A DNA stretch of 64,000 nt, from contig NZ_FQYR01000005.1 in the NCBI RefSeq assembly GCF_900141815.1, positions 372,001 to 436,000 of the forward strand, written 5' to 3'. Made by a program: the position numbers and the translations under genes. This DNA is from Rubritalea squalenifaciens DSM 18772. GTDB taxonomy: Bacteria; Verrucomicrobiota; Verrucomicrobiia; Verrucomicrobiales; Akkermansiaceae. The notes under the pieces are model-generated. The model was not told where the DNA came from. It made no database searches and worked only from the letters and a program-made list of their open reading frames with translations. This document shows, piece after piece, positions 1 through 64,000 of the stretch (within the stretch, counting starts at the first letter, position 1; each line of letters opens with the position of its first letter).

Positions 1-2
1 AT

Positions 3-2834
3 GGAGCGACCATCTTTCTGGTCAATGGTGATATCACCATCAATAAGAACCTGACGATCGATGCCAGTAACCTGACGAATGGTTTGATTGTCGTGCAGGG
101 GAATGACCAGTTTGCCATCAGTGGTGCGAACACCGTAAATATTGAGGGCCTGTCGTTCACTGGAGCTTCGAATACAGCCAGTGGTGGCGCATTCATCATT
201 AGTGGTGGAGCGATTGTCACCTTCACTGATTGCCGTCTGAGCAATCACACGACTACCGTCAATGGAGGTGCTATCTACAATTCATCCTCAACTCTGGTCA
301 TGAACAACTGCGAATTGAGCTGCAATGAAGCGCAGGGCGGCAGAGGCGGTGCTATCTATAGTGCTGATGGAGGAGCTGTCACTACATTGAATCAGACAGT
401 TCTTAGGGGAAACTCTGCGAACAATGTGGGTGGAGCGATCCACTCAGGCGGAAACTCCACGATCACACTTACAGAATGCATGTTTTTGGATAACGAGTCC
501 GGTTTTGGTGGGGCGATTAGTCAAAACGTCGGGAGCCTGACCATTGAGCAAAGTTGTTTTGCATACAATAAGGCCAACACCGCAGGGGGAGCCTTATATC
601 TTTTTGGAAGCTTCACGTCCGCAGTGAAAAATACTTGTCTGGTTGGCAATCGTGCCGCTGGTGGAGGCGGGGCCATTGTCTTGGATGATGAGGCGTCGAT
701 GAATATTGAAAGCTCAACAGTTGTTAGGAATAAGACTGGAGGGAATGGCGGTGGCATCTTCGTGAATATGAACTGTACACTCAATACTTCTAACAGTGTT
801 TTTGCTGATAATGAAGCTGATGGGAGTACTGATCTTCATAAGAACAGCGGAACAATCAACCGCAGTGAAGTGAACTTTGTTGGTTCAAACCTCGGTGTAG
901 AAACTGAATTTCCTGATGGAGCCCCCAATGGCAATGGTGACTTAGTTGGTACTGAGTTTTCTTCGCTAGATCCGGAGCTGTCGCCACTGGGCTATTATGG
1001 TGGGTCTACGATGAGTGTTCATCCACTAGCCGGAAGCCCGCTCCTACAAGCTGGAGGTTCCACGTCATTGGTTAATGATCAACGTGGATATGCACGAGTG
1101 ACGAATACTTTGTTAGATCTAGGGGCTGTGGAAGGTGGTCCTGTGCTGGTCGTGAGTACCAGTGATGATGAGAACGATGGTGGACTGGGAATTGGCGCCG
1201 GCAACTCTTTGCGGGAATGTATCAATGCGGTCAGTACGCCTGGAACGAGAATCGTTTTCAGTGCTGGCGTCAATGGAAGTACAATCCAGCTCACCAATGG
1301 GCTCATAAGTACGCAGGATCTTGAGATTGTGATTGATGCCTCTGCCATGTCCAATGGCATCACGATCGATGGAGATAACAACAGCCGGATCTTCACCGCC
1401 TCCCAAGTCAGTGCGGATACTACCCTGGCCTTAATCTCGCTGGAGCTGACTCAAGCGAATGCGGGAGCGGTTTCTTGCGGTGGTGGAGCGAAGTTTACAG
1501 CTGCTGACAGTACCTTTGGTAGCAATACTAACTTAACAGGTTCAGGTGGGGCGCTCAGCTTTACCTCGGGGAGTTCCGCGGTGATTGACTCATGTGTCTT
1601 TGACCAAAATACCTGTTCGCTTATAGGAGGTGGAGCTATTTACGCGAATTATGCGGACCTGCTGATCCTGGAATCCACCTTCAGTGGGAATACGGCTTCG
1701 ATCACGGGAGAGGCACGAGGAGGAGCCATTTATTCTCTGGTCGCTCCCTTTTATCTGGAGGGATGTCTCTTTTCTAACAATACAGCAACAGGGACCAGTG
1801 GGAGCTATGGCGGTGCGGTCTACTACTCCAATGTTCTGAGCTACATTCCGCAAAAGACGTCATTAGTGAGCAGTACCTTTACTGGGAATTCTGCCGCTGC
1901 CGGAAGTGGAGGTGCCATCGCAATCAGAGAGACAATCGGTGAACTTGTCTGCAGGCATTTGACGGTAGTTAGCAACAATGCTGATGCTGGTGCGGGTCTC
2001 TACGTGGAGAAGAAAGGAACTGCTCTGGATAAGCTAAGTTTTGATCACTGTATTATCGGAGCCAATGTAGCCCCTTTGTTCTCAGATATCCAATATGTTG
2101 ATGGAGGGGGCTCGGCACTGATTGATACGTCTGCACCCAATTTGGTAGGTGACAATACGACCGCAGAAAGCTTGTTCCCAGCGGGTCCTTTGGTGGGAAC
2201 CATGATTTCCAAAGTAGATCCGCTCATGGGTAGCCTCGGAAATCATGGTGGAGCCACGCAAACCATTTATTTGGCCGCCGGATCGCCTGCGATTGATGCA
2301 GGAAACGAATCTGATGATACCCCGGAACATGACCAGAGAGGCTATGAACGTGTGGTCGGTAGTGCACCGGATCTGGGAGCTTACGAGAACGGACACCGGA
2401 CAGGGTACACACTCTGGTCGCTGGAAACTATTCCTGTAGGAGAGGATGATGCCTTTAGCGGTAATGCAGAAGACGATACGAATGCAAATGGTGTAGAGTA
2501 TGCCACTGGGCTATCTCCAACAGCAGTAGAGTCAGGTTCAGTACTCTCCGCCGAGCTGATTCCGGATGGTGGGGGCGGTTACAAAATGAAACTGACCTTT
2601 GCGTACGAACCAGATGTTACTGATATCAAGTACGTCATTGAGCGTAACGACTCCGACCTGATGAGCTTTACCTCACGCTACAGCCTGGATATGGACACTG
2701 GTCTAGAAGTCATTCCAGGCGGTGCAGATGTCACGGCGACTGTGGATTCCGAAGCCAAGACGATCACGGTCATTGATGGGGATCTCAGTTCCGACAAATA
2801 CTTCTGGGAGCTTAAGATCGAGCAGCTTCCTTGA
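3..2834 (+). CDS. Beta-helix surface protein with choice-of-anchor domains, 5' end missing
   Basis: The frame is open to the first base of the window, so the start lies upstream and the TTG at 84 is not a true start. The protein is a long run of short Gly/Ala/Ser/Asn-rich strands with recurring GGAI, NNxA and FxxN elements, as in right-handed beta-helix (polymorphic outer membrane protein-like) repeats. Two blocks of AGSP...DQRGY...DLGA type, near 1030-1130 and 2270-2390, look like choice-of-anchor Q modules. A NSLREC segment near 1203 resembles the CSLREA motif at the start of a second helix. The last 150 residues form a separate beta-rich tail. It is probably exported and surface-attached, with adhesion or glycan binding as a guess. 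No enzyme motif is visible. Confidence 0.8.
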   Translation, partial: GATIFLVNGDITINKNLTIDASNLTNGLIVVQGNDQFAISGANTVNIEGLSFTGASNTASGGAFIISGGAIVTFTDCRLSNHTTTVNGGAIYNSSSTLVMNNCELSCNEAQGGRGGAIYSADGGAVTTLNQTVLRGNSANNVGGAIHSGGNSTITLTECMFLDNESGFGGAISQNVGSLTIEQSCFAYNKANTAGGALYLFGSFTSAVKNTCLVGNRAAGGGGAIVLDDEASMNIESSTVVRNKTGGNGGGIFVNMNCTLNTSNSVFADNEADGSTDLHKNSGTINRSEVNFVGSNLGVETEFPDGAPNGNGDLVGTEFSSLDPELSPLGYYGGSTMSVHPLAGSPLLQAGGSTSLVNDQRGYARVTNTLLDLGAVEGGPVLVVSTSDDENDGGLGIGAGNSLRECINAVSTPGTRIVFSAGVNGSTIQLTNGLISTQDLEIVIDASAMSNGITIDGDNNSRIFTASQVSADTTLALISLELTQANAGAVSCGGGAKFTAADSTFGSNTNLTGSGGALSFTSGSSAVIDSCVFDQNTCSLIGGGAIYANYADLLILESTFSGNTASITGEARGGAIYSLVAPFYLEGCLFSNNTATGTSGSYGGAVYYSNVLSYIPQKTSLVSSTFTGNSAAAGSGGAIAIRETIGELVCRHLTVVSNNADAGAGLYVEKKGTALDKLSFDHCIIGANVAPLFSDIQYVDGGGSALIDTSAPNLVGDNTTAESLFPAGPLVGTMISKVDPLMGSLGNHGGATQTIYLAAGSPAIDAGNESDDTPEHDQRGYERVVGSAPDLGAYENGHRTGYTLWSLETIPVGEDDAFSGNAEDDTNANGVEYATGLSPTAVESGSVLSAELIPDGGGGYKMKLTFAYEPDVTDIKYVIERNDSDLMSFTSRYSLDMDTGLEVIPGGADVTATVDSEAKTITVIDGDLSSDKYFWELKIEQLP

Positions 2835-2845
2835 TGCTTAGTAGC

Positions 2846-2880
2846 AAAAAATCCCTCAGCAAGAATCATGCTGAGGGATA
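2846..2880 (-). terminator. Rho-independent terminator of the first EF-hand gene
   Basis: A perfect 11-bp inverted repeat (2851-2861 with 2869-2879) is followed on the minus strand by a run of six T. It lies 28 bases past the stop of the minus-strand EF-hand gene. The stem may also stop plus-strand transcripts of the beta-helix gene, though that side lacks a clean T run. Confidence 0.8.
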
Positions 2881-2907
2881 GATTTATCTGAGGAAATGTG
2901 AGAAGAA

Positions 2908-3204
2908 TTACTGCTTATCGTTCTTCGTTTTCTTCCCGCCGTGTTTCGGCTTTGAAGGAAGGTCGCCGGCCTGTTTGGCGGCCTTCTTCTCTTCCTTGCT
3001 TAACTTGCCATCGCCGTCAGCATCGTGTTTTTTGATGCAGGCTTGCATGGCAGCCTTGAACTCTTTCTTACAAACCTTGCCGTCACCATTGGTATCGAAC
3101 TTGCACTTGTCTGGTTTGGTGTCCTTTTCGTTTTGGTCACCATCGGCAAAAGCCGGTACTGCGAGGATTGCTACAAGAGCAATGACTTTTGTTGCTGTTT
3201 TCAT
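2908..3204 (-). CDS. Small secreted EF-hand calcium-binding protein (98 aa)
   Basis: Residues 1-20 form a signal peptide ending in PAFA. Two canonical EF-hand loops follow at about 37-48 (DTNGDGKVCKKE) and 61-72 (DADGDGKLSKEE), with Asp/Asn at 1, 3 and 5, Gly at 6 and Glu at 12. Three Cys residues sit in and around the hands. The C-terminus is Lys-rich. It probably binds calcium in the periplasm or outside the cell; its partner is unknown. A second EF-hand gene lies directly upstream on the same strand, each with its own terminator, so the pair looks like an old tandem duplication rather than one operon. Confidence 0.85.
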   Translation of the reverse strand: MKTATKVIALVAILAVPAFADGDQNEKDTKPDKCKFDTNGDGKVCKKEFKAAMQACIKKHDADGDGKLSKEEKKAAKQAGDLPSKPKHGGKKTKNDKQ

Positions 3205-3241
3205 TTTGGTCTAGGATTTTGAAGACCTGGTATAGGTCCCC

Positions 3242-3288
3242 AAAAAATAGGGAAATTCCCGAGAAAGAATGGCGTTTCTCGGGAATTT
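3242..3288 (-). terminator. Rho-independent terminator of the second EF-hand gene
   Basis: A 14-bp perfect inverted repeat (3253-3266 with 3275-3288) is followed on the minus strand by CCC, TA and a T6 run. It sits between the two EF-hand genes and separates their transcripts. Confidence 0.8.
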
Positions 3289-3350
3289 ATTACACTCGGG
3301 TTTGAAAGCTCATCGTCTGGCAGGCGAATTACTCTCTCATCGAGTTAATA

Positions 3351-3827
3351 TTAGAGATCTTTTGGTTTGTCTCCACCGCGTGGCTTATCGCCTCCACGTC
3401 TTTTTCTGTCGTGGTCGCGATGACGGTCGCGGCGCATGAATGGTGCGTGCTCACCGCGTTCACGGAGTGTGGTGCGAGCTGTTTTAGCTTCCTCATCGCT
3501 GAGCTTTCCGTCGCCATCAGCGTCGAACTCGGTAAGGACCTTTTGGCGCCACGCTTTCATGGCGGCCTCACGCTCTTCTTTGCTGAGTTTACCGTCTTTG
3601 TCGGTATCGTACTTCTCAAGCATGGCTTTGTGCCTTTCTTCACGCTCGGCCTTGAGGGCATTGCGCTCTTCTTCGTTGAGTTTTCCGTCACCATCTTTGT
3701 CGAACTTTTTGAGGATGGCTTCAGGGATATCTCTGTGCTTGCGCTCTTTTTTCTTTCCGTCTTCAGCGTTGGAAAGCATTGGCAGGCAGGCAGCTGCGGC
3801 TGTGATAAGCAGTATAGATTTTTTCAT
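3351..3827 (-). CDS. Secreted EF-hand protein with three calcium loops (158 aa)
   Basis: The signal peptide (about residues 1-21, MKKSILLITAAAA core) is followed by a Lys/Arg/Glu-rich helical protein with three EF-hand loops near 43-54, 74-85 and 102-113, each of D-x-D-x-DG-x-L-x-x-E type. The last 30 residues are highly basic (Arg, His, Lys, Gly repeats). The export signal and loops are seen directly; calcium binding follows from the EF-hand family; a role in envelope calcium buffering or signalling is only a guess. It shares loop spacing and sequence with the 98-residue neighbour. Confidence 0.85.
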   Translation of the reverse strand: MKKSILLITAAAACLPMLSNAEDGKKKERKHRDIPEAILKKFDKDGDGKLNEEERNALKAEREERHKAMLEKYDTDKDGKLSKEEREAAMKAWRQKVLTEFDADGDGKLSDEEAKTARTTLRERGEHAPFMRRDRHRDHDRKRRGGDKPRGGDKPKDL

Positions 3828-4019
3828 ATTGTTGGTTGGTTGTTTCTCCGGGTGGAGTACTTATAAAACCCCGCAAGATTCTGCCAGTTGCGGGATGCTG
3901 CAAAAAAAGTGCATTATTTCGCTGAACATGAAGATTGGATGAAGGCTCTTACTGAGAGTAAATCAGGAGGAATCCAATTTCTTCTTTGATATCCTCATAG
4001 TCAGTGGCTAGCTAGGGGC

Positions 4020-5840
4020 ATGGCTGATGACATCATCGGAATTGACCTGGGTACGACAAACTCTGCCGTGGGTGTAGTAGAGAGCGGATTTCCTATTTTG
4101 CTGGCAGGAGAGGATGGTTCACGCATCGTACCCAGCGCAGTTTGGGTAGGACAAGATGGTGATGTCGAGGTGGGTAAATCTGCTCTACATAGGCGTGGCG
4201 CTGGCGCTCAGGTGGCGACAAGCATCAAGCGCTTCATGGGGAGAAGGTATGCAGAGGTGGCAGATGAAGACTTCTGTGTACCATTTAAGGAGCAACAAGA
4301 CGGTGTGCCCGCTTTTGAGCTCAATGGTGGTGACTATACAGCTGTGCAAATCAGTGCAGAGATCTTGAAGCATCTCAAGCAGGTAGCTGAAACGCAATTG
4401 GAGAGAAGCGTCAGCAAGGCGGTGATTACCGTGCCTGCCTACTTCAATGATGCACAGCGGAATGCTACCAAGCAAGCCGGTGAATTAGCTGGGCTTGAGG
4501 TGATGCGAATCGTCAGTGAGCCAACTGCTGCAGCCTTAGCCTATGGCTTGGACAAATTGGGTGAGAAAAGCCGTGTAGCAGTTTATGACCTGGGAGGTGG
4601 CACCTTTGATATCTCTGTGCTCGAGTTGCATGAAGGTGTGTTTCAAGTCCTGGCTACTGCAGGTGATACCCGTCTTGGTGGGGATGATATTGATGAAGCT
4701 CTGGCTCAGTGGTGCTGGAGTCAGTTAGATACGGGTGAAAGTTTTGATAATCTCGCTAATCAAGAGAGACAGCGATTGTTAGATGAAGCGAAGCTTGTGA
4801 AAGAAAAGCTTACTGAGGCTGACAGGGTGGGACTCAGCATTCCATTTTTCAGGGAAAACTTTCATGTGAATTTGGAGATTACCAGGGACACACTGGAGCG
4901 AGTGATGAGACCTGTAATCGCAAAGACAGAGGGGCTATGTAGGAGAGTACTTGCCGACGCGGGCATTAAAGATGTTGAGGGAGATCTGAATGCTGTCGTT
5001 CTGGTTGGTGGTTCTACGCGTATTCCTGCTGTGAGAGATTTAGTGGGACGTGTTTTCAGGCGAGAGCCAGATTCAAGTCAGCATCCAGACGAGGCGGTGG
5101 CGATCGGTGCAGTGATTCAGGGGGGAGTCATGAGCGGAGCTCTGAGAGACATGGTTCTCTTGGATGTGACGCCACTCAGCCTGGGAATCGAAACCTTCGG
5201 TGGGCTGATGAATGTCCTGATACCGCGAAATACAACCATCCCGTGTAAGGCTGGTGAGATGTTTACCAATGCCATAGCCAATCAAGAGATGATGCGTGTC
5301 CGCGTGCTTCAAGGCGAGCGTGAGATGGCTCGGGATAACTGGGAACTTGGTAGTGTTGATGTGTCCTTTGATCCTGCTCCCAAAGGTCAAGCGCGCGTTG
5401 GTGTGCAGTTTTCCATCGATGAAAACGGAATCCTTGAGGTACTTGCTAGGGACGTGAGTACCGGCAAAGATACCGTCCTCGAGATCAATAGTGCTGCCGT
5501 CGATGTGGATGACTCAGACGTGGAAAAGATGGTCAGTGAGAGTGTGGATTATGCCTTTGAGGATATGGCAGAGCGTATTTTTACCGAAGCCAGACTGAAG
5601 GCCGAGGAACTATTGCCCGCCGTAGAAATGGGGCTGGCACAAGTACAGGATGTCATGGAACCAGCCGAACTGGAAGAAATCCGTTCAGCTGAAGCTGCCG
5701 TGAGAGCTGCGCTAGAAGGGGGGGAGCCGAATCCTCTAAAGGCTGCGGTGCAGCGCCTGGACAAGGCGACAGAGCACATGGCGGCCGTCTTGGTGGAGAA
5801 AGCCATGGAGGAAGCGCTGATGCGCAAACTCGGCGAATAA
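4020..5840 (+). CDS. Hsp70-family chaperone (DnaK-like, 606 aa)
   Basis: All Hsp70 nucleotide-binding landmarks are present: phosphate-1 loop [11 protein letters not shown] (residues 7-17), phosphate-2 loop [11 protein letters not shown] (189-199) and the adenosine motif [14 protein letters not shown] (about 328-341). A recognisable substrate-binding beta domain and a shortened helical lid follow. At 606 residues it is shorter than a typical DnaK (about 630-640) and lacks the Gly/Met-rich linker and acidic tail. No grpE or dnaJ is adjacent. I therefore call it an Hsp70 paralogue rather than the main DnaK, though that cannot be settled without the rest of the genome. Upstream in-frame sequence has a stop at 3987-3989, so the ATG at 4020 is the only plausible start. 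It lacks a well-spaced ribosome binding site. Confidence 0.88.
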
Positions 5841-5852
5841 AAAGGGAAAAGC

Positions 5853-5880
5853 TCCCTAGCCCAAGGCTAGGAAGTTTTTC
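5853..5880 (+). terminator. Terminator between the convergent Hsp70 and hisH genes
   Basis: The 7-bp inverted repeat CCTAGCC/GGCTAGG (5855-5861 with 5865-5871) is followed by GAAG and a T5 run on the plus strand. The stem includes the hisH stop codon, so the same hairpin may serve both convergent genes. Confidence 0.6.
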
Positions 5881-6473
5881 AGAAGTTGAAGGCCTGCGTG
5901 CTGGGACTTCTCAGGGTGGAACTGGGTCGCGATCAGTTTGCCGCGGGCCACTGCTCCATCAAAAATCTGGGAGCCGTATTCTGTTGTACAGGCGATCCAT
6001 TCCTTTTCTTCTGCCTTGGGAAAGTAGGAATGCACGTAATAAAAGTAGGGAAGCTGATCGAGGCCGTTCCACATCGGGTGATCCGGATGAGTGGGTTTGA
6101 CAGCGTTCCAGCCCATGTGAGGAATCTTAAGTCCAGGCTCCTGCTCAAAGCGTACGTTCTGGCCTTTAAAGATACCTAATCCAGGGGTCTCTGGAGATTC
6201 ATCACTACCTTCAAAGAGGAGCTGATAGCCCACACAGATGCCAAGAAAGGGCTTGTCCGCAGTGATCCAGTCCTTGATAGATCCGGTCATACCTGAGGCT
6301 TCAAGCTTGCGCGCGCAGTCACCAAACTCTCCTTGTCCGGGAAGCACCAGATGGGTGATATCTGTTAGTTCCTCTGGACTGGTGATGAGAACGGCGTCTG
6401 CCTCAAGCGCATGAAAGGCATTGAGTACGCTCTGGAGATTGCCTGCTCCGTAATCGATGATACCGATTTTCAT
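5856..6473 (-). CDS. hisH: Imidazole glycerol phosphate synthase glutaminase subunit HisH
   Basis: Class I glutamine amidotransferase of histidine synthesis. It releases ammonia from glutamine for HisF, which makes imidazole glycerol phosphate and AICAR. The N-terminus IGIIDYGAGNLQSV is typical. The nucleophile Cys80 lies in FLGICVGYQLL and the His186/Glu188 pair in ATQFHPEKSQ. The length of 205 residues is normal. It lies 15 bases downstream of hisB on the same strand, so the two are probably co-transcribed; hisA and hisF are not in the window. Confidence 0.96.
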   Translation of the reverse strand: MKIGIIDYGAGNLQSVLNAFHALEADAVLITSPEELTDITHLVLPGQGEFGDCARKLEASGMTGSIKDWITADKPFLGICVGYQLLFEGSDESPETPGLGIFKGQNVRFEQEPGLKIPHMGWNAVKPTHPDHPMWNGLDQLPYFYYVHSYFPKAEEKEWIACTTEYGSQIFDGAVARGKLIATQFHPEKSQHAGLQLLKNFLALG

Positions 6474-6488
6474 GTCAGCTCTGGGAGG

Positions 6489-7073
6489 CTAGAGAACTTC
6501 TTTGGTGGACGGGATGCCTGTCACGCGAGGGTCGTTTTCAGCCGCGTCACGCAGTGAGCGAGCCAATCCTTTGAACAGAGACTCAGCGATATGGTGTCCA
6601 TCACGGCCATAGAGAACCTCGGCGTGAATATTGGCACGCAGGTTACAGGACACTGCACGGAAGAATTCCTCTACTAGAGAGAAGGGGAAGTTTTGTGCGT
6701 CTGGTGTGTTCTCAGGGAAACGAAATTCCAGATGTGGGCGGTTGGAGAGATCGATCACGACTCGGCTCAGGGTTTCGTCCATTGGCAAGTAGGCATGGCC
6801 ATAACGGCGGATACCTTTTTTGTCTCCAAGGGCAGCCTTGATGCACTCACCAAGTACGATGCCTGTGTCTTCTACCGTGTGGTGGAAATCCACCTCGACG
6901 TCTCCATCCACATAAACATCCAAATCAATCAGACTGTGGCGAGAGAAGAGAGTAAGCATGTGATCGAAGAAAGGAATACCAGTTTCGATCTTAGATTCTC
7001 CTGTGCCATCTAGATTAAGGCTGAGCTTAATCTTGGTCTCTGCTGTGTCTCGCTGTTGGGATGCTTTGCGCAT
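6489..7073 (-). CDS. hisB: Imidazoleglycerol-phosphate dehydratase HisB (monofunctional)
   Basis: Dehydrates imidazole glycerol phosphate to imidazole acetol phosphate in histidine synthesis. The manganese-binding His motifs are in place: DHMLTLFSRHSL near residue 38, FHHTVEDTGIVLG near 64 and DGHHIAESLFK near 160. At 194 residues it is the monofunctional form without the histidinol-phosphatase domain of enteric HisB. It is the first gene of a hisB-hisH pair. A 9-bp hairpin lies just upstream of its start. Confidence 0.96.
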   Translation of the reverse strand: MRKASQQRDTAETKIKLSLNLDGTGESKIETGIPFFDHMLTLFSRHSLIDLDVYVDGDVEVDFHHTVEDTGIVLGECIKAALGDKKGIRRYGHAYLPMDETLSRVVIDLSNRPHLEFRFPENTPDAQNFPFSLVEEFFRAVSCNLRANIHAEVLYGRDGHHIAESLFKGLARSLRDAAENDPRVTGIPSTKEVL

Positions 7074-7087
7074 GATGTGTTGTTTTT

Positions 7088-7111
7088 ACCAGCCGGTTGA
7101 TTCCGGCTGGT
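7088..7111 (-). promoter_or_regulatory. Hairpin in the hisB leader
   Basis: A perfect 9-bp stem, ACCAGCCGG with CCGGCTGGT (7088-7096 with 7103-7111), lies between the stop of the upstream 402-residue gene and the hisB start. On the minus strand it is followed by A-rich sequence, not a T run, so it is a poor terminator for the upstream gene. It may be a leader or mRNA-stability hairpin. No His-rich leader peptide is visible. Confidence 0.35.
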
Positions 7112-7138
7112 GGTTAGTGGTGAGCGAGAAAGGAGAGA

Positions 7139-8347
7139 CTATTTCTTGTCTTTGCCTTTCCCTTCTTTTTTGCCGCCCTTTTCAGCAGCCTTGGCTGCTT
7201 CCTCGGCGGCTTTGCGTGCTTCCTCCTCGGCTTTACGAGCCTCTTCTTCAGCTTCACGCCTTTTCTCCTCTTCGAGCTGCCTCATGGTTTCTTCGGCAGA
7301 TTTGAGCTTCTCGACGAGGATGAGCTGGTAATCCTTCGGAGGACGAGCTCTTTTAAAGTCCTTAAAGCTGTCCTTGGCAAGCTCGAGTTCGTTCTTATCC
7401 AAGTGAGTCATGACAGCATGGAATGCGGCACCTGCGTCCTTTGTCTCTTCACTGCGAAGTTCGGAAATGCGGCCGATCTCCCGGACGAGGACTCTACGCG
7501 CGGATTCCATTTCTTTCTTGTGATAGCGGTTCACAGGAATCCAGCGTGTCTCGCTGGCCTTGGCCTCGGCCATGGCTTTTTGGTACTTGTCCTCCTCTGC
7601 GGCAAACATGCGCTCAGTACGAAGTCGATCACTATGATCCATGCGCTCGAGAGCGATGTCGCGCTGTTTGACTGCATCGTCAGCATTACTGATCATTTGC
7701 TCGAGCTGAGCCTTGTAGGCTGGAAGCATGGAGGCGGCGAGGTCTAGTGCTTTCTCGAAAGCTTTGGTGTGCCTGTATTGCTTTTCCAGGGTCTCGAACT
7801 CTCTCATCGCTGAGCTGAAAGCTCGGGACTTGGCGAGGCGGTTCATTTGCTCGTACTTGATGCTGGCATCAATGTTATAGAGATCCATCTGCCTCTCAGC
7901 GGGGCTGATGATTTTACCATTCATTTTGATGCCGCCTTCAGCGATGGCTTTCATTTCAGTCTCCAGCTCCGCTTTAATTTCTTGGGCTTTTGGCAGAAGC
8001 TTTGACTTAGGGTATTTCTCGATGAAAGGGTTGACGATGTTATCTAGCACTCGCTGATAATCGTCTGCTTCGACCAGATCTGGGGTCGGGGTCAGCTTCT
8101 TAAGCTCTTCAAAATCTTGGATAGAAGGGTCGGACTGGATGATATCACTGATATCGCTTTTCTTGACGGTCCTTTCGTCTCTGATGCCCTTGACGACTTC
8201 GACACTGAGTACGTATGAGTCACTTTTCTCAGAAATGATATCTGCTTCAAGTTTGGTGCCGTCTTTAAGGACGAACACATCAGCATGCATCGAGCTGATC
8301 AGAGAGGTGCTGGCAAGGACAGCAAGTGTGGTGATGGATTTTTTCAT
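7139..8347 (-). CDS. Secreted coiled-coil protein of unknown function (402 aa)
   Basis: I do not recognise a named family. Residues 1-22 are a signal peptide. A small beta domain follows (VFVLKDGTKLEADIISE), like the start of many verrucomicrobial exported proteins, then a PTPDL element near residue 87. From about 110 the protein is almost wholly helical. The last 60 residues are a Glu/Ala/Lys/Arg heptad-like run (EEEARKAEEEARKAAEEAAK) ending in a Lys/Gly tail. It is probably periplasmic, perhaps structural or peptidoglycan/LPS-contacting. It lies 66 bases upstream of hisB on the same strand, but a shared job is not suggested. Confidence 0.75.
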   Translation of the reverse strand: MKKSITTLAVLASTSLISSMHADVFVLKDGTKLEADIISEKSDSYVLSVEVVKGIRDERTVKKSDISDIIQSDPSIQDFEELKKLTPTPDLVEADDYQRVLDNIVNPFIEKYPKSKLLPKAQEIKAELETEMKAIAEGGIKMNGKIISPAERQMDLYNIDASIKYEQMNRLAKSRAFSSAMREFETLEKQYRHTKAFEKALDLAASMLPAYKAQLEQMISNADDAVKQRDIALERMDHSDRLRTERMFAAEEDKYQKAMAEAKASETRWIPVNRYHKKEMESARRVLVREIGRISELRSEETKDAGAAFHAVMTHLDKNELELAKDSFKDFKRARPPKDYQLILVEKLKSAEETMRQLEEEKRREAEEEARKAEEEARKAAEEAAKAAEKGGKKEGKGKDKK

Positions 8348-8424
8348 GCTAGGTTTTACTTTGTTGATGAAAGTAAGGGTTTATCATCAAAGAGCAACAT
8401 TCCTAAGCAGGTGTGTAAAGCTAA

Positions 8425-8456
8425 TACTGGCCAGCAGTTCAAGCTGCTGGCCAGTA
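8425..8456 (-). terminator. Terminator hairpin downstream of the M16 peptidase gene
   Basis: A perfect 13-bp inverted repeat, TACTGGCCAGCAG with CTGCTGGCCAGTA (8425-8437 with 8444-8456) and a 6-base loop, lies 33 bases past the M16 stop on the minus strand. The following sequence is only moderately T-rich, so termination efficiency is uncertain. Confidence 0.6.
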
Positions 8457-8489
8457 ATTAGTTAGGGGTGAATTTTGGTGGAGGCTATA

Positions 8490-11387
8490 TTAGTTTTTTG
8501 GGGCGATTTTCACCCTCATGACTCTGTCTTTAGTCAGGAATTTCTTGGCCAAAGAGTTAATCTCCTCCAGCTTAATGTTTTGGTAATCATTGTCACGGCT
8601 GCGGGCCCACTCCAGTTTGTCAGGGTACTGCTGTGACTGATCCATCACGGAGCCCAGCCAATAGGAATTCTGGCGAAGTGTCTTGGCGAGCATGGAAAGG
8701 CGTGGCTTCAAGGCTCTTTCCAGTTCGTCCTGTGTGGCTCCCTTCTCAGCAAATTCAGCCCCGAGCTCAACAATCACGTCAGTGACTTTCTTGCTGTTGA
8801 CTGGCTTGCCTGGGCTGTAGGCGAGCACGATACCCACATTCTTGAATGTGGTGGAAAGATCTGCCTGAGCACTCGGGCTGTAGGCTTCGCCTAGTTTTTC
8901 GCGAAGAGTTACACGTAGTCTATCAGACAAAATTTCCGAGAGGATGCCAGCGCGGCGAACTTTTTTGATGTCGCGGTCAGTGGCATCGTCAGCTTTCCAG
9001 AGAACGATGGAAACACCTGTGTCCAGTGTGCTGTCAAAGTTAAACTCTTTCTCCGCAGGTGTTTCTGGAGGGGTGATCACGTTTGCATCAGCAGTAAGTT
9101 CCTTGCCGCCCTTGCGCTCAGGAAGAGCTCCCAGGGTAGAGCAGAGGGCTTTCTCTAGAGTGGTCACATCAAAGTCCCCGACGATCGAAATTTCGAGAGG
9201 AGAGTTGTTGAGTTCTGGGGTAATCCAGTTTTTCACGTCCTCAGTGGTTAGGGCTTTGGCTTGTTCCATCTCAGGGAAGACGAAACGGCCGTCTTCACCG
9301 TGGAGCCAGCTGTTCATCTTGGCCATAGGGCCTGCCTGAGTGTGCTGGAGCTGGGCATAGATCTGTGGAAGTACCGCTTTGAACTGACGTTCAGCTTCCG
9401 GGCGGAACCCTGGATCCGTAAGATAAGCTGCCAAAAGCTGAAGCTGTAGCTCTAGGTCGTCTGGTGTCGTGCTACCGCCCAAGGTGAAGGAGTCATCGTC
9501 GATACCGAATCCTACGCCGCAATCCTTGCCTGCCAGGAGAGTCTTCAGATCTTCCGAGCTGTGCTTGCCGAGCCCGCCTGCGGTGAAGATAGAGCCAGCG
9601 AGAGTGTCCAGACCTGGTTTATCTTTTGGCATACCGAGCTTACCATTACCAAAGCGAGCGATCATGCTGATGCTGTGTTTGTCAAAGTCGGTCTTCTTGT
9701 AGTTGACCTTCACTCCATTGGAGAGAGTGAGTTGGTAAAGATCCAAGTCTTCAACATGCTTGGATTCTTTGATGGTGCCAGCCTTGCCAAAACTACTGTA
9801 GGCGAATTCGCCCAGCTCTTTTTCCTCAGGGGCATCCACTTTGTTTTCCTTGGCTTTAGCGTAGGTTTCCTTGAGAAGGTTTTCGGCGTTCTCGGGCGCG
9901 GACTTGCCGGAAAATACCAGAGTGACGTCATCGGTGCTCCAGAAGTCTTTGAATGCCTTGTGAACGGATTCCTTGGTCACCCCCTTGAGGTTTTCCTTGA
10001 GGATATCAAGGTCTGTTTCAGGGGTGGAGTAGACATAATCACCGTGAACGTGCTGTGCCAGGGAAGATGCGATGGCTGGTGATTTGCGGGTAGGGGCTGT
10101 CTCAACCTGTCGCTCGTAGGAATTGATCAAGTTTGCGACCACTTCGTCGATTTCTGACTGGGTGAAGCCGAACTCGTTGGCCTTGCGGAATTCGTTCTCC
10201 AGAACTGGCAAAGCTTTCTGCCAGTCGTCATTGGCGGCCGTTACCTCAATGGAGCCAAGCTCAAGTTCTCTGAAGAGCACGCTGCGGGAAGCTGAGCCAG
10301 AGACGATAGGTGAGTTCTCTTCCTTGGCAATCTTGCTGAAGCGGCGAGAGATGATGGAGTTAGCCACTGAGAGGGGCAGGTTGCCGGCTCTTTTCTCCTT
10401 GGTATCCACCTTGTAGTCATGCTTGGAGATACGGAGAAGGGAGACATCCGTACTGGTCAGTTCCTTGTCTGTAAATACTGCGGTCTGAAACCCTTTCTTT
10501 GTGGAAAGGTCGCCCAGTGATGGCTTAGGTCCTGGTTTCTCTGGGTTCTTGATGCCGCCAAAGATGTCTGTGATGCGCTGCTCTGCGGCGGCTACATCGA
10601 TGTCACCCACGAGGATGAAGGTCATCTTTTCAGGGGTGTAGAAGCGTGTGTAGAAATCCACAAAGCGTTCACGAGGCGCATTGGCAATTACCTCATCGGT
10701 GCCGATAGGAAAACGTTTGGCTAACAGAGATTTCGGGAGAAGCTCACTGAATTGCTTCTCCATCATGCGCAGGCCGATTGAGTCACGAGACGTTTTTTCT
10801 GAAGCGATCACGCCGCGCTCTTCATCGATTTCCTGATTGGTCAGGAGGGCGCCGTCAGCGAAGTCTCCCATCACGCCGTAGGCGAGATCCAAGGTAGATT
10901 TCTCGTTGTTAGGAAGATCGAGCATGTAGACAGTCTCGTCAAAGGAGGTGTAGGCATTGGCGTGGGCACCAAAGGCGATTCCCAGGCGCTGCATCTGCGG
11001 AATGAGTTTGGTTGCATCTGGGAAGTTCTTGGTGCCGTTGAAGACCATGTGCTCGAGGAAGTGGGCAACTCCACGCTGATCCTCGGCTTCGTTCAAGGAA
11101 CCTGCATCTACGTGGAGGCGCATGCTGACGCGGCCTGGAGGTAGCTGGTTTCTCTGGATGACATAGCGCATGCCGTTAGGGAGGGTGCCGTAGACGACTT
11201 TCTCATCCTGCTTGATGTCCGACATGTCATGAGCCCATTTGCGGGCTTTGCCTTCGGCCCGGCTGTCATCGGTCTTGGCCGATTCGAGGAGCTCAGTATT
11301 GGCTTGGCTCGTCTCTTTCTTGGCCAGAACCAGGCCGCCAACGGTGGCGATGCCCAGAGCGGCGATCAAGGGTGTAGATTTATTCAT
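8490..11387 (-). CDS. Secreted M16-family zinc metallopeptidase, two-lobed (965 aa)
   Basis: The N-terminus (MNKSTPLIAALGIATVGGLVLA) is a signal peptide or anchor. The inverted zinc motif H109-FLE-H113 (HFLEHMVFNGT) has its third ligand at Glu190 (DEERGVIASE), exactly the 77-residue spacing expected for pitrilysin/insulinase-type M16 enzymes. The usual four-domain array follows. The second half lacks an HxxEH motif and is the non-catalytic partner lobe. The length matches single-chain M16B/PqqL-like peptidases. It probably degrades peptides in the periplasm. It stands alone between two hairpins. Confidence 0.93.
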   Translation of the reverse strand: MNKSTPLIAALGIATVGGLVLAKKETSQANTELLESAKTDDSRAEGKARKWAHDMSDIKQDEKVVYGTLPNGMRYVIQRNQLPPGRVSMRLHVDAGSLNEAEDQRGVAHFLEHMVFNGTKNFPDATKLIPQMQRLGIAFGAHANAYTSFDETVYMLDLPNNEKSTLDLAYGVMGDFADGALLTNQEIDEERGVIASEKTSRDSIGLRMMEKQFSELLPKSLLAKRFPIGTDEVIANAPRERFVDFYTRFYTPEKMTFILVGDIDVAAAEQRITDIFGGIKNPEKPGPKPSLGDLSTKKGFQTAVFTDKELTSTDVSLLRISKHDYKVDTKEKRAGNLPLSVANSIISRRFSKIAKEENSPIVSGSASRSVLFRELELGSIEVTAANDDWQKALPVLENEFRKANEFGFTQSEIDEVVANLINSYERQVETAPTRKSPAIASSLAQHVHGDYVYSTPETDLDILKENLKGVTKESVHKAFKDFWSTDDVTLVFSGKSAPENAENLLKETYAKAKENKVDAPEEKELGEFAYSSFGKAGTIKESKHVEDLDLYQLTLSNGVKVNYKKTDFDKHSISMIARFGNGKLGMPKDKPGLDTLAGSIFTAGGLGKHSSEDLKTLLAGKDCGVGFGIDDDSFTLGGSTTPDDLELQLQLLAAYLTDPGFRPEAERQFKAVLPQIYAQLQHTQAGPMAKMNSWLHGEDGRFVFPEMEQAKALTTEDVKNWITPELNNSPLEISIVGDFDVTTLEKALCSTLGALPERKGGKELTADANVITPPETPAEKEFNFDSTLDTGVSIVLWKADDATDRDIKKVRRAGILSEILSDRLRVTLREKLGEAYSPSAQADLSTTFKNVGIVLAYSPGKPVNSKKVTDVIVELGAEFAEKGATQDELERALKPRLSMLAKTLRQNSYWLGSVMDQSQQYPDKLEWARSRDNDYQNIKLEEINSLAKKFLTKDRVMRVKIAPKN

Positions 11388-11500
11388 AGAATGCTAAAAT
11401 TGGTTTTATTGGCGTGAACAGTTACGATGCTAGCGATAATCACCTGCGGTTTTATCTAAAAGAGAGCGAAGAGTGAACATTATTCAGTCCATTCAGCCTG

Positions 11501-11536
11501 AAATAAAAAAGCACGTGCATGGAAGCACGTGCTTTT
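11501..11536 (-). terminator. Rho-independent terminator of the pseudopilin gene
   Basis: The 12-bp inverted repeat AAAAGCACGTGC with GCACGTGCTTTT (11507-11518 with 11525-11536) is followed on the minus strand by TT, A, TTT. It lies 31 bases past the pseudopilin stop. Confidence 0.75.
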
Positions 11537-11567
11537 GTGGATAAAGTAAATTCGGATAACTGGTACG

Positions 11568-12179
11568 TTACCAAGTAGTGATCGCGTGGTTTTCGTTCCA
11601 GTCAGAGTAGTTCCAGTCTTCGTTGGCACCTGGAGAGGCGGCGATGGCGCTTTCTCCACGGATCGTAAGGTTAGCACCGTTTCTGTCTTTGCTGATTTTC
11701 TGATGGATTTCCATTGGGCTCAGCTCTTTGTCATAATCATAGTCGATCAGGACTTCGAATGGGCTGCCAAATGGATCCCAGAGCGCGACAGGTTTGTCGC
11801 CGCTGTATTCAAGGCCGTTGGTCTTTTTGTCAGTTTGTCTGACGTTAAAATAGGCAGTGCTCTTGGTGTTTACCTCGTCTTCACCACCGACGAGAACATT
11901 GAGCAAGTCGCCGCCAAGGTTGAGGACATACTTGGTGTCGCTATCTGGGGCTGATTCGTTGGCTGGGTAAGGAAGGTAATCGTAATCTTTCTCAAAACTC
12001 TCAATCGAGAATACGAGGTCTTTAGCCATCTTTTGACCTTCGGTGACTCTGGCGTTTCTCATAATTGCGTTCACACCAGGAATGGAAATAGCTGCCAATG
12101 CGGCAATGATGGCAATAACGACGAGAAGCTCGACAAGTGTGAATCCCTTGCGGCTACGTGGATGGATTGGATTTTTCAT
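11568..12179 (-). CDS. Type II secretion/type IV pilus-like pseudopilin (203 aa)
   Basis: A prepilin signal is clear: basic leader, then cleavage after Gly12 before Phe13 with Glu at mature position 5 (KG/FTLVELLVVIAIIAALAA), followed by a hydrophobic helix. The globular part (about residues 40-203) is Asp/Asn-rich with a DPFGSPFEVLIDYDYDKEL segment, resembling the calcium-site region of GspG-type major pseudopilins. No secretion or pilus assembly genes are beside it, so it is an orphan member as commonly seen in Verrucomicrobia/Planctomycetes. Its partners are unknown. Confidence 0.88.
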   Translation of the reverse strand: MKNPIHPRSRKGFTLVELLVVIAIIAALAAISIPGVNAIMRNARVTEGQKMAKDLVFSIESFEKDYDYLPYPANESAPDSDTKYVLNLGGDLLNVLVGGEDEVNTKSTAYFNVRQTDKKTNGLEYSGDKPVALWDPFGSPFEVLIDYDYDKELSPMEIHQKISKDRNGANLTIRGESAIAASPGANEDWNYSDWNENHAITTW

Positions 12180-12483
12180 GTTTTCTAGAAGACCGTAAGT
12201 CGGTGCTCTTACGGTATGATGGTTGTAGGTTTATGTATTTGATGAGCTTTTAATCTTTCTCAGGCAAGGCTGAAAGTGACTTGTCTGATCTTGATTGAGA
12301 GCTGCTTGATTGGGATTAGGCAGTATGAATGGCAGGAAATTTCTCAGGCTGCAATCTCACTTTCAGGGAAAATACCCCTGTTGAGGTGACATTGTGCATA
12401 CAATAAATGTATCACGCTCAATACCTGGTGGCAATGTGAAAACTTCTATTGCCGAGACTCGTTAGACGAGTCAGCATGGGGAT
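12180..12483. other. Intergenic region between divergent pseudopilin and rnr genes (304 bp)
   Basis: It contains no convincing gene. It must hold the promoters of both divergent genes, but I see no confident -35/-10 pair. Visible elements are an A/T-rich dyad ATTG-TGCATA-CAAT near 12391-12404 and the short hairpin listed separately just before rnr. Confidence 0.5.
12456..12472 (+). promoter_or_regulatory. Short hairpin just upstream of the rnr start
   Basis: Perfect 6-bp stem GACTCG/CGAGTC with a 5-base loop, ending 11 bases before the rnr ATG at 12484. It is close enough to the GGGG-type ribosome binding site (12478-12481) to affect initiation. Regulation is inferred only from position. Confidence 0.3.
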
Positions 12484-14724
12484 ATGGAGAAACTGAGGAG
12501 TCGTATTATCAAGCTGATGCAATCCAAGAACTATCAGCCGATGAATAAGTCAGAATTGGCAAGAAAGTTACAGATTCCCAGTGATGAACGCTCGAAGATG
12601 CGCAGTGTGCTACGTAAGCTGGAGAGCGAGGGGGAGATTAGCATGGGTAAGAAAGCCCGTTTTGAGCTGCGTAAAAACAGGAAATCTCATTTAGTGGGTA
12701 CACTGAAGTTTCATCCTAAAGGATTTGCCTGGGTCTACTTGGATAAGCGCAATCAAGGCAACATCGATAGTGGTTTTGAGATGGATAAGAACGATCGGGT
12801 CAAAGTCTCTCCGCGACATACGGGAGTGGCGATGGATGATGATCGTGTGGAGGTCAAAGTGGAGCGTACAGGCCCGCCGGAGTGGGTGCAGCATGTTAAC
12901 CGACGTCGCGGAGGGAAGCATGTGAAGGGTAAAAAAGGCAAGGGAGCCCCGAAGCCTAAGGTCTCGGAGGACGAGTACCGCGATGAAGCCAGTGGTCGAG
13001 TGGTGAAAATCTTGGAGCGGCGGAATCCGATCTTCATCGGCACTTATCTGGAGAAACGTAAGTTCAAGTTTGTGCAACCGGAGAGCGAGAATCTTCCTGG
13101 TACCGTTGAGTTAAGTGAACCTACCGCTGCCAAAAGTGGTCAAGTAGTCGCCGTGGAGATGCTGGACTGGTCTAACCGTGATGCCATGCCTGTGGGGCGG
13201 GTGACCAAAGTGCTTGGTTGGCCCGATGATCCCGGTGTCGACATCATTTCCGTCATTCACAAACACGGACTTCAGACTGATTTCCCGGATGCTGTCCAGA
13301 AAGAGGCGGCATCGGTCCCTGAAGTGTTGCCCGAGGATGAAATTGCTCGCCGTGAGGATTGGAGAAAGGAGCTGATCGTGACTATCGACCCAGGTGACGC
13401 GAAGGATCATGATGATGCCGTGGTTGTCAGGCCTTTGAAGGATGGCTGGGAGCTGGCCGTGCACATTGCTGATGTGTCTCACTATGTGAAGCCGGGGTCG
13501 GCATTGGACCTGGAAGCGGAGAAGCGCGGGAATAGCACCTATCTCGTGGACCGGGTGATTCCCATGCTGCCGGAGAAACTCTCCAATAATATGTGCAGTT
13601 TGCGCCCGGAAGTGGATCGATTGACGAAATGTGCCGTGATGCGCTTTGATCAATCTGGCAAGCGTATCAAAGCGCGCTTTTGTGATGCGGTCATTCACAG
13701 TAAGGCCAAGCTCTCCTACGAAGAGGCCCAGGAGATGATGCAGGGGCGAGAGGATGGCGGCAAAATAGGCGCTAGCCTCCGCGAGGCTTGGAAGCTAGCG
13801 GCGGTCCTGCGTAAACGCCGCTTTGATCATGGCTCACTGGATCTCGACATGCCAGAGGTTAGGGTGGTGCTCGATGAGACCACCAAGAAGCCCGTTGGTA
13901 TCCGAAAAGTGGATTATGACGAGAGTCACCAGATGATTGAAGAGTTCATGCTGGCAGCGAACGAGGCGGTGGCCGTGGAGCTGAAGATGCAGCGTAGGAA
14001 TGCTATTTTCCGGGTGCATGAAGATCCGGATGCTGACAGGCTTTATGAGTTTGCTGAACTGGCGCGTATTCATGGTTTCCGGGCCGGGGATTTAACCAAT
14101 AAGAAGCATGTCCAGGAATTGCTGAAAGCAGCCAAAGGTAGTCCTTTGGAGCAGTCGATCAAATTGGGTTTGCTAAAAAGCCTGAAGAGGGCGGCATACG
14201 GTACAGAGAGTCTGGGGCATTATGGTTTGGCTAAAATGGACTATTGTCACTTCACCAGTCCTATCCGCAGGTATGCTGACTTGATAGTACACCGGGCCTT
14301 GCAAGGGGTTCTTGTCAACAGGCCGGAGAAGCCGGATAGGGTGCCGAAAATGGCCATCCTGGAAGACGTGGCTCAGCACATATCGGATACAGAGCGTAAG
14401 AGTGCCGAAGCGGAGAATGAATCCAAGAAGATGAAGATGATGGAGTATTTGCTGAATCTCACCCGTGAGAGCAATCCTCCGGTCTTTGAGGGGATCATCA
14501 CGGATGTGGTACGTATGGGGCTTTTCGTAGAGATTCTCGACATGCAAGTGAAAGGGCTCGTAAAAGTGATGGATTTCCCTCGTGGCGATTGGAGGCTGGA
14601 AATGCATGCCATGCGCTACTCAGGAGGTAAGGGGAAGGAATTGGCTATTGGTCAAAAGGTGCCTGTGCAGATCTCCCGGGTGGACATCGAGCAGCAGTTG
14701 GTTGACTTCAAAATTGTTGTCTAA
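12484..14724 (+). CDS. rnr: Ribonuclease R (3'-5' exoribonuclease)
   Basis: RNase II/R family exonuclease that processively degrades structured RNA. The order is an N-terminal winged helix (about 1-65), cold-shock/OB domains, an RNB catalytic domain with TIDPGDAKDHDDA near residue 300 (the Asp cluster for Mg2+) and HFTSPIRRYADLIVHR near 590, then a C-terminal S1 domain (FEGIITDVVRMGLFVEI). At 746 residues it is slightly shorter than E. coli RNase R because the Lys-rich tail is missing. A basic low-complexity linker (RRRGGKHVKGKKGKG, about residue 140) replaces part of the OB region. It is followed 36 bases later by a small lipoprotein gene. Confidence 0.95.
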   Translation: MEKLRSRIIKLMQSKNYQPMNKSELARKLQIPSDERSKMRSVLRKLESEGEISMGKKARFELRKNRKSHLVGTLKFHPKGFAWVYLDKRNQGNIDSGFEMDKNDRVKVSPRHTGVAMDDDRVEVKVERTGPPEWVQHVNRRRGGKHVKGKKGKGAPKPKVSEDEYRDEASGRVVKILERRNPIFIGTYLEKRKFKFVQPESENLPGTVELSEPTAAKSGQVVAVEMLDWSNRDAMPVGRVTKVLGWPDDPGVDIISVIHKHGLQTDFPDAVQKEAASVPEVLPEDEIARREDWRKELIVTIDPGDAKDHDDAVVVRPLKDGWELAVHIADVSHYVKPGSALDLEAEKRGNSTYLVDRVIPMLPEKLSNNMCSLRPEVDRLTKCAVMRFDQSGKRIKARFCDAVIHSKAKLSYEEAQEMMQGREDGGKIGASLREAWKLAAVLRKRRFDHGSLDLDMPEVRVVLDETTKKPVGIRKVDYDESHQMIEEFMLAANEAVAVELKMQRRNAIFRVHEDPDADRLYEFAELARIHGFRAGDLTNKKHVQELLKAAKGSPLEQSIKLGLLKSLKRAAYGTESLGHYGLAKMDYCHFTSPIRRYADLIVHRALQGVLVNRPEKPDRVPKMAILEDVAQHISDTERKSAEAENESKKMKMMEYLLNLTRESNPPVFEGIITDVVRMGLFVEILDMQVKGLVKVMDFPRGDWRLEMHAMRYSGGKGKELAIGQKVPVQISRVDIEQQLVDFKIVV

Positions 14725-14760
14725 GGGGATGTCCTTTGTAGCGTTTATGCTAGGAGAAGT

Positions 14761-15201
14761 ATGAAGCAGATATTGAGACAGATAAGTTTGTTGGCGGCTT
14801 TCCTCATGCTCACCGCCTGTGGGAGCAAGGTGCAGCCTACTCAGCTAGCCGATCAGATTCTGGCAAAGTACGTCGACATGGCGGAGGCTTTGAGTTCGGT
14901 AAAAGATGCTGAGTCGGCTGGTGAGGCTGCGGTGGAAATCACCAAGATTGGAGATGATCTGCTACAGATAGCTGAACAGGCAGAAGACCTGGATGAAGTG
15001 ACTGCAGAGCTCAGGCAGAGAAACCGTGCTGAATACATCAAAGTCATGGATAGGCTCTTGTACGCAAAGGATCAACTGGGGCGCCGTGTGGCGGATGATC
15101 GGGAGGCCATGCAAATCTTGGTGGCTGCCATGGAGGAGTTTGAAGCCAAGGAATCTAGCATGGAGCCCTTGTTTGCATTGCTAGGCTTGCGTGTCGATTA
15201 G
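14761..15201 (+). CDS. Small lipoprotein of unknown function (146 aa)
   Basis: The lipobox LTAC at residues 17-20 (after a Leu-rich signal) marks it as a lipid-anchored protein. The remaining 125 residues are predicted to be helical, with charged amphipathic segments and no catalytic motif. It follows rnr on the same strand by 36 bases and could be read through from it. I do not recognise a family. Confidence 0.75.
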   Translation: MKQILRQISLLAAFLMLTACGSKVQPTQLADQILAKYVDMAEALSSVKDAESAGEAAVEITKIGDDLLQIAEQAEDLDEVTAELRQRNRAEYIKVMDRLLYAKDQLGRRVADDREAMQILVAAMEEFEAKESSMEPLFALLGLRVD

Positions 15202-15375
15202 GCCAAAAAGACACGGATCTGCAGAAATTGGTATAGCTTGGAAACCATGTCTATCTAGGTGCAAAGTGGGCCACGCTGTGTTAAATATATAGAGCGTGTG
15301 CGTGTTTTGTACGATGACAAAAAAAACTAGGTGAAAAGGCATAGTTCCCACTTGGCTAGTTGGGAGCGTTAGGCA

Positions 15376-16923
15376 ATGGTGTCCGCAGCAATGAGCAATC
15401 CTTTCAGAGAAGACCTTGTATCCCGTTCCAGAGCGGAGGCATGTTCCGTAGTTATTTTTGGAGCTACTGGCGACCTTACGCACCGCAAGCTCGTGCCTGC
15501 GCTTTACAATCTAGCTGTGGACGGAGAATTGCCTCCAGGTGTGAAGATTATTGGTTTCGCGCGCCGTGATAAGAGTGATGCTGTATTCCGTGAGGGACTT
15601 GCAGAACTCAATCGTGAAGTTTCCCGCAATGGGCACGATGAAGCGATCTGGGCAGACTTCGAGCAGACCGTGCACTACCATCAGAGTGAATTTACTGATT
15701 TGGATGGCTACAAGCGTCTGGCCGAGAGACTGGATGAAATTGATCGTGATCGTGGTGGTAAAGGTAACCGCCTCTTTTACATTGCAAGTGCCCCTGAATT
15801 CTTTGACGAGATTCTTGAGAATCTCAAGGCTGCGGGCTTGAACCAAGCCGCTGACGGCTGCTGGGCGCGTGTGATCGTGGAGAAGCCATTTGGTACAGAC
15901 CTGCCATCAGCCCAACATCTCAATCAGGTGGTAAATCACACCTTTGAGGAGAAAGATACCTACCGTATCGACCACTATCTCGGTAAAGAGACAGCCCAGA
16001 ACATCATGGTGCTGCGCTTTGCTAATTCCATTTTTGAACCACTCTGGAACAATCAGCACATTGACCAGATCCAGATTACCTGTGCCGAGCACCTTGGTAT
16101 GGAGGGTGGCCGTGGTGGCTACTATGACAAGGCTGGAGCCCTGCGTGATATGATTCAGAACCACCTCTTGCAGCTTCTCAGCCTAGTGGCCATGGAGCCG
16201 CCGACAGACCTGAGTGCCGACGGTGTTCGCGATGAAAAAGTAAAGGTCCTGCGTTCCATGAGACAGTGGGATACGCCTGAACTCGTGAATGAAAATGTGG
16301 TTCGCGGCCAATATGCTGCGGGGCATGTGGACGGCAAGTCTGTGGTTGGTTATCGTGAGGAAGATCGCGTGGACCCTGAGTCTATGACCGAGGCCTATGT
16401 GGCCCTGCGCGTGATGATTGATACTTGGCGTTGGAGTGGTGTGCCATTCTACGTGAGAATGGGTAAACGTCTTCCGAAGAAGGCCACGGAGATCTCCATA
16501 CACTTCAAGTCTCCACCGAATGTACTTTTCAATGCCATCCCTGGTGCCGCTACCGGTGGTAACGTGCTGGTGATACGTATTCAGCCAGACGAGGGTATTT
16601 CCCTCCGTATGGTATCTAAACTGCCGGGGGCAAGTCTCCGCTTGGAGCCGGTGAAAATGGATTTCCATTATTCAACAAGCTTTGGCAAAGGCAGTCCAGA
16701 AGCCTACGAGCGCTTGCTGCTTGATGCGATGGCTGGTGATGCGACCCTCTTTGCTCGTCGTGACGAGGTGGAGGAAGCTTGGAAATTTATCGACCACATC
16801 GAGCGTGCCTGGCACGAATCCAGCAATGCGCCCGAAATGGCGGAGTACACAGCTGGTAGCTGGGGGCCGAAGGCGGCAGATGAACTTCTGGAGAAATCAG
16901 GTCACACCTGGAGAAGACTCTAA
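15376..16923 (+). CDS. zwf: Glucose-6-phosphate 1-dehydrogenase
   Basis: First enzyme of the oxidative pentose phosphate pathway, making 6-phosphogluconolactone and NADPH. The NADP loop GATGDLTHRK is at residues 29-38 and the active-site signature RIDHYLGKE at 197-205. About 515 residues is the normal length. ATG codons at 15376 and 15391 are both possible starts, and neither has a strong ribosome binding site. opcA follows 18 bases downstream, an arrangement shared with cyanobacteria and actinobacteria, so the two act together. Confidence 0.97.
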   Translation: MVSAAMSNPFREDLVSRSRAEACSVVIFGATGDLTHRKLVPALYNLAVDGELPPGVKIIGFARRDKSDAVFREGLAELNREVSRNGHDEAIWADFEQTVHYHQSEFTDLDGYKRLAERLDEIDRDRGGKGNRLFYIASAPEFFDEILENLKAAGLNQAADGCWARVIVEKPFGTDLPSAQHLNQVVNHTFEEKDTYRIDHYLGKETAQNIMVLRFANSIFEPLWNNQHIDQIQITCAEHLGMEGGRGGYYDKAGALRDMIQNHLLQLLSLVAMEPPTDLSADGVRDEKVKVLRSMRQWDTPELVNENVVRGQYAAGHVDGKSVVGYREEDRVDPESMTEAYVALRVMIDTWRWSGVPFYVRMGKRLPKKATEISIHFKSPPNVLFNAIPGAATGGNVLVIRIQPDEGISLRMVSKLPGASLRLEPVKMDFHYSTSFGKGSPEAYERLLLDAMAGDATLFARRDEVEEAWKFIDHIERAWHESSNAPEMAEYTAGSWGPKAADELLEKSGHTWRRL

Positions 16924-16941
16924 CGCGGATAGACGATCACT

Positions 16942-18006
16942 ATGGCAGATACTCTAAATACAGCTGACTTGGGCATGGAGGTATCCATCGGCTCCATTGA
17001 CAAGGAGTTGAGAAAGCTCTGGGAAGCTGATGATGCGCGTACGAATGCGTCTCTGATTAACTTTGCGGTTTATTCTGAGGATGCGAACGCGCTGGCTGCG
17101 AATTCTGATATCGTTCGCGAGATTACTCGCGAGCATGCCTGCAGGGCCATCCTGATCGGGATTGATCGCAAGGCGGCAGATACTTCCATCCGTGCTTGGA
17201 TCACGGCACATTGCCATCTGGCGCACGGCCGTAAGTCCATCTGCTGTGAGCAGCTGGCTTTTCATTTGACTGGCAAGGCGATCGGTCGTCTGCGAAATAC
17301 CGTATTTTCACACCTGAATAGTGATCTGCCATTGGTGTTCTGGTGGCAGGGCGAGCTCTCCGAGCGCTTCAATGAGAGGCTCTATAGTCTGATTGACCGC
17401 CTCGTAGTCGACAGTTCTCAGTGGGAGGACCCTCAACAGCAGTTTGGCATGATTCAAGCTGCTATGAAGGATAGCCCGCTGGTGGTACAGGATCTATCCT
17501 GGACGCGTACCTACCATTTCCGTCTCGCCGTCGCAGCTTTGTATGATGATCCTGTTTTACAGGACACGCTTCTGGCTATCCAGAAGGTCAAAATTACCTG
17601 CCACCCTGACAATCAGGCCTCAGGTCTTCAGTTGCTTGCCTGGCTGGCCGTGCAGGCTGGCTGGAAACTTTCCAAGGATTTGGTCAGTGATGGATGTGCG
17701 AACAGCTTCCGTTTTGAGAAGTCCAATGGAGAACTGCTTGATGCATGCTTGATGCTGGATGAGCATTCAGCCCAAGTGGGTGAACTGGAGATCTTGTCTC
17801 CTGGAGTTCATGTCAAGGTCAGCAAGGAAAAGGGCTCCAGTCTGCTCAGTCAGTATCTGGAGGTGGAAGGGCACCGTGTGGAGGCTCATGCTCCGGCGGA
17901 TAGCGAAAAGGTGGAGGAACTCGTGGCGGACCAATTGTCCCGTGGCGGCAAAAATTCCCTCTTCCGCAAAGTTCTTCCCCAGTTCCTAGAGTTGCTTGAT
18001 AGTTAA
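16942..18006 (+). CDS. opcA: Glucose-6-phosphate dehydrogenase assembly protein OpcA
   Basis: It matches the OpcA family by its length (354 residues), by the FWWQGELSERFNERLYSLIDRLVVDSSQW-type core near residues 130-160, and by its position directly after zwf. In cyanobacteria OpcA assembles and activates G6PDH and is linked to thioredoxin control. This protein has several Cys residues, including a CC pair near residue 99, so redox control is possible but not shown. It has no catalytic motif of its own. Confidence 0.88.
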   Translation: MADTLNTADLGMEVSIGSIDKELRKLWEADDARTNASLINFAVYSEDANALAANSDIVREITREHACRAILIGIDRKAADTSIRAWITAHCHLAHGRKSICCEQLAFHLTGKAIGRLRNTVFSHLNSDLPLVFWWQGELSERFNERLYSLIDRLVVDSSQWEDPQQQFGMIQAAMKDSPLVVQDLSWTRTYHFRLAVAALYDDPVLQDTLLAIQKVKITCHPDNQASGLQLLAWLAVQAGWKLSKDLVSDGCANSFRFEKSNGELLDACLMLDEHSAQVGELEILSPGVHVKVSKEKGSSLLSQYLEVEGHRVEAHAPADSEKVEELVADQLSRGGKNSLFRKVLPQFLELLDS

Positions 18007-18110
18007 GCTGGTCTTAAATTATCTCTCTGATTATCAATGGTCTGCGGGCTGTTGTGGTGTCTGGTCAAGAAGTGGGCAGGCTGCAGCCGTGAAAAAAATA
18101 GTTTGCAGGT

Positions 18111-18140
18111 TTGACATCAGGGGGAGGGACAAGGTTAATT
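18111..18140 (+). promoter_or_regulatory. Candidate sigma-70-type promoter of the proline-rich protein gene
   Basis: A perfect -35 TTGACA at 18111-18116 is followed after 18 bases by TTAATT at 18135-18140. It is about 70 bases upstream of the ATG at 18209. The -10 match is imperfect. Confidence 0.4.
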
Positions 18141-18208
18141 GTTAATACCTTTTATGTGGGAAGATTCCATTCCTGCCAATCTACACACCTAACGAAACCC
18201 ATCGAAGG

Positions 18209-18958
18209 ATGAGCGAAGAAAATAAAGACGAAAAATCTCAACCAGTGAGGAAGACTTCCGCAGTACCTCTTCGTAAGGAGACTGTACGAGTGACTTTGAA
18301 GTCCAGCCCATCATCTGCAACTGGTCCACAGCCTACAACTCCGGCTGCTCCATCAGATGCTGCGCCAACTCCTCCGAAGCCGCCGGCACCATCCGCGCCG
18401 AAGCCTCCGTCACCGCCAAAGAGCCCAGATCTTCCAGACGTGACATCCGCCGTCCCTCTCAAGCAGGAGACCATGCGTGTGACTCTCAAGGCAGAAGATG
18501 CAGCGGAAGCGAAGAAAGATGGTCCAGCAGCTCCTCCGGCTCCAGCGCCAACAATTCCACTCGGTGGTGGAGTAGGTGCACCTAAGCCGCCTGCAGCAGC
18601 TCCAACCGTAAAGCTTAATACTGGTTCTGCTCCTACAGGCCCAGCGACTGTGCCTCTTGCAACTCAGCCACTTTCCAAGCCAGGTTCCAGCCAGCCTCTT
18701 CCTAAGGCTACTGTCCAGCTTGAGCAGACTCAGCAGCTTTCAGATGACGGACCTAGTGCTACACAAGCACCAACTATCCAGACAGTTGTTGATGAAGAGT
18801 CATCAGCAGGTCGTGGTGGGAATGCAGCAGCAGGTTTGGCTGTCGCAGCCTTCCTCGTTTCACTTTTCGTGCTCTTTGCCCAGTTCCAGCAGGCCAAGGT
18901 CTGGATGGACTCTAAGTACAACGGTGAATTCGGATCACTGTTCTCTGGCGACGAGTAA
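18209..18958 (+). CDS. Proline-rich membrane protein with a repeated VPLxxETxRVTL motif (249 aa)
   Basis: The protein is low-complexity Pro/Ala/Ser/Lys-rich for about 200 residues, then has one membrane helix (about 205-228, AAAGLAVAAFLVSLFVLFAQF) and a short tail. A motif appears twice: TSAVPLRKETVRVTLK near residue 17 and TSAVPLKQETMRVTLK near 79. Similar motifs occur in hypothetical proteins of this phylum. The N-terminal part is probably cytoplasmic and disordered, a docking or scaffold region on the inner membrane. The AAGG before the ATG leaves almost no spacing. A 27-codon membrane-peptide gene follows. Confidence 0.72.
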   Translation: MSEENKDEKSQPVRKTSAVPLRKETVRVTLKSSPSSATGPQPTTPAAPSDAAPTPPKPPAPSAPKPPSPPKSPDLPDVTSAVPLKQETMRVTLKAEDAAEAKKDGPAAPPAPAPTIPLGGGVGAPKPPAAAPTVKLNTGSAPTGPATVPLATQPLSKPGSSQPLPKATVQLEQTQQLSDDGPSATQAPTIQTVVDEESSAGRGGNAAAGLAVAAFLVSLFVLFAQFQQAKVWMDSKYNGEFGSLFSGDE

Positions 18959-18982
18959 AACTAACTGAAAGGATTATAGATT

Positions 18983-19066
18983 ATGTTACTACCAATTATT
19001 CTCGTAGTTCTCGCTGGTGGAGTACTTGCCATTGCTATCACATCTGGCAACCAAAGCGTGAAGTAA
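18983..19066 (+). CDS. 27-residue single-helix membrane peptide
   Basis: This ORF reads MLLPIILVVLAGGVLAIAIT followed by SGNQSVK and a TAA stop. It is one hydrophobic helix with a short polar tail, preceded at a suitable distance by AAAGGA (18968-18973). It starts 24 bases after the proline-rich protein and before a hairpin. The good ribosome binding site, clean helix and operon position make it a credible small protein, possibly a partner of the upstream membrane protein. Confidence 0.55.
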   Translation: MLLPIILVVLAGGVLAIAITSGNQSVK

Positions 19067-19094
19067 TCGGAGTCACGAAGACCGATTTTTAATC

Positions 19095-19130
19095 AGAGCC
19101 GCCGAGTGTAAAAAAGCACACGGCGGCTCT
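19095..19130 (+). terminator. Hairpin upstream of trxA, possible terminator of the proline-rich protein operon
   Basis: AGAGCCGCCG (19095-19104) pairs with CGGCGGCTCT (19121-19130), with extra GTGT/ACAC pairing inside. No T run follows directly, so it may be a weak terminator or a transcript-end stabiliser. TTGACG at 19130-19135 overlaps its end and could be a -35 element for trxA. Confidence 0.45.
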
Positions 19131-19163
19131 TGACGTTTTAGAGAGGCGCGGCATATTCCGATC

Positions 19164-19481
19164 ATGGCACTTGAATTGAACGAAGCAAATTTCGAAGCAG
19201 AGGTACTCCAGTCAGATAAACCTGTTCTGGTAGATTTTTGGGCAGAGTGGTGTGGTCCATGTAAGATGATCGCTCCAGTGATTGATGAGCTCGCAAACGA
19301 CGTTGGTGATGCCGCTAAAGTAGGTAAGGTTGAGGTAGATAATGCCCGCGACCTTGCAGCCAAGTACGGTGTTCGCTCTATTCCATTCCTCCTGTTCTTT
19401 AAGGATGGGGAAGTGAAGGATCAAATCGTTGGTGCAAACGTCACCAAAGAGTCTCTCAAGGAGAAGCTTCTCTCCCTCTAG
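19164..19481 (+). CDS. trxA: Thioredoxin
   Basis: A 105-residue single-domain thioredoxin with the active site W29-C30-G-P-C33 in FWAEWCGPCKMIAP and the cis-proline segment VRSIPFLLFF near residue 73. It is a cytoplasmic dithiol reductant. Codon use is strongly biased, as expected for an abundant protein. It is bracketed by a hairpin and a strong terminator, so it is probably monocistronic. No clear Shine-Dalgarno precedes the ATG. Confidence 0.97.
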   Translation: MALELNEANFEAEVLQSDKPVLVDFWAEWCGPCKMIAPVIDELANDVGDAAKVGKVEVDNARDLAAKYGVRSIPFLLFFKDGEVKDQIVGANVTKESLKEKLLSL

Positions 19482-19506
19482 TTTGATTGTTCAATAGACT
19501 TATTTT

Positions 19507-19540
19507 ATGCCTCAGGGATTCCCTGGGGCATTTTATTTTT
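19507..19540 (+). terminator. Rho-independent terminator of trxA
   Basis: The 11-bp stem ATGCCTCAGGG/CCCTGGGGCAT (19507-19517 with 19521-19531, including one G-T wobble) is followed by TTTTATTTTT. Confidence 0.85.
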
Positions 19541-19598
19541 AGGAGCCTAAGAGAAGTTCATCTGTAAGATAGATCGTCCAATTAAGGTAATAATAGTC

Positions 19599-20381
19599 AT
19601 GAGAAATAGCTGTGCGAAAATGCTCGGTTTGATTCCAATTTTACTGAGTTTATCCATTGGGGGAGTTCACGCGGAAGAAGGCGTGGCTGTCACCCAGAAT
19701 TCGGCGATAGAGCCCAAGCAGAAACTGGAGAATGATTTCTATGACTGGCACCAGCGGCACAAAGCCGTGCTTGAGCTGGTGAAGAAAAAGCAAAAGGTAG
19801 ACCTGGTTTTCATAGGGGACTCAGTCACGCATATGTTTGGTGGTGAGCCCAAATCCTCTGTCGCCATTGGTCATAAGGTCTGGAGCCAGTATTACGGCCA
19901 ACGCAATGCCATTAATCTGGGCTTTGGCTGGGATCGGACCCAGAATGTCCTATGGAGAATTCAGAATGGTGAGCTGGAAGGGATACACCCAAAGGTCGTT
20001 GTTCTGATGATTGGTACCAACAACCTCACTGGTACGAAGAATGCGAGGGCAAATACGCCGGAGGAGATTGTCGAGGCGATTCATTTGATCTGTGAAACGA
20101 TACACGACCAGCTACCTGACAGCAAGGTGCTGCTTTTGAGTGTCCTGCCCAGGAAGAATCCCAAGCATCTGGAGCCTATTCGGGAGATTAATAAGCTGCT
20201 GTCTGAATTGCCTGAACGAGATTACCGGACGTTTTTGGACATGAGTTCAGAGTTCGCGGATCAGAACGGACACTTCGGTGACAAACTCAGACGGGATGAC
20301 GTGCACCCAAACCAGGCAGGCTATGAAGTCTGGGCCAAGACTATGGAGCCTGTCTTGGAGAGGCTCTACAAGGCCGAGTAG
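19599..20381 (+). CDS. Secreted SGNH/GDSL-family hydrolase (260 aa)
   Basis: A signal peptide (about 1-25) precedes an SGNH fold. Block I is VFIGDSVTHMF with Ser75 as nucleophile, block III is VLMIGTNNLTG near residue 134, and block V is DDVHPNQAGYEVW near 235 with the Asp/His pair. The arrangement resembles platelet-activating-factor acetylhydrolase-like and carbohydrate-esterase SGNH proteins common in polysaccharide degraders. The substrate, perhaps an acetylated glycan, is inferred. It converges on the LamG gene with 7 bases between stops. Confidence 0.88.
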   Translation: MRNSCAKMLGLIPILLSLSIGGVHAEEGVAVTQNSAIEPKQKLENDFYDWHQRHKAVLELVKKKQKVDLVFIGDSVTHMFGGEPKSSVAIGHKVWSQYYGQRNAINLGFGWDRTQNVLWRIQNGELEGIHPKVVVLMIGTNNLTGTKNARANTPEEIVEAIHLICETIHDQLPDSKVLLLSVLPRKNPKHLEPIREINKLLSELPERDYRTFLDMSSEFADQNGHFGDKLRRDDVHPNQAGYEVWAKTMEPVLERLYKAE

Positions 20382-20388
20382 AGTGGAC

Positions 20389-21138
20389 TTACCTTCTGCG
20401 TCTGAGGAGCAGGGCAATACTACTCAGGCTGAATAAAAGGGATGTCGAGGGTTCAGGAATTAATTCAGGGCCTTCGGCTAGCAGGCTATCTATGCTCACG
20501 TCGTCGTCAGTATAGATTTTGACATTGGCCATATCCATCCTGAAGAGGCTATCAGTGTTGCGGTTTGCACCGAGCCGGAAATATTGAAGGCCTCCGGGAC
20601 TACCCGCTACAGAGCTGGCAAGGTTGGCTGTACCCGCGCCTTGCTCGGTAATGTAGAGTTCAAGGTCTGTAGAGGTTTTACGGACTACGAAATGATACCA
20701 GCTGTCCGTATTCAGAGCTGCTGCACTGGTGGATGTAGAGGCACCTGTACCAGCGACACGGATGTCACCACCGCTGCTGTCCAATTGCCATGAGAAGCTT
20801 GCGGCTGAAGAAATGTTATTGGAGAAAATTCCTTGGAAGCTGCCTTGGGTCCAGTCATCTGTCTTTATCCAGAGTGATACCGTGAAGGTGGGTGAACCTC
20901 CAGGGCCTAGCGTCTCAAGATAGGCCTCATTGGTTCCATCATTTCCAGGGAAAAGTGCGCTGCCGTCAGGGTTTGTCGTGACGGCCCCAGAACCGTCGAA
21001 AAACTCACTAAGGGTGTAGTTTCCGTCTACTTCGTTATCGAGCAGATTTCCGTCAGCAAAATCGTAATGAGCAACCAAGGCTGCTTGAGAAGTGCTTATC
21101 AGTAGAGCGGGATAGATGTATTTGAGAAAGAAGGGCAT
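20389..21138 (-). CDS. LamG-like protein with PEP-CTERM sorting signal
   Basis: The ATG at 21138 begins a good signal peptide (MPFFLKYIYPALLISTSQA); the longer frame to 21186 would need TTG. The body is a concanavalin A/LamG-like beta sandwich (AHYDFADGNLLDN, then FTVSLWIKTDDW and WYHFVVRK). The C-terminus is a classic PEP-CTERM signal: IPEPSTSLLF, a hydrophobic helix, then RRRR. Proteins of this kind are exported and processed by an exosortase, often together with exopolysaccharide. The exosortase is not in the window. The ligand is unknown, possibly glycan. Confidence 0.86.
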   Translation of the reverse strand: MPFFLKYIYPALLISTSQAALVAHYDFADGNLLDNEVDGNYTLSEFFDGSGAVTTNPDGSALFPGNDGTNEAYLETLGPGGSPTFTVSLWIKTDDWTQGSFQGIFSNNISSAASFSWQLDSSGGDIRVAGTGASTSTSAAALNTDSWYHFVVRKTSTDLELYITEQGAGTANLASSVAGSPGGLQYFRLGANRNTDSLFRMDMANVKIYTDDDVSIDSLLAEGPELIPEPSTSLLFSLSSIALLLRRRR

Positions 21139-21396
21139 AATAAAAAAACTACTCAATAATGTAACATGTTGGTATTTATTCTTCAATAGAGAGTTTTAGC
21201 CGCTGGATCCGCATGTGGCGGAGATGATGGTGTTGCATTTCTTCCCGAGAACGGACCGAGTCTCCGAGGTATTTTATCGCATGGGATAACGATTAATCTT
21301 GCCTCGCAGGTGGGGTAGCATTACTAGTAGCCCAGCTCTGACAGGGGATTTCAGTGACTAGACCACTTGAATGATCTTGTAAGAGAATCTAAAAAT

Positions 21397-21478
21397 GCCG
21401 AGGTGGCGGAACTGGTAGACGCGCCTGACTTAGGATCAGGTATCTTCGGATGTGCAGGTTCGATTCCTGTCCTCGGTA
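21397..21478 (+). tRNA. tRNA-Leu (anticodon UAG)
   Basis: The acceptor GCCGAGG (21397-21403) pairs with CCTCGGT (21471-21477), with A as discriminator. The anticodon stem CCTGA/TCAGG encloses the loop CTTAGGA, giving anticodon TAG. A type II variable arm and a T arm with TTCGATT are present. CCA is not encoded. The gene is 82 nt, compact for a leucine tRNA. No repeat or integrase suggesting an attachment site is seen nearby. Confidence 0.95.
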
Positions 21479-21506
21479 CTTTAATAACCCCATTGCTTTT
21501 AGTTTG

Positions 21507-21710
21507 ATGAATATTGATGCCCTTAAGCAACAGCTCATGGATCGGTTCGGCTTGGATGAAGCCGCAGCTACTCAGGCCATTGAAATGGTCCTCGGTTTCG
21601 TAAAAGAGAAGTTGCCCGAAAACTTGCAAGGAACTGTTGATGCTATATCCAAAGGTGACACGCCTGACTTGGGTGGAGTCGTGGATGGGCTCAAGGGTTT
21701 CTTCCAGTAG
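21507..21710 (+). CDS. Small helical protein (67 aa)
   Basis: The ATG at 21507 begins 28 bases after the tRNA. The frame continues upstream into the tRNA but this cannot be coding. The product is acidic and amphipathic with a DALKQQLMDRFGLDEAAATQAIE start and a KGDTPDLGGVVDGLKGFF end, probably a small helical bundle without a membrane segment. It resembles short conserved proteins of unknown function in this phylum. Start and composition look genuine, but function is unknown. Confidence 0.65.
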   Translation: MNIDALKQQLMDRFGLDEAAATQAIEMVLGFVKEKLPENLQGTVDAISKGDTPDLGGVVDGLKGFFQ

Positions 21711-21931
21711 ATTCTGCAAAGATTTGTAAAGTCGCTTTGCTGAGTGGCGTCTATTAAACAGGAAAGCCCGCATCATATAGACTGCGAGCTTCCGGAGTTG
21801 ATGAGATTTTACCACTTGGGGGGTGGACCGGATTACCGTGGCTGACTATCTAGTAGGGGTTTTCAAGCCAGCCAAAATGTAGGCTATCGTGATCGGGCTA
21901 GGTTTGCAAGGATAGAGATTTTGTCAGCTGT

Positions 21932-23143
21932 TTATGATGAGCTTGTTGTGTTGATCTCGCACAGGTCAATTGCGCGAGGTGCATCAGGGCATCCCTTTTT
22001 GCATTCGAGCACCAGAAACTGGCGGCCCATCATAGATGGGTGCGTGAGGGTTTGGAATTGGCGGATGAACTTTTGCTGCTTCTCCCAGGGGAGTTGTTCC
22101 AATCCCTGTAGCCAGCAGCTACCGTGACGAGTCAGGTAGCTGGCTTGAGGGGAGAAATCCGTGATGCCCAATCCAGCTTCTCTGAAGGCTAAGGCCAGCT
22201 GGGTAAAGTCTACATGAGCTGTGATATCTAGCCTGCCTGGCTCAATTAGGGGATCTTCACCTGCCTGGTGCTTGAAGTATGTCCGCAGTGTTCCTGTAGT
22301 ACGGTGCTCGTCGTAATAGGCACTTCGGCTGTAACCGTAGTCAATGGTGATCACTAGACCTGTCTCGAGTATGCCAGCTACGGAATGGCAGAATTCCGCC
22401 AGACGTGGGCGATATTCCGTGGTGTAGCCCTCGCAGAGCTCTGGAGGAAGCTTTTGGGTGAATTGTTGAAGCTCGGTGTCTAGCTCGGCCGATTCAGTGT
22501 ATGCGAATCCTTCTTCGTCGTTTGTGACCAGGAGTTCATGCCATTGCGCTTGATATTTTCTCACCAGCCTCACTGGCATGGCGTCTATAAGCTCATTACT
22601 GAGTGCAATGCCCGAGAGGGCCTGCTCGGATAGCTCCGCAGGGTCATTGTAGTGACTGAGAAGCTGGGAGAAGCTTTGCAGCTTATCAGCTTGGAGCTTT
22701 GCCATGACGGGCAGATGCTCGCAGATGTGATAGCGGACGGAGGCGAATAATTCCGGAAATGAGTCCCTGAGCTCGCTGAGGATGTCCAAGGCGAGCTGGC
22801 CGTCGTTCGCTGCCAGCTCCACCAGGTGAAATGAAGAGGGGCTACCACACTCCGTCCAGTAGTTGTAGATACGGTGAGCCAGAATGGTGCCGAATGTTTT
22901 GCCGATGCTGACACTGGTGATGAAGTCGCCTTCCTTGCCGATATTCTGTTTGCCTCTGGTGTAGTAGCCAAGAGAATCGTGGTACAGGGCTAGCTCCATG
23001 TAGCGTGCGAAAGAAATCGGACCGCGTTCACGTATCTCATTCTGAATGAGAGAATGTAACGCGGGGGTTGCCTCCGTGCCATAATGGGGGTAAGGATAAC
23101 TGCCAACAGGACCGGCACAGTCTCGGGAATCATTCATACTCAT
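21932..23143 (-). CDS. SAM-dependent methyltransferase, MidA/NDUFAF7 (DUF185) family
   Basis: The sequence has the family N-terminus GPISFARYMELALYHDSLGYYTRG, then FITSVSIGKTFGTILAHRI and a SAM-binding VELAANDGQLALDIL. LSNELIDAMPVRLV and a late VITIDYGYSRSAYY complete the pattern. MidA/NDUFAF7 in mitochondria methylates an arginine of complex I; the bacterial substrate is uncertain. I place the start at the ATG ending at 23143 (MSMNDSRD); an ATG at 23137 or an upstream codon at 23203 are alternatives. Its start overlaps the start codon of the divergent PBP gene. Confidence 0.88.
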   Translation of the reverse strand: MSMNDSRDCAGPVGSYPYPHYGTEATPALHSLIQNEIRERGPISFARYMELALYHDSLGYYTRGKQNIGKEGDFITSVSIGKTFGTILAHRIYNYWTECGSPSSFHLVELAANDGQLALDILSELRDSFPELFASVRYHICEHLPVMAKLQADKLQSFSQLLSHYNDPAELSEQALSGIALSNELIDAMPVRLVRKYQAQWHELLVTNDEEGFAYTESAELDTELQQFTQKLPPELCEGYTTEYRPRLAEFCHSVAGILETGLVITIDYGYSRSAYYDEHRTTGTLRTYFKHQAGEDPLIEPGRLDITAHVDFTQLALAFREAGLGITDFSPQASYLTRHGSCWLQGLEQLPWEKQQKFIRQFQTLTHPSMMGRQFLVLECKKGCPDAPRAIDLCEINTTSSS

Positions 23144-25574
23144 GGGTCGCAAAAAGTTTAACTCACGCAGAAAGGTGCGCAAGAAGGCAATCTTCAAGCG
23201 CAAATGGTTTATCTTTCTTGCGTCTTTGTGCTTGGTGGGCTGTTTGGTAGCCTATCTTGGGTATTCCATCGGTACCAAGCCATATCGTGACCGGGCGGAA
23301 ACTTACGATCTATCCAAGATCAATGAGATTGAGTTGCCCAGCATGATTTATGACCGTAACCAGCGGGAACTGGGGCGTATTTTCGTGGAAAACCGTCATG
23401 CGATCGGAATTGAGCAGATTCCCCAAAAAATGATCGATGCTCTGGTTGCTGGTGAGGATTCACGCTTTTTCGAGCACAATGGTGTGGATTACATGGGGAT
23501 TGGACGTGCGGCCTATTTGAACTTTAAGTCAGGCAGTGAGGATTCCGGTGCAAGTACACTGACTCAGCAGCTGGCTCGTAATGCATTTCACTTAAAGGAG
23601 GAGGCTATCGAAAAAGGAGAGAGTGCCTATGAGCGAAAGCTGGTGGAAATATTCCTCTCTTTCCGGATCGAAGAGCGCTACTCGAAGCATGAGATTCTAG
23701 AGTTTTATCTCAACAGGGTGGCTTTTGGTAATGGCTACTATGGAGTACGCTCCGCAGCTCTGGGCTATTTTGGAAAGGAGCCGAAAGATCTGGAAACTCA
23801 GGAGTGTGCCTCACTCGTTGGCTGTATCAAGAACCCCTCTGTGTTCTCCCCTTCGCGGAGTAAGAAAAATAACAAGAAAGCCAGAGATCACGTCATTAGA
23901 CGTATGGCGATTGAGGGCATGATTTCTGAAATGGAGAGGGACCGTCTAGTGGCTTTGCCTATCGAGCTCAACCCTCGGCCGATTCAGCGAGGAACTTCCC
24001 ATCTCTACGACCGCGTGGCGGAGATTGTGAACAAGCATGTGGATCCTGATGAGCTCGCCAAAGGTGGTTTCCGGGTGTTTACATCGATCGATATTGAGGT
24101 TCAGGAAGCCTTGGAGAGCAAGCTGCGAGAGCAACTTAGCAAGGCTGAGCAGCACTCAGGATACAAGCATCCGAAATACCGCGATTACCGAATGACCGAT
24201 ACCAGCAAGCCTAAGTATCTCCAAGGGGCTGCTCTCATGATCGACAATACCAATGGTCAGGTAATTGCTTATGTGGGGGGGCGCGATTTTGTTCATTCTC
24301 AATACGATTTCATTGAGTCAGGAAGTAAGCCTTTGGGTACCGCTTTCTTCCCTGTGATCTACTCTTCCGCGCTGGAGACTGGTTTCAACCCTGCTTCTCG
24401 CCTGTTGGACGAGGCCATGGATAACAGACAGGTGATGATCGATGGAATGGAGGGCATTCTTGGAGAATGGGGCGGCGAAGTTATGGATCCTATCTACGAG
24501 GGAGATATCTCACTGCGTAGAGGCTTGGCTGCGAGCAAGATTGCTGCGACTGTTCGCCTTGGCCGTCTAGTTGGCCTGGATAAGGTGAAAGAGATGGCTA
24601 CACGGATGGGGTTGAAAATGCCGGACGGTGAACTTCTGACACGTGTTCTTCTTGGTTCCGAGTCTGTCTCTCTCTCTCAGTTAGTACGTTCCTATTCAGC
24701 GTTTGCCGGAGGAGGTGAAGCTCCCAAGCAAATGGTCTGGGTGACCAGGATTGAGGATGCCAATGGCTCAGTGGTTTATGAAGCTCCCCAGGAAAGTTCG
24801 TTCAACAAGGTTCTACATCCTGCCACGGCCTACTTGATGCAGTCTATGCTTCAAGAGGTACTCAAAACTGGCAGTGGTCAGGGAGCACTGGATCAACTTG
24901 AGGGTATGCATGTAGCAGGCAAGACAGGTACAACCAGTGACTTCGCTGACAACTGGTTTGTGGGTTTCAATAGCCGGGTTACCTGCGGGGTTTGGGCCGG
25001 CTTCTGGGACGGTTCACGTGAGGCAATTTATCCAGCGGCTTTCAGTAGAGATACTGTGATGCCTGTCTGGGAGAGTGCGATGAGCAAATTAAAAGGAGAT
25101 CTCAGAGGTTCCTCCTTCAGTAAGCCTGAGGACGTCGTCGAAGTTTCCATTTGTAAAGTCTCCGGTCTCAAGGCGACGCGTGATTGTGAAGAGTACGAGC
25201 ACGATGTGATTACTGGGAAGCAAAAGACGATCAGTACTGCAGTCAATGAGGTGTTCTATGTGCGCAACCAGCCACGTGGTTACTGTGATCAGCATGGTAG
25301 TGGCATTTATGATGTGAATCCGGAGGCTTTTTCACTAGATGAGGGGATCAAGCCGGAGGATATCGTCAGTGTGATTCCTATTAAGCCAACCGCACCCACT
25401 TTATTGGGGGAGGATCCTTATGGTTCTGAGCAGCCATCATTTGTCCCTCTGGATTTAACCACGGAAACTGAAACCAGAGGGCTTGGAGCAGTGAATCTGG
25501 ATCAGCTCAATCAGGAGGATTTGGCTGCCGCTATCAAAATAGCGAGACCTGGCCGTGCCGAAATCAAGGATTGA
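23142..25574 (+). CDS. Class A penicillin-binding protein with intact GT51 but degenerate transpeptidase domain (810 aa)
   Basis: A basic cytoplasmic N-terminus and one membrane anchor (about 23-43) precede a GT51 glycosyltransferase with all motifs: EDSRFFEHNGVDYMG (catalytic Glu105), GASTLTQQLARN and RKLVEIFLSFRIEERYSK with LNRVAFGNGYYGV. This domain polymerises lipid II. The transpeptidase domain keeps the fold and KTGTT (594-598), but the SxxK position reads T400-A-F-F403, replacing both catalytic Ser and Lys, and SxN reads S465-K-I467. Glycan polymerisation is therefore likely and cross-linking unlikely. A 200-residue tail with Cys residues and an acidic end follows. I could not find a frameshift that would restore the motifs. 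Confidence 0.92.
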   Translation: MGRKKFNSRRKVRKKAIFKRKWFIFLASLCLVGCLVAYLGYSIGTKPYRDRAETYDLSKINEIELPSMIYDRNQRELGRIFVENRHAIGIEQIPQKMIDALVAGEDSRFFEHNGVDYMGIGRAAYLNFKSGSEDSGASTLTQQLARNAFHLKEEAIEKGESAYERKLVEIFLSFRIEERYSKHEILEFYLNRVAFGNGYYGVRSAALGYFGKEPKDLETQECASLVGCIKNPSVFSPSRSKKNNKKARDHVIRRMAIEGMISEMERDRLVALPIELNPRPIQRGTSHLYDRVAEIVNKHVDPDELAKGGFRVFTSIDIEVQEALESKLREQLSKAEQHSGYKHPKYRDYRMTDTSKPKYLQGAALMIDNTNGQVIAYVGGRDFVHSQYDFIESGSKPLGTAFFPVIYSSALETGFNPASRLLDEAMDNRQVMIDGMEGILGEWGGEVMDPIYEGDISLRRGLAASKIAATVRLGRLVGLDKVKEMATRMGLKMPDGELLTRVLLGSESVSLSQLVRSYSAFAGGGEAPKQMVWVTRIEDANGSVVYEAPQESSFNKVLHPATAYLMQSMLQEVLKTGSGQGALDQLEGMHVAGKTGTTSDFADNWFVGFNSRVTCGVWAGFWDGSREAIYPAAFSRDTVMPVWESAMSKLKGDLRGSSFSKPEDVVEVSICKVSGLKATRDCEEYEHDVITGKQKTISTAVNEVFYVRNQPRGYCDQHGSGIYDVNPEAFSLDEGIKPEDIVSVIPIKPTAPTLLGEDPYGSEQPSFVPLDLTTETETRGLGAVNLDQLNQEDLAAAIKIARPGRAEIKD

Positions 25575-25644
25575 TCGGATAGATATCGTGAAATTTTTTA
25601 TTGGTGGCTTGCCTATTGAAGAGGCTGGTCATTAACTTTGGGGT

Positions 25645-26787
25645 GTGACAAATGATCAGCAAAATAAAGCAGAGCTTGGAGGCTACATCTGTCCTTCCTG
25701 CAGGCTTGTTTTTTCAGCCCACTCCAGCCAGCTAGGAGAGCAGGTGCAGTGCCCTGGCTGTAAGCATTTGTTGATAGTGCCGCTCAAAGGCGAGGAGGAG
25801 CAAGTCCTCTACCCGCGCAAGTCGAGATCTCACCCCCATGCCAGCGCAGCTCATTCAGGTGGGGAGGCCCATCAAGGTAGGGCTGACCGCCGTAAACCTG
25901 ACTGGGATAGAGACGTCACACAGGCGCACAGCGAGCATTCTAGTGAGCACCACAGCCTGCCATGGGTTTGGATTGTTCCTGCTGGAATCATTGGTTTGGG
26001 GGCGTTTAGTGCTCTCCTCATGATGATCTTTAATTCCTCTCCTGTAGAGCCACCTGCAGAACGTGATGCTTCAGTAGCTGCTGTTCCGGACTATGCCGGT
26101 CAGCAACAAGAGCCTGAGGTCAAGAAGGTATCCGATGTCTACGAGCCGATGGAACATGATGATTTGCTCAAAGACTCAATTACCAAGTTCTTTGCAGCTG
26201 AGAGCATCGAGGATTTAAAAGGCGTTGTTAGGAGGACAAAAGGAATTGATGAGCGAATGAAGCTCTACTATTCCACACGCCCATTTAATAAAAAGAAATT
26301 TAAGTCTTTAGTGAGCTCGGCAGCTCTGCTGGATGATCCGAGTAAGATTGAATACTCAGTGAGACTCACAGACTATACCACCAAAGACGGTGTTGCTCAG
26401 ATGGTAGATGGCAAGATCTACATCGACTGGGAAAGTGCCGTGGCATACTCCGAGAAGCCATGGAAGACCATTGCTGCCGAAAAATCTACCACGCCCGTCC
26501 TTGTTCGCGCGATCAGTCGCCCCAGTAGCTACTACAATCTTGGTTTTCAGGATGATAAGTGGTCGGCCTTTGAACTGACTTCACCAGTCGAGGATGCCTC
26601 CTTCGTAGGCTATGTGCCTAAGAACGGTGTGATGTACCACAGGCTCAACCCCATTGGTGGGAGTGGAACACTATTTGTGGTATTAAAAATCAAGTATCCT
26701 GAGGATGCGATAAGTACAGATCAAGTGATCATTGATGAAATCATTGATACCAAATGGGTGATCGAAGAGCTTGAACCCCAGAAATAA
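25645..26787 (+). CDS. Zinc-ribbon membrane protein of unknown function (380 aa)
   Basis: The start is GTG at 25645. An N-terminal zinc ribbon has Cys16/Cys19 (CPSC) and Cys36/Cys39 (CPGC), followed by a His/Ser-rich linker, one membrane helix (about 113-133, WIVPAGIIGLGAFSALLMMIF) and an external alpha/beta domain of 240 residues. This layout is frequent in exported-domain proteins of Verrucomicrobia and Planctomycetes. The ribbon suggests a cytoplasmic interaction site. It ends 2 bases before the next gene, so it is probably co-transcribed with it. Confidence 0.75.
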   Translation: MTNDQQNKAELGGYICPSCRLVFSAHSSQLGEQVQCPGCKHLLIVPLKGEEEQVLYPRKSRSHPHASAAHSGGEAHQGRADRRKPDWDRDVTQAHSEHSSEHHSLPWVWIVPAGIIGLGAFSALLMMIFNSSPVEPPAERDASVAAVPDYAGQQQEPEVKKVSDVYEPMEHDDLLKDSITKFFAAESIEDLKGVVRRTKGIDERMKLYYSTRPFNKKKFKSLVSSAALLDDPSKIEYSVRLTDYTTKDGVAQMVDGKIYIDWESAVAYSEKPWKTIAAEKSTTPVLVRAISRPSSYYNLGFQDDKWSAFELTSPVEDASFVGYVPKNGVMYHRLNPIGGSGTLFVVLKIKYPEDAISTDQVIIDEIIDTKWVIEELEPQK

Positions 26788-26789
26788 TC

Positions 26790-28178
26790 ATGGAAAACCA
26801 AGAGGTACTGAGTTCCTACAATAAAGCACTCAGAATTAATTTGGATGCAGCAAAGTATGGAACTTTTGCTGAAATCGGAGCAGGTCAGGAAGTAGCAAAC
26901 TGGTTCTTCAGAGCTTCTGGTACGGCTGGTACGGTAGCGAAGACCATTTCGGCCTATGACATGACGATGAGTGATGCCATTTACGGCAAATGCCAGCGTT
27001 ACGTGTCACGCGAGCGACTCTGTGCCATGCTAGATCATGAGTATGAGTTGCTCATTGAACGCCTGCGGGAGCAACGAGGTGAGAGCACAACCTTTTTTGC
27101 TTTCTGTAATACGGTTAGAGCCAGGGGCTACAACGATACTGGTGAGTGCCACGGCTGGCTCGGGGTGCGCATGCAATTGCGTCCCGGTGGCGAGCCATGT
27201 GACATCCTTTGCCATATTCGCCTTCTGGAAAAAGAAAATATGGAGCAGATGGAGGCTCTTGGAATTATCGGGCTCAATCTAATCTATGCTGCATTCTATC
27301 ACCGGGATAACTTGGAGCGCTTTGTGGAATCCTTGGTGGATAATTTGACTGATGGGCGCGTAGAGGTAGATATGCTCAAGTTCTTGGGCGAGGATTTCCG
27401 GTTTGTAGATAATAGGCTTTGTTCACTGCAGTTGGTTCAGAGTGGTCTAACGGATGCGGCGATGTTCTTGCCTGATGGCGAGGTCGTGCAGCCAGCTGAA
27501 GCTTTGTACAAAAGGCCAGTGGCTTTGCTACGAGGAAGTTTCGATCCAGTGATGAAGTTGCACATGGATATGATGGCGCAGACCAAATCAAATTTTGAAG
27601 ATGTCCTAGATGACCCTCAGAAGGAGCGCATGATGACACTCTGTGAGATTTCGATGAACAATCTACTGCGTGGAGGTGAGGTAGACCATGTGAAGTTTCT
27701 GGACAGAGCGGATGCCATGCAGGCTCTGGGGCAGACCGTATTGATCTCCCGCTGTCCGGAATTCCACCGTATCGCTTCCTATCTGAGCCGATATACCGCA
27801 GAACCCATCGCGATTATTTTGAGTATTGGATTGCTTAATGAACTTTTCAAAGAGAAGTGGTCTGAGAATCTAGCAGGTGGTATCTTGGAGTCCTTTGGTC
27901 GCTTGTTTAAGACAGAGCTGGCCTTGTACGTGTATCCTTGGAAGAACCGTTCGAATGGAGAATTGGTCACGGCCGAGAACTTCAAGGTGGTAGATCATCT
28001 CAAGCATCTCTATCAGCATTTCCTGGATAACAGGATGATTCTTGGAATCGAATGTGGAGATCAAAGCTTGCTAAGATACACAGGCCGTGACATTCAGCAG
28101 ATGATTGCCGAAGGTACCGAGGAGTGGAAAGACTTGGTGCCAGAGGAGGCTCACAAGGCAGCCATGCATCTGCACTAA
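26790..28178 (+). CDS. Conserved protein of unknown function linked to argA (462 aa)
   Basis: A soluble 462-residue protein with conserved-looking blocks: FAEIGAGQEVANWFFRASG near 26, TISAYDMTMSDAIYG near 52, ARGYNDTGECHGWLG near 111 and RGSFDPVMKLHMDMM at about 248-262. The last resembles the GSFDPxxxGH nucleotide-binding motif of nucleotidyltransferases, but the second His of HxGH and the downstream signature are not evident. From memory, relatives in other phyla carry conflicting automatic labels (adenylyltransferase, TonB-related), and neither is supported here. It ends 3 bases before the argA-like gene, so the two are translationally close and may act together. Confidence 0.7.
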   Translation: MENQEVLSSYNKALRINLDAAKYGTFAEIGAGQEVANWFFRASGTAGTVAKTISAYDMTMSDAIYGKCQRYVSRERLCAMLDHEYELLIERLREQRGESTTFFAFCNTVRARGYNDTGECHGWLGVRMQLRPGGEPCDILCHIRLLEKENMEQMEALGIIGLNLIYAAFYHRDNLERFVESLVDNLTDGRVEVDMLKFLGEDFRFVDNRLCSLQLVQSGLTDAAMFLPDGEVVQPAEALYKRPVALLRGSFDPVMKLHMDMMAQTKSNFEDVLDDPQKERMMTLCEISMNNLLRGGEVDHVKFLDRADAMQALGQTVLISRCPEFHRIASYLSRYTAEPIAIILSIGLLNELFKEKWSENLAGGILESFGRLFKTELALYVYPWKNRSNGELVTAENFKVVDHLKHLYQHFLDNRMILGIECGDQSLLRYTGRDIQQMIAEGTEEWKDLVPEEAHKAAMHLH

Positions 28179-28181
28179 ATC

Positions 28182-29249
28182 ATGAACACATCCGCTACAG
28201 ACTTAAGAGGCTTACTGCACTATGTCCCTCAGTTTCGGGGCAAGCTCTTCGTGATAGATCTGGACTGGTCATTGCTGAGTGAAACCGCGAAGGCTGAGGT
28301 CGTCATGGATATTTCTGCACTCCAATCAATTGGAGTGAAGCTGATGCTTGTATTGGATGAGCTGGAGCGGGAGGATTTTCTCGATTGGTCTGTGGATCTT
28401 GAGTTTCGTGCAGCTCACCAAGCTGGAGATCTTGAAAATCTGGAGGTGCTCAAGCAGGTGACAAATCGTGGTCAGGCTTTACTGATTGACCGTTGTGGAG
28501 GCTTGTTGTCAGACACTCTGATTCAACAGGCTGTCGCTATGGAGGCGGCCAAAGTCATTGTTCTTTCTGACTGTGAGCCTGTAAGCAAGCAAGGTGAAGT
28601 CGTGAAATTCCTCCGTGTAGTCGAAATTTCAGGCATTGGTGATGAGCTCAGGGAAAAAGATAAAGGTCTCTTACAGCAGGCTGCCAAGGCATGCAGTGAG
28701 GGTGTGAAGCGTGTACACATGCTTAATGCAAACATTCCCGGAGTGCTGCTGGATGAGCTCTTTTCCAACGAGGGGGTGGGCACCATGGTTTACAATGACA
28801 AGTATCGTCAAATTCGGCCACTAAAAGAAGAGGATATTTCCGAGTTGCTGGGCATGATTGGGCGTTCGGTACGAAACACCAATCTCGTCCCACGGCACTA
28901 TGAAGACATAGCTGAGTGTCTGGATGCTTATGCCGTGATGCAAGTCGACGATAACGTGGTCGGCTGTGTGGCTCTGTACGAATATGACGGCATCGCTGAG
29001 ATTGCTTGCCTCTATGTAAAACAATCACACGGCAGCACTGGATACGGGGCTGACCTCGTGCATTATATGGAGAATAAAGCGCGCCAGCTTGGGATGCCCG
29101 CAGTCTTTGCGCTGACCAACCGGGCTGCGGCTTTCTTCCAGGATAGGCTTGGTTATGCTGAAATGAATGTAGCGGAACTGCCTGAGGATAGAAGGAAGGT
29201 GCTGGAGTGCAGTGGCAGGAATTCCAAGGCCTTCAAGAAGTTGCTTTAG
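28182..29249 (+). CDS. argA: N-acetylglutamate synthase with shortened amino-acid-kinase domain (355 aa)
   Basis: The second half (about 215-355) matches ArgA-type GNAT: QIRPLKEEDISELLGMI, VGCVALYEYDGIAEIACLYV and VFALTNRAAAFFQDRLGY. The junction LLDELFSNEGVGTMVYND also follows the E. coli ArgA order closely. The first half aligns in order with the amino-acid-kinase domain, but is about 90 residues short and has lost the Gly-Gly nucleotide loop. In ArgA that domain is the arginine sensor rather than a kinase. The enzyme should make N-acetylglutamate from acetyl-CoA and glutamate, the first step of arginine synthesis. Feedback control by arginine is doubtful. The gene overlaps the convergent neighbour by 4 bases. 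Confidence 0.85.
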   Translation: MNTSATDLRGLLHYVPQFRGKLFVIDLDWSLLSETAKAEVVMDISALQSIGVKLMLVLDELEREDFLDWSVDLEFRAAHQAGDLENLEVLKQVTNRGQALLIDRCGGLLSDTLIQQAVAMEAAKVIVLSDCEPVSKQGEVVKFLRVVEISGIGDELREKDKGLLQQAAKACSEGVKRVHMLNANIPGVLLDELFSNEGVGTMVYNDKYRQIRPLKEEDISELLGMIGRSVRNTNLVPRHYEDIAECLDAYAVMQVDDNVVGCVALYEYDGIAEIACLYVKQSHGSTGYGADLVHYMENKARQLGMPAVFALTNRAAAFFQDRLGYAEMNVAELPEDRRKVLECSGRNSKAFKKLL

Positions 29250-30241
29250 TTGATTTCCACGTAGAGAGGCCTGTGGTCACTGGCTTTTCTGACCTCGGGA
29301 GAGCTAATGATGTGACTCTTGGCGTGATTGATTCGTTTTTCCAGTCTCTTGGAAACGAAGATGTAGTCAAAGCGGGAATAGACGTCCTGATACTCCCAGT
29401 AGTGCGTCCAAGTGCTCAGATCCTTATCTTTAAGGTTAAGAGGTTTTAAATGCTTAGTGATGCTTCGAATACTGGTGGAGCGCTTGGTGTCATTGAAGTC
29501 ACCATAAAGCAGCAATGCCGGATGGTCTCCAAGTTTGGCAAGATGTTGAGCCAAGAGGTAAGCTTCATGCCGGCGCATGAGCTCCTCGTCGTATTCAGGA
29601 ACCTTGCGCTTGGATTTCAAATGAACTCCGAGAAAACGCACAGGGCCACCTGGAAGTTGTATGGAGACATCCAAAATTCCCCTGAACATTTGAAAATTCC
29701 TGCCATCCATCTGGAAATTGATATTTGGCTTAGGGCTCACAGTGATCGGGTAGCGGGAGAGAATGGCCTGACGACGGTAAGGGTCAGAGCCACTGCATAA
29801 ATGGCTGTGTGGGAGCTCGAGGCCATTCGCTTCTAGCCTGTCTTGAAGGTTGTCCAGATCTGCCTGTGTACCGATCTCACACACTCCTAGGACGTCAGGC
29901 TGGGCCTTGGTCAGTACACTGATCAGAGCTGTGATTTCTTTTTCCGGCTTGGAGCGCATCGATTTCTTGTCGTCATCGTGGCGCACCATTGTCAGGTAAT
30001 TCCTGAGATTATAGGAAACAAAGCGTGCTGGCAGCTTGCCAGTGACCGGATGATCCAAGGGGCGCGGTGCATCGATAGGCGCGCTCGCTTGCTCATGCTC
30101 TACCTGTCCTGAGGTACTGCGTGGCTTCCAGGTCTCGGTGGCAGGGCGTTTGTCGCACCCAGTGAGAAGCAAGAGCGTCAGGCAGAGACAAAAAACCCCG
30201 CTAAGCTGAATCGCTCGCGGGGGTTTGGGAAAACTGTGCAT
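29246..30241 (-). CDS. Lipoprotein of the endonuclease/exonuclease/phosphatase family
   Basis: A signal sequence ends in the lipobox LTGC (Cys at about residue 29). The EEP fold is shown by FVSYNLRNYL near residue 74, PDVLGVCEIG near 115, a central LLLYGDFNDTKRS near 245 and the C-terminal SDHRPLYVEI with the catalytic His. Such enzymes cleave phosphodiester bonds in nucleic acids or lipids; the substrate is unknown. As a lipoprotein it would act in the periplasm or at the outer membrane. Its 5' coding end contains a terminator-like hairpin listed separately. It lies 11 bases downstream of tatA. Confidence 0.88.
   Translation of the reverse strand: MHSFPKPPRAIQLSGVFCLCLTLLLLTGCDKRPATETWKPRSTSGQVEHEQASAPIDAPRPLDHPVTGKLPARFVSYNLRNYLTMVRHDDDKKSMRSKPEKEITALISVLTKAQPDVLGVCEIGTQADLDNLQDRLEANGLELPHSHLCSGSDPYRRQAILSRYPITVSPKPNINFQMDGRNFQMFRGILDVSIQLPGGPVRFLGVHLKSKRKVPEYDEELMRRHEAYLLAQHLAKLGDHPALLLYGDFNDTKRSTSIRSITKHLKPLNLKDKDLSTWTHYWEYQDVYSRFDYIFVSKRLEKRINHAKSHIISSPEVRKASDHRPLYVEIN
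30187..30236 (-). terminator. Terminator-like hairpin inside the EEP lipoprotein start
   Basis: On the minus strand AAACCCCCGC pairs with GCGGGGTTT (one bulge) and is followed directly by T-rich sequence ending TTTTTTGTC. It sits in codons 5-20 of the lipoprotein gene, 20-60 bases past the tatA stop. It has the form of a tatA terminator overlapping the next gene. Confidence 0.5.
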
Positions 30242-30252
30242 GCGGCACTAAA

Positions 30253-30492
30253 TTAAGCGTCTTTTGATGCTTCTTCTGTTTTAGCGGGCTTTTTAGCGGA
30301 GACTTCGTCCTCACTACGGGTGATTTCTTGTTCGAATTCGTCTCTCGCGCGTTTAAATTCACCCATGCTCTTACCAATGCCTCGTGCGAGCTGAGGAAGT
30401 TTTTTTGCTCCAAAGAGAAGCAAGACGATGAGGAAAACGATCATCATTTCCTGACCGCCGAAACTTCCAAGGAAGAGTAGATAAGTATTCAT
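30253..30492 (-). CDS. tatA: Sec-independent protein translocase subunit TatA/E
   Basis: A 79-residue protein with a single N-terminal membrane helix, the invariant FG hinge (LLFGAKKLPQLARGIGKSMGEF), an amphipathic helix and a charged tail. It forms the pore of the Tat pathway, which exports folded proteins with twin-arginine signals. A DUF1501 protein with such a signal is encoded at 41.7-43.0 kb. tatC is not in the window. Confidence 0.95.
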   Translation of the reverse strand: MNTYLLFLGSFGGQEMMIVFLIVLLLFGAKKLPQLARGIGKSMGEFKRARDEFEQEITRSEDEVSAKKPAKTEEASKDA

Positions 30493-30605
30493 AAGATTAG
30501 TCTAGGCTTGTTTACCGATGTTGCAAATCGCAAATCGGGAATGAGGGATACGACCACGAATGTCAAATCTTTCGTGAGTCTCCCAAATTTATGACCGTGA
30601 GGTGG

Positions 30606-31415
30606 TTATTTTCTGCCCAGCTCACGCGCCTTGTTGGCTGAGGCGCTTACTGCATTGATGGCAGCAGAACGGAAGCCATTGTCCTCCAAAGCCTTTACGG
30701 CCGTGATCGTAGTTCCGCCTGGAGAGCAGACCATATCACGCAAAATCGCCGGGTGCAGGCCTGTCTCAGCTACCATGGAGGCTGCTCCCAGAACGGTCTG
30801 AGTAGCCAGTTCGAGCGCTTGTTGACGTGGAAGCCCCTCAAAGACACCGCCGTCTGCGAGTGCTTCGATAAAGGTATAAACGTAGGCAGGGCCTGAGCCG
30901 GATACGCCTGTGACCGCATCCATGAGTTTTTCCGGTACCTCAATCACGCTGCCGGCTGCGCCGAGTAGCTTGCAAGTAGTCTCTGCATCAGCATCATTGG
31001 CATGGGTGCCTAGCGTGTAGGCGGCTGCCCCTTTGCCGATGAGAGAAGGAGTATTTGGCATGCAGCGCACCATGCGGGTGCCATGAGGTAGTGGTGACTC
31101 CAGAGTCTCCAGGGTGAGGCCTGCAGCAGCTGAAATGAGGAGGACATCATTGAGGCATTCTGGCTCTTCATTCAGTTCCACGAGAACGAGTGGGATGATA
31201 TGTGGCTTCGTGCAGAGGTAGACGGCATTAGAATTCTGAACTACTTCCACATTGCTCTCCACCGCGTTCACACCGAGTTCATCAGAGAGAGCCTGGCGTG
31301 TCTCCGCAGTACGGGAGGATACATAGACGTCTTCTGCTTTTACGATACCGGCTTTGAGTGCTCCTTCGAGTAGTGCGCGGCCCATTTTGCCGCATCCGAT
31401 TAATCCTAACTTCAT
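30606..31415 (-). CDS. proC: Pyrroline-5-carboxylate reductase
   Basis: Last step of proline synthesis, reducing pyrroline-5-carboxylate with NAD(P)H. The N-terminal Rossmann motif is IGCGKMGRALLEG; the C-terminal signature is SGSGPAYVYTFIEALADGGV with a following DMVCSPGGTTITAVKALE. At 269 residues it is the usual length. It is divergent from the TPR gene and 113 bases upstream of tatA on the same strand. Confidence 0.96.
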   Translation of the reverse strand: MKLGLIGCGKMGRALLEGALKAGIVKAEDVYVSSRTAETRQALSDELGVNAVESNVEVVQNSNAVYLCTKPHIIPLVLVELNEEPECLNDVLLISAAAGLTLETLESPLPHGTRMVRCMPNTPSLIGKGAAAYTLGTHANDADAETTCKLLGAAGSVIEVPEKLMDAVTGVSGSGPAYVYTFIEALADGGVFEGLPRQQALELATQTVLGAASMVAETGLHPAILRDMVCSPGGTTITAVKALEDNGFRSAAINAVSASANKARELGRK

Positions 31416-31499
31416 AGATCTATCATGCTTGATGAGTGTATGGCTGTCCAGATTAACTCATGGATTCTCCCTGAGATCGTGTTTCCTGATTGATAGAAG

Positions 31500-33155
31500 A
31501 TGCTGAATAGGAATAGTGGCTGCATGCAAAGAATCATTCTCGCTAGTCTGCTCCTCCTGATGTCTCTGCTCAGTGCCGGAGCAGAGGATGAAAAGCAGTT
31601 CGATGTGAACTCGGTCATTGCTGAGCCGGTGGCTAAGTTACCTGAACCTAGATTCTGGAATGGAGTGGGTGAGTTGAATCTACTGGTTTTTACGGAGGAC
31701 GAATCAGTACGCAAGCACGTGAACCAAGGCTTTGTGTTACTACACGCCTCATGGGACTTTGAAGCTTATCGCCACTTTACCACTGCCCTAAAGAAGGATC
31801 CAAATTGCTTGATGGCTTACTGTGGGCTGGTTCTCTCAGTGGCAAACCCCACTCACGAATGGAAAGCGGAGAGAGCGAAAGCCTTTAACCGAATGATCAC
31901 ACTCTCGGAGTACAAAGTTGGTGAGGGTGAGCAAGCCAGATGGTATTATCCAGACATTGAGCGGGGCTATGCTTTCTGTATCGCTACACTGTTAACGGAA
32001 GGGTCCGGTCCGGGCTCAAAGGCTTTCAGGCAACTATCCAACAAGTATCCAAAGGATCTCCAACTGAAGCTCTTGGCCGCATTTCTTGAGCGTGGAGGCT
32101 ACAGTGATTACGGCGACATACGACCATCTCAAAGAGCGTCTTTGGCAAAAGTGAGAGAGCTGGTTGACTTGTACCCAGAAAATCCTCTGGTATTGAACTT
32201 TTGGTTAATGATGCAGGCCGAAGCTCCTTATCAAGCTGTCGATGTCATGCAGGTTTTGATGCCTACAGCAAAGAAACTAGTGGTGCTGAGTGAGGGTAAG
32301 TTACCAACCTGGCATGCGGTATTAGGTCACCTGGCATGGCGCAGTGGTGAACTGGAGCTTGCTCGCTTGTCTTTCGAGAGAGCTATTGAACTCTACAGTC
32401 AGTGGCAGAGCAACGATCAGATCTCGGATGTGAATGCCATCGGCTTATGTCGGGCGAAGATTTTTCTGGCCGCTGTGCTGTATGCTGAAGGGAAGATTCA
32501 AGATGCTCTCCAGTTACTAGGTGAAGTGAAATCCATCGAGTTGCCTGATGGTAGGCAATTTTCCCAAGTGGCCACCGCCTTGCAATGGCATGCAAAGCTT
32601 CTACCTGCTCAAATCTATTTGGCCAGAGGAGGCAAAGGAGATCTCAAAAAAGCTCTCAGCGTACTACCTACTTTACCGGCTCAAGCTTCTGGCGGGTTTG
32701 ACCCCTACAAAATTGTCATTGATGGTTATACTCTCTATATCCGGGCATTGGAGTCGGAGGAGGCTGGGAAGCCCGAGCAGGCAAGGGAATATTATGCCAA
32801 GCTGGTGCAGAACCTTGAACTGATGCAGAAAGCCCAGCCAAAGATGGTCCAGCAGCCATACTATGTGGATTATGTTCGCGCCCTTGGGGCTCTCAAAATC
32901 CACCAGTTCGAACTGCTAGGACTGCTTTCCGCGGAGAGTGAGTTGGCTGCAAACTGGTACAGGTCGGCAATCGATAGGCAGCACCCAAGCTCCCGCCTTC
33001 TACCTCCCGAGATTCTCTACCCGATGGAATTTCGTTTGGCCGAGTACTACCAAAATGAGAGTGATTTGGAGAATGCTCGTAAATTTGCCAATCAGGGACT
33101 GAAGCGCATGCCTTCATGCCCCAAGTGCAAAGCCTTGTTGAAATCGCTCAAATGA
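31500..33155 (+). CDS. Exported TPR-type repeat protein (551 aa)
   Basis: A signal peptide (best from the ATG at 31524, MQRIILASLLLLMSLLSAGA) is followed by an all-helical protein with recurring TPR-like pairs, such as HVNQGFVLLHASWDFEAYRHF near residue 75, LGHLAWRSGELELARLSFERAI near 282 and LENARKFANQGLKRMPSCPKC at the end. It resembles secreted TPR proteins of unknown function in marine Verrucomicrobia and Bacteroidetes. It probably acts as a periplasmic scaffold. It converges with the next gene with 5 bases between stops. Confidence 0.8.
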   Translation: MLNRNSGCMQRIILASLLLLMSLLSAGAEDEKQFDVNSVIAEPVAKLPEPRFWNGVGELNLLVFTEDESVRKHVNQGFVLLHASWDFEAYRHFTTALKKDPNCLMAYCGLVLSVANPTHEWKAERAKAFNRMITLSEYKVGEGEQARWYYPDIERGYAFCIATLLTEGSGPGSKAFRQLSNKYPKDLQLKLLAAFLERGGYSDYGDIRPSQRASLAKVRELVDLYPENPLVLNFWLMMQAEAPYQAVDVMQVLMPTAKKLVVLSEGKLPTWHAVLGHLAWRSGELELARLSFERAIELYSQWQSNDQISDVNAIGLCRAKIFLAAVLYAEGKIQDALQLLGEVKSIELPDGRQFSQVATALQWHAKLLPAQIYLARGGKGDLKKALSVLPTLPAQASGGFDPYKIVIDGYTLYIRALESEEAGKPEQAREYYAKLVQNLELMQKAQPKMVQQPYYVDYVRALGALKIHQFELLGLLSAESELAANWYRSAIDRQHPSSRLLPPEILYPMEFRLAEYYQNESDLENARKFANQGLKRMPSCPKCKALLKSLK

Positions 33156-33160
33156 GTTCC

Positions 33161-33865
33161 CTACTTTTGGTTCCAAATGACCGTGATCCCGTTGTCTCCT
33201 TTGGTAGAGTAGATCAGAATAGTCACTTCTCTGTTATCCTTGGTACCCGTTAGGTTCCATTGGCCAGAGCCCTCAGCGGAGACGTGGTGGCGGTTCGTAG
33301 AGTAGTCCTGGTCGCCGAGCTGGGAGTTGAGTTGTTCAAAGGCGCTCTCTGCGGAGCCGCTTAAGGTGGCCGTGTATTGCCCCTTGGTTACTTCGTCGTT
33401 CTTATCCACAAAGAATACTCTCATGTTACTCAGGCCGTCAGGCTGGGGGACCCAGCCGGGAATTTTAGAAGTGTCATTGGAGCCCAGGGTGATGACGTTC
33501 CCGTCACTATCTTTGAGTACTATTTGTCCCTTGGCCGCATCTTTGTAGTCTAGGGTATAAGACTTGCCGTCTTTCTTATAGACGACGGTGACTGTGTGAT
33601 CTTCGTCATTAAATTCCGCAGCCTCCAAGTCAGGGATGTTCTTGATGACGAGCTCAGCGGCGGTTTTCTGAGGATTCTCAATGAATTTACGGACCTTAAC
33701 GACAACGATCCAGATACCAATGGCGGCAATGACCACACAGACTAGAGCGGCAGCACCGCAGCCAATGCCGACCTTAGCTCCGGTAGACATTCCTTTCGCT
33801 GGAGGAGTGTTCTCTGCTTGTGGTGATGGTGTAACGGGGGGAGAGGGTGGGGTTTGTTCAGACAT
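33161..33865 (-). CDS. Bitopic membrane protein with external beta domain (234 aa)
   Basis: I place the start at the ATG ending at 33865 (MSEQTPPSPP); an upstream ATG at 33889 is possible. A Pro-rich cytoplasmic N-terminus (about 1-28) precedes one membrane helix (about 32-57, VGIGCGAAALVCVVIAAIGIWIVV). The external part is about 170 residues, mostly beta, with a charged VVYKKDGKSYTLDYKDAAKG segment and no catalytic motif. The Gln/Pro-rich tail-anchor-like layout is common for hypothetical proteins of this phylum. Confidence 0.72.
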   Translation of the reverse strand: MSEQTPPSPPVTPSPQAENTPPAKGMSTGAKVGIGCGAAALVCVVIAAIGIWIVVVKVRKFIENPQKTAAELVIKNIPDLEAAEFNDEDHTVTVVYKKDGKSYTLDYKDAAKGQIVLKDSDGNVITLGSNDTSKIPGWVPQPDGLSNMRVFFVDKNDEVTKGQYTATLSGSAESAFEQLNSQLGDQDYSTNRHHVSAEGSGQWNLTGTKDNREVTILIYSTKGDNGITVIWNQK

Positions 33866-33973
33866 GACAGTAAGCACACATTCATGCATGAGTGTTTCAT
33901 GCTCTGATAGATTAGATCAAACTAGGTGGGCCTGTCCAGAATCATGTGACTAAGTGACTAATGGTCTGAGTCA

Positions 33974-36442
33974 TTAGTTTTTGAGTGAGCTGAAGTACTC
34001 TTGGTCTAGTTTCAGATACTCTTCTCTGGCTCGCTGGCAGCTCAGAGCCATGTCATCGATTTGCTTTCTGAGTGTGAAAAGCGTCTGGGTATCGGGTTGC
34101 TTGCTTTTACTGAACTCCGAGAATTCATTCATAAGGCCTATCTGTTTCGCAGTAAGGTCTTCCAGAAGGTTCTTGGCGCGCAGGCGGTCGGTATTAATGG
34201 AAGCAGACACGAGAAAAGCCTCATGCTCCTGAAGCTTGTGCTGCTTTGCTCGGGTATTTTCCAGTTCTTTGACTATCTTGTGCTGCTCAGTTTTGGTTTG
34301 TTCGAGTTGCTTTTCTAGATTGGGTAGCGCCTTTTGGGTTTTAGAAATGATTTCTTGAGTGGTCTTTAGAGAAGCATGCGCTTGTTTCAGAGCTTCATTG
34401 ATCTCTCTTCTGGAGTTGGTGAGTTTCTCCCAAGAGGGCACTGTGGCTTGCCACTTGGATTCCGTATCTTTTGAGCTTTGCTCAATCTTGGGGGTTAGTT
34501 TGACCAGAGAGTCGTGCTTCGCATAGCTAGATTTTTCCTGAGTTTTGAGTTCATTAAATTCAGACTCTCGTTTACTGAGTTGTTCGGATTTGGTGGCTAT
34601 TTTTTCTGTTAGTTGACTATTATCAGGTTCATTAGCGGCGGCTTCTTTTAGCTTCTCTAGATCGGCCTTTAGTTTGCTGATGTGATTATTTGCCTGTTCG
34701 CGCTTATGTTTGGCTTGATCACAGTCTTTTTGAGATTGTGAAAGCTGTTTCCTGTGGTCTTGGAGTGCGGTGCGAGTATTTTTCCTCAGCTCAAGAAGCT
34801 GCTTTCTCTCATCGTCTAGTTTGGAGATGGTTTCATTCAGTTCTCGGACCTGATGATTGTGTCTCTCAATGGCTTTCTTAAGCTCTTCACGTTTTCGGTT
34901 ATTCTTTGCGATGAGTTCCTTGCTTTGATTGCAGTTGGTTTGTAGCTGCTTGAATTTATCTGAGAGCTCCTTGTTTTTCGACTCAGTCGTTTGGATGGTA
35001 TTTGGGAGTTTGTTGACTTGAGATCGGATGTTTTCCAATCGTTGCGCGATGCCTGCAGGTATCGAGCTTAGAGAAGCTATGACTTGGTGTGTTTTGCTGT
35101 CCCAGACAGAAAGTTTTCCCGCATAGTCACTGGTGATAAAACGTTTTGCGTCGTGAGAGAAGGTTGCCTGAGTAGGTAAGGATTCTTTCGCTTCTATTTG
35201 TTTAACCATCTTGTAATCTGGCGTCCAAAGCTTGATCATGTGGTCACGGCCAACAGAGAGAATATGTCCATCTCTAGCCCAGTCGAAATCAAGAATTCCA
35301 GCCTTATGAGCCTCAAGCTTCTTGATCTCTTTGCCTGAGCGCATATCCCAAAAACGAAGCGTGCCGTCTTCTGAAGCGCTGGCCAGGAAGTTGGCGTCCG
35401 CTGACCAGCGTAGCGCTGTGACCCGGTCTTGGTGGCCTCTTAGGGTATGTAGCAGATTGCCGGAGTGAGCTTCCCAAACCCAGAGGCCTCCGTTGCGGTC
35501 TGCTGACGCCAGCAGGATACCGTCTGGAGAGTAAGCCAGAGCTGTCACCCAGTCGGTGTGTTTCTTGATTGAGTGCTCTTGGCTATTGGTGGCTGTTTGC
35601 CAAATCTTGATCAAACGAGAAGGTCCTCCTGTCGCAATAGCTTTCATGTCCGGGCGTATCGAGGTGGAGATCACCGAATCGTACTCTTTGGCAATTTGCA
35701 TGACTGGCTGACCATTTGTAATGCTGTAAGTAATGGTGGTGCCTGATTTGCCAGGTACGCCGCCTCCTACCGTGAGGAATTTACCAGATGGATGAAATGA
35801 TAGTGAGTCAGGCTGACCCTGAGGGAATGGCAATACGCCTGCCAGTCTGAGTGTGTCCGTGTTGTAAAGAAGGACTTGTCTCTGAGAGGTGATGGCTACT
35901 AGCGGTGCCCATGGACTGGAGGCGATGTCCCTCACCACGGTGGAATGTTCTGGGGTGATGACGGGTTCTAGTAGGACATGTTCGGGGAGTGGAGGTGGGC
36001 CATCAGGTTTTCCTGTGTCGACCTGACTGAAGGATATCTTAGGCGTATCTGATTTTTTAGCCTTGGAGTCTTTAGTTTCTAACAGTCCTCCATCAATCCA
36101 AGCCCGGATAAGATCGGTCTCCTTTTTGCTGAGCTTTTCACCTTTGGGGGGCATGAATGGCTCTTCTGAGTGTGTAGAAGTGAGGAAAATGCGGGAGCTA
36201 GCTCCATCACCTGCGTCGGCAATTTTACCACCAGAACCACCAGCCATGGCTGCGGAGTATGAGCTGAGGTCCAGGCCTCCCTTCTTCTTGTCTGGGTTGT
36301 GGCAGTTTGTACAAGAGTTCTCTAAGATAGGAAGAACGTGGTCTTGATAAGTGATCTTCTCTTGTGCTAGGGCACTGCTGATCAGTGCGGCTGGAATCAA
36401 CCTGAGGTAGATAGAGTTAAGTCTGTTGAAAAGTACGGGCAT
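33974..36442 (-). CDS. Exported cytochrome c-type, WD40 and coiled-coil protein (822 aa)
   Basis: After a signal peptide (about 1-26) comes a planctomycete-type cytochrome c domain with one heme motif C44-TN-C47-H48 and the following PFMPPKGEKL, whose Met may be the axial ligand. Six or seven WD40 repeats (about 160-470) include HTDWVTALAYSPDGILLASADR and HQDRVTALRWSADANFLASASE. From about 490 to 810 it is a long Lys/Glu/Gln coiled coil. It is the last gene of a tight four-gene operon. A periplasmic electron-carrying scaffold is the natural reading; its substrate is unknown. Confidence 0.88.
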   Translation of the reverse strand: MPVLFNRLNSIYLRLIPAALISSALAQEKITYQDHVLPILENSCTNCHNPDKKKGGLDLSSYSAAMAGGSGGKIADAGDGASSRIFLTSTHSEEPFMPPKGEKLSKKETDLIRAWIDGGLLETKDSKAKKSDTPKISFSQVDTGKPDGPPPLPEHVLLEPVITPEHSTVVRDIASSPWAPLVAITSQRQVLLYNTDTLRLAGVLPFPQGQPDSLSFHPSGKFLTVGGGVPGKSGTTITYSITNGQPVMQIAKEYDSVISTSIRPDMKAIATGGPSRLIKIWQTATNSQEHSIKKHTDWVTALAYSPDGILLASADRNGGLWVWEAHSGNLLHTLRGHQDRVTALRWSADANFLASASEDGTLRFWDMRSGKEIKKLEAHKAGILDFDWARDGHILSVGRDHMIKLWTPDYKMVKQIEAKESLPTQATFSHDAKRFITSDYAGKLSVWDSKTHQVIASLSSIPAGIAQRLENIRSQVNKLPNTIQTTESKNKELSDKFKQLQTNCNQSKELIAKNNRKREELKKAIERHNHQVRELNETISKLDDERKQLLELRKNTRTALQDHRKQLSQSQKDCDQAKHKREQANNHISKLKADLEKLKEAAANEPDNSQLTEKIATKSEQLSKRESEFNELKTQEKSSYAKHDSLVKLTPKIEQSSKDTESKWQATVPSWEKLTNSRREINEALKQAHASLKTTQEIISKTQKALPNLEKQLEQTKTEQHKIVKELENTRAKQHKLQEHEAFLVSASINTDRLRAKNLLEDLTAKQIGLMNEFSEFSKSKQPDTQTLFTLRKQIDDMALSCQRAREEYLKLDQEYFSSLKN

Positions 36443-36450
36443 GGCTCGAT

Positions 36451-39246
36451 CTAGTGGTTGAAGATGAATTCTTTGGAGTTCAGGAGAGCCCAGAAGATGT
36501 CTTCTAGTATGGCTTGCCGCTGATTGCGCTCGTTAGCCTCTTTCAGGTAGCCTTGTAGATTATTGAGTTCTTTTGCGGTCGGCTCACGGGTCAGTGTTGT
36601 GAGATAAAGGTGAGTAATGATCTCTTGGTTGGTTTTCTTCGCGTCCAGTTGCTGCTGGATGATTTTACCTTGGCGTATCCGGTTGTTGGTAGAGTCACCA
36701 TTGAGTAGGTGTAGTGCCTGCGAGAGATTGGGCTCTAGCTTCACCTCACAAGAACATACTGTCTGGCGTGTGGCGCGTCCGAAGGTGGTCAGGAAATAAG
36801 TAGAGGTATTTCCATCGGCAATACGTACCGCTTTAGCTCCCTTGGGGAGGCCTTTGAACTTGTTTGGCGTGTTGGTGACTTGAGAGATAGTGTCTAACAA
36901 TACTTCTGCTCGCAGGCGACGAGGGATGGCATGAGAAAAGTTGGTGGTATCACTCTGGTTGGTATCATTAACTTGTGTTGAAAGCTGGTAGGTGCGTGAT
37001 GTGCAGATGTCTCTGACTAGTCGGCGGAAGTCGTAATCATAGTCTACAAAATGCTGAGCTAAATCATCTAGTAGCTCCGGGTTGGAGGGGGGATTTGATA
37101 CCCGTACATCATCGACAGGGTTTACGATGCCGATTCCGAAAAAGTGATCCCACATGATATTGGAAACATTGCGTGCAAACCAGGGGTTGTCAGGAGATGT
37201 CAGCCAATCTGCAATGTGCTCACGGCGCTTTCTCCGGTCGTCCTCAGGTTCACCTCCGCCCAGAAACCTGGGCTTCACATTCTCTTTGGTGACCGGGTGT
37301 TTTACATCACCGCGTCCATCGAAGATAATCTGCTCACGCGGGTCTTCAGCCTGCTTGCGCTTCACCTCAGAGAAGAATGCTGCGAAACCATAGTAGTCGT
37401 CCATAGTCCAGCGGTCGAATGGGTGGTTGTGACATTGGGCGCATTGGATGCGGGTGCCCATAAATACCTGGGCCACATTCTCAGTGAGTTTCAGGTTGTC
37501 CCGCTCGATTTGGTAAAAATTGGTCGGAGGGTTGGCGAAGGTTCCGCCTTTGGCGGAGATGATATCCTTAACAATCAGGTTGAAGGGGCGGTTAGAGGCG
37601 ATCTGCTCGCGTAACCAGGTGTGGTAAAGAATGGCAGCCTTGTAGCTTACTTCATTGTTGAAGGTCCTAATTTGCAGGAGTTCAGCCCACTTCATGACCC
37701 AAATGTCGGTAAACTCTGGTTGTTCTAACAGATGGTCCACAAGTGCAGAACGTTTGTCGGTAGCTTGATTGGCGAGGAAGGAGGTTCTTTGCTCCGGGGT
37801 GGGCAGCTTCCCAAGGATGTCCAAATAGACGCGTCTGACAAATACCTCGTCTGAGCAAACGTCAGAGGGGGTAATGTGTAGCTTGCCTAATTTGCGGTGA
37901 ATGTGTTCATCGATATAATTGTAAGCTCCTATGGCGGGCGCGCTGTAATGGTCCTCTGCAGGGATCACAATTCCTTGAGAACCCTCTGTAAAGGTGTGGA
38001 ACCGAGCCATGATAAAAGCTTCTCCTCGTTTCTTCGACTCAACCTGTGCGAATGTTTTGGGTACGATAGAAAGTGAGTTGTCATTACTTGTGGTGAAGGT
38101 AGACAGCTCGGTGACATCTCGATCCGTGCCGTCAGAATATCTTGCTCTCACGGTGAATCTGGATCTCTCTTCGGAGCCTTTGGTGACGATTTGCTTAGGC
38201 TCCACCTCAATGGATGTGGGGTGAGGGATGTCATCCTTGTCGAACTTGGCCCCCGACTGGATCCATTTTAGAAGGGTGGCGTATCCTGGGGAGTCAGGTA
38301 GCAGAATTTTTCCTCCTGTGTGAGGAACTTGGCCAGCGGCTTTGGTCAAGAGTAGGGATTCTTCCGGGATCGCTAGATTCAGTCTTCTGCCTGGAAGTTC
38401 TTTGGTAAGTCGGTGGTAATCGCCCTTAGGGTCAAAGCCGAAAAGGGAGAGGTGGAAACCGTCTTGGCCCCGGGCTGAACCATGGCAGGAGCCGGTGTTG
38501 CAGCCAGCAGCTGTCAGGACTGGCATTACATCAAGCTGAAATGAAATCGGACGTTCCTTGTCGGCATCCTTGACGCTCAGAGGAACAAGAACCTTGTGTT
38601 CGCCCAGATTGATCTGGATAGAGGTAGTGCCATCTTTAAGAGGAGTTAGTTTGTTGCCCTCTATTTTGGCAATGCTTGGGTCAGTTAGGGTGTATGTAGA
38701 TATGTCTGTTAGGTCCTTTGTGGTGTCATCTTTGTAGTGTCCATAGATGATGAGCGAGTGATAATCTGAGGCGGACTCCAGGCTTATTTTTGAGGGGAAT
38801 GCACTCAGCTTCTCTAGGTTTTTGGAGAGTGCAGCCACGCTGGGCTGGGATTTTTTCTCTTTAATCGTGGCGCCTTCTGGCCAAGGGGCTTTGGCGGAAA
38901 ACCATTCTCTTAGCTTTTTGATCTCCTCTTGATTCAGTGGACGTCCTTTCGGCGGCATGATGTCATCGTGATCATGAGGTAGTGAGATGACTTTGAGCAG
39001 ATGAGATTCCAGAGGTGAGTCCATGCTGATTGCATCCTCGTTGTCTCCTCCCTCAAGAAAGGCTTCCAGGTTGTCTAAGCGCAGACCACCTTTGGATTTG
39101 TCAGGCCCATGGCATGAGATACAGTGTTGCGATAGAACTGAGGCTGCCTCCTCAAAGCTTGACTGAGCAGATAGGGGGATAGCCGTGGTGCTCAATAGCA
39201 GGGAAGAGAGGAGGATGGTGTTTCTGGATGTTCGCGGCATCGTCAT
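36451..39246 (-). CDS. DUF1549/DUF1553 multiheme protein (931 aa)
   Basis: A signal peptide is followed by a cytochrome c-type domain (C42-IS-C45-H46, then IMPPKGRPLN), an Ig-like beta domain (about 150-225), and a second heme-like motif of unusual CX4CH form (C249-NTGS-C254-H255). DUF1549 contains a third motif, CAQCHNHPFDRWTMDDYYGF, near 590. The C-terminal DUF1553 part includes DDLAQHFVDYDYDFRRLVRDI. This family is expanded in Planctomycetes and Verrucomicrobia; no reaction has been firmly assigned as far as I know. It lies 8 bases upstream of the cytochrome-WD40 gene and 5 downstream of the PPC gene. Confidence 0.9.
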   Translation of the reverse strand: MTMPRTSRNTILLSSLLLSTTAIPLSAQSSFEEAASVLSQHCISCHGPDKSKGGLRLDNLEAFLEGGDNEDAISMDSPLESHLLKVISLPHDHDDIMPPKGRPLNQEEIKKLREWFSAKAPWPEGATIKEKKSQPSVAALSKNLEKLSAFPSKISLESASDYHSLIIYGHYKDDTTKDLTDISTYTLTDPSIAKIEGNKLTPLKDGTTSIQINLGEHKVLVPLSVKDADKERPISFQLDVMPVLTAAGCNTGSCHGSARGQDGFHLSLFGFDPKGDYHRLTKELPGRRLNLAIPEESLLLTKAAGQVPHTGGKILLPDSPGYATLLKWIQSGAKFDKDDIPHPTSIEVEPKQIVTKGSEERSRFTVRARYSDGTDRDVTELSTFTTSNDNSLSIVPKTFAQVESKKRGEAFIMARFHTFTEGSQGIVIPAEDHYSAPAIGAYNYIDEHIHRKLGKLHITPSDVCSDEVFVRRVYLDILGKLPTPEQRTSFLANQATDKRSALVDHLLEQPEFTDIWVMKWAELLQIRTFNNEVSYKAAILYHTWLREQIASNRPFNLIVKDIISAKGGTFANPPTNFYQIERDNLKLTENVAQVFMGTRIQCAQCHNHPFDRWTMDDYYGFAAFFSEVKRKQAEDPREQIIFDGRGDVKHPVTKENVKPRFLGGGEPEDDRRKRREHIADWLTSPDNPWFARNVSNIMWDHFFGIGIVNPVDDVRVSNPPSNPELLDDLAQHFVDYDYDFRRLVRDICTSRTYQLSTQVNDTNQSDTTNFSHAIPRRLRAEVLLDTISQVTNTPNKFKGLPKGAKAVRIADGNTSTYFLTTFGRATRQTVCSCEVKLEPNLSQALHLLNGDSTNNRIRQGKIIQQQLDAKKTNQEIITHLYLTTLTREPTAKELNNLQGYLKEANERNQRQAILEDIFWALLNSKEFIFNH

Positions 39247-39251
39247 GGTTC

Positions 39252-41684
39252 CTATTTAAGTTCTTGGCGCAGCTGCTCTAGGCGTGACAGAGGCTTGGGT
39301 TTTGAACTGGGTTTCTTGCTTTCCTTCTTGGCCGTAGGTTTGTCTTTAGGAGGAGCATTTACTCGAAGGGATCCTCCGTGGCCTGTATTGTGGGAGATGT
39401 TGTGGCCGTTCTCAGGAACTTCGATATGGCAGAAGAGATTGGAATGGTTGCCTATGCGTGCATTCTCCGCTAGTTCGACAGGGATAAGCACTTCGGTGGT
39501 GCTGGAGTTAAGCGTTACAGGCTGGGCTTTGAAACCATCTGGGAGCCCGTGTAGTGTAAGTGTCGCATTTCCGGAGAAGTTGGCTAGTTGCTCTATCTTA
39601 CAGGGTAGCGAGACTGGGGTTCCCTGATTAGTGGCTGCTATTTCCAGCTTTGCTGTCAGATACGGAGTCTTGACGTTTAATGGGACAAGGTTTGAGGAGA
39701 GAAGCACCTTGCCCCTATCAGTATCACTGAGGGCAGACACGCAGAGTTGCCAGTTTTTGACAGGAGCATCACCTTTGATCGAGAGATGGTAGACGGCTTG
39801 ATTCTTTCCTTTAGGGATTTTTACATTTCCAGGTGCGGTGATTCCCGGAGGTAGCCAGGGGAAGAACAAGGTAATCTCTTTATCGAAGCCATCTTTACGG
39901 GTTACTGTGATTGTCAAATCGATCGTGCCGTTCTGAACAGCAGGGATCGCTGGTGTAGCCAGAGAAATATCAAAGGGCGCTGCCTCGGTCACAGCAATAG
40001 CCAGCTTGTCCGACTCGTAAGAGCAGTACACTCCTTGGTTGTTGATGGCGATGTGCTCAATATCCTCTGTGATGGCTTGCTTGAGATTTGGGTTTTTGGA
40101 TTCCACATAGACTGGGTAGAGGCCTCCGCTGAGAGGTGCTGTGTCTGTGGCTTCAAAATACAGTGGGATGTTATTCACCCCATTCTCGGCCGTTAAGGAG
40201 GTTAATTTTACACCTTCCGGTAAATTATGCGCAGTGGTGAAGACGGCTGCGGAATGCCTGTCTCTGGCTACGTTCAGTTGGTAGGCGAGGCTGCTACCTC
40301 GTGGAATGTTGATCACCTTGCGCAATTGTGAATCATTGCGATCAGAGCGATTGATAGAAGCTTGCAGCGTCTGCTTGCGCGGGCTCACCTCAATCCGGTA
40401 TGTAAAGTTCGGACCAGCGTTTGCCAGGTGGTCTCTGATATTAATGAAGTAAGTTCCGTCCTTGGGGATTTTAAAATTGAGGCTCGAATCTGGTCTATTG
40501 TTAGAGTCATCATTTGCAGCAAGTTGCTTGCCAGCGGAATCACGCAGAATGATTCGTGCGTCTAGAGGGGATCCTAGTTCTCTGGCCAAAACTTGGATGG
40601 AGATATCCTGATCTTTTTTTGCGGAAAACTGAAACCAATCGACATCATTTGTTTTGCTAATAATGCCATGAAACGCATGGGGAATCTCTTGAGCAGGTAG
40701 ACTTTCTTTGGAGCCGTTGTTTGGTTCTTGCTCGTTGGTGAATGGATAGTGGCTCAATTTTAAAGGAATGCCGCTAGGGGAGATGAGCTGATTTTCACTG
40801 GCATGGATGAGCGCTGGTGCAGACGGTTTGAGAGTTTTTTCCAAGCGAGAGCCATCTGTGTTGATAAATTGAAAGGAGCTTTCCTGGCCGCTTATAGCAC
40901 CGGGTGGGTAGATGGCTGCAGGGCGGGGAAAGTGCCCGGCGGTTAGAAGATAGTGAGAGGAATCCGACCCTTCGTAAGAGGACTCCCTGACAGCAAGGTA
41001 ATAGGTGCCATCCTTGGGAGCTCTAATAGAGATAAATGGGTCTTGTTTCGTGAGGGAGTTATCGTCTGAGGTGGCGATTTCCCTGCCGTCGGGATCTAAC
41101 ACGGACAGGTGGGGGTCGAAGAACTTCCTGCCCAGTCGCATGCCTGCGATTTCTGCAGAGAGGACTTGCCCGCGCTTGAGAGGTATTTGGTAATAATCGA
41201 CATCTTCGTTGGTTGTGATGCCGTGAATACACGTGTTCGGGGAGATGAGCTGGGCCTTGTCTCTACTGTCATTATTCTCCTTGGTTTCCTGATGAATGGG
41301 GTAGGCGGAGACATGAAACGTTTTCTGGTAGGTGATACCGTCCTCGCACCTGAGCCGCACTGGATGCATGCCGGGAGAGCTCTCAGGAGAAAGGTGAACC
41401 TGAAATGAAACGTGCTTTGGTGAGTGAATAGTAGGAGCCCCCTCTACGGTGACCCCTGGCTTGTAGAAGAGTAGCTCTTTGGCTTTATCGAGCCGATCGC
41501 CGTGGAAGTGTAATGTAGCTTTGGTCCCGTTTTGAATTGCCACGGGAGCCACGTACTTGAGTTCTGGGCTGTGAGCGTGGAGCTGCTGGGCCCCCGCGAA
41601 CGCTGAGGCGAGCAGGCTTACTCGGATAAATTGATTTCTTCTGGAGTTGGTGAGTGTCTCTACAGAGGGCATGACTCTGGGCAA
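39252..41684 (-). CDS. Exported PPC-domain (pre-peptidase C-terminal) protein (810 aa)
   Basis: An N-terminal signal sequence precedes an Ig-like region. Two PPC-type beta domains follow, one near 170-255 (LSVLDPDGREIATSDDNS, then APKDGTYYLAVRE) and one near 350-430 (IILRDSAGKQLAANDDSN, then IPKDGTYFINIRD). Further Ig-like modules and a Lys/Pro-rich tail (PKDKPTAKKESKKPSSKPKP) complete it. PPC domains usually accompany secreted hydrolases, but there is no peptidase here, so it may be a binding subunit. It is the second gene of the operon, between the DUF1501 and DUF1549/1553 genes. Confidence 0.85.
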   Translation of the reverse strand: MPRVMPSVETLTNSRRNQFIRVSLLASAFAGAQQLHAHSPELKYVAPVAIQNGTKATLHFHGDRLDKAKELLFYKPGVTVEGAPTIHSPKHVSFQVHLSPESSPGMHPVRLRCEDGITYQKTFHVSAYPIHQETKENNDSRDKAQLISPNTCIHGITTNEDVDYYQIPLKRGQVLSAEIAGMRLGRKFFDPHLSVLDPDGREIATSDDNSLTKQDPFISIRAPKDGTYYLAVRESSYEGSDSSHYLLTAGHFPRPAAIYPPGAISGQESSFQFINTDGSRLEKTLKPSAPALIHASENQLISPSGIPLKLSHYPFTNEQEPNNGSKESLPAQEIPHAFHGIISKTNDVDWFQFSAKKDQDISIQVLARELGSPLDARIILRDSAGKQLAANDDSNNRPDSSLNFKIPKDGTYFINIRDHLANAGPNFTYRIEVSPRKQTLQASINRSDRNDSQLRKVINIPRGSSLAYQLNVARDRHSAAVFTTAHNLPEGVKLTSLTAENGVNNIPLYFEATDTAPLSGGLYPVYVESKNPNLKQAITEDIEHIAINNQGVYCSYESDKLAIAVTEAAPFDISLATPAIPAVQNGTIDLTITVTRKDGFDKEITLFFPWLPPGITAPGNVKIPKGKNQAVYHLSIKGDAPVKNWQLCVSALSDTDRGKVLLSSNLVPLNVKTPYLTAKLEIAATNQGTPVSLPCKIEQLANFSGNATLTLHGLPDGFKAQPVTLNSSTTEVLIPVELAENARIGNHSNLFCHIEVPENGHNISHNTGHGGSLRVNAPPKDKPTAKKESKKPSSKPKPLSRLEQLRQELK

Positions 41685-41690
41685 TTTTAG

Positions 41691-43019
41691 TTAGGCGAGG
41701 ATTTCCTTCAGAACGCGACCTCCGTCGACGATCTCGATCGGGCGCTCACCAGGCGCCATGAGTTCCTTGTCAGCATTAATGCCCAGCTGGTGATAGATTG
41801 TTTTGGCAAAGTCCTCCACTGATACCTTGTCTTCTTCCGGCTCTCCTCCAAGGGCATCAGATTTACCAAAGACCATGCCTTTTTTGACACCACCTCCAGC
41901 CATCATGGTTGAAAAGACGCGTGGCCAATGGTCTCTGCCCCCAGTGTTGTTGATCTTGGGGGTTCGACCAAACTCGGTGGAAAGAATGACCAATGTGGAG
42001 TCTAGCAAGCCACGTTCTTCAAGGTCATTGATCAGCGCCGCGACAGCCTGGTCTACCGATGGAAGATTGGACTCGATACCCTTCTGAAGATTATCATGGT
42101 GATCCCAGGAGCCTGAAGTCAGTGATACAAAGCGTACGCCTGCCTCGACCAGTCTGCGCGCTAGGATCATTCGCTGGCCTGCTTGGTTGCGGCCATAGCT
42201 GTCACGAAGCTTGTCAGGTTCTTTTTCCAAATTGAATGCCTCTCGCGCTTTTTCGGAGGAGATCAGTTTGTATGCGTGTTGGTAGAAGGCGTCCATCGAC
42301 TCCAAGGCATCCGAATTTTCGAGAGTTCGGAAGTGATGGTCGACAGTTTCTAGTAGTGACTTGCGGCGATTGAATCGTGCTTCGTCCACTCCGCCGGGAA
42401 GATTCAGGTCGCGCACTTTGAAGTTACCCCGGGCAGGGTCTGCACCGAGTGCAAACGGGCCATGGGCTGAGGAAAGATAGCCAGAATTAGCATATTCGTT
42501 AGGGACATTGGGTACACACACATAGGGGGGAAGGTTGTTCTTGGGGCCGAACTCTTTGGAGATCACAGAGCCCATGGAGGGATACTCAACTGCCGGTGAA
42601 GGGCGGTAGCCCGTGAACATGTTGTGGGTGCCTCGCTCGTGAGCTGCCTCTCCGTGAGACATGGAATTAATCACTGTGATCTTGTGGGCGATTTTGGCCA
42701 GATGGGGGAGTTTTTCGCCAAAGTGAATACCGGGGATGGAGGTTTTGATTGAGGAAAAGGGGCCGCGATACTCTGGTGGAGCATAGGGCTTCGGGTCGAA
42801 TGATTCGTGTTGGGCGAGCCCTCCTGGCAAGAAAATCTGAATGACGGCCTTGGCTTTACCTTCGACAGTTTCGTAGTGCTTTTGAGCTCCCATGGCCTGT
42901 ATGCGGAGGAATTCTGGCAGGGTGAGACCAAGTCCACCTAAGAGGCCGACGTTAAGAAATTCCCGACGCGAAAAAGGTGAGGCCAAAGGGTTTCCTGGGC
43001 AGGATGTGGATTTTTTCAT
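41691..43019 (-). CDS. DUF1501 protein with Tat signal (442 aa)
   Basis: The ATG at 43019 is preferred over the upstream TTG at 43073. A twin-arginine signal SRREFLNVGLLGGLGL (about residues 17-32) is followed by the DUF1501 core: IQIFLPGGLAQHESFDPKPY, SMSHGEAAHERGTHNMFTGY and a late VILSTEFGRTPKINNTGGRDHW. The fold is alkaline-phosphatase/sulfatase-like, but no sulfatase formylglycine signature is seen. In Planctomycetes such genes regularly pair with DUF1549/DUF1553 genes, as here. It heads a four-gene operon with 5-8 bases between genes. Export of the folded protein fits the nearby tatA. Confidence 0.9.
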   Translation of the reverse strand: MKKSTSCPGNPLASPFSRREFLNVGLLGGLGLTLPEFLRIQAMGAQKHYETVEGKAKAVIQIFLPGGLAQHESFDPKPYAPPEYRGPFSSIKTSIPGIHFGEKLPHLAKIAHKITVINSMSHGEAAHERGTHNMFTGYRPSPAVEYPSMGSVISKEFGPKNNLPPYVCVPNVPNEYANSGYLSSAHGPFALGADPARGNFKVRDLNLPGGVDEARFNRRKSLLETVDHHFRTLENSDALESMDAFYQHAYKLISSEKAREAFNLEKEPDKLRDSYGRNQAGQRMILARRLVEAGVRFVSLTSGSWDHHDNLQKGIESNLPSVDQAVAALINDLEERGLLDSTLVILSTEFGRTPKINNTGGRDHWPRVFSTMMAGGGVKKGMVFGKSDALGGEPEEDKVSVEDFAKTIYHQLGINADKELMAPGERPIEIVDGGRVLKEILA

Positions 43020-43275
43020 GGCTAAGTGTGTATTTGGGTGAGTATGGGAGACTCCTTGGTTTTCTAGGTACAAACAGAGGTTACGTTACACCGGTGGTGA
43101 AACTTTTCAGTTTAATGTTGGAAATATCGTGGAAAGTCCTTTAGAGGGTAGATTGTCTAAGATGACATTTTGTTCATAAATGATGATGGCCGTAAACTGA
43201 GGTCCCCCAGCTCTACCCCAATGGTGCTGCATCATGGAATAAGACGCTGAACCAAGATATCAAAAAAGGGGACCC

Positions 43276-45045
43276 ATGAAGGATCAACATGTAGACGAGA
43301 ATACCAGCAATCAGACAGGGGAGAATGATTGGTGGCACAAGTATGTCGACTCATCCGAGTTGCCGCAGCAAGAGGAAGTTGTGGAGGATCAGCCCCTGGA
43401 AGATCCTTGGTGGCGGAAAGTACTCGATTTTAGGCCGACCAAACTCCAGCTAATTTCAGCGGCGGGAATCACAGTCGTGGTGAGTGCGGCCAGCATTATC
43501 ATAAGTCTCGCAAGCGATGTTTCATCGCTTGAAGCGTTGGTAGCGGAGCAGTCACATTTCAAGTCAGAGCTGGAGGAGAGGACATCGCAGCTTCATGCGC
43601 GAGGTGAGGAGATCGATCAGCTCAATTCACTGCTGGCTACAGAGAAGCGCTTGGTGGCAGCAAAGCAACAGGAACTGGAGAAAAGGCAGAGCCTGTTCGA
43701 AAAACACAAGCTAGCCGCTGAGTCAGAGATAGACCACTGGAAGCGACCCATGAGCAAGCTTCTGGGTACTCTGACAGATGTATACTCTATGAAGCTCGCC
43801 AGTAAGGACCCAATATACGGAGAGTTTGAAAACAAAGAAGAAGTATCGCGCCGAGTCCAGCAATCTTGGGAAGAGCTAGCTCAGGATCTGTCCTACTATG
43901 AGGAATATCGCAAGGAGGAGGCACTGCTGCGTGTCAGATTACTTGAGTCCTATGCCGCGGAAAAGAAGTGGAGTCAGGTAAAGCCTGAAGAGATTGATTG
44001 GAAATCGGCCGGCAAGGAGGCTGAGAAGCCAATGATTCTGGCCAAGACCTATTACTCAATGGCTATGCACTATCTCTCCACGGGGAATCAGGCTGATGGA
44101 CAAAAGAGTCTCGATCTTTGCAGGAAGTATGCCGCGGAGGTAAAAGGAGATGAAGTCAAACTGGCGTACACCCGGGCGATGCTCGATCTGCTCAAGGGCA
44201 GGCAGATAGTAGCTGAGGATCCGGCAGGCTCCTTGAAGTATTTTAAGTCCGCCATCGCTGGATTGGATAAGGTAGTCGTCAAGGTGCCTAGCAGTGTCAT
44301 GGTCCGCAGTGAGTTTGCAAAAGCCTGTCGTGACGGTGTGATGCTGTCCATGGAGGGGAATGATGCCGCTTGGGGAGAAGAGCTACAGAAGCAAGCCAAG
44401 CAAAACGCCAGTTGGTTAGTGAAGCATCATCCTGAGGTGAAGCTGCCTCACCTGATGTACGCTGAACTGGATATCGCGGAGGCTGAGGAGTGTGTTCGCA
44501 GTGGGCGTGAGGATGAGGTCGAGCCGCTACTGAAACGAGCAGAGAAATCCATCAAAGCTGCGGGAGGAGATGTTGTCTTGGAGTCCTCCGTGGAGGGTGT
44601 GCGTGCCTTTATTGCTTGGAATAAGGGCTACCTGACCAAGGCTAAGCAAGAGATGCAGAGCGAGATTAATAAGGTGAGTAAGCTCGTGAGTAGAGAACCA
44701 GCAAATATCGAGGCTAGATACAGGCTCTCAGCCCTACTTTGGGAACTCTCATCGATGCATACGGATCGGGAAGGTGCCCTAAAAGATGGTCATGCGGCAG
44801 CTGAACAGCTGAGGATCTTGCTCAAAGCCGGAGCAGGAGCTAGAGAGGCGTCCGTACGTAGGATGGCCGCCCTTGTATTGAGTGACCTGGGTCACTTGTC
44901 TGCCGAGAAGGGAGATAAAACGATCGCAAAGCAATGCTTTGGTGAGGCCAAGCAGCACTGGGGGTACTTGCGTGACAAGTGGGGTGATTGTGCGGAATAT
45001 CGTGAAGGTGAGGCTTGGTGCTCCTACAAGCTACGCAGGCTCTGA
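43276..45045 (+). CDS. Bitopic coiled-coil/helical-repeat protein, paralogue A1 (589 aa)
   Basis: An acidic cytoplasmic N-terminus (about 1-58) with two DxWWxK-type segments is followed by one membrane helix (about 59-78), a coiled coil (80-150) and a TPR-like helical region (160-580). It ends in KWGDCAEYREGEAWCSYKLRRL. It is clearly paralogous to the next gene along the whole external region, for example KLLGTLTDVYSMK against KTILESMQDVYAMK. The layout recalls the external part of Verrucomicrobia/Planctomycetes protein kinases with the kinase absent; that link is inference. It is the first of four plus-strand genes. Confidence 0.82.
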   Translation: MKDQHVDENTSNQTGENDWWHKYVDSSELPQQEEVVEDQPLEDPWWRKVLDFRPTKLQLISAAGITVVVSAASIIISLASDVSSLEALVAEQSHFKSELEERTSQLHARGEEIDQLNSLLATEKRLVAAKQQELEKRQSLFEKHKLAAESEIDHWKRPMSKLLGTLTDVYSMKLASKDPIYGEFENKEEVSRRVQQSWEELAQDLSYYEEYRKEEALLRVRLLESYAAEKKWSQVKPEEIDWKSAGKEAEKPMILAKTYYSMAMHYLSTGNQADGQKSLDLCRKYAAEVKGDEVKLAYTRAMLDLLKGRQIVAEDPAGSLKYFKSAIAGLDKVVVKVPSSVMVRSEFAKACRDGVMLSMEGNDAAWGEELQKQAKQNASWLVKHHPEVKLPHLMYAELDIAEAEECVRSGREDEVEPLLKRAEKSIKAAGGDVVLESSVEGVRAFIAWNKGYLTKAKQEMQSEINKVSKLVSREPANIEARYRLSALLWELSSMHTDREGALKDGHAAAEQLRILLKAGAGAREASVRRMAALVLSDLGHLSAEKGDKTIAKQCFGEAKQHWGYLRDKWGDCAEYREGEAWCSYKLRRL

Positions 45046-45128
45046 GTGGGGGTAAGTGCTTCATGGTAGGTGCGTGCGTGCCTGAATCAGGGCTGGTAAA
45101 TTAAGCGGGAGCTGTTAGCTTTTCTTTG

Positions 45129-46760
45129 ATGAGCAACGATCCTGTGGTCCCCAAATACTCATGGTGTTGCGATAAGCGGAGTATTACTGTTTCTGTACTA
45201 GCCTTAGCCAGTGCTGTGGGGCTTGTCGTCGTCGGTGAGAATCTGCTGCGCCGGAATGTGGAGGTGCGTGATCTCGTTGAGGAGCGTGATCAGTTGAAGC
45301 AGGAGTTATCAGAGCTTTCTGAAGTGAACGGCAGTCGTTTGGCTTCCCTTGAGCAAAGTGAAAAAGAGCTCAGGAAGAAGGTGGATGACCTTGAAGTCGG
45401 TAATCAGGCCTTGACCGAGCTTGTTGCGCTCAAAAACCGCGACTTGGCTCGTATCAAGGAGCCTGTGAAGACGATTCTTGAGTCTATGCAGGATGTCTAC
45501 GCCATGAAGTTTGAGGCGAATAATCCAGTCCTCAGGGAGCTGGAGAACCTGTCGCCACGTGGCCAGGAAATCAGAGACAAGTGGGAGCTGATTTGCAAAG
45601 AGCTGGAAAAGGATATCGATTTTAAGCGAGAATCTTCCTTGCTGAGGTTGCGCATAGCTCAGTCCTACATGGCTGCGGGCGTGTGGGAGAAGGTGGATGT
45701 TTCTAAAGTGGACTGGTCGCAAGCAGGCTTGGTGGATCGCAAAGCGGATATCCTTGCTCGTTTGTATTATGGCATGGCATTGTCCCAGATAGAGGGGGGC
45801 AAGCGCGAGCAAGCTGCCGCTTCTCTCGCCAAGTGCCTTGAGTATGCCAACCAGATGCCAGCGGATAGCGAGGGTAAAGAATATGCCCAAGCCATGGCCA
45901 ATATGCTGCAGGCCAAAATGCAGATCACAGAGCAGCCTGCTCTGGCATTGAAGCACTATGTGGCGGCAATCGGGCATCTGAGGAAGGTGGTCGTGGACAT
46001 GCCGGACAATGTATCGCTGCGATGCACCTTTTCCCAAGCATGCATGGACGGTGCGTTGATGACTTCGGGGGGGGAGAGTGCCGGCTGGTCTGAGAAGTTG
46101 CGCAAGGAGGCTCACGGTCATGCTTATCTTCTCACGCAGAAGCACCCCGAATTAAAACTGGCTCATGAGATTTGTGCTGAGAATGACATCTTAGTGGCTG
46201 AGCAAAAACTCCGGGACGGAGAGACTTCTGTGGTGGAGCCATTACTTCAACGGGCAGAGAAATCTCTGCAGAAAGTGGGAGGTAATTCAATCCTCGAGTC
46301 TTCTATTCTGGGAGTGAGAGCCTTCATGGCCTGGGATAAGGGAGAGAGGGAGAAGGCTGAGCAGATGATGGAGAAGGCGGTCTCTAACATGCGTAGCTAT
46401 CAGGCAAAGCATCCAGAGGAAGTAGAGGCTAAATACCGTTTGGCGTCGCTATACTGGGAGCGTTCATCGATGAGAAATAGTTCCCCGCAAGCGATTGCTG
46501 ATGGGAGGCTGGCTGCCGAGCAGTTGGCGGCTCTCATTAACCATGGTGCGGGAAGAAGAGAGGCATCGGCTCGTAGGATGCTGGCGATTATTTTTGGAGA
46601 TATTGGCCACATGGCGGCAGAAGCCGGTAAGTCCAAGGAGGCAAAACAATATTTTAGTAGCGCAAGAGACCAATGGAGCTATCTTAGTGCTAAATGGGGC
46701 GATTGTGATGAATACCGTGAAGGGAAACGCTGGTGTACCTCGCGCATCAATGGCCTCTGA
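45129..46760 (+). CDS. Bitopic coiled-coil/helical-repeat protein, paralogue A2 (543 aa)
   Basis: The start is ATG at 45129; the frame also opens at TTG 45126. A short cytoplasmic part, one membrane helix (about 22-41, VSVLALASAVGLVVVGENLL), a coiled coil (45-105) and TPR-like repeats follow. The end KWGDCDEYREGKRWCTSRINGL nearly copies that of A1, and shared blocks include VEPLLQRAEKSLQKVGG and AARRMLAI-type helices. A tandem duplicate, diverged strongly at the N-terminus. It lies 83 bases after A1 and 36 before B1. Function is unknown, probably a scaffold spanning the inner membrane and periplasm. Confidence 0.8.
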   Translation: MSNDPVVPKYSWCCDKRSITVSVLALASAVGLVVVGENLLRRNVEVRDLVEERDQLKQELSELSEVNGSRLASLEQSEKELRKKVDDLEVGNQALTELVALKNRDLARIKEPVKTILESMQDVYAMKFEANNPVLRELENLSPRGQEIRDKWELICKELEKDIDFKRESSLLRLRIAQSYMAAGVWEKVDVSKVDWSQAGLVDRKADILARLYYGMALSQIEGGKREQAAASLAKCLEYANQMPADSEGKEYAQAMANMLQAKMQITEQPALALKHYVAAIGHLRKVVVDMPDNVSLRCTFSQACMDGALMTSGGESAGWSEKLRKEAHGHAYLLTQKHPELKLAHEICAENDILVAEQKLRDGETSVVEPLLQRAEKSLQKVGGNSILESSILGVRAFMAWDKGEREKAEQMMEKAVSNMRSYQAKHPEEVEAKYRLASLYWERSSMRNSSPQAIADGRLAAEQLAALINHGAGRREASARRMLAIIFGDIGHMAAEAGKSKEAKQYFSSARDQWSYLSAKWGDCDEYREGKRWCTSRINGL

Positions 46761-46796
46761 TGACAGATTTTGCCTAATTTAGGCGTATATCCCCCT

Positions 46797-47528
46797 ATGT
46801 GTAAGTGTTTTATATTAATGGTTGGAGTGTTTGCTCTAACGGCGGATAGCTATGGCCAAGAGCCACCGCTGACTATTGTCATGAATAGGAATGCTGTTCT
46901 CGAGAAACGCAAAGCCTATTCTGAGACAATCAAGGCTCTTGAGTCCTACCGGAATGCTCAGAGGAAAGAATATCAGGAAGCTAATTCCTCCGTGAAGAAA
47001 GAGATTCTGGCTGCAGTTCGCATGCGCTTGATTCAGGATTTGTGCGATGAGATTTTTCCCGCCTGGTACGGTACAACGTGGTCTTCCGCTGGTAAAAGTG
47101 AGCAGCCTGGCCAAGGGTCCATATCGCATGGTTACTTTGTTTCAACCAGCCTTCAGCACGCAGGTTTCAAGCTGGATCGTGATGAAGTGGCGAGGCAGCC
47201 TACAGAGAAAGTCATAGTCGCCATGACGAAAGGGAAAAGGGGAGTCGTGAGCGGGAGATCTATGGATGCGGTCATGAAATATTTACAGAGTCAAGGTGAT
47301 GGTATCTATCTGGTGGGGATGGACAGGCATTTTGGCTATATCACCGTCAGGGGGCCTGATGTGCGTTTTGTTCACTCCAGTAGCGATCGGCTTCTCCGAA
47401 TGGTGGTTTGTGAGCCGGCTCTGGGCGAGAACGCTTTGAGTGAGGCGCGATATCGTGTTTTTGGGAAACTGCTGGATGATGCCATGCTTGTGAGCTGGAT
47501 GAAGGGTGAACAGTACACCATCAAGTGA
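46797..47528 (+). CDS. Secreted protein, paralogue B1, lacking the putative catalytic Cys (243 aa)
   Basis: The ATG at 46797 gives a signal peptide (MCKCFILMVGVFALTADSYG). The mature protein is a helix-rich first half and a conserved second half with PGQGSISHGYFVSTSLQHAGFK, GIYLVGMDRHFGYI (His178) and VRFVHSSSD (His193). In the next gene the equivalent of His111 is Cys110. If the family is a Cys-His hydrolase, as the pattern suggests, B1 is a non-catalytic copy. I know no firm function. The last 60 residues (RVFGKLLDDAMLVSWMKG) are almost identical to B2. Confidence 0.72.
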   Translation: MCKCFILMVGVFALTADSYGQEPPLTIVMNRNAVLEKRKAYSETIKALESYRNAQRKEYQEANSSVKKEILAAVRMRLIQDLCDEIFPAWYGTTWSSAGKSEQPGQGSISHGYFVSTSLQHAGFKLDRDEVARQPTEKVIVAMTKGKRGVVSGRSMDAVMKYLQSQGDGIYLVGMDRHFGYITVRGPDVRFVHSSSDRLLRMVVCEPALGENALSEARYRVFGKLLDDAMLVSWMKGEQYTIK

Positions 47529-47569
47529 TTTGCTGATAAACTTGGAATGTGGCCATAGTAGGTAAGACT

Positions 47570-48298
47570 ATGTGTAAGTTTATTGTGTGTGTGCTAATGG
47601 CTGTGGCAGGCCCTTGCCTGCAAGCGCAGCAGCCGCCACTCAGTAGTGAGGTGAGGGGCGATGACTTGAAGAAAAAGAGGGCTGAGTATAACGAGGTAGT
47701 TGAAGCTCTTGAAGGCTATCGTCAGGCTCAATGGAAACGCTATCGGGAAGCTAGCCTGGTGGCAAAGAAGGCAGTACTCAGTGAGGTGAGGGAGAGGTTA
47801 ACGAGTGATCTCTGCGAGAAGATTTTTCCTGCCTGGTATGGCACGGAATGGGCTTTTTCAGGGATGTCCAAGGTGCCCGGAGAGGGACAAGTGGCGTGTG
47901 GGTATTTTGTGTCGACCTGTCTTCTTCATTCAGGCTTTAAGGTGCAGCGTATCAAAATGGCTCAGCAAGCGTCTCAGAAGATCATCATCACCATGACAGG
48001 AGGCAAGAAGGATGTCTCTGCAGGTAAGTCCATGCCCAGGATTCTGGAGAGATTAAAGAAGAGTGGGGATGGGATCTATATTGTGGGGTTGGATCAACAC
48101 GTAGGGTTTGTGTCAGTGAAAGGGGATGTGATCAGATTCGTGCACTCAAACTATTATCAGCCGGATAACAAAGTGGTTTGCGAGGAGGCTATTGGGAAGA
48201 ATCCCTTGAGTGACTCAAATTACCGGGTGTTTGGAAAACTGTTGGATGACGGCATGCTCGTAGCGTGGATGCGTGGCGATTCTTTCCATATAAAATAA
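47570..48298 (+). CDS. Secreted putative cysteine hydrolase, paralogue B2 (242 aa)
   Basis: The ATG at 47570 gives the signal peptide MCKFIVCVLMAVAGPCLQAQ. The conserved half has PGEGQVACGYFVSTCLLHSGF with Cys110 before GYF, then GIYIVGLDQHVGFV (His177) and IRFVHSNYYQ (His192). Cys followed by His in a strand is the order of NlpC/P60-like or CHAP-like papain-fold hydrolases, so a peptidoglycan or peptide hydrolase is plausible; the exact family is not identified. It is 41 bases after B1 and 68 bases before the next small gene. Identity to B1 is high near the C-terminus. Confidence 0.72.
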   Translation: MCKFIVCVLMAVAGPCLQAQQPPLSSEVRGDDLKKKRAEYNEVVEALEGYRQAQWKRYREASLVAKKAVLSEVRERLTSDLCEKIFPAWYGTEWAFSGMSKVPGEGQVACGYFVSTCLLHSGFKVQRIKMAQQASQKIIITMTGGKKDVSAGKSMPRILERLKKSGDGIYIVGLDQHVGFVSVKGDVIRFVHSNYYQPDNKVVCEEAIGKNPLSDSNYRVFGKLLDDGMLVAWMRGDSFHIK

Positions 48299-48366
48299 GT
48301 GAAATCGGGCTCTTTCTAACTGGATGTACGATTGACTCCGTAAGCGATCTGCAATAATGTTATGGA

Positions 48367-48777
48367 GTGATTAAACCGCAAAAAATTCTGCTGGGTAAAG
48401 GGCTGGATGACCTTCCGTTTGGACTCACTCAAGATCAGGTGAAAGAGGTTTTGGGAGACCCGGAGGAGAGGGACCAAGTCGACCTCGGCGATGAAATGTC
48501 TATTGCATGGCATTACTGGGACCTGGGAATTTCCCTGAACTTTGATGAGAGTGAGAACTACGGGCTGACATCCATTGATGTGGCTAGTCCTGAGGTGACG
48601 CTCTTCGGCAAAGCACTCATCGGGATGACCCGTGAGGAGGTGAAGGATTTCCTCGATTCTCAAAGTATCGGGCAGTCCGTAGACGAGGTGCACAATGGCC
48701 TGGTCTATCCTGACGTGGAGCTGAGCCTGTGGTTCAGTGGTGGGGAACTCTCAGAGATCCAGTGGGCCAAGCTCTAA
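48367..48777 (+). CDS. Small cytoplasmic protein, SMI1/immunity-like topology uncertain (136 aa)
   Basis: Starts at GTG 48367 (an ATG at 48362 runs into TGA at once). The acidic 136-residue protein has no signal or membrane segment. It contains a repeated alpha-beta pattern: PFGLTQDQVKEVLGDPEERD near 22, then IGMTREEVKDFLDSQSIGQ near 84, each followed by a strand pair. The MTREEV/DPEE pattern is like SmpA/BamE or cytoplasmic proteins related to it, but the family is not certain. It is followed by a bidirectional terminator shared with rpmE. Confidence 0.65.
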   Translation: MIKPQKILLGKGLDDLPFGLTQDQVKEVLGDPEERDQVDLGDEMSIAWHYWDLGISLNFDESENYGLTSIDVASPEVTLFGKALIGMTREEVKDFLDSQSIGQSVDEVHNGLVYPDVELSLWFSGGELSEIQWAKL

Positions 48778-48790
48778 GCTATTTAAGGGC

Positions 48791-48822
48791 ATAAAAAAAG
48801 CTCTCCTTGCGGAGAGCTTTTG
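48791..48822. terminator. Bidirectional terminator between the 136-aa gene and rpmE
   Basis: The 10-bp stem AAAGCTCTCC/GGAGAGCTTT (48797-48806 with 48811-48820) has A7 on the left (T run on the minus strand) and TTTT on the right. It can stop both convergent transcripts. Confidence 0.8.
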
Positions 48823-48848
48823 GGAAATCTTTGTGTGATTCCAGATGA

Positions 48849-49121
48849 TTAAGCGTTGAGCTTTGGCTTCTTGGCGCGGCGAACAGCACCGAAACGCTTC
48901 TGGAACTTGTCGATACGACCTTCGGTATCCACGAATGTGGTCTTACCTGTGAAGAATGGGTGAGTATCAGCAGTTACGCCCATGGAGATAACGTAGTACT
49001 CAACACCGTCAACGGTCTCTTTGTTGTCAGACTTGGCAGTGGAGCGAGTGAAGTAACGCTTACCGGAAGTCATGTCCTGGAAGATAACCGGATTGTAGTC
49101 TGGATGGATATCAGCTTTCAT
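48849..49121 (-). CDS. rpmE2: 50S ribosomal protein L31, type B (zinc-free)
   Basis: A 90-residue L31 beginning MKADIHPDYNPVIFQDMTSG with FTRSTAKSDNKETVDGVEYY and a DKFQKRFG segment near the end. It lacks the CxxC zinc pair of type A L31, and so matches the zinc-independent type B. In other bacteria the type B form is often induced by zinc limitation. Whether a type A copy exists in this genome cannot be seen. Confidence 0.95.
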   Translation of the reverse strand: MKADIHPDYNPVIFQDMTSGKRYFTRSTAKSDNKETVDGVEYYVISMGVTADTHPFFTGKTTFVDTEGRIDKFQKRFGAVRRAKKPKLNA

Positions 49122-49239
49122 TTTGAACTAGTAGGTTACGCCACGTTTCCGTCGCGGCGGGACGGGGAGAATGCAAAGATAGCACAGGGTGTCAAGGTTA
49201 TTGCGGTTTTTCGCCGTAATTGGACGGATTACGCTAGAT

Positions 49240-49677
49240 TCATAGGATGGTCGTCCAGATGATGACCAGCCGTTCGAAATATAAGGAAGTGAGTCCGAAA
49301 AAGCTGATAAGTGCAAAGGACCAGATGGATGAGCGCACCTTGGGCAGCCAGGGAAGGGTCGGCAGGCAAGTGGTGACTATCATGTATAGGTAAGCCCACC
49401 AGTAGGGACCTGTAATCCTGATTTTGAGCGATTCCATTTCATATTTAGCTCCGCCGAAGTAGGCAGTTAGGAGTTCTCCCACGTAGATGCTGAATACGAT
49501 CGTGGCGCTGAGAGCTAATGTCAGGGCAGAGTATTTTATCAGTTTTTTGACGGGGTTCAGTTCCTTGCGCATGATGAGCGCCACGATACCCACAAGAGTA
49601 CAGTGGGTGAGTAAAATTCCATAAATGAAACCCAGAGTATAATACAGAAGGTCGATGGAGACATGGTACTCGTTCAT
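49240..49677 (-). CDS. Four-helix membrane protein (145 aa)
   Basis: The start is best at the ATG ending at 49677 (MNEYHVSIDLLYY), which overlaps the TGA stop of the upstream M50-like gene as ATGA, a sign of translational coupling. The frame to 49746 lies within that gene. Four hydrophobic helices span most of the length, with LLYYTLGFIYGILLTHCTLVG first and LISFFGLTSLYFERLVIIW last. The coupling suggests it works with the peptidase. No known family was recognised. Confidence 0.75.
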   Translation of the reverse strand: MNEYHVSIDLLYYTLGFIYGILLTHCTLVGIVALIMRKELNPVKKLIKYSALTLALSATIVFSIYVGELLTAYFGGAKYEMESLKIRITGPYWWAYLYMIVTTCLPTLPWLPKVRSSIWSFALISFFGLTSLYFERLVIIWTTIL

Positions 49678-50636
49678 TGTAGAGGGAGGTACTTGCTGAG
49701 CGTTAGGTAGGATAGCTCGATGAAGTCCATGAAGAGTACCGCCCAATTGTAGAGATAGGCGCTGAAGGTGAGTCCTTGGGGAACTAGGCAGAGAAGTGTG
49801 GCCAATAAGAGTACATTAGCCAGGTAGATAACGACAAGTGAGAAGAAAGTGCCGTTTTCCTTGAGGTCGGGCTGGTCGCGCGGGATCATCCAGAGGGTCC
49901 AGACCAGATGGAATGTCCAGGTGGTGCCGATGAGGAGATAGAGGGCCTCATCCAGATAAGGAATCTGCCAGAATAGTCTCAGTACCAGAGAGGTCAAGAG
50001 TACCACGACAGACCAGAAGGGGACGAAGTAGGGAGAGAGAGAAATGAGGATGTTTGACTTGTTGGTCATCACGTAGCCGCCAGCGGTCGTTACTTTAAAG
50101 CCTGAGACCTTGCCGCCGCATATATAGATGAAGAGGGCGTGTGTAAGCTCATGACCCAGAACATAGAGGTAGAGAAAGCCTTGGCTGGCGATTTTGGAGA
50201 AGAACCACCCTAGCATCAGGAAGGTGCCTACGGCGAAAAATAGGAAGGGTTTGCTCGAGATTAACTGGGACCAGACATTGGCTGTTGGCTGGCTGATGTC
50301 GTAGACATCGGTAATGGTGAATAGAGCTAGTGTGCTGATGACGCTGGGAATGAGCAGCAGAAGGCCGAGCAGGGTGCGTAGTGTGAGCTGCGGAAGGCTC
50401 AAGAGGTATTCCTCGTCATGAGTGTCTGCGATCGCTGCACGCACCGAGGTGAGACCTTGGCGGCGCCAAGCCCGTTGATTAGCTCGTTGATGAGCCCGGC
50501 TGTTGGCGTTTTGAATGGCTTCAAAGATGGACGGGCGCATAGCACGGCGGTTCGCTTGCTTGGAGCGACTGCGTGGTATTCGTTTATGAGTGCGACGTGT
50601 CATCTTTGGTTCATCGGGCACTTGCGCGAGGAACAT
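49674..50636 (-). CDS. Membrane zinc metallopeptidase, M50-like (320 aa)
   Basis: A basic, probably disordered N-terminus (about 1-80, Arg-rich) precedes several membrane helices. The zinc motif is in a helix, LYVLGHELTHALFIYICGG (His162, Glu163, His166), followed by KVSGFKVTTAGGYVMTN and a PYFVPFWSVVVLL helix. This is the order of site-2 protease/M50 proteins; the second Asp ligand (NPDG-like) is not obvious, so it may be an M50 relative rather than a classic RseP. An ATG at 50603 is an alternative start. It is coupled to the 145-residue gene by an ATGA overlap. Confidence 0.82.
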   Translation of the reverse strand: MFLAQVPDEPKMTRRTHKRIPRSRSKQANRRAMRPSIFEAIQNANSRAHQRANQRAWRRQGLTSVRAAIADTHDEEYLLSLPQLTLRTLLGLLLLIPSVISTLALFTITDVYDISQPTANVWSQLISSKPFLFFAVGTFLMLGWFFSKIASQGFLYLYVLGHELTHALFIYICGGKVSGFKVTTAGGYVMTNKSNILISLSPYFVPFWSVVVLLTSLVLRLFWQIPYLDEALYLLIGTTWTFHLVWTLWMIPRDQPDLKENGTFFSLVVIYLANVLLLATLLCLVPQGLTFSAYLYNWAVLFMDFIELSYLTLSKYLPLQ

Positions 50637-50829
50637 TAAGATCGCTTAAATATCAACTTTTTGCAAGACTGGAATGCTGTCGTTACTGAGACGTTCAAGA
50701 GGTCTCAAGGCGCTCACATGTAAGGGGTTGAGCGGGTTGTGTTTCGGGGAGGACAATGTTGAGCCAGAGCTGGTTAAGCTCTGGCTTGTGATAGAAGGCA
50801 AAGATGCCGCCCTCGGTCTTGTCGTTGCT

Positions 50830-51735
50830 CTAGAAGCTGAGTTTTTTCTGCTGGATAAGATCCTTCAGGGTATTTCTCTTTTCCTCGTTGAGTTCCTTGG
50901 AGGAGACCAGAGAGATACTGAGACGGAGGTTGTCGTAAGCGATAAGGTTTTTGAACTGCAGGCTGTTACCGTAGATGTTTTGCCAGAGCTTTTTGTTTCC
51001 TGGTAAAATGCCTAGGTTGCAGGGGTTGAGGCAGGACGCCGCGAGCTGGTCAAAACAGGTCAGCTGATTGATGGTGTAGTCGTTCAGGCTCAATTCCTGG
51101 GTGGTCAGGAATTCTTTGATCTCTTTGATACCCATGACAAGTTCTTCAGCAGGCATGAGCAGTTGCTGGCACGAGGCCGGCAGGTAGAAGTCGCTCTGAT
51201 TGGTGTCGCTGGCATTAATCGTGGCTGACATGGCTGAGCAGATGCCGGGGATGACCATGACTTCCTCTACCTGGTAGGCTTCATTTTCAGGTAGAGGCAG
51301 GTAGTGGTAGAGAAGGGCAGCATCACATTCAGCAGGGATCAATTGATCTGGCTGAGGATAATGATTGGACGAGTATATCACAAAGCGCGGATCTCTTGAG
51401 AGGGCCGTTTTGATGAGAAATGTCCAAGGTGATGACGAGACGGAAACATTGAGAGGTCCGTCATTGTTTAAGGCGATTTTTTGCGCTGAGGTAAGGACCC
51501 GCGTATAGCTGAACAAAAGTCTTTCGATCCGCGGAAGTAATAGCTTGCCGGCGTTGTTTAGTGCCAGGCGGCCTCCGCTTCGGTCAAACAGCTGAATCGC
51601 CAGGTCTTGCTCGATTTTTTGAAGAGCGGCGGATAGTGCGGGTTGAGTGATGTTGAGCTCGGATGCTGCAATGGAGATATTCTCCGATTTGGCGATTTGT
51701 ACGAAATATTCTAGCTGCTTAATAGTTAGATTCAT
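50830..51735 (-). CDS. LysR-type transcriptional regulator (301 aa)
   Basis: The N-terminal winged helix is standard: LTIKQLEYFVQIAKSENISIAASELNITQPALSAALQKIEQDL, then FDRSGGRLALNNAGKLL. The effector-binding part (about 90-300) is divergent. LysR proteins usually act on divergent or nearby genes and respond to a small metabolite. It is followed by the M50-like pair and preceded by another LysR-like gene on the same strand 56 bases upstream. Its target is unknown. Confidence 0.92.
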   Translation of the reverse strand: MNLTIKQLEYFVQIAKSENISIAASELNITQPALSAALQKIEQDLAIQLFDRSGGRLALNNAGKLLLPRIERLLFSYTRVLTSAQKIALNNDGPLNVSVSSSPWTFLIKTALSRDPRFVIYSSNHYPQPDQLIPAECDAALLYHYLPLPENEAYQVEEVMVIPGICSAMSATINASDTNQSDFYLPASCQQLLMPAEELVMGIKEIKEFLTTQELSLNDYTINQLTCFDQLAASCLNPCNLGILPGNKKLWQNIYGNSLQFKNLIAYDNLRLSISLVSSKELNEEKRNTLKDLIQQKKLSF

Positions 51736-51791
51736 TAGTCAGGGAAGACAGAAATAAAGTGAGGGCCATGGGTTATTGGTAAGTTGTTTTT

Positions 51792-52760
51792 TTAAGTTGA
51801 GCGTAGCCTGCTGACGGTGCTGTCGGCGAGTAAGGCCTCTAGTTTAGAGGGCTGGCAAATCATGTAGATATCGGCATAGGCCTCGGCATCGATCGTGGTT
51901 GCTTCTACATTCGAGGGTATGATGTGTTTACAGAGTGAAATGGATGGAAAGATCCCGATGCCGTGCGAGACATATTGGAGAGCCTCGGTAGCATTCATGG
52001 CATGGATGAAACTCAGTTCTTTGCCTTGGTACTTGGGGTCTGTAGAGAACAGTTCTCTGATTTGAGTCTCTGTAACTGGAGCTTGTAAGATCACACTGAG
52101 GCTGGTGTCCTTGCTATCCGTTTCTTCTCCATCCGTCTGCTGGTAGATTACGATATGGTCTCTGTAGACGAGTTGGGATACGAGGTTTTCGTTTCTCGCT
52201 GGCTTGATACCGAGGAATGCTTCGAATTCACCATTATTCAGTTTGTCCATGTCTCCGCCCGGGTGGAGAATCCACTGGTTCTGATCAGGTGTTTCAGGGT
52301 TCTGGGGGATGGTGTCCCAGAGTCTGCTGGAGAAAGACAGGTAGGCGTCTAAGCCGATATTGATTCTCTGGTTTAGCTGATGAACGTCTTGAATGGCTTG
52401 ATCTAGGCTTTTGAGAGCGATGTGTAGCTCTCTGAAAGATTTCAGCCACTGGGTGGCGCTGACGCTGAGGCCTAGTCTGCGATCGCTTTTTTTCTCGATC
52501 AGTACAAAGCCGACGGCCTTTTCCATGGCTCTGATTTTTCGTCTCAAGTGCGCTTCAGAGATTTGCAGACGATAGGCTGCCTCTGTGTAAGAGTCTGCAT
52601 TATTTAAGGCAAGGAGACGCTCCAAGTCTTTGAGGGTGATTTGCTCAGAGGCCAGGCTGTTGGCTGGATCGAGGCTGTGCGCGCCAGTCTCAGGAGAGAC
52701 GGTCTCATTGGCACCCGCAACGAGGTTTATTGGAGAAGTATCGTTACGACGGTTATACAT
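51792..52760 (-). CDS. Divergent LysR-like transcriptional regulator (322 aa)
   Basis: Starts at the ATG ending at 52760; the TTG at 52769 is less likely. A 40-residue N-terminal extension precedes a LysR-like winged helix (about 42-100, DLERLLALNNADSYTEAAYRLQISEAHLRRKIRAME, then LIEKKSDRRLGLSVSATQWL). The C-terminal effector domain is weakly conserved. The extension and the altered helix-turn-helix make it a distant member. It lies just upstream of the LysR gene at 50.8-51.7 kb and may be co-transcribed with it. Confidence 0.8.
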   Translation of the reverse strand: MYNRRNDTSPINLVAGANETVSPETGAHSLDPANSLASEQITLKDLERLLALNNADSYTEAAYRLQISEAHLRRKIRAMEKAVGFVLIEKKSDRRLGLSVSATQWLKSFRELHIALKSLDQAIQDVHQLNQRINIGLDAYLSFSSRLWDTIPQNPETPDQNQWILHPGGDMDKLNNGEFEAFLGIKPARNENLVSQLVYRDHIVIYQQTDGEETDSKDTSLSVILQAPVTETQIRELFSTDPKYQGKELSFIHAMNATEALQYVSHGIGIFPSISLCKHIIPSNVEATTIDAEAYADIYMICQPSKLEALLADSTVSRLRST

Positions 52761-53105
52761 CACACACAATTTGGATTTTCTATTGAACTCTGCAGATCAA
52801 ACTACAACAAAGAGATGTGCCAAGTGAAGCGCAAATGCATCAAAGTCTAAACGTTTGTTTAAATTGCGCCGGGATAGGCCGTGCTCCATGGTGGTAATTT
52901 TTTCGATCTTGGGTTTAGTATATTCAGATTAAACTCTGATTATAAGATTATCTATACTGTTAGAGTCTAACATTGCAATCACGAAATCATAGGCGGGGCA
53001 GTGAAGTGAGGTGCCTTATTATAACTCCACCCTCTCCAAAAGAGCTGGAGAGGGTGGGGCTGTGTTGTACCAGGAATGGTGTGTGTTGCTATGAATCGTT
53101 GAGGT
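52761..53105. other. Intergenic region between LysR-like and papain-like peptidase genes (345 bp)
   Basis: No gene is seen. It holds the terminator hairpin of the peptidase gene (listed separately) and presumably the promoter of the LysR-like gene. A/T-rich tracts occur at 52915-52970. Confidence 0.5.
53027..53057 (-). terminator. Strong hairpin terminator of the papain-like peptidase gene
   Basis: A perfect 12-bp stem, CCACCCTCTCCA with TGGAGAGGGTGG (53027-53038 with 53046-53057, 7-base loop), lies 48 bases past the stop on the minus strand. On that strand it is followed by AGTTATAATAAGG, only partly T-rich. Confidence 0.6.
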
Positions 53106-53984
53106 CTACTTCCCGAGGTAGTAAATGTTGTATGCTAGTTTGCAAAGTCCTTCAGCGGATACTGATTCGCTGGAAGCATGCGAGTTTGAGTTTCTGATGA
53201 TGAATTGGTCCTTCTTGCTATCGTAGCCACTGATGACCACGCAATGGTAGCGGTACTGGATGCTAGCGCCTGGTGAGCGGTGAAGGGTGCTGTAGTCCTT
53301 GACGTCAACAGCTACCGGGCGAGTTTTCAGCTGCTGCATGATGGTTTGGCGAGCGTTGCTGGCGCTGGATGGTTTCACCTTTTTGAAAGAGAACTGCTGG
53401 GCGAAATGGCGAATGCTGTTTCGGCTGGAGAGGTTTGGCTTAATGGAGAGCTTGCTGGTAAGGCGGTCATCCATGTGCTGACTGACCAGGTTTTGTACGG
53501 CAGCGCGGCTGAAACGGCCAGATGTCTTCATCTGGGAGGCCGACTTATTCACCTGAGTACGCAGATTGCGTAATTTGTCCATCAGCATGGACATGCCAGG
53601 GGAGAAAGATGATTCGTAGGGGACTTCTTTCTCAAGGGCGACACCATAGGCTTTTACGAGATCGAAATCTGAAACCGGGCTGGCCGCCTCTTTGTAAAAG
53701 GGAGAGAGCTTCTTGTGAGCCGCTGCAGTAAGCTGGCCGCGGATCATTTCTTCAGAGCTTCTGTAGCCGCGCATCAGGTGGCGGGTGAAGAGGTCTCTTT
53801 CTGAGAGGTCAATGGTTCTACCGTTTACGAGATAATACTCGGCCTCCAGAAGTGCAAGAGTAGCAAACGTGTGGCAACTGCCCACATTCTGCTGCTTCTG
53901 CTCATGCCTCCAAAACTGGCGAGCCTGTGCCAGGCCAGTCAGGTTTAGAGCTGCAATGAGAAGGAGTGTGGTGGTTTTTTTCAT
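53106..53984 (-). CDS. Secreted papain-like (C1 family) cysteine peptidase (292 aa)
   Basis: A signal peptide (about 1-21) leads straight into the catalytic segment FWRHEQKQQNVGSCHTFATL, with Cys37 in the VGSCHTF variant of the papain QGxCGSCWAF motif. The second half has YRYHCVVISGYD with the catalytic His and IRNSNS with the Asn. There is no propeptide between signal and catalytic Cys, as in bacterial bleomycin hydrolase-like enzymes. It probably degrades peptides in the periplasm or outside. It stands alone with its own terminator. Confidence 0.85.
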   Translation of the reverse strand: MKKTTTLLLIAALNLTGLAQARQFWRHEQKQQNVGSCHTFATLALLEAEYYLVNGRTIDLSERDLFTRHLMRGYRSSEEMIRGQLTAAAHKKLSPFYKEAASPVSDFDLVKAYGVALEKEVPYESSFSPGMSMLMDKLRNLRTQVNKSASQMKTSGRFSRAAVQNLVSQHMDDRLTSKLSIKPNLSSRNSIRHFAQQFSFKKVKPSSASNARQTIMQQLKTRPVAVDVKDYSTLHRSPGASIQYRYHCVVISGYDSKKDQFIIRNSNSHASSESVSAEGLCKLAYNIYYLGK

Positions 53985-54504
53985 GAGTGGAAATGGGGAA
54001 AGGTTTTGTTTGTGGGAGATAATACGTAAATCGCTTATCGAGAGTGTTCAATAAAATTTATGATGAATTTGTGAACAAATGTTTAGAGAGGGCTTGAATG
54101 TTAAGCATTGCGATGCTTTGTGTGTCTTAAGTAAGGGGTTGGTAGCCATTGATCTATATGGGTTGTGGCTGTTTGGGGGGGTGTTGTTTCAGTATTTGAG
54201 GATCCTCGGGCTCGGTGATCGTTATTAACTTTTAAGGAGAGGAAGGGGATAGGTGTGAGTGTGAATGAATCATGAACATCTATTTCATTGTAATTGGAGG
54301 ATTGTGAAGCATTGATTCAGCATCTAGCGCTACGAAACAAGAGCTTGCGATTGCAGCGCAGTCGTCAGAGTCAAGGTTCCGAAGCATTAGAAAAGGCAAA
54401 TTTTTTGCAAAAATAAGTCAGTGTGTGGTTGCCAAAAGGTGAGTGGCACTGTAAGGAGCGCTGCAAGTTACTAGGTTACAGACCGGAACACGAAAGGACA
54501 GATT
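53985..54504. other. 520-bp upstream region of fusA
   Basis: No credible gene in any frame; open frames are under 15 codons. Near 54231-54256 there is a purine-rich stretch (AAGGAGAGGAAGGGG). The 12-bp palindrome TTTTTGCAAAAA lies at 54402-54413, about 90 bases before fusA. AAGGA at 54494-54498 is the fusA ribosome binding site. The promoter of this very highly expressed gene must lie here, but no confident box pair is seen. Confidence 0.5.
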
Positions 54505-56619
<2,115 letters not shown>

Positions 56620-56646
56620 GTATTAGTGATACAGATCATTTAACAG

Positions 56647-56676
56647 CGGCCAGCGGGTAACCGCTGGCCGTTTTTT
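56647..56676 (+). terminator. Rho-independent terminator of fusA
   Basis: A perfect 10-bp GC-rich stem, CGGCCAGCGG with CCGCTGGCCG (56647-56656 with 56661-56670), with a GTAA loop and a T6 run. Confidence 0.92.
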
Positions 56677-56740
56677 GTGTGCTAGTGGAGTCGGGAGTAG
56701 TTTGGATTGCCATTTGGGGCGGCCTTGTTAGCTTCGCGGC

Positions 56741-57298
56741 ATGCGTATCATTGCTGGGACAGCGGGTAGGAGAAACATCAAGGTGCCAAGGGCGGTGGTG
56801 CGTCCGACGACGGACCGTACCCGCGAGGCCTTGTTCTCGATACTTTCTCCGCGGATTGAGGGGGCTCGTGTGTTGGATTTATTTGCTGGATCTGGAGCTT
56901 TGGGGATGGAGGCTCTCAGCCGGGGGGCAAAGAGTTGTGTCTTTGTTGATGGTGACCGGGCGTGTACGAAGGTGATACAGGAAAATCTACGGACCTTGAA
57001 TTTGGGTGGAGGGAGTGTGCTTCAGGCGGATGCTGTCCAATATTGTAAGAGGGTGCAGGGGGATTTTGATCTTGTCTTTGCGGACCCGCCTTACAAGAAG
57101 ACGGCGGCTGACCGTGACTTTGTCATGGAGTTGATGAGTGAAGTTGCTCTGCAGCAGGCTGTTGCTGAGAGTGGTCTTCTGGTTGTGGAGATGGATGCCG
57201 GTGTGAACTTTGTTTGTCCTGAAGGTTGGAGTGAATTGGATGCTCGGAAGTATGGGGGGTGTGCGGTTTATATTTTTGAGAGGGAGGATAGTGTATGA
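56741..57298 (+). CDS. rsmD: 16S rRNA (guanine966-N2)-methyltransferase RsmD
   Basis: Methylates G966 of 16S rRNA in the small subunit. The family N-terminus RIIAGTAGRRNIKVP, the RPTTDRTREALFSIL segment, the SAM-binding LDLFAGSGALGMEALSRGA near residue 45 and the catalytic DPPY (FADPPYKKTA) near 120 are all present. At 185 residues it is normal. Its TGA overlaps the kdtA ATG, so the two genes are translationally coupled. Confidence 0.96.
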   Translation: MRIIAGTAGRRNIKVPRAVVRPTTDRTREALFSILSPRIEGARVLDLFAGSGALGMEALSRGAKSCVFVDGDRACTKVIQENLRTLNLGGGSVLQADAVQYCKRVQGDFDLVFADPPYKKTAADRDFVMELMSEVALQQAVAESGLLVVEMDAGVNFVCPEGWSELDARKYGGCAVYIFEREDSV

Positions 57299-58575
57299 TT
57301 CGGGCTGCGGTTTTGCTGCTCTATAATCTCCTGCTGCCACTTGTCTTTCTGCTCGGTTTTCCGGGCTGGTTGATCAAGATGTTGAAGCGGGGTGGTTATG
57401 GCACAGGTTTGCTGGAGCGCTTCGCTTGGTATGATGAGAGTATCGAGTATGAGCCGGCTGGGGTCGTGTATGTGCATGCCGTCAGTGTGGGGGAGGTCAT
57501 GATAGCGCTGAAGCTGATCTATCAGTGGCAGGCTGATTATCCGCAGGATCGTTTTGTTTTGGCTCCGACGACTACAACGGGATTGCTTGTGGCAAAGGAG
57601 AAGGCGCCAGTAGGTGTTCGGGTGATATACAGTCCTCTGGATTTTAGCTGGGTGTTGCAGAGGGTGTTCAAGAGGTTTGAGCCAAAGCAGATTGTTTTGA
57701 TTGAGGCTGAGGCTTGGCCGAACATGCTTGGGGTTGCCAAGCGGATGGGGGTTCCTGTTGGTCTGGCGAATGCGCGTTTGTCTGCACGTTCTGAGCGACG
57801 CTACAAGAAGTTTTCTGGCTTTGTGGAGCCGATGTTTGGGATGATAGATCAGGCTTGTGTTCAAGAGAGGGCGGATCTTAATCGATGGGCCTCAGTAGGT
57901 ATTCGTAGAGACCGTATTGAGGTCACGGGAAGTATTAAGTTTGATCAGTTGGGGGCTGCTGGGCCGCAGCGAAGGGGTGAGTTTCAGCGGATGTTGGATG
58001 TATTCGGTGAGGGGAGGAAGGTAGTTATGGCAATCAGTACGCACGCCGGAGAGGAGGCCTATATAGGTGAAGTGGTGCAGAATTTGGGTGAGGAGGTGCT
58101 GTATGTGGCTGTGCCAAGGCATGCTGAGAGGAGGCAGGAGGTTGCCAGATCACTCAAAGGCCTGGGTTACGAGGTAGTCTTGCGTAGTGCCTTCCATGAG
58201 CCGCGTGAATCGGAAGAGGCTTGTCTGATTGTGGATAGTACTGGGGAGTTGCGTGATTGGACGGCACATGCAGATGTTGTTGTGGTTGGTAAAAGTCTAT
58301 TGGGGGAAGGTGGGCAGAATCCCACGGAGGCAATTGCAGCGGGTGTGCCCGTGGTGGCAGGCCCTTCAATGGGGAACTTTGAACCCTTGGTTAGTATGCT
58401 CAGAGATGCTGGAGGGATTGCTATTGTCAGGGATGAGGGTGAATTGCTGTCCGCCTTGCGAAGGTGTCTGGAGGGAGGGGTAGAGGTCGCCAGGCAGTGC
58501 GGGTCTGCCCTTGAGGTTTTGCATGTTCATCAGGGGGCTGCAGCCCGAACGGTAGAAATACTTCGGAAAGATTAG
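57295..58575 (+). CDS. kdtA: 3-deoxy-D-manno-octulosonic acid (KDO) transferase
   Basis: Adds KDO to lipid A in the inner membrane. A hydrophobic N-terminal anchor (about 1-25) leads to HAVSVGEVMIALKLI near residue 61 with the catalytic Glu, and PLDFSWVLQRVFKRFEPKQIVLIEAEAWPN near 115. The C-terminal glycosyltransferase part has VVGKSLLGEGGQNPTEAIAAG near 330. Its presence implies a lipopolysaccharide-bearing outer membrane. It is coupled to rsmD through ATGA. Confidence 0.95.
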   Translation: MIRAAVLLLYNLLLPLVFLLGFPGWLIKMLKRGGYGTGLLERFAWYDESIEYEPAGVVYVHAVSVGEVMIALKLIYQWQADYPQDRFVLAPTTTTGLLVAKEKAPVGVRVIYSPLDFSWVLQRVFKRFEPKQIVLIEAEAWPNMLGVAKRMGVPVGLANARLSARSERRYKKFSGFVEPMFGMIDQACVQERADLNRWASVGIRRDRIEVTGSIKFDQLGAAGPQRRGEFQRMLDVFGEGRKVVMAISTHAGEEAYIGEVVQNLGEEVLYVAVPRHAERRQEVARSLKGLGYEVVLRSAFHEPRESEEACLIVDSTGELRDWTAHADVVVVGKSLLGEGGQNPTEAIAAGVPVVAGPSMGNFEPLVSMLRDAGGIAIVRDEGELLSALRRCLEGGVEVARQCGSALEVLHVHQGAAARTVEILRKD

Positions 58576-58678
58576 CGATAATTGCTGGTAATCTGCCACA
58601 AAAGCTTGTGGTATCGGCGCAAAGCTTAGTAAACATTCACCATCTGAAGCTAAGACATCATTGCCATATGGATAAAAT

Positions 58679-60211
58679 ATGGCAGCATCCGCACGTTACA
58701 TGAACGAGAAACCAGAAGACAAAAACTCACTGGATTTGAGCGCACTCGATTTCGGGCCTGCTTGGGCTCGAGAGGGTGAAGGTAAGACCAAGAAGAACTA
58801 CAAGGATTACGAGCCTAGAGGAGCTGGTTCTCGCAAGCCTTTCAAGGGGAAGGGTGGTCGTCCTCAGCACGGTGAAGGCCGCAAGTTTGATCGTGGTGAT
58901 AAGCGCCGTGGTAAATTTGATGGTAAGAAAGGTGGTCGTCCACCGCGCCCAGCATTTGTACAAGCTCCAGAAGGGGTGTCTGCAGAAATTATGCCTATTG
59001 AGGCTGGTGTGGATAATATGGCAAAGGAGATTTCCGCAGCTGGCCGTACCTATTCAGTTTTCGAGCTCGCACATGTGGTGCTAGGTGCAAGGGAGCGTTT
59101 TCATATTGTCTTCCGTAAGGAGGAGGGTGCTGAGGATTTGCTGCAGTGTAAGAAGGATCATTCAGTTTATTTAACGAAAGAGGAGTGCGTTGCGCATTTC
59201 TTGGTTTCGGACTGGAAGAGTGAATTCTACGAAGAAGAGGAAGTCGAGACTGAGCCTCCGACTGGAAGTTTTCAAGCGATCGCCAAGTGCGGTCTGAGTG
59301 GTGAGATCTTGGGTCCGCCAAACTATCATGCCTACACGCATAATGTGCTGGAATTACACCGCACTCGATTTGCGCACATGGATCTTGAGCGTTACAAGTC
59401 TCGCATCCAGACCGTGAGGTCTGAGGAGGCGGTGAGTGAGTGGCTTGAGTCCATGAAGAAAAAGACTCAGTACAAGGTAGTGGGTGAAGAGGGTGTTGTT
59501 CTGGATGATCCTCTTGCGGTGACCAAGCATTTCCAGGAAAAGCATTTTGATGAGGTCTTCCGTGCTACTCACCGGGCTGATGTGCCATCAGATATTCCAG
59601 CCAAGTTGCTTTCACCTGGTTTGCTGACCTTGTTGAAGGAGACTGTGGCGGATCAGCGTCGTTATCCTGGTAAATTGGCATCCTTCTTGTGTCGCCAGTT
59701 GTCTGGGAGGCATCTTGCAGTCTTTAAGTGGCAGGGTAAGTTGCATTGCGGGCCATCTCGTCCACATGTGGTTCCTGAGGAGACTACGATTGCAGATCGT
59801 CCCAAGCAGATGCTTGATTGGGTTCAGGCGAATCCTGGTGGAGGGGTTGATCAGCTCTGGAAGGATGTTCTCCCTGAGGGTATCTCTGAGGAGGCTAAGA
59901 AGGAGTGGTACCATGATCTTCATTGGCTGCTCAACCAGGGCTATGTGGTGTTGATGAGTGACGGTCATCTTTATGATTCAGCTCTCTCTAAAGAGAAGCC
60001 CAAGGCTAAGAAGGTTAAATCCGCGAAAAGTGGTGTCACTAAGAAGTCTAAGCCGCAGTCTAAGTCGGCTGAGCCAGAGTCCTCTGAGGAGGTAAAGTCT
60101 GAGCCTGTTGCTAAAGAGTCTGCTGATAAGCAGTCTGAGGTGCCAGCTTCTGATTCTAAAGAGATTGCTGAAGAGGTGAAAACTGAAGACTCTGAGGCTG
60201 AGGAGGCATAG
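58679..60211 (+). CDS. Verrucomicrobia-type protein with basic and acidic disordered ends (510 aa)
   Basis: I recognise the type, not the function. The N-terminal 95 residues are Lys/Arg/Gly-rich (GSRKPFKGKGGRPQ, RRGKFDGKKGGRPPRP), typical of nucleic-acid-binding tails. The central 300 residues form an ordered domain (FELAHVVLGARERFHIVF, ...GLSGEILGPPNYHAYTHNV, WLNQGYVVLMSDGHLY). The last 90 are Lys then Ser/Glu/Ala-rich and end acidic. A role in RNA binding or ribosome-linked work is plausible because of the tail and its strong codon bias, but unproved. No signal or membrane segment. A three-helix membrane protein follows 8 bases later. Confidence 0.78.
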   Translation: MAASARYMNEKPEDKNSLDLSALDFGPAWAREGEGKTKKNYKDYEPRGAGSRKPFKGKGGRPQHGEGRKFDRGDKRRGKFDGKKGGRPPRPAFVQAPEGVSAEIMPIEAGVDNMAKEISAAGRTYSVFELAHVVLGARERFHIVFRKEEGAEDLLQCKKDHSVYLTKEECVAHFLVSDWKSEFYEEEEVETEPPTGSFQAIAKCGLSGEILGPPNYHAYTHNVLELHRTRFAHMDLERYKSRIQTVRSEEAVSEWLESMKKKTQYKVVGEEGVVLDDPLAVTKHFQEKHFDEVFRATHRADVPSDIPAKLLSPGLLTLLKETVADQRRYPGKLASFLCRQLSGRHLAVFKWQGKLHCGPSRPHVVPEETTIADRPKQMLDWVQANPGGGVDQLWKDVLPEGISEEAKKEWYHDLHWLLNQGYVVLMSDGHLYDSALSKEKPKAKKVKSAKSGVTKKSKPQSKSAEPESSEEVKSEPVAKESADKQSEVPASDSKEIAEEVKTEDSEAEEA

Positions 60212-60219
60212 GTCTATCT

Positions 60220-60597
60220 ATGGGGATTGGCTATATACTTGTCATTGTGGTGGCGGGGCTTCTCGCCTCCTATTTCTTTGGCAAGTTAGCTAAGGAAAAG
60301 GGGTACCCCGCGGCAAAGGCGCGAAGGTACCCTATTTTGCTGATGATTGCAGCGGTGATTGTCAGTCTTGCTTTTTTGGGTTCCGCGTTTCTTCTCGGAA
60401 TCATGATGGAGAATCTACGCAATGTACTCAGTATGGTGTACATGCTTGCGAACTGGTTCCTGATTGCCGTCTATCTGGTGGTTCTAAATAAGGCCTATTC
60501 GAATATGAAGGAGGCTCCGGATGCTCAAAAATTGCGCGAACGGATGGAGGCTCTTCAAAAAGAAAGAGCTGAAGCAGGTGCCCAATCAGAAGAGTGA
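60220..60597 (+). CDS. Small membrane protein with three helices (125 aa)
   Basis: Three hydrophobic stretches (about 3-18, 40-62, 72-91) and a basic charged C-terminal helix (APDAQKLRERMEALQKERAEAG). It starts 8 bases after the 510-residue gene, so the two are probably co-transcribed. The family is not recognised. It converges with the next gene with 6 bases between stops. Confidence 0.7.
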   Translation: MGIGYILVIVVAGLLASYFFGKLAKEKGYPAAKARRYPILLMIAAVIVSLAFLGSAFLLGIMMENLRNVLSMVYMLANWFLIAVYLVVLNKAYSNMKEAPDAQKLRERMEALQKERAEAGAQSEE

Positions 60598-60603
60598 TCT
60601 CTT

Positions 60604-60897
60604 CTAGTGGTGTTTTTTCCAAGGATGCAGGTAGTCGTGCATGCCATGCCAGTCTTCCAGGTAGTAAGCGCTGGCTATGACGGCCGCCCAGTAGAGTGCG
60701 GGTACTAGGAGTAGGGATACGCCAAAGGTGGCTAGTGAAAGCCAACCAGCGATGAAAAGCATCAGCAGGTTACCGCCTATCAAGATTCCAAAGCCTGATA
60801 GGTAGTGATGCTTGTAGATGTGTCCCAGTCCGGGAATCACGCTGAGCACGGCAGCTACCCTGTCTCGCTCCGATTTGGTGAATTGAGGTAGATTCAT
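60604..60897 (-). CDS. Small membrane protein (97 aa)
   Basis: The true start is the ATG ending at 60897 (MNLPQFTKSERDRVAAVLSV), because the upstream 64 codons of the frame have no protein character. The helix-Gly-His pattern VIPGLGHIYKHHYLSGFGI near residue 20 followed by two membrane segments recalls TM2-domain-like small proteins. A His/Tyr-rich tail (DWHGMHDYLHPWKKHH) follows. Function unknown. Confidence 0.72.
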   Translation of the reverse strand: MNLPQFTKSERDRVAAVLSVIPGLGHIYKHHYLSGFGILIGGNLLMLFIAGWLSLATFGVSLLLVPALYWAAVIASAYYLEDWHGMHDYLHPWKKHH

Positions 60898-61101
60898 ACT
60901 TTTTTGGGGTGTTTCTCTAGTACACAATGTAACAGGTCCTTGAATTTTAATCAATTGTATACGTGTAGGGCTTGAGGTGTCTGTTTGAGGGGTGATTTCG
61001 GGTAGTTTGTTAGTACACCCGCTTGAATCAAGTGTAGCTAAAGGATTTAGCGGGAATCGTAAGTATTTTTGTAAAACTCTTAGAAGCAATCGATTTCGCG
61101 G

Positions 61102-61139
61102 TTGACATCAAAGTGTACTAAAGTGTATGTATGTGTGCT
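61102..61139 (+). promoter_or_regulatory. dcw promoter with MraZ-type direct repeats
   Basis: A perfect -35 TTGACA (61102-61107) is followed after 18 bases by TATGTA (61126-61131). Overlapping it are direct repeats with 10-bp period: AAAGTGTACT (61110-61119), AAAGTGTATG (61120-61129) and the weaker TATGTGTGCT (61130-61139). MraZ proteins bind such 10-bp spaced repeats in front of their own operon. The TGG-type core of E. coli MraZ boxes is not matched, so the specificity is probably shifted. Confidence 0.55.
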
Positions 61140-61160
61140 TCCGAGCTAAAAGACACAGCC

Positions 61161-61625
61161 ATGAGGACGTATGAACATACCCTGGAGGGGGTGTATGAAC
61201 ATAAGCTCGACCCCAAATGCCGGGTGTCGGTGCCGTCCGATTGGCGAGTGTCGGCTGGGAGTGGGACGTTACGTTTGCTGCGCTCCACGAAGTACGAGAA
61301 GCCGATCCTCAAGGTCCTGACAGACCAAGAGTTTGCGAGCTTGCTGGCACAAGTGGATGAGCGCACGGAGTGGTCTCATGCTCAAAGGCAGCTGATGAGA
61401 GGAAGACTCTTCTCTGATAGCCAGAAGACGAAGCTGAACCCGCAGGGGAAGCTTCCGATTCCGAAAGCACTATGTGAGATGGTTGGTCTCGAGCCGGATG
61501 GTCCGGCCTCCTTGGTGGGGCGGGGCACCTACTTCGAGATCGTGAAGCCAGATTACTACCACGAGATGCGTGTTCGCGAGGACGAGGAAATCGCCAAGCT
61601 CAACGCGGACATGGGCATCTTCTGA
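61161..61625 (+). CDS. mraZ: Transcriptional regulator MraZ
   Basis: The two MraZ domains are visible as EHKLDPKCRVSVPSDWRV near residue 12 and KLNPQGKLPIPKALCEMVGLE near 100, the LD-x-KGR/P-type pattern being preserved in both. MraZ is an AbrB-fold, DNA-binding regulator of the dcw (division and cell wall) cluster. An ATG at 61131 also exists, but the -10 box covers it, so 61161 is preferred. It has no good ribosome binding site. Direct repeats upstream suggest autoregulation. It heads mraZ-rsmH-ftsL-ftsI. Confidence 0.9.
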   Translation: MRTYEHTLEGVYEHKLDPKCRVSVPSDWRVSAGSGTLRLLRSTKYEKPILKVLTDQEFASLLAQVDERTEWSHAQRQLMRGRLFSDSQKTKLNPQGKLPIPKALCEMVGLEPDGPASLVGRGTYFEIVKPDYYHEMRVREDEEIAKLNADMGIF

Positions 61626-61655
61626 TCTTTATCATCCCCAGACGGAGCAAAAACA

Positions 61656-62699
61656 ATGAAGCTCAAATTTCTACCAGCCATGGCCATCGCCGGGGCAGGC
61701 AATCCAATGATTTCCTGTTCAGAGAATTCTTGGCTCTGCGCGGAAGGAGCAAATGGGGTGAGTGGTACCGATTCCGAGGTGCCTTATTATCACGAAACAG
61801 TGCTTCTCGAAGAGTCGGTACACTTCATGGCACCAGCTGAGGGCAGAGTGCTTGTGGATGGTACACTCGGAGGTGGCGGTCACACTGAAAAGATGCTGGA
61901 GAGTGGCGCTGCGGTTTACGGCATTGATCGTGATCCGGAGGCTCTCGAGCATGCAAGTAAACGTCTGGCTCGATTCGGTGAGCGTTTTCAGCCGGTGGAA
62001 GGCAACTTCCGTGATGCCCTGAAACTGATGAATGCCAGAGGCATTGAGAAAGTGGACGGGGTCCTTGTGGATCTGGGAGTTTCGTCACGTCAATTTGACA
62101 GTGATGAGCGAGGGTTCTCTTTCTCTAAAGAAGGACCACTGGATATGAGGATGGGGCCATCTTCTCCACTAACTGCTGCAGACATCGTAAACAGCTGGGA
62201 AGAGCAAGAATTGGCTCGCATTTTCTGGGAGTATGGAGATGAACGCGCATCGCGAAAGATTGCCCGTCACATCTGCCAGGAAAGGCAGAAACAGCCCTAT
62301 GTCACCACGACCCAGTTAGCGGACAGCATCGAGAAACTGATCCCTCGTCACGGTAAGAAGATTCATCCTGCCACCAAGGTGTTTCAAGCGCTCAGGATTG
62401 AGGTGAATGATGAGCTGGGGGCTCTACGTGAGTTACTCGATACCTCAGCAGACCTGCTGGCTAGTGGCGGTCGCCTCTGCGTGATCAGCTTCCATAGCTT
62501 GGAGGACCGCATGGTGAAAAGATTTATCAAGGCTACCTCGAAAGAGGAGATCGATAGGCCTGAATGGCCGGAACCTAAACCAAACCCTGACTTCGCGTTC
62601 CGCGAGCTTACCCGCAAGCCGGTGAAGCCCTCGGATCAAGAGGTCAAGCGAAACGCCCGCTCACGTAGTGCCGTGTTGCGTGTCGCTGAACGAATTTAA
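61656..62699 (+). CDS. rsmH: 16S rRNA (cytosine1402-N4)-methyltransferase RsmH
   Basis: Methylates C1402 of 16S rRNA. The family motifs are HETVLLEESVHFM, DGTLGGGGHTEKML, then GVLVDLGVSSRQFDSDERGFSF and LCVISFHSLEDRMVKRF. The N-terminus has 34 extra residues when read from ATG 61656. A GTG at 61758 has the stronger ribosome binding site (GGAAGGAG, 8-base spacing) and gives 313 residues, the E. coli length. I report the longer frame but consider the GTG at least as likely. It is the second gene of the dcw cluster. Confidence 0.95.
   Translation: MKLKFLPAMAIAGAGNPMISCSENSWLCAEGANGVSGTDSEVPYYHETVLLEESVHFMAPAEGRVLVDGTLGGGGHTEKMLESGAAVYGIDRDPEALEHASKRLARFGERFQPVEGNFRDALKLMNARGIEKVDGVLVDLGVSSRQFDSDERGFSFSKEGPLDMRMGPSSPLTAADIVNSWEEQELARIFWEYGDERASRKIARHICQERQKQPYVTTTQLADSIEKLIPRHGKKIHPATKVFQALRIEVNDELGALRELLDTSADLLASGGRLCVISFHSLEDRMVKRFIKATSKEEIDRPEWPEPKPNPDFAFRELTRKPVKPSDQEVKRNARSRSAVLRVAERI
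61742..61760 (+). promoter_or_regulatory. Alternative strong ribosome binding site and GTG start of rsmH
   Basis: GGAAGGAG at 61742-61749 is followed after 8 bases by in-frame GTG at 61758-61760. It decides between a 347- and a 313-residue RsmH. The upstream ATG at 61656 has the weaker GGAG at 61644-61647. Confidence 0.5.
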
Positions 62700-62718
62700 C
62701 CAATTACCATTAAAGACA

Positions 62719-63063
62719 ATGAACAAGAGACGTTCTCAAGCAAATACCTTTGGAGCTTCCCATGTTGTGATTCTGATCGGAGCCGCATTCATGCTTGCTG
62801 TTGCTGGCGTGATGCATGCTTATGTCAAAAACCGTCAGGTGGAAGTAGCTCGTGAGATTGATGAGACTCAGAGACACATCGAGGAAATTCAGGAGCAGAC
62901 TAAGCTCATCCTGGTAAACAAAGATCGTAAGTTGAACAGGCACCTTATCCGGAACGAACTCTCTGAGAGAGGTTCGGAGCTCTGTTCTATCCCCCCGCAA
63001 GTAGTGGAGGTAGTCGAACCTGCCACCGGATCTGGCGATGCAGTCGCCGTGTCGACGCCTTGA
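62719..63063 (+). CDS. FtsL-like division protein (114 aa)
   Basis: The position between rsmH and ftsI, a single membrane helix (about 13-35, VVILIGAAFMLAVAGVMHAY) and a periplasmic coiled coil (VEVAREIDETQRHIEEIQEQTK) match FtsL, which bridges FtsB/FtsQ to FtsI/FtsW at the septum. Sequence alone would not prove it. A Val/Pro/Gly-rich tail (VVEVVEPATGSGD) is unusual. The ATG at 62719 (MNKRRSQAN) is the better start; the frame opens earlier at 62668 inside rsmH. Confidence 0.72.
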   Translation: MNKRRSQANTFGASHVVILIGAAFMLAVAGVMHAYVKNRQVEVAREIDETQRHIEEIQEQTKLILVNKDRKLNRHLIRNELSERGSELCSIPPQVVEVVEPATGSGDAVAVSTP

Positions 63064-63066
63064 TGA

Positions 63067-64000
63067 ATGGATAAAACTGCCCAAAGTCGTTCTCTCATTC
63101 TATGCCTGGTCATTGTAGCCGGGCTTAGTTTGTTGTCGGTGCGATTGGTCAACCTGCAGGTGGTCAATCGTACTCTTTACGCAGAGAAGGCGGGCAGATC
63201 CTATGAGCGCACTTACGAACTCATGGCGGAGCGTGGGGTGCTTCTGGATCGTAACGATGAAATCATCGCGCGTACGATTCGCACCCAGTCGGTCATGGTG
63301 GACAAGTATCACCTCGAGGATCCACGCATCGCAGCCAAAGGGCTGGCCTGCCGTGAGCTGATGAGCGACCCGGAGTGGAATCTCTGGGATGCAGAAAAGC
63401 GGAAGCATAAGATTAATATCAAAAGCAGGAAGATTCTCGCCGAGATGGATACCACTGAGATAGTCAGTGAGCATCTGGAGTATGCGATTGATATGTTGTT
63501 TCGACCATTGGGCATGAGTCGAGAAGAGCTCAAAGACAAGATCGGCTCACTGGATTCTAAGCCCAAGGATAAAATCATCTACAAGGATCTGCCTGCTGAG
63601 CTGGCGACGTTGTTGGATGAGCTGATCAGCGAGCGCTACATTCAGGGTTTCAGGTTCCATGAGTCGGTGAAGCGCTATTACACCTCCCCGTGGCTAGCGA
63701 CACATCTTACTGGATATGTGGATCATGAAGGCCATGGTATGGCGGGTATCGAAAGATCCCTGGATGAATACCTCTCTGGAAAGAATGGTTATCGTAAGGA
63801 GATGAGGGATATCACCGGGATGGTCATGCCAGCCCACAAGGGAAGTACGCTGCCTCCAAAGAATGGTAAGAATGTGAAGCTAACTTTGGATATGGGGCTT
63901 CAAGCGATCTGCGAGGAGGAACTCGATAAGGGAATGGCCGAATTCCAGGGAGTGAAGGGATGTATTGTGCTGATGGACCCACACACAGGAGAGATTTTAG
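63067..64000 (+). CDS. ftsI: FtsI/PBP2-type peptidoglycan transpeptidase, 3' end outside the window
   Basis: The frame opens at ATG 63067 (MDKTAQSRSLILCLVIVAG), three bases after ftsL, and is still open at 64000 (311 codons seen). One membrane anchor, then the dimerisation domain with AERGVLLDRNDEIIART near residue 58, THLTGYVDHEGHGMAGIE near 217, and TLDMGLQAICEEELDKG near 276. The catalytic SxxK, SxN and KTG motifs would lie further on and are not in the window. It is the septal transpeptidase in this cluster context. Confidence 0.93.
   Translation, partial: MDKTAQSRSLILCLVIVAGLSLLSVRLVNLQVVNRTLYAEKAGRSYERTYELMAERGVLLDRNDEIIARTIRTQSVMVDKYHLEDPRIAAKGLACRELMSDPEWNLWDAEKRKHKINIKSRKILAEMDTTEIVSEHLEYAIDMLFRPLGMSREELKDKIGSLDSKPKDKIIYKDLPAELATLLDELISERYIQGFRFHESVKRYYTSPWLATHLTGYVDHEGHGMAGIERSLDEYLSGKNGYRKEMRDITGMVMPAHKGSTLPPKNGKNVKLTLDMGLQAICEEELDKGMAEFQGVKGCIVLMDPHTGEIL

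Follow-up and report, generated by a model that had tools for sequence, protein, structure and literature searches.

A tandem gene cluster in Rubritalea squalenifaciens combining kinase-less TPR membrane proteins with two secreted NlpC/P60-like proteins, one a probable pseudoenzyme

Do four closely packed genes that form two pairs of paralogues make up a conserved functional unit, or did they come together in a single lineage? The question is raised by a block in the genome of Rubritalea squalenifaciens DSM 18772 (4.32 Mb in 17 contigs), in which we analyzed one stretch of 64,000 bases (hereafter the window; G000:C5:372001-436000). The block consists of four ORFs, A1, A2, B1, and B2, all on the forward strand and tightly spaced (Table 1). 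The original prediction saw in them a membrane scaffold and a secreted putative hydrolase, each duplicated separately, with no evident family name, kept together by selection, and candidates for an undescribed envelope module.

The block itself is real: four ORFs lie in close order on one strand and form two paralogous pairs, with 39% identity over 534 columns for A1 and A2 (E 8e-123) and 48% over 246 for B1 and B2 (E 7e-89). The separate duplication of each gene is borne out by the trees, which join A1 to A2 (100/95) and B1 to B2 (99/96) as sisters. When the likely ATG starts are taken, a choice that is a matter of judgement, the genes are 83, 36, and 41 bases apart. GC and GC3 contents are similar inside each pair (52% for A, 49% for B). 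A promoter-like scan was uninformative (2 found versus 4.1 expected), and a terminator-like scan gave no strong signal (6 found versus 4.5 expected from a shuffled background). The small protein encoded after B2 on the same strand (48367-48777) matches BamE at 23.8 bits, for a Pfam cut-off of 23.2.

Table 1. Features of the gene block and of the divergent neighboring cluster, in window coordinates
Feature	Position	Strand	Basis or remark
PSCyt1-PSCyt2-PSD1 protein, divergent cluster	36451..39246	-	same cluster as the DUF1501 gene
PPC-domain protein, divergent cluster	39252..41684	-	same cluster as the DUF1501 gene
DUF1501 protein, divergent neighbor of A1	41691..43073	-	orthologue flanks pseudokinase gene in relatives
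A1, single-pass membrane protein with coiled coil and TPR region, without kinase domain	43276..45045	+	589 aa
A1 membrane span, residues 60-78	43453..43509	+	K/R 4 before versus 0 after
A2, A1 paralogue of the same architecture, TPR solenoid in model	45129..46760	+	ORF from 45126, ATG 45129
A2 TPR superhelix, about residues 163-544	45612..46757	+	structural matches; Pfam TPR_12 below cut-off
B1, secreted NlpC/P60-like protein without catalytic Cys, probable pseudoenzyme	46797..47528	+	ORF from 46770, likely ATG 46797
B1 codon CAT (His) at catalytic Cys position	47127..47129	+	alignment
B2, secreted NlpC/P60-like protein, C-H-H triad intact	47570..48298	+	ORF from 47549, likely ATG 47570
B2 Cys117 codon TGT, predicted nucleophile	47897..47899	+	alignment
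B2 His184 codon CAC, predicted general base	48098..48100	+	His in 82/82 rows
B2 His199 codon CAC, predicted third triad residue	48143..48145	+	His in 81/82 rows

Relation of A1 and A2 to pseudokinase-TPR proteins

The search of the genomes of the order with A2 gave matches in 102 of 288. The relatives found are open frames of 680-960 residues, and the family members outside Rubritalea mostly have 680-905. They are Verrucomicrobiales membrane proteins of about 850 residues, in which an N-terminal kinase-like domain precedes the membrane span, the coiled coil, and the TPR-like repeats. All three relatives that were scanned pass the cut-off of Pfam Pkinase (46.6, 75.6, and 56.7 bits versus 31.7). 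The catalytic-loop Asp of HRD is replaced in 24 of 24 distinct relative genes read (Asn in 23, Gln in one), a count based on 28 aligned rows, including five repeats of the same gene, and on L195, read by eye (L061 is cut off). The loop reads HGNLKP or is HGQLKP-like, and with HG[N/Q] in place of HRD the longer relatives look like pseudokinases. At the beta-3 position some have Lys and others Arg, and the rows shown retain the Asp of the DFG region; given these residues, the pseudokinases may bind ATP.

A1 and A2 lack a Pfam Pkinase match at E 1. Their homology to the longer proteins starts behind the kinase domain (query residues 310-834 and 311-831 of 837), and nothing else in their own genome matches the region behind that domain. 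The genus scan found A in 10 of 12 Rubritalea genomes, as a single copy in the nine other than the window's. The 10 complete Rubritalea copies, among which the one of G289, truncated by a contig end, is not counted, are open frames of 551-600 residues and have no room for a kinase domain. In a tree of 31 rows, the 11 Rubritalea copies form one clade (100/98); the placement of G290, which has a very long branch, is unsure. This kinase-less clade and the sisterhood of A1 and A2 argue for one loss of the kinase domain, followed by a tandem duplication in the lineage of the window. A1 and A2 clearly exemplify the reduction of such a gene to its membrane-tethered TPR scaffold, without the pseudokinase part; a literature search of open-licence papers for Rubritalea and pseudokinases found no paper.

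The prediction of A as a membrane scaffold is supported. Each of the two proteins has a single strong hydrophobic stretch. The positive charges before the span make an N-in, C-out orientation likely, which suggests that the TPR side is periplasmic. The KWGDCxEYREGxxWC end noted in the original prediction is indeed common to A1 and A2, where it represents the local version of a C-terminal block, W...EY.EG..W[C/S], of their relatives. The model of A2, built from two sequences, has a mean pLDDT of 69.1 and is weak in the N-terminal third; it forms an antiparallel solenoid of helical hairpins, and its TPR part mostly reaches pLDDT 75-95. It matches LGN, Rap, MalT, and other TPR or helical-repeat structures with Z of about 16-21. 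At the level of the model, these matches mean a TPR-like arrangement and nothing beyond it, and the TPR fold does not indicate the bound partner. Pfam TPR matches of the A proteins are below the cut-off (TPR_12 E 2.7e-05). NlpI is absent from the 50 structures listed for the A2 model, and some likeness to it is possible all the same.

The B family and its altered member B1

That the B pair lacked a family name was also too strong a statement, as it was for A, which belongs to the pseudokinase-TPR family: B has an NlpC/P60 fold, in line with the secreted hydrolase that had been predicted. Neither B1 nor B2 matches a Pfam or NCBIfam model, and for B2 (P0004) this holds for Pfam even at E 0.1. 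Both N termini carry a hydrophobic export signal in which we saw no lipobox by eye; some relatives seem to have one. Relatives occur in 78 of the 288 genomes of the order and in many phyla, the search of genome contigs having given at least 528 confirmed loci, of which the best 80 were kept. One B alignment draws on 30 loci, from which L025, L018, L032, and L038 were left out, and a later set uses 67 of 83 aligned rows. The family has strongly conserved blocks of its own, W-x-T-x-W-x-F-x-G and LAQQ.

The AlphaFold model of B2, made with 67 sequences, has a pLDDT of 92.8 and a pTM of 0.87. A Foldseek search of the PDB gave nothing below E 0.001 (best 0.014), and VIA-align was run on its candidates. 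The best match was MepS in the NlpI-MepS complex (8xup_K; Z 11.8, rmsd 4.0 over 138), and others were 7v6u (Z 10.9), CwlO (10.0), Spr (2k1g, 9.8), and the DUF1460 protein 2im9 (9.0); the further NlpC/P60 peptidases span Z 9.6-10.9 and DUF1460 proteins 8-9. The PDB sequence search with B profiles gave nothing meaningful. In the model, Cys117 opens the helix 117-127 and His184 precedes the strand 185-191, as in the papain-like alpha/beta fold; two long helices (residues 37-96) form an N-terminal hairpin before the catalytic domain. The Cys117-His184-His199 triad is conserved in the family alignment, as counted over 82 of 83 rows, since the two L137 copies have one name (the count of 112 members given below takes both). 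C-H-H triads are described for NlpC/P60 proteins (Spr) and DUF1460 in an excerpt of PMC10318531. Profile matches to known families are weak: of the 67 members, 18 match AmiA-like (PF07313), with E 0.0027 at best, and 6 match the MepS equivalog model NF008096, with E 0.0059 at best, B2 not being one of them. The curated cut-offs of PF00877 (NLPC_P60) and PF07313 were passed by none, the best relatives reaching E 0.05 and 0.0027; one example scores 15.9 bits versus a cut-off of 27. B belongs to a widespread NlpC/P60-fold family for which neither Pfam nor NCBIfam has a dedicated model, and a peptide or amide bond of peptidoglycan is the most likely target of B2.

The catalytic Cys is present in 111 of 112 distinct B members, and among the matches listed it is His in B1 alone. 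Part of the collection was gathered with a Cys-containing pattern, which favors Cys-bearing members; when only the rows of the plain protein search are counted, the Cys is found in 26 of 27 and B1 is again the exception. As the sole exception among the 112 matches listed, B1 is probably a pseudoenzyme. It breaks 6 of the 36 family-conserved columns, versus 1 in B2 and 0 to 5 in the other 65 members, and its end branch in the B tree is 0.93 versus 0.37 for B2. The two belong to a Rubritalea group (99/97) that also includes G291, G292, and G273, each with a single B gene that has retained the Cys. The pair would be a natural live/dead pair of an NlpC/P60-fold family in one strain. For NlpC/P60 pseudoenzymes, the literature search of open-licence papers gave no paper.

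Two other interpretations of the B proteins deserve discussion. Acyltransferases, deamidases, and proteases are also found among papain-like folds, and the B proteins might modify an envelope molecule other than peptidoglycan. This would agree with the failure of every member to pass the Pfam or NCBIfam cut-offs of NlpC/P60 and amidase models, with the family-specific blocks, and with the N-terminal helical hairpin. We find it somewhat unlikely, because peptidoglycan hydrolases make up nearly all of the best structural matches, with their Cys-His-His geometry in the same order. B1, for its part, might be a decaying duplicate heading for loss and not a selected pseudoenzyme, as its lost nucleophile and long branch would allow. 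Yet its frame is intact over 252 codons, it is still 48% identical to B2, and it matches 30 of the 36 conserved columns, including His184 and His199, which makes decay an unlikely explanation and leaves a retained pseudoenzyme as the reading that we follow.

Duplicated and additional B genes occur elsewhere as well. A third, more distant B gene (40% identity) with the Cys lies on another contig of the same genome (G000:C4:62343-63050; L009, L196), tail to tail with a gene for a TPR protein (Pfam TPR_12, 113 bits). Such a TPR neighbor recurs in 7 of 19 loci of the third gene's subgroup, and for the second B subgroup no recurrent neighbor is trustworthy. A second tandem pair of B genes, both with the Cys, is present in an unrelated bacterium (L137 7854-9616, JALGZD010000110.1).

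Linkage of the two pairs and the neighbors of A

If the four genes formed a module, A and B should be found together in other genomes. The scan of the 288 genomes of the order found both in 57, A alone in 45, and B alone in 21. Within the family, A is present in 62 genomes, B in 65, and both in 52; outside it, the numbers are 40, 13, and 5, so that their shared presence is largely a matter of family. Among the 57 genomes with both, A and B lie within 20 kb of each other in the window's genome only. Distances were computed by script in the 52 family genomes and read by eye in G093, G104, G110, G141, and G155, where the genes are on different contigs; draft assemblies may hide linkage at contig ends. 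An A gene is absent from the flanks of 98 other B loci (the 80 best of at least 528, and 18 more, some genes having been fetched twice), and a B gene is absent from the flanks of the 6 A loci checked. Independent occurrence of A and B in most genomes, named beforehand as speaking against a module, is what we found. We thus rejected a conserved A-B module, with one close pair in 57 genomes having both, and the results support neither a selective pressure that keeps the two pairs side by side nor a recurring envelope module. Since A-B linkage was seen in no other genome examined, there is no evolutionary sign of joint work. The four-gene grouping is a lineage-specific cluster, and A-A-B-B does not behave as a conserved module. 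In G158 and G279, B genes close to DUF1501 clusters suggested a second link; we took this as chance, because these genomes have 90 and 25 DUF1501 matches and the copies there share only about 30% identity with that of the window.

The conserved neighbor of A within the family is a different one. In 11 of 22 A loci from outside Rubritalea that were fetched with flanks (21 of the same family and one f4 locus; those with the pairing are among L176-L194), genes for DUF1501 and PPC-domain proteins lie divergently upstream, as in the window. The DUF1501 protein of the window is 72-77% identical to these 11 copies and about 30% identical to other DUF1501 proteins there. The divergent A-DUF1501 pair occurs in 23 of the 36 genomes that have both genes, the window's own included, as counted over the genomes common to the A scan and to a DUF1501 scan that covered 97 genomes of the family (of its matches, the 52 with at least 70% identity were counted, and four with less than 50% were left out). 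In six of the nine other Rubritalea genomes, A follows a PLD-domain gene (L150, L151, L152, L238, L239, L240); this neighbor was not seen at A in G243 and G290, and in G289 the contig ends on that side. As six of nine have left the DUF1501 site, the link is not strict. The PLD-type phospholipase is cardiolipin-synthase-like, as named by eye. The next gene of the DUF1501 cluster in the window (33974-36442) encodes a fusion of a PSCyt1 domain, WD40 repeats, and a long coiled coil.

These data open the possibility that the two pairs are unrelated neighbors, A working with the divergent DUF1501-PPC-PSCyt cluster and B having landed behind it. The frequency of the divergent pair, the high identity of the DUF1501 copies beside A, and the restriction of A-B proximity to one genome all point this way. 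Against it stand the departure of most other Rubritalea A genes from the DUF1501 site and, in the block itself, the common strand, the short distances of 36-83 bases, and the lack of a strong terminator signal, which would allow one transcript. We regard this reading as quite possible, and almost as likely as that of a joint cluster. The function of the DUF1501-PPC-PSCyt protein group was called unknown in the excerpted part of a 2017 paper on Verrucomicrobia (PMC5615132), and the conserved divergent pairing of pseudokinase-TPR and DUF1501-PPC-PSCyt genes may be the more useful lead.

A proposed joint cluster and its likeness to known systems

We propose, with about even confidence, that the block is a species-specific cluster assembled from two unrelated families, with kinase-less TPR docks and a live/dead pair of hydrolases. 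A descends from an inner-membrane pseudokinase whose TPR domain likely lay across the membrane; homology and the tree show that the kinase domain was lost in Rubritalea, and the kinase-less gene was then duplicated in tandem at its usual locus in this lineage. Left without a catalytic part, A1 and A2 would act only by binding, as membrane-tethered TPR docks. A gene for a secreted putative hydrolase with the NlpC/P60 fold settled behind the A pair and was tandemly duplicated. By its fold and triad, B2 would most likely cleave a peptide or amide bond of peptidoglycan through Cys117, His184, and His199. B1 has lost its nucleophile and evolves faster; most likely, it would bind B2 or, uncut, the substrate of B2, and so tune the activity of its twin. 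The notion of B1 as a noncutting binder is suggested by analogy with RipD, an inactive NlpC/P60 protein without hydrolase activity, which an entry in the reference list of PMC6628586 titles a peptidoglycan binder.

The weakest step is the one that would join the two families, namely that the TPR domains hold B1 and B2 at the inner membrane as NlpI holds MepS; we consider it doubtful. In excerpts of PMC11211486 and PMC7049810, the TPR lipoprotein NlpI is an adaptor that recruits MepS and promotes its dimerization and activity. A TPR dock beside a MepS-like enzyme is in that light a sensible guess, no more, and a docking relation of the NlpI-MepS type between A and B is plausible by analogy. An even bolder and rather improbable version would make the cluster a peptidoglycan-remodeling station new to this lineage, in which two former pseudokinases serve as TPR docks that hold B2 and its dead twin B1 at the inner membrane, the latter setting where or how fast B2 cuts.

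Comparison with known proteins shows what could be shared and what differs. The unnamed pseudokinase-TPR proteins of Verrucomicrobiales are homologous to A1 and A2 over the whole region that opens with the membrane span and runs through the C-terminal W...EY.EG..W block; they have a Pkinase domain at the N end, whereas A1, A2, and the other complete Rubritalea copies are without the whole kinase-like domain. The AmiA-like/DUF1460 amidases (PF07313; 2im9, 4h4j) have the papain-like fold and C-H-H triad in common with B, but the profile matches of B relatives are below the family cut-off. RipD of Mycobacterium, like B1, lost the catalytic residues of an NlpC/P60 domain. The losses are independent, B1 lies in tandem with a predicted active paralogue, and peptidoglycan binding by B1 would be hypothetical. 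The closest likeness is to MepS (Spr) and NlpI of Escherichia coli. B2 shares the catalytic fold of MepS and the C-H-H triad, and A, like NlpI, is a TPR solenoid, likely facing the periplasm. However, the lipoprotein signal of MepS is not visible in B1 and B2, which add an N-terminal helical hairpin, and NlpI is an outer-membrane lipoprotein, whereas A is a single-span inner-membrane protein of pseudokinase descent whose binding to B is putative. The remodeling station, if real, would parallel NlpI-MepS at the inner membrane, having arisen independently and including a pseudoenzyme as its own regulator.
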